Assembly (NCBI GenBank): GCA_003697045.1
Contig: RFGK01000160.1
Coordinates: 1 to 32,916, forward strand
Source of the DNA: Planctomycetota bacterium
GTDB lineage: Bacteria > Planctomycetota > Phycisphaerae > Phycisphaerales > UBA1924
DNA length: 32,916 nt
Reading direction: 5' to 3'
This document shows, piece by piece, positions 1 through 32,916 of this stretch. The notes beneath the pieces are model-generated. The model saw only the letters and a program-made list of their open reading frames with translations, searched no databases and was not told where the DNA came from. Made by a program: the position numbers and the translations under genes. Positions within the stretch are counted from its first letter, which is position 1. Each line of letters begins with the position of its first letter.

Positions 1-93
1 CCCGGAGGAGCGGCTGCGGCACGCGAGGCCATCGAGCATCTTGTCGAAGCACGCGGCGATATGAATCGCTGGCTGTCACGGTACGATGGGTAA
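1..93 (+). CDS. kdsC: C-terminal fragment of a KdsC-like 3-deoxy-manno-octulosonate-8-phosphatase (HAD family), truncated by window start
   Basis: Frame 1 reads PGGAAAREAIEHLVEARGDMNRWLSRYDG* with stop TAA at 91-93; resembles the KdsC tail (GGxGAVREV...). Followed immediately (TAATG overlap) by an LptC/OstA-like gene, matching the classic kdsC-lptC order. Confidence 0.55.
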   Translation, partial: PGGAAAAREAIEHLVEARGDMNRWLSRYDG

Positions 94-3000
94 TGCGCAG
101 ACAGGGCACACAACGCGGCGCTTCGACGATGGGGCTTGTGATTGCCCTGTTGGTGGCGCTTGCGGGCGCCGGGGTGGTTCTCTATTTCGCCTGGTCGTCG
201 GCCCCCGGTGCCGGGCAAAGCGACGATGATCCGTTTGGAGATGTGCCATCGATCACCGACGTCCTGCGCCAGTCTGAATCAGGGGGAAATGTCACGCTTC
301 AGTACGCTGACCGGGACGACCCCTCAAGGCTCGCGGCTGAGCTCAAGGCGCGTTCATTCAAGCCGGCCGAAACGGACGGCCTGGTCGAACCGAGTGCCTA
401 CGAACTCACGGGCGTCCAGGCACGCATCTTTCTTGACTCAGGCGAGACCGTGCTCGTCGAATCGGAGCGTGGACGTTTTTACATGCCCGATCGCGAGGCC
501 GGGCCCGAATCCGGCCACCTCGCGGGCCATCCAAAGATCTCGCTGCTGCCCCGTGCGGACGAGGGCGACGAGCCGATCATCGTCGCTGCTTTCGACGATG
601 AGCTGAGATTCAACTTCAACTATGCACATGTTGAGACGCCCGGGCGCCTTGTCGTCACCGGACGTCAGATCGAGTTCGCGGGTACGCACGTCACGGCACG
701 ACTCAACCAGCAGCGCGAACGCATCGACGTGCTCGAAGTTGAGCGCGGGGAGTATCTCACGTACACCCCCGCCCCCTCCGAGCTCGACAGCCGCGCCGAA
801 ACTCCTCACGACAGGCGAGGCCGTGCCATCGGCCCGACCCGCTCGGCGGATACAACGACGCGAAACGTATCCCGTGGTGTTTCGTCTCACGACATCCGGC
901 GCACACACGCGCAAATTTCTCGCATTGGCCATTTCGCTGCGGCATCGGAACAACCCGCTGACCCTGATCCGCACATAGCGCTGTATCTGGCGACGTTTCA
1001 TGACGGCGTGCAGCTCACTCAGGGCTCACGCAGGCTCACCGCCGACATGCTCGAGACCTGGGTCCGGCTTGTCGATCACAAGTTGCCGAAGCGCACTCGT
1101 TCTCCCGGCTCGGCAGCTGCCCCAAGCCTGCTCGAATCGATCTTCGCAGGGGTGTTGGCGCAGGCGGTCGATTCGGCCAGCGGCGCTGTGGACACGCCGG
1201 CCGAACCAGTCGACCGCGCACCGGACGCATCGGCACCAATGAGCGAAGGCGAGCTGCGCGAGGGTGTGATCGTGCCCGACTCCGTGGACTCTCAGCCGAT
1301 CACGCTGCGATGGACGGGGCTGTTGCGCGTTGTTCCGATTGTCGATCGCGATCCGGCGCCACTTGCCCATGACGATGTGTATCTTCGGTTTACTGCGATG
1401 GAGACGGGGCTGGTCCGGTTTGAGGAGCCTCCATCGTCCGGACACGCAGCATCCGTCGAGTATGCGGCCACGCGGGAGCTTTTGACCCTGACCGGCCCGG
1501 GTGGTTCGGTGAGGCTGGCTTCTGAGCACGCCGGGTGGATGGAATCATCGCGCACGATTGTTCGCCTTGCGTCGGGCGAAGTAACGGTCGTCGGACCGGG
1601 TCAGGTCTACGACGCCGACCACGATCCGGCCGGCCCTGACCGCCGTGAGAAGTATGTGCGATGGCTCGACCAGGCCGACTTTGCGTTTGAACTCTCCGAA
1701 GATGGTCGCATGACCAGCCGGATCGTTCAGGCGACGTTTTCTGGAGATGCCCGCGCGGTCGATGCGGACAAGCGCATTGATGCCGACATGCTCGTGGCGC
1801 ACTTCGACCGCGATTCGACCGGTTCGCACGGCGTCTTTCGTTTTGAGGCCTTTTCAGCGACCGCGGTTGACGGGGCCGGGGGAACTCTCTCAGCCGAACG
1901 GCTTGATGTGCCGTTTTCCTCGTCGCCTGATGGCTCACGGCGCCCAAGCCACGTTTATGCCTCAGGCGATGTGTACGTTGCCAAGGAAGGCAAGAGCATC
2001 GAAACCCAATCGCTTGCTGCCCGAATCGTGCGCGACGCACGCGGCGGGCTGACGGTGACCGATGTCATTGCCGACCGCGAGGTTCACTACGCCGAGGGTC
2101 AGTCCATCGCCGCCGAGGCCGAGCGTCTCGAAGCCAACGGCCTCGACCAGATCGCCATACTCATCGGCTCGGCCGATCAACCGGCACGCATTGATTTTCA
2201 CGACTCAATCATCGTCGGCCCGCGCATCGAGATGCAGGAACACCCGCAGCGGGGTCGTGTGATCGGCCCCGGCACGTTTGAATCAACGGACGACGCAGGC
2301 ACCACGACCGCACGCTGGTCCGAGTCACTCAGTTTCGATCGCGCAACGGGCATCTTGGAAGCACTTGGGCAAGCCGAAGTCACCCAGAGCCTTCAGACCG
2401 GCGAAACCCGTTTTGCTGCGGGCGATCAGCTCACGATCGAACTCGAGCCGTCGGGTGAGAACCTCACGCTCGACGCAGCGTCGGTCTTTGGCACTCCTGA
2501 TGCGCCCGCAGTGGTCGAGCTGCGCCGCACGGATGACGAGGCGACGCTCGTTGAGATGATCAACATCGAGTCTGCCGAGCTGCTCACCATGGACGGGGGA
2601 AATGCGCTGGTTGCCCCCCGCCCGGGCAGGCTTGTCGTTCTCAATCGCGATGCAGGTTCTGACGCCGAGCTCGACGGTTGGGACCGGGGCCACGCCCTGT
2701 GCACCTGGCACGAATCGCTGCTCGTTGATCGTCTGCACGGACGTGCCTACCTTCGTGGCGACGCCCAAGTCATTCATCGTGCGCTTGAAACCGCCCGCAC
2801 GGCCGAGATTGCAGGCGATGTCATCATCGCGGCATTCACCGAGCTTGAAGGCGCCCAGCCCGAGATCACGCGCGTCGACGCCGAAGGCACCGCCTATGCC
2901 CGGGTCGACCAGCAGGAGATTCTGTGTGCCCGACTTGAGTTCGACACCGAACAGCAACTCGTCTATGCCCGGGGCACCGACGCGGAACCGGCGCGTTATT

Positions 3001-3113
3001 TCGACGCAAAGTCGGGTTCGGTCATCTCGGCTCGCTCGCTGACGTGGAACCTCTCGACCGACCATATCGAGATTGATCGCCCGTCTCCGTTCGTCACCCC
3101 TGATTTGCCCTGA
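93..3113 (+). CDS. Large LptC/LptA (OstA-like) LPS-export family protein, 1006 aa, N-terminal membrane anchor
   Basis: ORF track; N-terminal TM (MGLVIALLVALAGAGVVLYFAW), LptC-like segment (ARIFLDSGETVLVESERGRFYMPD...LRFNFNYAHVETPGRLVVTGRQIEF), repeated OstA-like beta-rich segments; downstream of kdsC-like gene. Confidence 0.65.
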   Translation: MRRQGTQRGASTMGLVIALLVALAGAGVVLYFAWSSAPGAGQSDDDPFGDVPSITDVLRQSESGGNVTLQYADRDDPSRLAAELKARSFKPAETDGLVEPSAYELTGVQARIFLDSGETVLVESERGRFYMPDREAGPESGHLAGHPKISLLPRADEGDEPIIVAAFDDELRFNFNYAHVETPGRLVVTGRQIEFAGTHVTARLNQQRERIDVLEVERGEYLTYTPAPSELDSRAETPHDRRGRAIGPTRSADTTTRNVSRGVSSHDIRRTHAQISRIGHFAAASEQPADPDPHIALYLATFHDGVQLTQGSRRLTADMLETWVRLVDHKLPKRTRSPGSAAAPSLLESIFAGVLAQAVDSASGAVDTPAEPVDRAPDASAPMSEGELREGVIVPDSVDSQPITLRWTGLLRVVPIVDRDPAPLAHDDVYLRFTAMETGLVRFEEPPSSGHAASVEYAATRELLTLTGPGGSVRLASEHAGWMESSRTIVRLASGEVTVVGPGQVYDADHDPAGPDRREKYVRWLDQADFAFELSEDGRMTSRIVQATFSGDARAVDADKRIDADMLVAHFDRDSTGSHGVFRFEAFSATAVDGAGGTLSAERLDVPFSSSPDGSRRPSHVYASGDVYVAKEGKSIETQSLAARIVRDARGGLTVTDVIADREVHYAEGQSIAAEAERLEANGLDQIAILIGSADQPARIDFHDSIIVGPRIEMQEHPQRGRVIGPGTFESTDDAGTTTARWSESLSFDRATGILEALGQAEVTQSLQTGETRFAAGDQLTIELEPSGENLTLDAASVFGTPDAPAVVELRRTDDEATLVEMINIESAELLTMDGGNALVAPRPGRLVVLNRDAGSDAELDGWDRGHALCTWHESLLVDRLHGRAYLRGDAQVIHRALETARTAEIAGDVIIAAFTELEGAQPEITRVDAEGTAYARVDQQEILCARLEFDTEQQLVYARGTDAEPARYFDAKSGSVISARSLTWNLSTDHIEIDRPSPFVTPDLP

Positions 3114-3117
3114 GTTG

Positions 3118-4122
3118 TTACGGGCTCAGTTCGTCGTAGACCGCGGCGATGGCCCGCGGCCGAATCTGCTCGAATCCAAGCCCTTCCATAAACTCCCAGC
3201 GCATCGCAGCCGTCTCATCCCTGGACCGGCCCTGGGCGATGGCGCGGCTTACATTCTCCATCAATCGTTCAAGATAATCGATTTGCCGATCGATCCCCGA
3301 GACATCTGTGATCGGTCCGTGGCCGGGGACGACGGCCGTCGCCCCGTTGCACAGATCGCGCGTCATACGCAGTGACCTGATCCAGCCTGCTGCGCTGACG
3401 CCTCCCGACTGATCGAAGAACGGGTGGAGCCCGTTGAAGACCAGATCACCCGTGTGAAGCAGGTTCAACTCGGGTACGTGCACGACCACATCGTTGTCGG
3501 TATGCCCAGGCCCGAAGTGATGAAGCTCGACCGACAGCTCGCCGACACGCCTTCGCATGGGATATCGATCGATCGTCGTTGTCGGGACGAACGCCTTGGC
3601 TGCATTGCTGCGTGCGAGAGCACGCAATGACTCAAGCCGCTCGGCAAGATGCGCAGGCTTGTCCGGGCCGACCAGCCGATCCATGGCCGCCTCGCCCGTA
3701 TCGAGTTGTTGATCGTACCGTTCGAGTTGCTGCGCCACCCGCCTGACTGCAGCCGCGTGCGAGAGCACCTCTGCATCGTTGGTAAAGCCGACGTTGCCCC
3801 CCGTGTGATCTGCGTGATGATGGGTATTGACCAACAGGCCGATGCCGGTGTCCAAACGCTGCTCAGCCTCGGCGCGCAGCAGCGGGACGATCCCGGCAAA
3901 CTTTGCATCCACCATCATCGCTTCGCTGCGCGATCCGATCACAAGCACATTGCCGCCGGTCGAGGCGTTGGTCGTCGCCCAGGCCTTTTGCTCGGCCAGC
4001 GCATGCCATTCAAATCCGTTGGATGTGCGTCGGCGTCGAATCGGCAGGCCGCCCGCTGCCAGCATCAGGCTCGATCCGATCGCCATCCCCGCAAACGCCC
4101 GTCGACTGACCTGCCTTGACAT
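3118..4122 (-). CDS. Metallo-beta-lactamase-fold hydrolase with likely Tat-type signal
   Basis: Motif NTHHHADHTGGN, GPGHTDND, HTGDLVFNG, VPGHGPI; N-terminus MSRQVSRRAFAGMAIGSSLMLAAGG. Start taken at 4122 (SD-like AGGAGAT upstream) rather than the ORF-track start 4212. Confidence 0.85.
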   Translation of the reverse strand: MSRQVSRRAFAGMAIGSSLMLAAGGLPIRRRRTSNGFEWHALAEQKAWATTNASTGGNVLVIGSRSEAMMVDAKFAGIVPLLRAEAEQRLDTGIGLLVNTHHHADHTGGNVGFTNDAEVLSHAAAVRRVAQQLERYDQQLDTGEAAMDRLVGPDKPAHLAERLESLRALARSNAAKAFVPTTTIDRYPMRRRVGELSVELHHFGPGHTDNDVVVHVPELNLLHTGDLVFNGLHPFFDQSGGVSAAGWIRSLRMTRDLCNGATAVVPGHGPITDVSGIDRQIDYLERLMENVSRAIAQGRSRDETAAMRWEFMEGLGFEQIRPRAIAAVYDELSP

Positions 4123-4226
4123 CTTTGATCTCCTGCTTGGAGCATAACCGACCTTTGCTCGATGGGCATTGCTCCGTCGGTTGGCATACCATCGCCACCA
4201 GGTTTGAGCCACGGAGCAATGACACC

Positions 4227-4781
4227 ATGAAGGCGAACGATCTCCGAACGGGAATGGCCGTGACCGTCGACGGCAAGGTTTATGTCATCGTGAAGACCGA
4301 TCACGTCAAGCCGGGCAAGGGCCCCGCGTACATCCAGGCGAAGATGCGCGACGTGACCGGTGCCGGGACCATCGAAAAACGCTTCAACTCCGCAGACACC
4401 GTTGATGCAGCCACCCTTGATCGGCGTGAGATGGAGTATCTGTATTCCGATGCAGACGGCGCAACGTTTATGGACCTTGAGACCTACGACCAGGTCATCA
4501 TCACGCCGGACATTCTTGGGGATGCGTTGCTCTACCTCGCCCCCAACACCTCGGCCGTGGTCCTGTTTCATGAGGGCAAACCCATCACCATGGAGCTGCC
4601 GGCAGCGGTCGAGCTGACCGTCACCGACACCCCACCCGGAATCAAGGGGGCCACGGTCACCAACCAGCTCAAGGAGGCCACGTGCGACACCGGGCTCAAG
4701 ACCAAGGTGCCTCCGTTCATTGAAACTGGTGAGAAGATCAAGGTCTCAACAGCGGATGGCTCATACATCTCCCGCGTCTGA
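4227..4781 (+). CDS. efp: Elongation factor P
   Basis: MKANDLRTGMAVTVDGKVYVIVKTDHVKPGKGPAYIQAKMRDV...GLKTKVPPFIETGEKIKVSTADGSYISRV is characteristic EF-P; PGKG loop lysine present. Start refined to 4227. Confidence 0.96.
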   Translation: MKANDLRTGMAVTVDGKVYVIVKTDHVKPGKGPAYIQAKMRDVTGAGTIEKRFNSADTVDAATLDRREMEYLYSDADGATFMDLETYDQVIITPDILGDALLYLAPNTSAVVLFHEGKPITMELPAAVELTVTDTPPGIKGATVTNQLKEATCDTGLKTKVPPFIETGEKIKVSTADGSYISRV

Positions 4782-4828
4782 GCAGCTCATCTATCCCGGC
4801 AGGGCTTTGAAGCCGATACGCTGATTCC

Positions 4829-5365
4829 ATGTCAAGGCGGATTCCAACTGTCCTGCTTATCGGGCTTCGAGGCTCAGGCAAGACCACGCTCGGCGCCCAG
4901 CTTGCCAAGAAGCTGCATCGCCCCTTCGTCGACCTGGACGATGTGACCAGGGAGATGCTCGGGTGCAAGACCATCGCCGAAGCCTGGGACAAGGGCGGCG
5001 AAAGCCTGTTCCGCATGACCGAAACACGCGCCTTGCGCAAAGTCCTGACCAGAGTCGGGCAGGTCGTCGCACTCGGCGGGGGTACACCAACCGCACCTGG
5101 GGCCAAAGACCTCATCAGGCGGGCACAACGCTCGAAGGATGCATACGTCATCTATCTGAGAGCCAGCCCCCACACCCTGCGCGAGCGACTCTCACGTCTT
5201 GAGCTTGCCGATCGGCCGAGCCTGACCGGCACCGACACGATCACCGAGATCGACCTCATCCACGCCCGCCGTGACGCGACATATCGCAACCTTGCCGACG
5301 AGGTCATCGATGTTGACGGCATTGATGAGCGCACGGCGCTGCGTGAGCTGTACAGCCTGTTCTGA
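4829..5365 (+). CDS. aroK: Shikimate kinase
   Basis: Walker A GLRGSGKTT, FVDLDD, GGGTPT, LRERLSRLELADRPSL; 178 aa. Confidence 0.88.
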   Translation: MSRRIPTVLLIGLRGSGKTTLGAQLAKKLHRPFVDLDDVTREMLGCKTIAEAWDKGGESLFRMTETRALRKVLTRVGQVVALGGGTPTAPGAKDLIRRAQRSKDAYVIYLRASPHTLRERLSRLELADRPSLTGTDTITEIDLIHARRDATYRNLADEVIDVDGIDERTALRELYSLF

Positions 5366-5398
5366 CCAGGCCGGTCCACGACGCTACGCTCACGGACC

Positions 5399-6301
5399 AT
5401 GCGCGCGCATGCTCTTCGTGCCGATGCCACGCTGACGCTTGTCGCCCTCATATGGGGCTCGGGATTCATTGCGCAAAAGCTCGGCATGGACCACATGGGC
5501 CCACTGGCTTATACGGGGCTTCGGTACATCATCGGCGTGTTGATGCTGCTGCCATTTGTACTTCGCGCACGCGGGCGACGGCGAATCAATCGCAAGACCC
5601 TGGTAAGCGGGTTGCTGCTGGGATTCTGCATGGTTATTGCCGCCAACGCGCAACAGATCGGGCTGGTGACGACGACAGTTTCCCGGGCCGGGTTTATCAC
5701 CGGGCTTTACGTGCTCATCGTTCCGTTCATCGGGTTGTGCGTTGGGCATCGTTTTTCGTTTGGCCACTTGGCCGGTGCGGTGCTTGCTGCGGGCGGGTTG
5801 TACATGCTCAGCGGAGACATCTCGGGGGGGCTGAGAACTGGCGATTTGTGGGTAGGACTGTGCGCTCTGGTCTGGGCGTTTCACGTGGTGATTGTGGCCG
5901 TCGCCGCACCCAAAGCCGACGCCATCGGGCTCGCGTTCGTCCAGTTTGCTGTCGTCGCGCTGATCACGCCGATCCTGGCGTTTCTGTTCGAGGAAGTGAG
6001 CGTGCAGGCCGTCATCGAAGCCCGGTGGGCGGTGCTTTACGGCGGGGTTTTCTCCATCGGACTTGCCTTCACGCTCCAGATCATCGGACAACGACACGCA
6101 CCGCCTACGCACGCTGCGGTGATTATGAGTCTCGAGTCGGTCTTTGCCGCCGTCTTCGGCGTTGTTCTGCTTGCCGAAAAACTCAGCGTTCCCGAACTCA
6201 TCGGTTGTGGGCTGATGTTTGCGGGCATGCTCGTCAGCCAAGCCTGGCCGCACAAACGCACGCCTGCCGAGAAGGCCGAACTGATCGATCCGGTTCGCTA
6301 A
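5399..6301 (+). CDS. DMT superfamily (EamA-type) transporter
   Basis: 300 aa, about 10 hydrophobic segments, LIWGSGFIAQKLG N-terminus and LESVFAAVFGVVLLAEKLSVPELIGCGLMFAGML typical of EamA repeats. Confidence 0.9.
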   Translation: MRAHALRADATLTLVALIWGSGFIAQKLGMDHMGPLAYTGLRYIIGVLMLLPFVLRARGRRRINRKTLVSGLLLGFCMVIAANAQQIGLVTTTVSRAGFITGLYVLIVPFIGLCVGHRFSFGHLAGAVLAAGGLYMLSGDISGGLRTGDLWVGLCALVWAFHVVIVAVAAPKADAIGLAFVQFAVVALITPILAFLFEEVSVQAVIEARWAVLYGGVFSIGLAFTLQIIGQRHAPPTHAAVIMSLESVFAAVFGVVLLAEKLSVPELIGCGLMFAGMLVSQAWPHKRTPAEKAELIDPVR

Positions 6302-6804
6302 GCCGAACCTTTGTTCAGCTCGCGCACCGCCTCGAGCACTTCGGCCGCGTGTCCCGGCACCTTCACCTTGTCCCATCGGCGTGCTACTTTGCCCCGGGCG
6401 TCAATCAGATAGGTCGTTCGCACGATGCCCATGTACGTGCGTCCGTACATCGACTTTTCGACCCAAACGCCGTACTTTTGCGCCACTTCGGGGTCGGGCT
6501 TGCCGTCGGCGTTGACGCGATCGTCGGCCAGAAGCGGAAAGGTGATCCCGTCTCGATCCGCAAACTTGCGCTTGCTCTTGACTCCGAGGATCGAGATGCC
6601 GAGGACCTTTGCCCCTTCGCGTGCGAACTGTCGGGACAGATCCTCAAACGCGCACGCTTCCTGTGTGCATCCGCTGGTCATGTCCTTCGGATAGAAGAAC
6701 AACACGACCGGGGTGCCTGCATAGTCCCGAAGCGCGCGCACAACACCGTCCTGATCTTTGAGTCTGAAAGCCGGCGCCTTGCGTCCGGGTTCGATGAGCG
6801 ACAT
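6298..6804 (-). CDS. bcp: Thioredoxin-dependent peroxiredoxin, Bcp/PrxQ family
   Basis: VVLFFYPKDMTSGCTQEACAFEDL motif; start at MSLIEPGRKAPAF preceded by GGAGG. Confidence 0.93.
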   Translation of the reverse strand: MSLIEPGRKAPAFRLKDQDGVVRALRDYAGTPVVLFFYPKDMTSGCTQEACAFEDLSRQFAREGAKVLGISILGVKSKRKFADRDGITFPLLADDRVNADGKPDPEVAQKYGVWVEKSMYGRTYMGIVRTTYLIDARGKVARRWDKVKVPGHAAEVLEAVRELNKGSA

Positions 6805-6904
6805 GGCGTGTACCTCCGGCTGACCGTAGGCCAAGCGCACGCTGCTCGTTTGAACAAGGCCCGGCTGCAAGCGGGAGATTCATCCCGGCGCCACCCGGCT
6901 GCTC

Positions 6905-6952
6905 GCTTTGCGCAGCTCGTCCATCAACGCTCGCTGACGAGAGGCGCAAAGC
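6905..6952 (-). repeat. Imperfect inverted repeat (9 bp + 6 bp arms) just after the 6959..7408 stop codon
   Basis: GCTTTGCGC-AG-CTCGTC-(14 nt)-GACGAG-AG-GCGCAAAGC; no T-tract, so terminator function is uncertain. Confidence 0.6.
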
Positions 6953-6958
6953 CCGGGT

Positions 6959-7408
6959 CTATCCGCCGAAGAGCTTGACCAGCGCCAGCGCCCCGAGTGC
7001 ACCAAGCCCGGCCGTCCAGACGCTCCTGATGAACCACTGCCAGGAATCATCTTCCGTCTTGACGGTGCCCGGCGCGCGCACCATCGCGACCCGTTCTGCC
7101 GTTGCCTTTCCCAGCGGGTCGACGCCGCATCGAGCGCTGTCCTGCACGATGGCGATAATCAAGGTTGCGTCGAAGTCGCGCAGACCGAGCATGGATGCCA
7201 GGCGCATGAGCCGTTCGCGCTTTGCGGGCGTGAGAATTGCGGCCCGTTCTCCCTCGATCGCAGAGGCGACGCGGACAGCAAACACCCACCGCGCGTCCCC
7301 CGGCTCAAGGGAGGATCGCGCGTTGTCTCGAGGCATCATGGATGCCGACTCGCAACGCTCGGCGCTGACCAGACGCAGCGTCGGCTGGGTTGATTGCCCG
7401 TTTGTCAT
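6959..7408 (-). CDS. Hypothetical protein, 149 aa, C-terminal TM
   Basis: C-terminal part of ORF 6959..8077; internal start MTNGQSTQPTLRLV at 7408 avoids antisense overlap with 7484..8047. Ends in hydrophobic WTAGLGALGALALVKLFGG. Confidence 0.6.
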   Translation of the reverse strand: MTNGQSTQPTLRLVSAERCESASMMPRDNARSSLEPGDARWVFAVRVASAIEGERAAILTPAKRERLMRLASMLGLRDFDATLIIAIVQDSARCGVDPLGKATAERVAMVRAPGTVKTEDDSWQWFIRSVWTAGLGALGALALVKLFGG

Positions 7409-7483
7409 CTCGATTGGTCTTGAAGCACACGCCGTGCCGATCAGAGAAGAGACCGCACAACCGCTACACTCTCCCCACCTGTC

Positions 7484-8047
7484 ATGTCTGATTCGAAGGC
7501 CGACACCTCGATCCCGTCTCTCGTCGTCCCCATGTCGGCCGACGAGATCGTGTCGGTGCTCGACCGGGCCGCCCGCCGGGGACGACTGCCCGGTTTTGAG
7601 CCCCACCCCTCGGGCGCGTTGTTTCTGGCCGATGCATGGGGAACGCCGTTTGACTCGGATCTGATTGCGGTAGCCTCCCCGGAAGGCGAGCGGACGCGAC
7701 TGACGTTCACGCTGCGGCTTCGACGTCGGCTTCCGATCATCTACGCGATCGTGCTGGGGCTTACGATCTGGCCGGGCGTCACGCTGACTGACCGGGTTCT
7801 CAGCCTGTGGTTTGAGTGGTATCACGGGCTGACGCAGATGGACGTCTTCCATGCGGGCGGGTTTGCATTTTTCACCTATGCGTGGTACTTGCCGCTGACG
7901 GTCCTTCCGTTGCCGTGGCTGTGGCGTTCCTGGATGAGACGGGCCCGCGCGACCGCCACCGTCTCCGCGCTTGAGACGATCGCAAAGATTGCAAAGGAAC
8001 TGGGCGTCGAGCCTCCGCCCGAGGCAGCAGCCGTCATTGCGGGGTGA
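7484..8047 (+). CDS. Hypothetical membrane protein, 187 aa
   Basis: Two hydrophobic segments (LPIIYAIVLGLTIWPGVTL; AGGFAFFTYAWYLPLTVLPLPWLW); protein-like composition compared with overlapping frames. Confidence 0.7.
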   Translation: MSDSKADTSIPSLVVPMSADEIVSVLDRAARRGRLPGFEPHPSGALFLADAWGTPFDSDLIAVASPEGERTRLTFTLRLRRRLPIIYAIVLGLTIWPGVTLTDRVLSLWFEWYHGLTQMDVFHAGGFAFFTYAWYLPLTVLPLPWLWRSWMRRARATATVSALETIAKIAKELGVEPPPEAAAVIAG

Positions 8048-8122
8048 GAACCTGCCCACCCGGCGTGATCCGGACATTGCGCGCCATATGCTTGGCTAGG
8101 GCCGATTGAGGCTCGATTTCCA

Positions 8123-9304
8123 ATGCCGGGACCCATCATGCCTCACACGAGAACCGTTGCGACCAGCCAACTCGAAAAGGTCGATCGTTGTGCCGACCTG
8201 CCACATCGTCCCCGGGTCCTGCTTGGGAAGATGGGGCTCGACGGCCACGACCGCGGCGTCAAGGTCATCGCCCGCGCCCTGCGCGATTCCGGCGTCCACG
8301 TGATCTACTCGGGATTGTGGCAAACGCCCGATTCGCTTGCGCTCAGCGCCCGCGATGAAGACTGCGACGTCATCGCGGCGAGCATGATGTCCAACTCGCA
8401 CATGTCGCTCGGCCCGCGACTCGTGGAGGCGCTCAAGCGCTTCGGACGCCCGGATATACCCATCTACATGGGCGGCATCCTGCCGCAAGAAGACATCCCC
8501 CGCCTGCTCGAAGCGGGCATTGCCAAGTGCTTCACGACCGGCACCGGACTGCTTGAGATCGTCGAGGCTGTGCGCTCGGCGGTGCGCGAACGCACGCCTA
8601 CTGTCGCTCCGCCCGGGACCGAGGTGCACCCGACTGCACAACTGGCCAGGTGCATCTCGCGTGTGCACGAGGGGCTGGACTGCGACGGCGCCCCCTCGGC
8701 CCGGCCTCAGCGCGTTATCGGCATCACTGGCTCACCCGGCGCGGGCAAGTCAACCCTCGTCGCCCAGCTCGCAGGCGAATACTCCCGCCGCGCTCAGAAG
8801 GACCCGTCACTTGGACGATGTGCGGTCATTGCGTTTGACCCCAAGAGCCCAATCACCAACGGCGCGCTTCTTGGGGATCGGCTGCGTGTGGACTTCAACA
8901 ACCTGGGTGAACGGGTGTTCTATCGCTCGCTGGCGATCGCCGGGGAAGACTACCGCGAGCTTGATCGCATCGTCGGCTTGATCGGAGGGGCGTACAGGGG
9001 CGATGAAGCCTTCAAGACCGTGTTCGTCGAGACGGTCGGCGCAGGGCAGAATGAGACTCGTATTCGAGACCACGTTGATCAGACGGTGGTGATGCTCACG
9101 CCGGGGATGGGCGACGCGGTGCAAATGGACAAGGCCGGCATTCTCGAAATTGCGGATCTCTTCGTGTGCAACAAGGCCGATCACCCCGGCGAACACGAGC
9201 TGATCCGTGATCTGCGTGACATTGCCGACGGGCGGCCGATTCATGAGACCATCGCAACGCATGGCAAGGGCGTCCCCGAGCTGCTCGATCAGTTGCTCTC
9301 TTAG
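8123..9304 (+). CDS. Cobalamin-binding domain fused to MeaB/ArgK-type G3E GTPase; no mutase catalytic domain
   Basis: N-terminal B12-binding domain (KMGLDGHDRGVKVIARALRDSG...YMGGILPQED), then ITGSPGAGKST, AFDPKSPITNGALLGDR, FVETVGAGQNE, CNKAD. Confidence 0.88.
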   Translation: MPGPIMPHTRTVATSQLEKVDRCADLPHRPRVLLGKMGLDGHDRGVKVIARALRDSGVHVIYSGLWQTPDSLALSARDEDCDVIAASMMSNSHMSLGPRLVEALKRFGRPDIPIYMGGILPQEDIPRLLEAGIAKCFTTGTGLLEIVEAVRSAVRERTPTVAPPGTEVHPTAQLARCISRVHEGLDCDGAPSARPQRVIGITGSPGAGKSTLVAQLAGEYSRRAQKDPSLGRCAVIAFDPKSPITNGALLGDRLRVDFNNLGERVFYRSLAIAGEDYRELDRIVGLIGGAYRGDEAFKTVFVETVGAGQNETRIRDHVDQTVVMLTPGMGDAVQMDKAGILEIADLFVCNKADHPGEHELIRDLRDIADGRPIHETIATHGKGVPELLDQLLS

Positions 9305-9345
9305 CGCTTCGTGCGCACGCGTCCCAAACCGGGTATCCTCTCACC

Positions 9346-9957
9346 ATGCGGTACTTTCAGCTCATTGGGGTGGTGTCCCTGATCCCGGCAGTCGCTTCAG
9401 CTGAGCCCGCGGCCCTGTCCGCCGGCGAACTCTCATTCGACATTGATCAGGAAGCACAAGCCGCGGCACCCGAGTTCGGGCTCGCCGGGCAAACCAGACT
9501 GACCATCGGCACGGGAGTCGCGTTCGATCTTGAACAGGACGACGACTCGACAGACTTCAATCTCAATGTCGCGTGGAGCCGATTCGTGGTCGACGATTTC
9601 GAGATCCGCCTCGAACTGGGCGGGTGGTACTTCGATCAGGAGCCTGACGCTGCGTGGGGGATCAATCCGAACTTCGTACTGCGTTGGCACCTGGTCAACA
9701 AGAACAGATGGTCGATCTACACCGACGCGGGTATCGGTTTTGCCCTGACTTCTGACGACGTTCCAGCGGGGGGCACGAGTGCCAACTTTACGCCTCGAGC
9801 GGGCGTCGGTCTGACCCATGCGATTGGGACTTCGGCCAACCGTCTGGAACTCGGCGTCCGCTGGCACCACATCTCCAATGCGCGCCTGACCGGTGATGCG
9901 AACAACCCTGATCGCGACGGGATCATGGGCTATGCCGGGATCAGCTTTCCCTTTTAG
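9346..9957 (+). CDS. PagL/acyloxyacyl hydrolase-like outer-membrane beta-barrel protein
   Basis: Signal peptide-like N-terminus; beta-strand pattern; C-terminal WHHISNARLTGDANNPDRDGIMGYAGISFPF resembling the PagL HxSNA region with terminal aromatic residue. Confidence 0.7.
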   Translation: MRYFQLIGVVSLIPAVASAEPAALSAGELSFDIDQEAQAAAPEFGLAGQTRLTIGTGVAFDLEQDDDSTDFNLNVAWSRFVVDDFEIRLELGGWYFDQEPDAAWGINPNFVLRWHLVNKNRWSIYTDAGIGFALTSDDVPAGGTSANFTPRAGVGLTHAIGTSANRLELGVRWHHISNARLTGDANNPDRDGIMGYAGISFPF

Positions 9958-9960
9958 AGG

Positions 9961-10917
9961 CTAACCTGCTTCGGCGAGGCGCGGCCGCGAAGCACCGCCA
10001 AGGTCGGTGATGTTCACCCGGTTACGACCTGACTTCTTGGCGTGATAGAGGCACTTGTCGGCGGCTTCAATCCATTGATCGGCCGTCAACGTGCATCCAC
10101 CCGGGCTTCCCGCCACGCCGATCGAGATTGTGACGGTGCGTTCCGGATGCCGGGGGAAGCGCATCGCCTCGACGAATTCGCGGATGCGGTCACACAGTTT
10201 GCCCGCCTCGTCCGGGGGCGTGGCGGGCATGATGAGCGCAAACTCCTCGCCCCCGTAGCGGCACGCCACATCGCTCTGACGAATCCCCGCCTGAAACACT
10301 TCGGCTACCGTCTGGATCACCGCATCGCCGGCCGGATGCCCGTAGGTGTCGTTGATCGACTTGAAGTGGTCAATATCCAGCAGCGCAAGCGAAAGCGGGT
10401 GTCCGTGCCGTGTTGCCCGGGCCACTTCGGCCTCCCATTGCGCATCGAAATATGCCCTGTTCCACAGCCCGCTCAGCCCGTCCAGCTGGGCACGCTGCGA
10501 GAGCATCTGCATCAGCGAATGCATGCGCAGCGCCGCTCGCACACGGGCGCGCAGCTCGGCGAGATTGAACGGCTTGGTCACGAAGTCATACGCGCCCAGA
10601 TCAAACGCCGTCACCTTGTCCTCGGCGCCGTCGAGGCCGCTGAGCACGATGACGGGAATGTCCTTGAGCGCGGGGTCTTCCTTCATCTGCCGCAAGACTT
10701 CGAACCCATCCATGTCCGGCATCTCGATGTCGAGTAACACAAGCGAAGGGAGGCGCTCCCGTGCGATTTGCAGCCCTTCCGGGCCGGAGCGTGCGGTGAG
10801 CAGCTCCAACGCTTCGGCGCTGAGCCGCGCCGCCAGCAGCCTGTGCAAGACCACGCAGTCGTCGATCAGGAGCACCAGAGGCTTTGCCTTGGCAGGATGT
10901 GCATTCTCGCTCGTCAT
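9961..10917 (-). CDS. Response regulator with REC domain and GGDEF diguanylate cyclase
   Basis: REC: LVLLIDD, LVLLDIEMPDMDGFE, VIVLSG, FVTKPF; GGDEF: LSGLWNRAYFD, LLDIDHFKSINDTYGHPAGD, RYGGEEF; RQSD five residues before GGEEF fits an allosteric I-site. Confidence 0.95.
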   Translation of the reverse strand: MTSENAHPAKAKPLVLLIDDCVVLHRLLAARLSAEALELLTARSGPEGLQIARERLPSLVLLDIEMPDMDGFEVLRQMKEDPALKDIPVIVLSGLDGAEDKVTAFDLGAYDFVTKPFNLAELRARVRAALRMHSLMQMLSQRAQLDGLSGLWNRAYFDAQWEAEVARATRHGHPLSLALLDIDHFKSINDTYGHPAGDAVIQTVAEVFQAGIRQSDVACRYGGEEFALIMPATPPDEAGKLCDRIREFVEAMRFPRHPERTVTISIGVAGSPGGCTLTADQWIEAADKCLYHAKKSGRNRVNITDLGGASRPRLAEAG

Positions 10918-10950
10918 GGAGCCGTCTGTTCGCCTCGTCGCATCAAACTC

Positions 10951-11295
10951 TCAGGAAGCATCCATGGCCGCACGAGAGCACAGATCCACCAACCGGCGGA
11001 ACTGAGCCTCGATGCCCGAAACCACATCCTCACCCACAGGCGCCTCGGCCAGCGGCGCTTCAAGCTCACATGCCGCCTGTCCGATCGCCTCAAATCCAAA
11101 CCCGACAGCCGATCCCTTCAGTTGGTGGGCAATGCGCTTGAGCGAAGCGACATCGGCAGCCTGCCAAGCCTCTTCAAGCGCCGCGATGCGCTCAGGTAAC
11201 GCCTTGACGAAATAATCGATCAACTCGGTCATCTCCGGATCGTCCCGGAATGAGCTGAGAATGGGCCCGCCATCCGAATCATGCTCGTCGCGCAT
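10951..11295 (-). CDS. Hpt (histidine phosphotransfer) domain protein
   Basis: AHQLKGSAVGFGFEAIGQAACELE phospho-His motif; start MRDEHDSDG at 11295 preceded by GGAGG. Confidence 0.88.
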   Translation of the reverse strand: MRDEHDSDGGPILSSFRDDPEMTELIDYFVKALPERIAALEEAWQAADVASLKRIAHQLKGSAVGFGFEAIGQAACELEAPLAEAPVGEDVVSGIEAQFRRLVDLCSRAAMDAS

Positions 11296-11377
11296 GCCGA
11301 CCTCCGAAAGGATCCATCGGCCATCCGTGGATGGGTGTTGATACCCAAATGCCACTGACTTGCGACTGTGACGTGGA

Positions 11378-12112
11378 TCAACCGGACCCTGGTGCTTCAC
11401 CAGCACGCCCGGGCTTCCGCTTCGTGTGCCGAACGATCGTCCCGGTTGCCAGATAGACCACGTCCTCGGCAATATTTGCCATCAGGTCACCGACCCGCTC
11501 GAGCTCGCGGCCGACCCGATAAGCATGCAACGCATGATCCACTGCGCCAGGGTCGGCGGCAATCCAGGCTTTGATTTCCTCAAACAACCGCTTGTCAAGC
11601 TGATCGATCACCTTGTCCGCAGCAATAGTCTGCCTTGCCTGCTCGACATCTTCGCCCAGGACTGCCCGCAAGAGGTCGTGACACATCGCGGGAACACGCT
11701 CACCCATGTCTCGCAGGGATGTGGGCCAGTCCACACGGCCTTGTGATGCCAGTTTTCGGACCATCTTGGCAATCGACGAAGCGTGGTCAGCCACACGCTC
11801 GACATCGAGATTGACCTTCAAGCAAAACGTGAGCAATCGGAAGTCATGCGCAAACGGCTGCTGCAACGTCATCAGTCGCAGCACTTCCTGCTCGATTGCC
11901 ACGTCTTCCACATCAATCCGCTCTTCCCGTGCCCGCACCTCCGCAGCCCGCTCGGGATCGGCCTCCCACAATGCCTGGAGCGAAGACTCGAGCATCTGAA
12001 TGGCGTATGACGCTTCGGTCACGAGCCTTCGGCGCAGACGAGTCAGAGCGGCCTCAAGCGTAGCCCCCGGCACAAGTTCATGTTCATCGGATTCGCTCGA
12101 AGGACCGATCAT
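11378..12112 (-). CDS. phoU: Phosphate-specific transport accessory protein PhoU
   Basis: 244 aa; FRLLTFCLKVNLDVERVADHASSIAKMV and GRELERVGDLMANIAEDVVYLATG typical of PhoU repeats. Confidence 0.92.
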   Translation of the reverse strand: MIGPSSESDEHELVPGATLEAALTRLRRRLVTEASYAIQMLESSLQALWEADPERAAEVRAREERIDVEDVAIEQEVLRLMTLQQPFAHDFRLLTFCLKVNLDVERVADHASSIAKMVRKLASQGRVDWPTSLRDMGERVPAMCHDLLRAVLGEDVEQARQTIAADKVIDQLDKRLFEEIKAWIAADPGAVDHALHAYRVGRELERVGDLMANIAEDVVYLATGTIVRHTKRKPGRAGEAPGSG

Positions 12113-12167
12113 GACAGGTAAGCTCCTCGAATCCCCCCTATCTGGGGGTCATGGTCAAAAGAAAACT

Positions 12168-15100
12168 CTAGGCGAGCGCCTCGCCTGCTTCGGCGGAATG
12201 ATGACTCTCGGGATGCTCTGGTGTGGAAACCACGCTCAGGCGGGCGCGGAGAACAGCGAGAAGCGTCTCCGGTTCAAGGAATCGAGAGTCGAGCCTGAGA
12301 TAGACCTCCGACAGCGGCGTGCCGCTTGAATCGCGCGCGTTGGTCTGAGCAAGCGAGGCGTCAATCACGCGCACGACGCCGGGGCCCTTTCGCAAGACAT
12401 CGGCAATGCGTTCCGGATCGGTGGTCAGGAAAACCAGGTCCTGGCCACGCCGGGTGAGGGTGCGCACGCCGCGCGATGCTGCTCCGATGCGGATCTGTGC
12501 CAACTCGAGCAGGCGCTGGGCCTGCTTTGGCAGCTCCCCGTATGCATCGCGCAGGTCCGACTCGACCTGTCTGAGGGCTTCGAGCGTCGGGGCTACGGCG
12601 ATGCGTCGATAGGCTTCAAGCCGCCGCCGATCCGAAGGGATATACGCCCTTGGAATGATGCCGGCAATGCCAAGCTCGATCGACGTGGCGCTGGTGGGTT
12701 CCTCAGCCCTTCCCGTGCGAAGTTCCTGCACTGCACGATCAAGCAGGCGACAGTACATCTCGTATCCCACTGCGGCGATGTGGCCGGACTGTTCTGGTCC
12801 CAGCAGATTGCCCGCACCGCGAATCTCAAGATCACGCATCGCAATCTTGAATCCTGCCCCCAACATCGAGTACTCCTCGATTGCCTTGAGGCGCTTTTGC
12901 GCAACCTCCGAGATTGTTCGTTTTTGAGGCAGGAGCAGGTAGCAATAGGCCCGGTGCTTGTAGCGTCCTACCCGCCCGCGAAGCTGGTGCAGATCGGCCA
13001 GTCCGAAGCGGTCGGCATCGTTGATGATCATCGTGTTGGCCACGGGATTGTCGATCCCCGACTCGATGATCGTGGTCGAAACGAGGATGTCGGCCTGCCG
13101 TCGCATGAAGCGAAGCATGACGTCTTCGAGTTGGCGTGACGGCATCTGACCATGCCCCACGACGATTCGCGCATCGGGTGCGAGCCGCTGAATGTCATCG
13201 GCCACGCTCTGAATGTTGTGCACGCGATTGTGTACGAAATAGACCTGTCCCTCACGAGCCAGCTCCCGGGCGATGGCGCGGGCGATGCGCTGCGCGTTGT
13301 AGGGGATGACTTCCGTCACGATGGCGCGTCGGTCGAGCGGAGGCGTCGTCAGACTCGAGATGTCGCGCAGCCCAAGCATGGCCATGTGCAACGTGCGGGG
13401 AATCGGCGTTGCCGAAAGCGTGAGCACATCGACGACCATGCGAAGCTGGAGCAGGCGTTCCTTGTGCTCGACGCCGAACCGCTGTTCTTCGTCGATGATG
13501 ACAAGACCCAGGTCGGCAAACTTGACATCCTTTGACAGCAGGCGATGGGTCCCGATGATGACGTCGATCTCGCCTTTGCGCAGCCGGCGCAGCGTGTCGT
13601 TGATCTCCTTTCCAGTCTTGAATCGGCTGAGCGATTCCACACAGAAGGGATAGTCGCGGAAGCGCGCGCGAAAGGTTCGTTCGTGCTGCTCGGCCAGCAC
13701 CGTCGTGGGCACGAGCACGGCAACCTGTTTGCCGAACTCGCAGGCCTTGAACGCCGCTCTGATGGCAAGCTCGGTCTTGCCGAAGCCCACATCGCCGCAC
13801 AACAGCCGATCCATCGGACGCTGCGACTGCATGTCACGCTTGATCTCTCCGAGCGCCGCGAGCTGGTCTTCGGTTTCCTGATATGGGAACTCGGCCTCAA
13901 ACTCGAGCTGCCAGGCCGTGTCTGCGGGATAGCGAATCCCGGGCATGTGCTCGCGCGCCGCTCGCACACGCAAAAGCTCGGCTGCCAGGTCCTTGACCGA
14001 TTCGGCGACACGTTGCTTCTGGTTCTTCCACTTGACTCCGCCGATTGTCGAAAGCGGCGGCCGGCCGCTGAAACCTCCGACGTACCTCTGCACTTTGTCG
14101 ATCTGCGTGCAAGGCACCTGCAATCGGCTTCCGCCGGCGAACTCGAGGGTCATGTATTCCTCGCGTTCGCTCTTCGGAGGGGCCGGGAGCCCCGGTATGC
14201 GGCGTGGGCTGAGCTGGGCCAGCCCCACGAGCTTGGCAATACCGTGGTCGGCATGGACGACGTATTCGCCGACGCCGAAATCCAGAAAAGTGTCGGTCGC
14301 CCGGCCCTGCCTCATGCGCCCGGCGCGTCGGCGCGTATCAAATCGATGGAGCAGTTCGTGATACGGCACCAGGGCATGCCGCCTCGCAGTACCGATCACA
14401 AATCCCCGATGAACATAGCGCACAGTGCTTGCGATCGAGCCTGCGCGGCCCTGCGCACTTGCCCCCCCGCTGCTGTGCTCCTCAAGAAGCTCATGGAGTC
14501 GCGCAAGCTCGCCTTCATTCTGACAGCACACCAGCGTCTCGGCTTGCTCAGCCAACGCCACCAACTCGCGCACGGCTTCGGATGTGTCCTCCGACAACTC
14601 CGGCAGCGCTTCAAACGGCAACTCGACCCGGACATCCGCCGAGCCGGCACCAGCGGAAAACTGGTTGATCTCTGCCACGGCGTGGCAGTGGTTTTCAATA
14701 GATGCGAGCACCGCGGGCGGCCCAAAAATTCCCCGCCCGTCTGCAGCCCGCTCGAAATACCCCCTTGCCTGCTCGACAATTTCCAGCGTCTCAGCAAGCA
14801 CCGCGATCGTCTGACGGGCGAGCATCTCGACGAAACTCTCGCCATCATCGGTTATGACCCGGTCAGGCTCACACGTGACCAACTGCACCTGGTCCAGCGC
14901 CCGATCGGAACCCATGGTGTCCAGATCAATCTCGGACAGCCGCTCAATTTCATCGCCGAAGAAATCGAGGCGCACAGGTACATCCACAGCCGCCGGGGCG
15001 AAGATATCCATAATCCCCCCGCGCAGGGCAAACTCGCCCGGTTCCTCGATTGCTTCGACACGCCGAAACCCGGCCGTAATCAGCCACTGAGCCAGCTCGG

Positions 15101-15578
15101 TGGGGTCGACAGAATCACCGCGCCGAACAACGCGAACCAGCTCTGCAAGCCGACTCTGCCGCGGCGCATGCTGCATGAGCGCCTGAATCGGAGCGACGAC
15201 AAGCGCGGGCGACTGTGCGTCGAGCTCCAACGCCCGGCGGATCGCCAGAAGCCGCTCGGCAAGCAGATCCGGGGAAACACCCTCATCGCCGACTGCAACC
15301 TCCATCGCAGGCAGACGAATGACCGGCAGCGCACCACCCCCGTCACTGAGTTCATCGAGAATCTCATCAGCATCATCGAGGTGGGCCGTGACCAGGAGCA
15401 CCGGCCTGCGCGCATGACAGGCAAGCGCACCAGCCGCAAAGCCCGTCGAGCTGCCGGCAACCCCGGTTGCGGCGCACCGTCTTCCCGCGATGAGCTGGCG
15501 CGCCAACTCCTCGATCTCTGGAATACGCCCAACGAGTTCGACCAGGTTCATCCGTGCCTGCCGAGCCTCTGTGTTCAT
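12168..15578 (-). CDS. mfd: Transcription-repair coupling factor Mfd
   Basis: 1136 aa; CarD/RID-like region (FGVGEYVVHADHGIAKLVGL), GDVGFGKTELAIRAAFKA, DEEQRFGVEHKE, SATPIPRTLHMAMLGLRDIS, LRGRVGRYKHRAYCYLL. Confidence 0.97.
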   Translation of the reverse strand: MNTEARQARMNLVELVGRIPEIEELARQLIAGRRCAATGVAGSSTGFAAGALACHARRPVLLVTAHLDDADEILDELSDGGGALPVIRLPAMEVAVGDEGVSPDLLAERLLAIRRALELDAQSPALVVAPIQALMQHAPRQSRLAELVRVVRRGDSVDPTELAQWLITAGFRRVEAIEEPGEFALRGGIMDIFAPAAVDVPVRLDFFGDEIERLSEIDLDTMGSDRALDQVQLVTCEPDRVITDDGESFVEMLARQTIAVLAETLEIVEQARGYFERAADGRGIFGPPAVLASIENHCHAVAEINQFSAGAGSADVRVELPFEALPELSEDTSEAVRELVALAEQAETLVCCQNEGELARLHELLEEHSSGGASAQGRAGSIASTVRYVHRGFVIGTARRHALVPYHELLHRFDTRRRAGRMRQGRATDTFLDFGVGEYVVHADHGIAKLVGLAQLSPRRIPGLPAPPKSEREEYMTLEFAGGSRLQVPCTQIDKVQRYVGGFSGRPPLSTIGGVKWKNQKQRVAESVKDLAAELLRVRAAREHMPGIRYPADTAWQLEFEAEFPYQETEDQLAALGEIKRDMQSQRPMDRLLCGDVGFGKTELAIRAAFKACEFGKQVAVLVPTTVLAEQHERTFRARFRDYPFCVESLSRFKTGKEINDTLRRLRKGEIDVIIGTHRLLSKDVKFADLGLVIIDEEQRFGVEHKERLLQLRMVVDVLTLSATPIPRTLHMAMLGLRDISSLTTPPLDRRAIVTEVIPYNAQRIARAIARELAREGQVYFVHNRVHNIQSVADDIQRLAPDARIVVGHGQMPSRQLEDVMLRFMRRQADILVSTTIIESGIDNPVANTMIINDADRFGLADLHQLRGRVGRYKHRAYCYLLLPQKRTISEVAQKRLKAIEEYSMLGAGFKIAMRDLEIRGAGNLLGPEQSGHIAAVGYEMYCRLLDRAVQELRTGRAEEPTSATSIELGIAGIIPRAYIPSDRRRLEAYRRIAVAPTLEALRQVESDLRDAYGELPKQAQRLLELAQIRIGAASRGVRTLTRRGQDLVFLTTDPERIADVLRKGPGVVRVIDASLAQTNARDSSGTPLSEVYLRLDSRFLEPETLLAVLRARLSVVSTPEHPESHHSAEAGEALA

Positions 15579-16102
15579 TCGAAGGCAACCAAACCTTCGA
15601 GCTTTTCAACCGTCTTCGGGCCAATTCCACGCACGCGCTGAAGATCGCGCACGGAAATGAAGCGCCCGTTTCGCGTTCGCTCGTCAATGATCCGCTGGGC
15701 AAGTGCCGGCCCGATACCGGGAAGCAGATCAAGTTCCTCTGCCGAAGCCGTATTGACATTGATCAGAAGCACCGCATCGGTCGACACGGCAGGCTCTGGT
15801 CGGACCGCCTCGATCACTTCGGCGACGGGCGCGACCGCTTCCTGCTCAGGTGATTGCACCTGCACATTGACTCCAGCGGGTTCCTCGAATGGCACCGAGA
15901 CCCGATCCGGCAGGACCGCAGCGTCCGGCGAGGGTTCACGGTAGGGCAGAATCGTCACATGCCTCGGCGGTAACGGCCTCTGCTCGACGCGCCCACCAAG
16001 AATCGCCCAGGCGATGCCTACGCTCGCAGCCCCGGCGATGAAACCCGATGATGTCCACTTCACCGGGGCCAAGCGATCAAATGAGCGTGCGTGCCCTCTC
16101 AT
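15575..16102 (-). CDS. ComEA-like helix-hairpin-helix protein with N-terminal TM
   Basis: LINVNTASAEELDLLPGIGPALAQRIIDERTRNGRFISVRDLQRVRGIGPKTVEKLEGLVAF; hydrophobic FIAGAASVGIAWAILGG near N-terminus; ATGA overlap with mfd. Confidence 0.85.
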   Translation of the reverse strand: MRGHARSFDRLAPVKWTSSGFIAGAASVGIAWAILGGRVEQRPLPPRHVTILPYREPSPDAAVLPDRVSVPFEEPAGVNVQVQSPEQEAVAPVAEVIEAVRPEPAVSTDAVLLINVNTASAEELDLLPGIGPALAQRIIDERTRNGRFISVRDLQRVRGIGPKTVEKLEGLVAFE

Positions 16103-16111
16103 GCCGCAAAG

Positions 16112-16141
16112 ATTCTAACGGCTTGCGAAAGTGCCCGCCAA
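16112..16141 (-). promoter_or_regulatory. Candidate sigma70-type promoter for comEA-like/mfd
   Basis: On minus strand TTGGCG-18 nt-TAGAAT, -10 located 9 nt upstream of the ATG at 16102. Confidence 0.45.
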
Positions 16142-16148
16142 GCATTGC

Positions 16149-18008
16149 CTACTTGATGAACTCGAAGTCCGCCAATCCTGCGGGCGCGCGGGCCTCATCC
16201 ATTGCCTTGCGGATTTCGACCAGGCGATTGACAATGGGCTTGGGATGGCCGCTGACACTGATCAGTCCGCCTCGTGGCATTTCGGCCGGCTGAGGCAGGT
16301 CGTACAGCTCCTGCCAGCACACACTCTGGACGAACGGCTTGGCAAGGGCGATGGACAGGGCCGCGGCTGCCCAGTCCGCCTGAACCTGCTCGCTCCAGGG
16401 CTTGCGCCAAAAACCCGGGTTGCAGTCCGCAAACTCGGGGTGTGCGACCGCCTCGGGTGTCCCGCTGGGCACACCGACCGCCGTAATGGCAATCGGCTTG
16501 TCGAGATTGGCGCAGCGGTCGAGCATGGCTGAAAACTCCATGAGATCACGAACGGACTGACCTTGTTCAGGCTGACCCATCTGTACGCGCACGGCAAACG
16601 AATCAACCATGATGCCCGCCTGAGTCAGCATCTCGGCATACAGGAGCGGCGGCAAGGAACGACGATTCGATGTGTAATACTCCCCCCACGGCTGCGTCAG
16701 CTCGACCTGCACCTTGCCCGCCGGATGCAGCTTGCGCACAACCATGACGCAAATCCGCGTCAGGTCCATCATCTGTTCAAAGGACAGTTGAAAGTTGCTG
16801 TTGGCATGCAGGCCGGAAACGATCGTCCAGCGCGCAATCGTGCGCCGATACCGAGTGACGATGTTCTTGACGTGCTCATAGATCAGCTCACGCAGGGTCT
16901 CGTAGTCATTTTCCCAGATGTAGAGCCAATCGGGGACGGACGCCGGCCTCAGGTCGATCACAGGCCCGGCCACAACGGGCAACTTGGCCTTGCGCACCGC
17001 CCATTCAATCCACTGGTCGGTGCTTTGAAAGCTGTATTTGCCCTCGGTCGGCTCCATCTCCGACCAGCGCATGGGCATGGACACAAACTCGCAGCACTGC
17101 AGCGCCACTTCCTGCGCTGTCTCAAAGAACGCCGAAGGCGAAATCGCACACCCAAGCGCCGGGCGGACGGGCAGAATCACCCCCACGCGATTGGGGCTGA
17201 GCAGCGCAGCCGCGTTTCCCCGAAGCGTCCGCTCGGCCGATCCACCCGGCTGATCCTCCAGCGCGCGACGGTGAATCTCACCGGACATGCGCGGGCCGAA
17301 CTCCTCGGCAGCACCGAGCAACGCAAGCCTCTCACCCGCTTCAATCGCAAGCCAGAGCGACCGAAGGGCAAGTCGATGGGCATCGGGCGAAAACCCCATA
17401 GTCTCCGGGCTCCCCTGCGCCCCCTCCCCAAGACCGTGACGCTGCGCCACCAACGCGTCGGTAAACGTCAAACGCGCCTGCTCGAACAGTTGCATGACCG
17501 GATGGTCGCGCGGCAGGTCAAAGAGCTGCCAATCTTCCAGCTTGTAGAGAAACAACATCAAGCGGTGACGGGCCAGCTCAAGCGACAGCAGATACGGCTC
17601 CTCACGCTCCGGGAGCAGGCACGTCTGAAGCGTCAATACTCCCAATGGTTTGAGCCGATCCGTCAGTGCTGCCGTCGTCTCCGATGCGGCGCCGTCCTGG
17701 TCATCCCTGGCCCCGGACGCCAACGCACGGCGCGCACGCTCGGCACGAACCTTCTCGCGAAACGCCTTCTCGTCCAGGTCTTCATCACCACTTCGAGCCG
17801 GCGCCAACTTGTGCAGCGCTTCCCTGTCCAGTTCGATCTGAAGAGAAAGCCCGGCAGCCTCGGGGTTGGTCTTGACACACTTGATCAGCCCGTCCTCAAA
17901 GCGAATCTCGCCGGCGACGGACACGTTGTCCGGGCCCACGAGATGGGCGTGGCGGACCTCAAACCTGCTCGCGGGAAGATCACCATCGAAGACAAGAAAA
18001 CTGAGCAT
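16149..18008 (-). CDS. GH10 (endo-xylanase fold)-like protein, apparently lacking catalytic glutamates
   Basis: MRWSEMEPTEGKYSFQSTDQWIEWA matches GH10 pattern; further collinear matches to GH10 strands. Start at 18008 (MLSFLVFDG) preceded by GAGGTGAGGA. Confidence 0.7.
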   Translation of the reverse strand: MLSFLVFDGDLPASRFEVRHAHLVGPDNVSVAGEIRFEDGLIKCVKTNPEAAGLSLQIELDREALHKLAPARSGDEDLDEKAFREKVRAERARRALASGARDDQDGAASETTAALTDRLKPLGVLTLQTCLLPEREEPYLLSLELARHRLMLFLYKLEDWQLFDLPRDHPVMQLFEQARLTFTDALVAQRHGLGEGAQGSPETMGFSPDAHRLALRSLWLAIEAGERLALLGAAEEFGPRMSGEIHRRALEDQPGGSAERTLRGNAAALLSPNRVGVILPVRPALGCAISPSAFFETAQEVALQCCEFVSMPMRWSEMEPTEGKYSFQSTDQWIEWAVRKAKLPVVAGPVIDLRPASVPDWLYIWENDYETLRELIYEHVKNIVTRYRRTIARWTIVSGLHANSNFQLSFEQMMDLTRICVMVVRKLHPAGKVQVELTQPWGEYYTSNRRSLPPLLYAEMLTQAGIMVDSFAVRVQMGQPEQGQSVRDLMEFSAMLDRCANLDKPIAITAVGVPSGTPEAVAHPEFADCNPGFWRKPWSEQVQADWAAAALSIALAKPFVQSVCWQELYDLPQPAEMPRGGLISVSGHPKPIVNRLVEIRKAMDEARAPAGLADFEFIK

Positions 18009-18123
18009 GCCGAACGCCGTCCTCACCTCAAGCAACAGGCCCGAGGGCAACTGTACGGGCCGATCCGCCCGGGGGCGAGTGTGGCGCTTCGACGCAGCAC
18101 TCGCAGGCAGGTACCATTATCCC

Positions 18124-19074
18124 ATGACCAGTGCCGCTCCCATCGAACGAGCCGTCCGCCGAACCGATCTGAACCTTCCCGACCGTCGAGAAGGCAAAGT
18201 ACGCGACATCTATCGCATTCCGGATGCCGACGACGGGCAGCCGGGCATGCTCCTGGTCGCAACCGATCGTATCAGTGCCTTTGACGTGATCCTCCCGACC
18301 GACATTCCGGGAAAGGGGGTGCTTCTCACCCAGATCGCTGCGTTCTGGTTGAGGAAGATCGAGCAGGCCGGCCTTTGCAAGACGCATCTGATCTCAACGG
18401 ACTACCGGCAGATCCCGGAGTCGGCCTTCGATGGTGCGACGACACGGCCGGAGGATCTTGACGGACGCTGCATGATCGGAAAGCTGTGCCGTGTTGTGCC
18501 GATCGAGTGTGTCGTCCGGGGATACCTCGAGGGATCGGGGTGGAAGGACTACCAGAAGACCGGTTCGGTGTGCGGCGTCGCGCTTCCCCCCGGGCTGCGC
18601 CAGTGTGATCGCCTTCCGGAACCCGTCTTTACCCCCGCCACCAAAGCCGAACAAGGCGAACACGATGAGAACATCTCCTTTGAGCGTGCCTGCCAGATCG
18701 CCGGCGTTGAAATGATGGAACATCTCAGGGAGCTGTCGCTGGCCATCTATCGCATGGCCTCGGAACACGCCGAATCGCGCGGGCTCATCATCGCCGACAC
18801 GAAGTTTGAGTTTGGCATTCCGCTCGACGGGGGCGACCCGATCCTGATCGACGAAGCGCTGACGCCCGACAGCTCGCGTTTCTGGCCGGCTGACGACTAC
18901 CAGCCCGGACGGGCCCAGCGCAGCTTTGACAAGCAGTTCGTGCGTGAGTATCTCCAGTCACTGGTCGATGCGGGCAAGTGGGACAAGACCGACCCCGGCC
19001 CGGAGCTCCCCGACTCGGTCGTCGCCGGGACGCTCGATCGCTATCGCGAGGCATGCGATCGCCTGTCTCGCTGA
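18124..19074 (+). CDS. purC: Phosphoribosylaminoimidazole-succinocarboxamide synthase
   Basis: REGKVRDIYRI, LLVATDRISAFDVILPTDIPGKGVLLTQ, PIECVVRGYLEGSGWKDY, DTKFEFGI; start refined to 18124. Confidence 0.97.
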   Translation: MTSAAPIERAVRRTDLNLPDRREGKVRDIYRIPDADDGQPGMLLVATDRISAFDVILPTDIPGKGVLLTQIAAFWLRKIEQAGLCKTHLISTDYRQIPESAFDGATTRPEDLDGRCMIGKLCRVVPIECVVRGYLEGSGWKDYQKTGSVCGVALPPGLRQCDRLPEPVFTPATKAEQGEHDENISFERACQIAGVEMMEHLRELSLAIYRMASEHAESRGLIIADTKFEFGIPLDGGDPILIDEALTPDSSRFWPADDYQPGRAQRSFDKQFVREYLQSLVDAGKWDKTDPGPELPDSVVAGTLDRYREACDRLSR

Positions 19075-19080
19075 GCACGC

Positions 19081-21048
19081 CTACTTCTGTTCGATGTTGA
19101 GCTGCTCAACAAACTGCCGCTCGGCTGCGCGCATCGCCTCGAGCTCGATGCGGAACTGTTCCATGCCCTCGGGTTCCGGGAAGATCTCATCAAACGGTCG
19201 GCTCTTGTTGGCTTTGGCAAGTTCCGTGATTGAGTCCTTGTAGAGTGCCACGATCATGTCGTATGCAAACTTCTTGAGATCATCGGGGGCGTAGAAGTAA
19301 AGCAGCTCGGCCTCATCCGGTGGAACAAGTTTGAACATCTCGGCAAACACAAGCCCCGCATACAGCCGAAAATCCTTGGGCATGTATTCCATGCGAGCAA
19401 CCGTCCCGCTTGCGACCATGGGGCGGTACTGTGTCTCCATGTAGTACTTGTGCACCTGCTTGGCGTAGTCGATACTCGCACGATACCGGTCCAGCTCTCC
19501 AACCAGCAGTGCCGAATAGGCCTGGTCGAGCGCCGCCGAGACCTCCTGCATGGCCACGCTTGGCGAACCGAACCGATCCCAGAGGTTGTGCTGGACGAAC
19601 TCGTCCAACGGCCTCGAATACTCGATCTCCTTGTCAGGGTCGTTGAGGTTCATCCCCTCGAAGTTGCGCAAGCGGTCATACCAGCGCTCGGCGGACTCGA
19701 TGTCACCGCGGCGGTAGAAGTTGCAGACGACATCCTTGAGGAAATTCTCGTATCCCGCCGCATACGGCGTCATTGCACGCCGGGTGCGATCCTCAAAGAT
19801 GCCCCCGAGACGCACAACCTGCTCATAAAGATCGCCATACGACTGCGCAAAGTAGAGGTTCGGCATCATCATGTAGTACCCTTCACCGGTCATTACGAAG
19901 TCGATGAAGTTGAAATACAGCCGCCCGCCGCGATACAGCTCCTGCAACGATTGCATGATGATGCGGTTTGTGTTGACGAAGTCGAACAGAGCCTTGTTTT
20001 CCTCGCTCACGCGGTTTTCGCCGCGCTCCACTCCCAGCGCCGACCAGTACAGCGCATGCGCCGCCGGCACGCGCCAGTCCACCGGGCCCCACCGACGCAC
20101 GAGCCTTTCCATTGCAGCCGGCGACATCTTGTACTCGTCAATGATCACCCGCTTGCGCGTGTGCGCGATCAATGCGTCCCAGGCCTGTTCGTATTGCGGA
20201 TCGGCCATGAGCTCCTGCAATGCTCTGCTCTTGGCTCCGAACTGGCTCATGATCATCTGGCCCTTGGGCGACTTGGCCAGCTCGATCTGCTGGGTGTATC
20301 GCTCGAGCAACTCCAGCCCGGGCTTGACCCCGACTCGCGATTGCAGCGCATCGAGCAAGGACTCGGCCTCCGGCACGCGCTCGATCAGCCCCCTCGTCGT
20401 GTCGGCGGCATCGGCTACCTTGCCGATCCAGTCCGCGTAGAGATCGATCACATCCTCGCGCGAGCGAGACTTGGCCTGGTTGATCGAAGGGGGCGCCCCC
20501 AGCACAATCTGCCACTCCTCAGCCACCTTGCGCTTGTAGTACTGGCTCGCATCGTCGGTGTACCCTCCGATCTTGTGGATGTAAATCCATGCAAGCTCCT
20601 TGTACAACAGCATCTCATTCGGATTTGCAGGAATCCCCTCGTCGCGCAGCAGGCGAATGCCGGCCTGCACCCACTGCCAGCGCTCCGAAGGCGTCTGCGT
20701 CACAACCGAGATGTTGTATGACATGTTCCACGCATGAAACGCCCACACGCGCGGAAAGCGAGGCTGCAACTGCGTGATCGCTCGCGCCAGCTCGATCGCC
20801 TCGTAGTACTTGCCTTCCTCCTTGAGTTCGTTGGCACGGATCCAGAGAATATTCACGAACAGGCCACGGAAAGCGCCCATGGCAATGCCCAGCGCCACCT
20901 GCGGCGGGTCTCCCTCCTCGGCCCGGTCCGTGTAGGCAAGCTGATTGCGTCCAACCGATCCTGCCAACACAAACGAAAGACTCGATGAGCCAACGAGCGC
21001 AACCAGCGCCACAGTGAGCGAAATCAGCTTGACTGTCCATCCTGACAT
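19081..21048 (-). CDS. Large membrane-anchored protein with TPR-like N-terminal helices, unknown function
   Basis: N-terminal TM (MSGWTVKLISLTVALVALVGSSSLSFVLAG) then GAFRGLFVNILWIRANELKEEGKYYEAIELARAITQLQPRFPRVWAFHAWNMSYNISV. Start uncertain (21048 or 21072). Confidence 0.75.
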   Translation of the reverse strand: MSGWTVKLISLTVALVALVGSSSLSFVLAGSVGRNQLAYTDRAEEGDPPQVALGIAMGAFRGLFVNILWIRANELKEEGKYYEAIELARAITQLQPRFPRVWAFHAWNMSYNISVVTQTPSERWQWVQAGIRLLRDEGIPANPNEMLLYKELAWIYIHKIGGYTDDASQYYKRKVAEEWQIVLGAPPSINQAKSRSREDVIDLYADWIGKVADAADTTRGLIERVPEAESLLDALQSRVGVKPGLELLERYTQQIELAKSPKGQMIMSQFGAKSRALQELMADPQYEQAWDALIAHTRKRVIIDEYKMSPAAMERLVRRWGPVDWRVPAAHALYWSALGVERGENRVSEENKALFDFVNTNRIIMQSLQELYRGGRLYFNFIDFVMTGEGYYMMMPNLYFAQSYGDLYEQVVRLGGIFEDRTRRAMTPYAAGYENFLKDVVCNFYRRGDIESAERWYDRLRNFEGMNLNDPDKEIEYSRPLDEFVQHNLWDRFGSPSVAMQEVSAALDQAYSALLVGELDRYRASIDYAKQVHKYYMETQYRPMVASGTVARMEYMPKDFRLYAGLVFAEMFKLVPPDEAELLYFYAPDDLKKFAYDMIVALYKDSITELAKANKSRPFDEIFPEPEGMEQFRIELEAMRAAERQFVEQLNIEQK

Positions 21049-21064
21049 CGCGCGGCTCCGTCTT

Positions 21065-22975
21065 TCACCCATGCCCGGAATAGATGGCCAGCTCACGCCT
21101 TCGGAACGTCACAACGCCGAGCCCATAGAGGACCAGTGTTGCAATCGCGAGCACCGATGCCCCCCCGATCACGCTGCCCCACGACATGAGCCGCCCGTCG
21201 ACCAGACGACTGATGGGCTGAAGGTCGGCGTATACGCTGAAGACGCTCGCCACGCGGGCCGACACCCACGCTGCGACCACCTTCCAGATCTGCGTGTTCC
21301 CTTCGTAATCTGTCGTCTTGTACAACTCGACCGACTTCGTGATAAACCCGGCCATCTCGGCCATGAGAAACACCGAAATCGACACCAGAGATGCGACCGA
21401 AAAGCTGAGGAATGTTGACGCCCAGATCGCCAGCATGGCCAGGAACGCCAGCTTGAGCCAGAGCACGGCCGTCACGCGCAGAAAGTTCATGCGATAACTG
21501 CCCGCGTCGTAACTGATCTGCAACCCGCCGGGTGGAAACGTGATCGTGCGAGGATTGGTGGCAATATACGCTTCTCCCTCGGGCGTCATGCCGAGTCGGC
21601 CATTGAAAATCCGGAGCGTCAACTCGCCGTCCTCGCTGATGTAGCCGGGAGAAATAGTGATCGTATGGTTGATCCCCAACGCCGTATTTCTTATCACCGG
21701 CGTGCCATCGGGAAGAAGAATCGTCAGCGTGAAAAACTCGTCCGGTCGATTTCCGCCGGAGTCAACGCGATATCGCAACGTCAACGGAAGGTTGTGGGCG
21801 CGGGCATATCCCAGGCCCTTGAACACAAAATCGACTCCCAAGCGCTCCTGCACCGGGTCGATCGACCGGAACGCCTGAACGGCACTCTTGAAAAGGTCAT
21901 CTTCGACCTTTTGACGCTCGGCCGGGTTCTTGGCAAAGTTCGGGTTTGCCCGCCGTTCGTTTGCGATGAACTGCTCAACGTTTCGTTTGAAGTCGGGATC
22001 ATCCTTGCTGTACGGCGACTCCGGCTCGACGCTGCGCCTCGCCGCGAGCACCTGTGTTTCCAGAATGAGCCGATCTTCGGTGACAACCCCCTCTGAGGCG
22101 CGATACGCCTCGCGCTCACCGACCGCGGGCTGCGCTCTCAGGTATTCGACAAACCCGAAGATCGCCGTGGCGCACACTGCAAGGAGCACGCCTTGCACCA
22201 CGACGATGCCGATCCATTTTCCCAGCAGGTACTGCCATGCCGCCACCGGCTTGGTGACAGTCTGCCAGATCACCCGCGAGCGCTGCTCTGTGGTCATCGT
22301 GGTGACACCAAAGACCAGCGTCAGCAGCGCTAACATCCAGAATGTCCCGCCCGTGGCATACTGCAGAAACGATTGCACCCGATACCGCAACGGCTGCGAC
22401 TCATCCAGGATGCCCGGAAGCGTCGCAAGCCCCAGAATAAGCAGCACGATGAACACCAGCGAGATCTTCATCCGCACCGCTTCGCTCAGCACGTTCCGAG
22501 CCACGCCCATGATGACGCCCGGCCCGGAAAAGAGCAACTCGGCCACGCGCATCAAAAGCAGAAACACCCACCCGAGTTGAGCGGCGCCGAAAATGATGAA
22601 CCCCAGCGCGCGGGTCTGCTCAAACTGCATCAACGGGACCGCCACGACTGCCGTCGCAGCCGTATACCCGACATACGTCAAGCCCAGCCCCAGCCACACG
22701 ACCGCGAGCAGCCCTGCTACCGAGCCGATTCCGGTCATGATGGCGATCGGGATCGGGTTTCCCCCGGAGATCACACGCCCGAGCACACGCCCGGCCTCGG
22801 AGTCCGGATCGACCCCCTCCAGCGTCGGCACCGCAAGCGAACCAGAGCTGACCCCCACCGCAATCGTCGCAGCAACCCCGATCGCAACCACCGCCAGCGC
22901 GATCGATGCGCCGATCTTGAACCCACGCCGCTTCTGAAAACGATCAATCGCATCCAGACGTGCCAACAGCTTCAC
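21065..22975 (-). CDS. ABC-2 family transporter permease with large extracytoplasmic/soluble insertion
   Basis: 636 aa, multiple TM segments; VFGVTTMTTEQRSRVIWQTVTKPVAAWQYLLGKWIGIVVVQG motif typical of ABC-2 permeases; ATGA overlap with ATPase gene. Confidence 0.85.
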   Translation of the reverse strand: MKLLARLDAIDRFQKRRGFKIGASIALAVVAIGVAATIAVGVSSGSLAVPTLEGVDPDSEAGRVLGRVISGGNPIPIAIMTGIGSVAGLLAVVWLGLGLTYVGYTAATAVVAVPLMQFEQTRALGFIIFGAAQLGWVFLLLMRVAELLFSGPGVIMGVARNVLSEAVRMKISLVFIVLLILGLATLPGILDESQPLRYRVQSFLQYATGGTFWMLALLTLVFGVTTMTTEQRSRVIWQTVTKPVAAWQYLLGKWIGIVVVQGVLLAVCATAIFGFVEYLRAQPAVGEREAYRASEGVVTEDRLILETQVLAARRSVEPESPYSKDDPDFKRNVEQFIANERRANPNFAKNPAERQKVEDDLFKSAVQAFRSIDPVQERLGVDFVFKGLGYARAHNLPLTLRYRVDSGGNRPDEFFTLTILLPDGTPVIRNTALGINHTITISPGYISEDGELTLRIFNGRLGMTPEGEAYIATNPRTITFPPGGLQISYDAGSYRMNFLRVTAVLWLKLAFLAMLAIWASTFLSFSVASLVSISVFLMAEMAGFITKSVELYKTTDYEGNTQIWKVVAAWVSARVASVFSVYADLQPISRLVDGRLMSWGSVIGGASVLAIATLVLYGLGVVTFRRRELAIYSGHG

Positions 22976-24234
22976 GCCTGCTTCTCCTCGCCGGCATCAT
23001 CCGAGTCGAGCAGAGAGTCAATCAGCCCGCGATCAATATCCGATGCCGTCGGCTTCTCTGGATCCGCTGCAACCTCAGGCTCTTCCGGCTCGGGCACCGA
23101 CTCCGAATCATCTTTCAGCAACGACTCGATCACTTCGTCTCGGTGTTCCAGGCCGTCGTCGTGCTCCTGCTTGCCTCTTGCAGAAGAAGAGGCGGCCGCG
23201 GCGGCCTCGGCGAGCAACTCGTCAACCGGGCGCGGCTCATCGCTGACCAGCCGTGCGATCAGTTCTTCTCCCTCGGCTTCTTCTTCACCCCTCAGGAATG
23301 CGGCCGTCTCGCCGCCATGCATTGCTCCGCTGGTTGAAGCACGCTCGGCCTGTGCGCGTTCGACGATTCCAAGGAACAACTCCTCGAGCCGTTGCCTCGG
23401 CTTGGTCACTTTGCGAATCGCCTTGTCACCTCCACTGCGAGTGCGGATCAACTCGTCAATCTCGGAGATGGTCTCGTCGTCGAGTTCGTCGGCCTCGATC
23501 GTCGTGGCATTCTTGCGCGTCAACAGCGCATCGCACGTACCTTCATCTCGCTTCTTGCCGCCATAGAGAATCACCATGCGATCGACCACGTCCTCGACAT
23601 CGGCCAGCAGGTGACTCGAAAGAATCACCGTCTTGCCTCGACGTCCCAGCTCGAGGATCAAGTCCTTCACTTGCCGCGTCCCGATCGGATCAAGTCCGGT
23701 CGTCGGCTCATCCAGAATGAGCAGGTCGGGATCGTTGATCAATGCCTGCGCAAGCCCGATGCGCCGCTGCATGCCCTTGGAATACTCTCGCACCGGACGA
23801 AACTGCGCATGACTCAGCCCCACCATATCAAGCAGTTCGTCGATCCGTCGCATGCGTGTGCGGCGTTCAAGGTGAAACAGCTTGCCGTAATAATCCAGCG
23901 TCTCGCGAGCATTGAGAAACTGATAGAGATACGACTCTTCCGGCAGATATCCGATTCGCTTCTTCGCCGCCACATCCGCCGGGGGGCGACCCAGCACGGC
24001 AATCCGCCCGCTCGTTGGACGCAAGAGCCCCAACATCAGCTTGATCGTCGTGCTCTTGCCCGATCCGTTCGGCCCCAACAAACCGAATATCTCGCGCGCG
24101 TTGACGTCAAAGCTCAGGTCATCCACGGCTCTGGCGCGATCACGCATCCAGAAGTCCTTGAAGACCTTCGTCAGTCGCCGACATTCAACGACCGGCTTGG
24201 ATTGACTCCCCGTGCTGGAGACCGACTCGACCAT
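22972..24234 (-). CDS. ABC transporter ATP-binding protein with acidic C-terminal extension
   Basis: Walker A GLLGPNGSGKSTT, signature YSKGMQRRIGLAQAL, Walker B LLILDEPTTGLDP; roughly 100-residue acidic/Ala-rich tail. Confidence 0.95.
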   Translation of the reverse strand: MVESVSSTGSQSKPVVECRRLTKVFKDFWMRDRARAVDDLSFDVNAREIFGLLGPNGSGKSTTIKLMLGLLRPTSGRIAVLGRPPADVAAKKRIGYLPEESYLYQFLNARETLDYYGKLFHLERRTRMRRIDELLDMVGLSHAQFRPVREYSKGMQRRIGLAQALINDPDLLILDEPTTGLDPIGTRQVKDLILELGRRGKTVILSSHLLADVEDVVDRMVILYGGKKRDEGTCDALLTRKNATTIEADELDDETISEIDELIRTRSGGDKAIRKVTKPRQRLEELFLGIVERAQAERASTSGAMHGGETAAFLRGEEEAEGEELIARLVSDEPRPVDELLAEAAAAASSSARGKQEHDDGLEHRDEVIESLLKDDSESVPEPEEPEVAADPEKPTASDIDRGLIDSLLDSDDAGEEKQA

Positions 24235-24262
24235 GAACCCTCGCCTTTGATCTCACCAGCGC

Positions 24263-25666
24263 TCAGCCGCCAGTGTCTCTGATGCCCTCTTCCGACTCAA
24301 ATCGCCGTTCCTCAATCTCTCGCGTGCGCTGCTCACGCATCTGCTTGACCTGGCGGCGAGCAGTATCGCGGTACATCTCCTTGAGAATCGAAGGATCAGC
24401 ATTGATCCGGATATCCGACAGCGCATCCTCCGGAAGCAGCATGGTCTGCAAGAACGGCTTGCCGGTCAACTCCTGGTATGCACTGACCCAGTCCCGATAC
24501 AGCATGAGCGTCGGGTTCGCCTCAAACTGCGCAACTTTCGCGTTGAAAATCTTCAAGTCAGCTTCGGCCAGCTCGCGTGTCTGCGTCGCAAGGCTGCGAG
24601 CCTGGCTGATGATCTCTGTCACTTCGCCCGTGGCAAGACCTTCCGGCACTACAATGTCCTCAAACTCGGCCGGCCGGCCCTCCAACACCGCATTGATCGT
24701 CGCCAGAATCTGCCCGGCCCGATCGACTTGTTCCAGCTCGACCGCGCTCTCATACCGTTGTATCAGCTCAATGAGCGTGTTCGTCGCCTCGCCGGCCACC
24801 TGTTGGAGCAGAATATCGCGCTCTCTCAATGCCGCATCGCGCTCGGCCTTGGCCTTGCTCGAGGCGCCCTGCACGCTGGCAAAGTTGGGGCGAAGACGAA
24901 TCGGAGCCGTCTTTCGATACAGTGTCACCTTGTCGATGACAATCCCGGCCCCCAGGTCTTCGTCGAGTGTGCGCTGCGCAATCTCCTTGATACGCGACGA
25001 GATCGTGCCGTCTTCACTTTCGCCGGCCTTGAGCAGATTGTCGATCGATGTCTCCGCAACAACACGCACGATCCCCCGCTGCACGACCGCTGTGACAATC
25101 GCCTTCTCCGCATCGGGGAGTATGTTTTCGGCAAACTGACGATGTCGCACGCGCCGATACTCTACCCGCCATTGCGCATGGGCCACGTTCAAATCCGCGG
25201 AGACCAGCGAGCCGTCCACGCCAGGCGTCAAGGAGGTCACCGCCGCCAGCTTGTCGATGGCCATCTCCTCCTGCCCCTCGCGCACCCCCGGCCAGTATTG
25301 ACTCATCAGCCCGAGCGTGGAAGTCGTCGCATCGACCTTGACAATCTCACCGATCGGAAACGGTGCGCTGAAATGCAGGCCCGGATCGAGCTGCTCGGCC
25401 GTTGGACGTCCAAAGAGCAACGGAATGCCGCGTTCCCCTTCGTCGATGCGCTGAATCCCGCTGAAGACGAACAGCAGTGCCAGCACCACCATCGCTGCCT
25501 GCACGATGGAGTAGGTAATGCGCAGCGCCTCGGCCAGCGACTGATTGGCCGGGTCCATCATCGCTTCGTCGCGATCCGAAACATCGCGCAACTGCATCGA
25601 CGCCGACCGAGACGACGCCGGCATGTCATCATCCCGCCCGGCATCGACGGGCTCGAGATCGCTCAT
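24263..25666 (-). CDS. SPFH/Band-7 protein, HflK-like
   Basis: TM then IDEGERGIPLLFGRP...LDPGLHFSAPFPIGEIVKVD, VTSLTPGVDGSLVSADLNVAHAQWRVEYR; coiled-coil region; ATGA overlap with upstream SPFH gene. Confidence 0.85.
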   Translation of the reverse strand: MSDLEPVDAGRDDDMPASSRSASMQLRDVSDRDEAMMDPANQSLAEALRITYSIVQAAMVVLALLFVFSGIQRIDEGERGIPLLFGRPTAEQLDPGLHFSAPFPIGEIVKVDATTSTLGLMSQYWPGVREGQEEMAIDKLAAVTSLTPGVDGSLVSADLNVAHAQWRVEYRRVRHRQFAENILPDAEKAIVTAVVQRGIVRVVAETSIDNLLKAGESEDGTISSRIKEIAQRTLDEDLGAGIVIDKVTLYRKTAPIRLRPNFASVQGASSKAKAERDAALRERDILLQQVAGEATNTLIELIQRYESAVELEQVDRAGQILATINAVLEGRPAEFEDIVVPEGLATGEVTEIISQARSLATQTRELAEADLKIFNAKVAQFEANPTLMLYRDWVSAYQELTGKPFLQTMLLPEDALSDIRINADPSILKEMYRDTARRQVKQMREQRTREIEERRFESEEGIRDTGG

Positions 25667-26679
25667 TGCCCGCCTCCCTCACCCGCGTTTGAAAGCCCAT
25701 CGTCCAGCTTGTCGAAATCAATGGGCACTTCGCCCTCGCCGATATCACGAAGCGCTGCCGGACTGAACAGATTCAATCCAAAGTCCTTCACACTGAGCAC
25801 CAGCGTGACCCGCTTGGCAAGCACATCCCGCATCATCTCAAGATTCTGGATAAACACCGCCAGCTCCGGGTGCGTCTGCTGCTGACGCAGAAACTGTGCA
25901 GCTTCCTGTTCGCCCCGCGCGATGATCTCCTTGGCACGGCTTTCCGCAAACGCACGGATGCGCTGCGCATCGGCCTGGGCCGATGCCTGGATGGTCCGGG
26001 CGATGGCCTGCCCTTCGCTTGTGTACTGGCTCGCCAGGCGATCGCGGTTCGCTGCCATTCTGTTCATCACCGTCTCCGTGGTCTGCTCCGGAAGCACGAT
26101 CCGGTCGATTCCGACCAACGTGACTTCGATGCCGTAGGCATCCAGGCTCTCGCCCGCATCGCTTTCGCCGCTCATCAGGCGAAGCACGTCCTGCTCAAGT
26201 TCCGGCAGACGCGAGCCACCGACCCTCTCGACAAACAGGTCATCCATGCGATACTTGCTCGTCTCCCCCAGTGCGGCCCGCAGACGCGAACTGAGCATAA
26301 CCTCGGCCGCACGAAAGTGGTCGATCGGGCGGCTGCCCGCATTGCTGAACCGTCGATAGAACGCCAACGGGTCGGACACGCGGTAGGTCGCAAACCCTTC
26401 CACGATCAACTGAAAATCGTCCGCCGTCTGCTGCGTCTCACTCCGCGCCTGCAACAGACGTACGCGCGTATCGTACTTGGTCACCGACTGAATCGGGTAC
26501 GGCCACTTGAAATGCAACCCCGGCTCCGAGCGGTTTGACCCCTCCCCACTGGCCTTGCCGAAGGTTGTCACCACCGCAGCCTCGGTAAACCGAACGCTGT
26601 AACTCGACGCAAACGCCAGCAGCGCGAGCACAAACAGCCCCGCAACGGTCCACAGCACGAATCTCTTCATCTTCTTCAC
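25663..26679 (-). CDS. SPFH/Band-7 protein, HflC-like
   Basis: TM then VRFTEAAVVTTFGKASG...EPGLHFKWPYPIQSVTKYDTRVRLLQ, DYGIEVTLVGIDRI-like segment (LDAYGIEVTLVGIDRIVLPEQTTETVMNRMAANRDRLASQYTSEGQA). Confidence 0.9.
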   Translation of the reverse strand: MKKMKRFVLWTVAGLFVLALLAFASSYSVRFTEAAVVTTFGKASGEGSNRSEPGLHFKWPYPIQSVTKYDTRVRLLQARSETQQTADDFQLIVEGFATYRVSDPLAFYRRFSNAGSRPIDHFRAAEVMLSSRLRAALGETSKYRMDDLFVERVGGSRLPELEQDVLRLMSGESDAGESLDAYGIEVTLVGIDRIVLPEQTTETVMNRMAANRDRLASQYTSEGQAIARTIQASAQADAQRIRAFAESRAKEIIARGEQEAAQFLRQQQTHPELAVFIQNLEMMRDVLAKRVTLVLSVKDFGLNLFSPAALRDIGEGEVPIDFDKLDDGLSNAGEGGGQ

Positions 26680-26722
26680 AGTCCTTGCTCCTGTTCAGAG
26701 CACCTGCTCAACTCGAAAAACT

Positions 26723-28807
26723 TCATTCGGGCTCCCCTGCCGAGGGATCAAAGATCGGCGTCGCCGCGTCTTTATCCTGAAGCTCGATTGTGATATTCCC
26801 GATGCGCTCGGGAACGATGTAGACGCGAGCGTCCGCCATCGCCTGGGAAAGCGCTTCAAAGTACTTCTTGGCGCGGTACACCTGCGGTGCCGCCTCATAC
26901 GAGGCCACCTGTCCCTCGTGCAGCGCAGCCTGTCCGCGCTCACCCATGTGCCGCGCCCACCGCGTCGCGCTGGCCTCGATCAACTGCGCCCCCATCTCTC
27001 CGCCAGCAGATTCAAGATCGTGCTGAATCTCCAGACGATGGGCCGCAATTTCCTCTTCACTGGCGCCCGAAGCAATCAGCACGTCCAGCTGATCCAGCTT
27101 GCGGGCGATCCGCTCGGCCATCTCCACCGACCCGGCAGCCTTCGCCAACAGTTCGATCTTCTTCTGCTGCGCATCTTCAATCGCCATTTCCATCTTCTGA
27201 CGATCGCTGACCACCTGCTCATACTTGGGCGCCACCTTCATCGGAGGATGCACACCCTCCACACCCACAAACAGAATCTCAATCCCCGCGCCCTGGCCGT
27301 CATTCAGCTTGCCGAACTCCGCTTCGAGCAATGAGCGCAGCTTCGCTGCCAGGCCCGTCCGATCGGTCGCCAGCACATGGTCAATCGAAAGCGTGCCCGC
27401 ATATTGCATGACCGCCCGACGCCCGATCGCAGTGAGCAGCTCGTCACGCATCTCCGGCGAAGCTATCTGGTCAAACAGCCGAACGTTTGACACCACATAT
27501 TGCACCGGCACCTCGACCGCCACCAGCGCCACATCCGGCGCACCGGTGTCCTCCTTGACTTCATCTTCACCGACATGTGACGGCTGAACGATGAGGAACT
27601 GCTCGTTGAGTGCGTGCTGTTTTGTCCACAGGATGGGGCCCTGCTCATTGTCCGGGGGGTTGGTACCGATGTGCAGAACACGCACTCCCGCGGTCGTCTT
27701 CGTCTTGGTGACGACCTCCTTGTCACCCACCTTGGTCCTCTGGGTGTACTCGGGGATTTCGATGGTACTGATCGGCCACGGCCACTTGACATGCAGCCCC
27801 GGCCCGACATCCTCGCGGGTGATCTTGCCCCACGTCAGGATCATGGCTCGCTGGTGCGGCTCAACCACCACAAGCCCCGTCAGCAACCATCCCGTCACGA
27901 TCGCCACTGCCCCCAGCGCCACGACGGACCGACTCAGAAGCTGATAGAACCATGTGCCCGTCACGTCGACGCCGAACTGGTAGTTGATGGCCTCGCCCAG
28001 TGATTCGGCGATCTTGTCCGGAGCGGCCAGGAATCCCAGCACACGCGAGTCAAACGCCGGACGCGGCAGTTCCCCCGGACGCCGGGGGCGATACACATCG
28101 AGCGCGAAGTTCACCACAATCTCGCACCCGAGCACAATCATCACTACGGAATACACCCCGGGCAGGTAGCGAAGCGCGACATCTTCGCTGCCGGCGTACC
28201 CGATGAAATGGGCCACCGCCATCGCCAGTCCGAACAGGGCACTTCCCACCGCGAACGCGGCGCCCGCTCGCAGGCTGGCCCAGACCTTCTGCTTGGCCAT
28301 CCCCGCCACAAACCGCGCAAAGACAAAACCAACGAACGCGGCACCAATTCCGATCGCGATGGCCCAGCCCGCCAGATCATTGGTGACCGCATCATCCTGC
28401 GCCGCAACCTGGCGAGCGGGGCCGAATCGCCACCACCCCGCCCCGATCAGCGCCAGGGCAATGACCAGGCTGATCCCCGGCACGAAATATCGCTGCATGA
28501 ACGCCAGACGCCGCGCCGCCTCACGTATCTCGTCTTCGCTGGTCTGAAACGCACTGCCCGTATCACTTGCCGCCAGCGATTCGATTTCCAGCGCCTCAAG
28601 CCGCTCACGCCGATGCAGATCAAACATGATCCCCAGCGCAAGCCACACCAGCAGACCGATCCCCAGGTACAGCGATGCCGTAAACGCAGCCACGTCCTTG
28701 GCATACTGGCTGTAGATCAGAAACGCCAGCGTGAGAAGGAGTTGAATGAAGAACCCCAGGATCGACACCGAGGCCCCACGTCGGAAGGTCAGATAGTCGG
28801 CTTTCAT
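26723..28807 (-). CDS. SPFH/Band-7 protein, HflK-like, with polytopic N-terminal membrane domain
   Basis: 694 aa; several TM segments in the first ~330 aa, then VVVEPHQRAMILTWGKITREDVGPGLHVKWPWPISTIEIPEYTQR and SPFH core. Confidence 0.88.
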   Translation of the reverse strand: MKADYLTFRRGASVSILGFFIQLLLTLAFLIYSQYAKDVAAFTASLYLGIGLLVWLALGIMFDLHRRERLEALEIESLAASDTGSAFQTSEDEIREAARRLAFMQRYFVPGISLVIALALIGAGWWRFGPARQVAAQDDAVTNDLAGWAIAIGIGAAFVGFVFARFVAGMAKQKVWASLRAGAAFAVGSALFGLAMAVAHFIGYAGSEDVALRYLPGVYSVVMIVLGCEIVVNFALDVYRPRRPGELPRPAFDSRVLGFLAAPDKIAESLGEAINYQFGVDVTGTWFYQLLSRSVVALGAVAIVTGWLLTGLVVVEPHQRAMILTWGKITREDVGPGLHVKWPWPISTIEIPEYTQRTKVGDKEVVTKTKTTAGVRVLHIGTNPPDNEQGPILWTKQHALNEQFLIVQPSHVGEDEVKEDTGAPDVALVAVEVPVQYVVSNVRLFDQIASPEMRDELLTAIGRRAVMQYAGTLSIDHVLATDRTGLAAKLRSLLEAEFGKLNDGQGAGIEILFVGVEGVHPPMKVAPKYEQVVSDRQKMEMAIEDAQQKKIELLAKAAGSVEMAERIARKLDQLDVLIASGASEEEIAAHRLEIQHDLESAGGEMGAQLIEASATRWARHMGERGQAALHEGQVASYEAAPQVYRAKKYFEALSQAMADARVYIVPERIGNITIELQDKDAATPIFDPSAGEPE

Positions 28808-28963
28808 CTGGACCGTTTACCCCGCTCGAAGCGACACGAGCTCCTGCCCGCATCCGGCTTCGTTGCCTGTCGACTCAACCAGAACAACCACACGCAGAGT
28901 TGCGCATGGCACTGCCTCGCTCGCAGCCCCCTGCGGTGGGGGTCTATTCTCGCCCGCTGACCA

Positions 28964-28983
28964 CCCGGTTTCCACCAACCGGG
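28964..28983. repeat. Perfect 7-bp inverted repeat in divergent intergenic region
   Basis: CCCGGTT-TCCACC-AACCGGG between the divergent SPFH gene (28807) and ABC-2 permease (29180). Confidence 0.6.
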
Positions 28984-29179
28984 CTTGCGATCGCACTTCT
29001 CCGCTGACGCGCGAACCTGCACTGGACTGTGAGCATACAACCATCAGCACATGCCTGCCGGGGGCGCACACCGCTGATACGACTCTGCCCGGCGATGGTT
29101 CGCGCCCGGACCGGCTGTCCCGGATACCATCGCTCCCGTCCTTCAGCCCAAAGACCGGACGCACGCACCAATCCCGCCC

Positions 29180-30535
29180 ATGTTCCAGACGCTCAACATC
29201 GCCAAGAACACGCTCACCGAGAGCCTTCGACAGCCGGTCGTGTTCATCATCGTGTTCGTCTCCGGAATTCTGCAAATCCTCAGTGTCTGGTGGTCCGCCT
29301 ACTCCATGGGCTACCGCTCCGAACCCGGAGACGTCACAGCCGACGACAAGCTCCTCTTTGACATCGGGCTGTCCACAATCTTCGTCTGTGGCATGCTCCT
29401 GGCCGCCTTCATCTCAACCGCCGTTCTCAGCCGTGAAATCGAGAACAAGACCATCCTCACCATGGTCTCCAAGCCATTGCCACGCGCAGCCGTCGTCGTC
29501 GGCAAGTTCCTCGGCGTCTCGGCCGCCATGCTCATCGCCGTGACCGTCATGCTCACCTTTCTCATGCTCGCACTGCGCCACGGCGTGCTCTCGACCGCTG
29601 CCGACGACCCCGATCAGCCCGTCTGGGTCCTCGGGATGGGCGCCGTATTCCTCTCGCTGCTCATCTCCACCATCGGAAACTACCTCTATTCCTGGTCTTT
29701 TCCTCAAACGGCAATGCTCACGCTCACCCCCCTCTCGCTGGCTGCCTACATCGGCGTGCTGCTGCTCAGCAAGAAATGGGAAGTGCAGCCCATCGCCACC
29801 GACTTCAAGGGCCAGGTCCTGATCGCCTGCCTCGCGATGACCGCAGCCATACTCGTCATGACCGCAGTTGCCATCGCCGCCTCGACACGGCTCGGACAGG
29901 TCATGACGATCGTCGTATGCACCGGCGTCTTTATCCTCGGACTTCTGACCAACTACTTCTTCGGACGCATCGCCTTCCAGAACGAACCCATCGCCACCAT
30001 CGCCGAATCATGGCCGATTGATCCGCTCCACGACACATTGACCCAATCAGGGGAGCGCTACGGAGTCCGCCTCATCACTCCCCCGGAAGTGGAGCTGGCC
30101 CGGGGCATGCAGTTTCTCTACGGCCCTTCACCGAACGGCATCGGAACCTCGAACGACTGGTCCCCCGTCACCCCACCCGAAGAAGTCCTCGAAAACGATC
30201 TCTTCTCCCCTGACACGCCCCGCGCGATCGTCATCCTCGAAGTTGACGACCTGACGCTCACTATCCGAAACATCGGCTCGCCGCCGGCAAAAGTGCGACG
30301 CCCCCCGATGCCGGGGGACTATGTCTTTGCCGAGCCGACGAAAATCAACCCTGCTGCAGCCGCCATTTGGGCCGTGACGCCCAACATGCACTTCTTCTGG
30401 CTCGTCGATGCCGTCTCGCAGGCTCGTTCGATTCCGCTCGGGCACCTCGGACTCATCGCCGCCTATGCAGCCTGTCTGATTGTCGCCTGTCTGGGCATTG
30501 CCGTGGCCTTGTTTCAGGGTCGCGACGTCGGCTGA
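29180..30535 (+). CDS. ABC-2 family transporter permease
   Basis: 451 aa; MFQTLNIAKNTLTESLRQPVVFIIVFVSGI, STAVLSREIENKTILTMVSKPLPRAAVVVGKFLGV typical of ABC-2 permeases. Confidence 0.88.
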   Translation: MFQTLNIAKNTLTESLRQPVVFIIVFVSGILQILSVWWSAYSMGYRSEPGDVTADDKLLFDIGLSTIFVCGMLLAAFISTAVLSREIENKTILTMVSKPLPRAAVVVGKFLGVSAAMLIAVTVMLTFLMLALRHGVLSTAADDPDQPVWVLGMGAVFLSLLISTIGNYLYSWSFPQTAMLTLTPLSLAAYIGVLLLSKKWEVQPIATDFKGQVLIACLAMTAAILVMTAVAIAASTRLGQVMTIVVCTGVFILGLLTNYFFGRIAFQNEPIATIAESWPIDPLHDTLTQSGERYGVRLITPPEVELARGMQFLYGPSPNGIGTSNDWSPVTPPEEVLENDLFSPDTPRAIVILEVDDLTLTIRNIGSPPAKVRRPPMPGDYVFAEPTKINPAAAAIWAVTPNMHFFWLVDAVSQARSIPLGHLGLIAAYAACLIVACLGIAVALFQGRDVG

Positions 30536-30543
30536 TTCGAGTA

Positions 30544-30939
30544 TCAACCCCCGGGCTTGCCGCACACCGCCTCGACCAGCGTCGAGGCCTCCCCTGCCAC
30601 CTGAGGATCGACCTGACCCGTGGCCAGCTTTCCCACCGCCGAAAGCAGCGCCGATCGGCTGAGCAGCAGCACACCAGCTTGTTCTCGCATCCCCAACGCA
30701 TCCGCGACACGCCAAAGGGCGCGTCGACTTCGCCTTGAAAGCCCCATCCGCCTGGCCAGTGCCCGAGCAGCCAGCTCACCCGCAGATGAACGCAGCCTCG
30801 CGCGCAAAAACAGGTGCACTGTGACCGCCGTCGCAAACACAACCGTCGCTGCCACTCCAAACGCCATCCATTCAATCTCAAAGGCGTACCGCGCCGGCTC
30901 GGCCGCACCCGGATCGAAGATCGTAATCGCGTTCTTCAT
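30544..30939 (-). CDS. Hypothetical protein, 131 aa, one TM segment
   Basis: MKNAITIFDPGAAEPARYAFEIEWMAFGVAATVVFATAVTVHLF...; 16 nt downstream of the HEAT-like gene on the same strand. Confidence 0.6.
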   Translation of the reverse strand: MKNAITIFDPGAAEPARYAFEIEWMAFGVAATVVFATAVTVHLFLRARLRSSAGELAARALARRMGLSRRSRRALWRVADALGMREQAGVLLLSRSALLSAVGKLATGQVDPQVAGEASTLVEAVCGKPGG

Positions 30940-30955
30940 GCCGAAACCCCGTGAC

Positions 30956-32916
30956 TTACGCTGCTTGGCGTTGATGCCTGCTCGTCGTCCTGATCTCGGC
31001 GAGCAGACGACGGGCACATCGCGTCGCCCGCGTGCGCACCTGGTCATCCGTGTCCCTCGAAGCCATCGCCGCCACGCGTCGGCACAACCCGTCCCACGCC
31101 GACCCGACGCGCATCCTTCCCCGGCCCACCAGGACGCGCTCGGCCAGCCAGAGTCCGGCAAGACGATGCATCCCACGCTCATCGCCCAGGATTGACACCA
31201 GACCATCGATGCCGCTCGCGTCGAGCGCGTGGCCGTTGCGGTCCACTCCCGTGCGTTCGATGAGACCCCGCAATGCGTTGGCCCGAACCCGATGATGCCC
31301 GTCGCTCTTGAGCTCGATCAGACTTCCGTAGAGCGTCGCATCCACGGCTGCCAGGTCCGTACCGCTCGCAGCGCTGCGCACCTGCGCCTCGACCGCGTTG
31401 GCCCGCACACGATCGTCGTTGGCATGGAAAGCACGCTCGATTCGATCGCGGGCCGTCGGGGTGCGCGAATCGCCCAGAGCTGCCACGGCCGTCGCCACCA
31501 AGCGTGCATCTTCCGACTCGTCACCGGCAATCGCAAGCAGAATCGGTTCAACCGCGGGGACGATGCGCAGCAGGCGTGCCAGCCGAACCGCATCGATGCG
31601 CTCGCTCATTGATCCGCCTTCCAGGCGGCTGCGCACCGCGTGCAGGAAACCCGTCCGATCACTGCGAAGCCATTGCAACGCGGCAAGTCGACTCGCCGAA
31701 TCCCGCACGCACCAGGGATCAACTCGTGCCTGGTCCTGCTGTGCGAGTGTCCGCACCTGCTCGTGCGGCGAGCGGGCCAGCTTCGCTGCAAGTCGAGCTC
31801 GCTCCCGATCGGCCGGTCGCATCGGCCAACGCGACCAGAAGCCCGTACCCGCGGGCGAACGCGCCAGAACGGCCGAACGAGCAACCCGTGCATCCCGGTC
31901 GAATGCGTAATCGGCCTGCTCCAGAGGATCTCCCGTGCGCATGTGGGCAAAACGCACCCATGCGGAGGGATCCGTCAGGCCGCGCGCGCGAAGCGTCACC
32001 CGCACCGCATCGCTCGGCCGCACCGCGTCGGTCAGGTCCACCAGCCAACGCCGCGAAACGTCCGACAGCTCGCTTGCCACCGCCAGATCAGGCAGCGCTT
32101 CTCCTTCCATCGGTTCGACACCCAAAGCCGTCGTCTTTGTGCGCACCTTGATCACCCGCAGCGTTGAGCGCCTGACCGGGTGCAGTACCAAGTATGCGCA
32201 CGAAAGCAGCGCTTCGTGTTCGGCGGGGCTGTATGCTCGTCCGACGCGCGCAACCGCAGCGGCCCGCACAGCCTCGACTTTCATCCAACGCCATGCGCGT
32301 GCACGCATCCAGGGATCTGTCCCCCGCCGAAACGCAGCCCGAAGCCCCGACGCAGCCGGATGATCGGCCAGCTCTTCCAAATCCGCAAGCCCGAGCGCCT
32401 GCGCCCCGGGTGACTCGGGAGATTCAGCGAGCAAGAGCGCCGTTGTCATCACTCCCCGCTGCTGATGCTGATCAAAGCTGCGCACGGCCCGGCGCAACTG
32501 CGCGAGCACGGCTGCAAAGCCGGCATCGTCCGCGAGACCGACGACGCCGGGGCCTGCGTGCTCGTCTGCTCCCGGGCGATCCGAAAGCCCGGCGCCGCGC
32601 TTGACCATTTCGACCAGCGCCGACGCCGCGACGCGCGACGCCTGCCGATCCGGATTGAGCATCAGGTCCACACACGAATCGGCATACACCCAATCGGGGT
32701 AGCTTTCGATCCACGTTGCTGCCGAAACGGGATCCAGTCTGGCTGTCTCGGCAAGCGCCGCGTGCAGGCAAGAAGCGGGCCTTGCGAGCAATCGATTCAG
32801 ACACGGCTGATCCAGCCCGCGCCAGTGTCTGAGAACCCGGGCCAGCAGTTCTGCCCGGCGTTCATCCAGATCGATGCGGTGCGGCCAGGTGCGGAACCGG
32901 TCCAGGACTCCGCCAA
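30956..32916 (-). CDS. HEAT-repeat-like protein, 5' end outside window
   Basis: Frame stays open beyond the ORF-track TTG start (32791) to the window edge (reads GGVLDRFRTWPHRIDLDERRAELLARVLRHWRGLDQPCLNRLLARPASC...). HEAT-like helices: RIDAVRLARLLRIVPAVEPILLAIAGDESEDARLVATAVAALGDSRTPTARDRIERAF. Confidence 0.7.
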   Translation of the reverse strand, partial: GGVLDRFRTWPHRIDLDERRAELLARVLRHWRGLDQPCLNRLLARPASCLHAALAETARLDPVSAATWIESYPDWVYADSCVDLMLNPDRQASRVAASALVEMVKRGAGLSDRPGADEHAGPGVVGLADDAGFAAVLAQLRRAVRSFDQHQQRGVMTTALLLAESPESPGAQALGLADLEELADHPAASGLRAAFRRGTDPWMRARAWRWMKVEAVRAAAVARVGRAYSPAEHEALLSCAYLVLHPVRRSTLRVIKVRTKTTALGVEPMEGEALPDLAVASELSDVSRRWLVDLTDAVRPSDAVRVTLRARGLTDPSAWVRFAHMRTGDPLEQADYAFDRDARVARSAVLARSPAGTGFWSRWPMRPADRERARLAAKLARSPHEQVRTLAQQDQARVDPWCVRDSASRLAALQWLRSDRTGFLHAVRSRLEGGSMSERIDAVRLARLLRIVPAVEPILLAIAGDESEDARLVATAVAALGDSRTPTARDRIERAFHANDDRVRANAVEAQVRSAASGTDLAAVDATLYGSLIELKSDGHHRVRANALRGLIERTGVDRNGHALDASGIDGLVSILGDERGMHRLAGLWLAERVLVGRGRMRVGSAWDGLCRRVAAMASRDTDDQVRTRATRCARRLLAEIRTTSRHQRQAA

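Follow-up and report, generated by a model that had tools for sequence, protein, structure and literature searches.

An SPFH gene trio within an ABC-2 exporter operon of Planctomycetota and its apparent descent from a metal-pump operon

Why should genes for three proteins resembling HflK and HflC lie among the genes of an ABC-2 exporter, with no gene for FtsH in sight? The window analysed here, a stretch of 32,916 nucleotides from a planctomycete assembly of 2.83 Mb in 292 contigs, raises this question through a block of seven genes. The list of genes and their positions given in an initial annotation are borne out by Pfam, NCBIfam and PDB searches, which agree on two HflK-like proteins, one HflC-like protein, an ABC ATPase and ABC-2-type permeases.

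Gene layout and the SPFH proteins

On the minus strand, the SPFH trio hflK1 (26723-28807), hflC (25663-26679) and hflK2 (24263-25666) precedes abcA (22972-24234), encoding an ABC ATPase, abcP1 (21065-22975), encoding an ABC-2-type permease, and tpr (19081-21048), encoding a TM-anchored repeat protein. A second ABC-2 permease gene, abcP2 (29180-30535), lies on the plus strand, and the 372 bp between the divergent hflK1 and abcP2 (28808-29179) presumably hold both promoters. Two gene overlaps had been described as ATGA; this is correct for hflC/hflK2, whereas abcA/abcP1 share GTGA because the start codon of abcP1 is GTG. The terminal ORF of 671 aa is present and its product membrane-anchored as described, but the GTG with which it opens lies inside abcP1, and the true start is likely the ATG at 21048, giving a protein of 655 aa.

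An SPFH/Band 7 domain is found above the Pfam cut-off in hflK1 (Band_7, 44.9 bits) and in hflC (Band_7, E 2e-26). The divergent third protein, hflK2, is assigned through TIGR01933 alone (E 1e-16), Pfam Band_7 giving no report. The NCBIfam equivalog cut-offs are reached by none of them, with 70.2 for hflK1 and 61.0 for hflK2 against 159.4, and 96.0 for hflC (TIGR01932, E 2e-27) against 134.4. A single N-terminal TM precedes the SPFH domain in hflC and in hflK2, where about 46 residues lie ahead of it, whereas hflK1 has seven hydrophobic segments: a CDF-like six-TM domain (about aa 1-240) and a seventh TM (about aa 290-310), which leads into the SPFH domain (about aa 313-580) and a helical C-terminus. 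In a structure search with a predicted model of hflK1 (pLDDT 86.7), the SPFH half matches E. coli HflK/HflC. By analogy with these proteins, the trio should form a periplasmic cage or wall. The likeness to the E. coli HflK/HflC-FtsH system extends to the sequence and fold of the SPFH domain, and to a cage presumed to be periplasmic. The window trio differs from that system in lacking an ftsH partner gene, in comprising three SPFH proteins instead of two, in the extra CDF-like domain of hflK1 and in its scores under the equivalog cut-offs.

Could the trio nevertheless be the HflK/HflC of this lineage, regulating FtsH from a position beside the exporter that has no functional meaning? We consider this quite unlikely. 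The three proteins are recognisably HflK/HflC-like and the genome holds one FtsH but no other HflK/HflC, its one further Band_7 gene being a separate one on contig C220; however, all three score far below the equivalog cut-offs, hflK1 carries seven TMs and a CDF-like domain, and P. aeruginosa possesses a true hflKC operon in addition to a separate three-SPFH operon (PMC13086221). The absence of ftsH from the window, as first annotated, is confirmed, the single copy in the genome lying on contig C280. Pairing of the trio with FtsH elsewhere, which had been proposed as a sign against a tie to the transporter, is almost absent: a single locus (L097) has ftsH close to the trio, and FtsH pairing was rejected as a rule for the trio. 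The product of the C220 gene (L141:7531-9093), the sole other Band_7 gene of the genome, has about 520 aa and is flotillin-like by appearance.

The polytopic half of hflK1 points in another direction. Foldseek returns CDF transporters (ZnT, SLC30A10, YiiP) for the hflK1 model at probabilities of 0.97-1.00, but with E-values of 1.7e-3 to 0.16, and on the predicted model these matches would be assigned to the polytopic first half. In hhalign, the N-terminal profile aligns with planctomycete CDF proteins over 183 colinear columns (P 5.8e-5, probability 66%); two membrane families used as controls align over shorter stretches, with P 0.042 and 0.11. Of the 55 members of the N-terminal alignment, 8 touch Pfam Cation_efflux, more than touch any other family (best E 1e-4). 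The N-terminal half of hflK1 is probably, though not provably, a distant CDF homologue. With zinc transporters of this family (YiiP, ZnT) it would share the predicted six-TM fold and the colinear profile match, but it is fused to an SPFH domain and has no conserved H/D at the positions aligned with the CDF metal ligands in TM2 and TM5. CDF domains have cytoplasmic ends; therefore, the seventh TM would give the SPFH domain of hflK1 a periplasmic location like that in HflK/HflC.

The exporter and its linkage to the SPFH genes

The abcA product, an ABC ATPase of the NosF/DrrA type (ABC_tran, E 2e-32, 113.1 bits against a cut-off of 25), carries a long and acidic tail at its C-terminus. Its nearest matches among solved structures are ABCA-type and NosF domains, NosF being the best bacterial match (E 2e-50). 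The abcP2 product scores above the cut-off for ABC2_membrane_2 (41.2 against 27.2 bits), a Pfam family that includes NosY. abcP1, with a large loop domain at about aa 283-496, is recognised as an ABC-2-type permease by its TM pattern and by scores just under the Pfam cut-offs (ABC2_membrane_3, 26.3 against 31.6 bits; ABC2_membrane_2, 24.7 against 27.2 bits). The tpr product is predicted to be all-helical (pLDDT 90.3, pTM 0.88) and is probably periplasmic; its sequence gives weak TPR matches only (TPR_14), and a fold search against the PDB gave no match at E <= 0.001, just generic TPR/HAT superhelices. PDB sequence-profile searches with the abcP1 and TPR profiles likewise gave no meaningful matches.

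NosDFY is a transporter for nitrous oxide reductase maturation, in which NosD is a beta-helical periplasmic protein. The window exporter resembles it in that abcA is nearest to NosF among bacterial solved structures and in that the abcP2 profile touches NosY weakly (E 0.4). It differs in its two different permeases, in an accessory protein that is predicted to be all-helical where NosDFY has the beta-helical NosD, and in that no N2O reductase genes are seen in the window. As a guess, the exported substrate would be an envelope component.

For abcP2, the initial annotation noted no ATPase of its own in the window. The four genes abcP2, abcA, abcP1 and tpr form a contiguous, SPFH-free core in Lentisphaerae, Kiritimatiellae, Verrucomicrobia and several Planctomycetota, and since abcP2 adjoins abcA-abcP1-tpr in these loci, it is most likely an exporter subunit. 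The idea of a missing ATPase for abcP2 was rejected on the same gene order, by which abcP2 most likely shares abcA. Other planctomycetes encode abcP2 in the direction of the operon (for example L096, L121, L122, L124, L127-L129, L131 and L132), and the opposite orientation seen in the window most likely reflects an inversion.

In Planctomycetota, SPFH genes sit within this four-gene core. Species genomes were searched with the TPR protein and the loci then annotated by HMM. Among these tpr-selected loci, those labelled Phycisphaerae and sufficiently long have the order abcP2 - hflK1 - hflC - hflK2 - abcA - abcP1 - tpr, with L067, L071 and L076 as rearranged or reduced exceptions. Since a set found through tpr is biased towards tpr, a second set was picked solely by hflK2; by hand count, exporter genes lie beside the trio in 42 of its 47 informative loci, while five loci hold trio genes and a P-type ATPase with no adjoining ABC core (one of them at a contig edge). 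All seven genomes of the family to which the window belongs (7/7) keep the link between trio and exporter, with the P-type ATPase unlinked. Given the identical order in dozens of genomes, the seven-gene block is not a chance arrangement, and the co-conservation of SPFH and ABC genes, which the initial annotation had put forward as its own test, extends across Planctomycetota. Three loci labelled as Cyanobacteria (L036, with an identity of about 70% to the window), Dehalococcoidia (L043) and Verrucomicrobia (L092) hold typical Planctomycetota versions of the block genes and are probably mislabelled or contaminated bins.

A joint function of trio and exporter appears moderately likely, and we infer that an SPFH cage could enclose the exporter. 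The exporter core and the trio are each also found on their own, which means that neither forms a constant part of the other. Furthermore, the existence of SPFH-free exporter cores, including L076, means that the trio is not required for export as such. SPFH-free cores are common and the linkage state has switched several times on the tree, which would suit an exporter that acts alone within a slowly decaying old operon. We regard this explanation as very improbable: linked loci come from several families and classes and have gene orders that are rearranged yet adjacent, through inversion of abcP2 or with the P-type ATPase at the other end, and drift in gene order leaves the difference in the ATPase tail, described below, unexplained.

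A P1B-type ATPase as the wider partner of the trio

The initial annotation tied the trio to the exporter and overlooked an older and wider partner, a P1B-type ATPase of the HmtA type. Planctomycetes of other orders and classes carry, between hflK2 and abcA, a gene for a P1B heavy-metal ATPase of about 650 aa; in a second group of loci this gene is placed beyond abcP2. SPFH and ATPase genes stand between abcP2 and abcA, all in one direction, in L096, L122, L124, L127-L129, L131 and L132. A set of hflK, hflC, a third SPFH gene and the ATPase, with no exporter, is found on plasmids of Paraburkholderia, Burkholderia, Klebsiella and Rhizobium; the first SPFH protein of these Pseudomonadota copies is likewise polytopic, and the trio order K-C-K is common to the window and the plasmid loci L136, L143 and L144. 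Two of the plasmid cassettes are on conjugative plasmids, and one cassette lies beside zinc-uptake genes. In both deep Planctomycetota and Pseudomonadota, the trio is followed by the P1B-type ATPase. L143 and L144, from Burkholderia ubonensis and Klebsiella aerogenes, are the conjugative-plasmid loci; the trio and the ATPase lie close to transposases there, and the trio-ATPase cassette is therefore probably mobile.

A related arrangement has been studied in P. aeruginosa, in which HmtA is PA2435 and PA2437-PA2439 are annotated as members of the HflC/HflK family. In a znuA mutant, PA2435-PA2439 are elevated 5.6- to 14.4-fold (PMC4542158); the promoter of PA2439 is bound by Zur (PMC8531726), and proteins of the hmtA operon are elevated upon zinc depletion (PMC11761036). 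The three-SPFH operon mentioned above, PaFlo5-PaFlo7 of strain PA14, is probably this hmtA operon, PA2439-PA2435. With three HflK/HflC-like genes and a P1B ATPase it resembles the Pseudomonadota plasmid copies, and it differs from the window in having no ABC exporter. The trio genes of the window appear to descend from this type of zinc/copper-pump operon, also found in Pseudomonas.

No P1B ATPase gene adjoins the trio in the window, and a related one lies on contig C91 (L163). The same holds for each of the seven genomes in the window's family, which all have one such ATPase away from the trio; in the tree, these unlinked ATPases group with those of linked loci and of Pseudomonadota (95/82). 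The reading that the genome has lost the P-type ATPase was accordingly rejected, the gene being unlinked but present. While the ATPases of the Pseudomonadota plasmids keep the CPC motif, that of the window's genome, encoded elsewhere than the trio, reads CPT, and those of its relatives CPS or VPA; the catalytic motifs are intact. In the VPA form both cysteines of CPC are gone (ATPases examined: C91/L163 and L158-L161).

The main rival to a trio that works with the exporter is that the trio primarily partners the P1B-type ATPase in metal transport of the HmtA type, with the exporter sharing the operon as a neighbour, perhaps devoted to the same envelope or metal task and without direct contact. 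No other partner of the trio is as widespread as the ATPase, which accompanies it in every Pseudomonadota cassette seen and in the majority of planctomycete trio loci, those free of ABC genes among them; the HmtA operon is zinc-responsive, the first SPFH protein carries a CDF-like domain, and a related ATPase is still encoded in the window's genome, on another contig. However, the ATPase has left the block in the window's family while the link between trio and exporter stayed in all seven genomes, its CPC motif has changed there, the CDF-like domain is devoid of metal ligands, and the abcA tail accompanies the trio. We view a primary partnership with the ATPase as unlikely. On balance we favour, as slightly more probable than not, a trio that would act as a periplasmic SPFH scaffold, derived from a metal-pump operon and now working with the exporter.

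The abcA tail and a model of joint function

The tail of abcA, encoded on the minus strand at 22972-23300 (start approximate), contains three copies of a hydrophobic motif, [VIL][IL]xxL[VLMTAI], namely LIARLV, VIESLL and LIDSLL. Across loci the tail is variable and acidic, with up to four copies; 63 tails hold 148 motifs, compared with 15.9 expected from shuffled tails (shuffle maximum 30). At SPFH-linked loci, at least two motifs are present in 58 of 64, one in four and none in two, whereas 26 of the 28 loci scored as lacking SPFH genes have no motif and two have at least two. Both of these exceptions are special cases: L061 ends at a contig edge and retains part of hflK2, and L076 has probably lost the trio recently. 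The association between tail and SPFH genes is strong when related loci are counted as independent (Fisher p 5e-15); among independent pairs (n=3), 2.4 on average change in the same direction and none in the opposite one, numbers so small that the link cannot reach significance once corrected for relatedness. Since the motif was also defined post hoc on SPFH-linked tails, the association is a lead and not a test. The Phycisphaeraceae locus L076, a possible natural deletion of the trio, retains both exporter core and tail in the absence of SPFH genes, so the tail is not strictly dependent on the trio. In L232-L236, where the TPR gene and the trio are on separate contigs, no ABC ATPase lies near the TPR gene, and these genomes contribute no tail to the comparison.

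Given these patterns, we propose a model of two modules. The first would be a single ABC-2 exporter, consisting of the permeases abcP1 and abcP2, the ATPase abcA and the TM-anchored tpr, which probably faces the periplasm. The second would be a three-protein SPFH complex of hflK1, hflC and hflK2, the first member of which carries a ligand-free CDF-like six-TM domain. In Planctomycetota, this second module and its P-type ATPase may have been inserted into the exporter operon, and in the window's family the ATPase gene would later have moved away. The trio may now scaffold or gate the exporter, around or beside it, with the abcA tail as a putative cytoplasmic contact. Since the SPFH domains should be periplasmic and the tail cytoplasmic, direct docking between the two is precluded. 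More speculatively, a retired metal-transport apparatus, represented by the ligand-free CDF fold and the CPC-altered P1B ATPase, could have become an SPFH scaffold that controls the ABC-2 exporter, with the multivalent motif tail docking on its cytoplasmic face; this extended version is a tentative one that we hold to be rather doubtful.

Seen more broadly, the block would represent a known SPFH-plus-pump cassette inserted into a known type of exporter, with perhaps a re-dedication to the exporter in the window's family. Our search, directed at the open literature, gave no description of the SPFH-ABC block, the CDF-like/SPFH fusion or the abcA tail. The block bears on what bacterial SPFH cages contain besides FtsH, with the P1B-type ATPase and the ABC-2 exporter as its two candidate clients. 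If the joint function is true, an SPFH cage may have switched the machine it serves from a metal pump to an exporter. One study relates the PA2437-PA2439 proteins of P. aeruginosa to FtsH; the block suggests that they serve HmtA rather than FtsH. The abcA tail is a removable sequence feature through which contact between the modules can be probed. Beyond tpr, a PurC-like gene and a GH10-like gene adjoin the block in the window (16149-19074); both neighbours are kept in closer relatives (e.g. L036-L041, L044-L046, L053, L059 and L064) and are not kept in distant loci.
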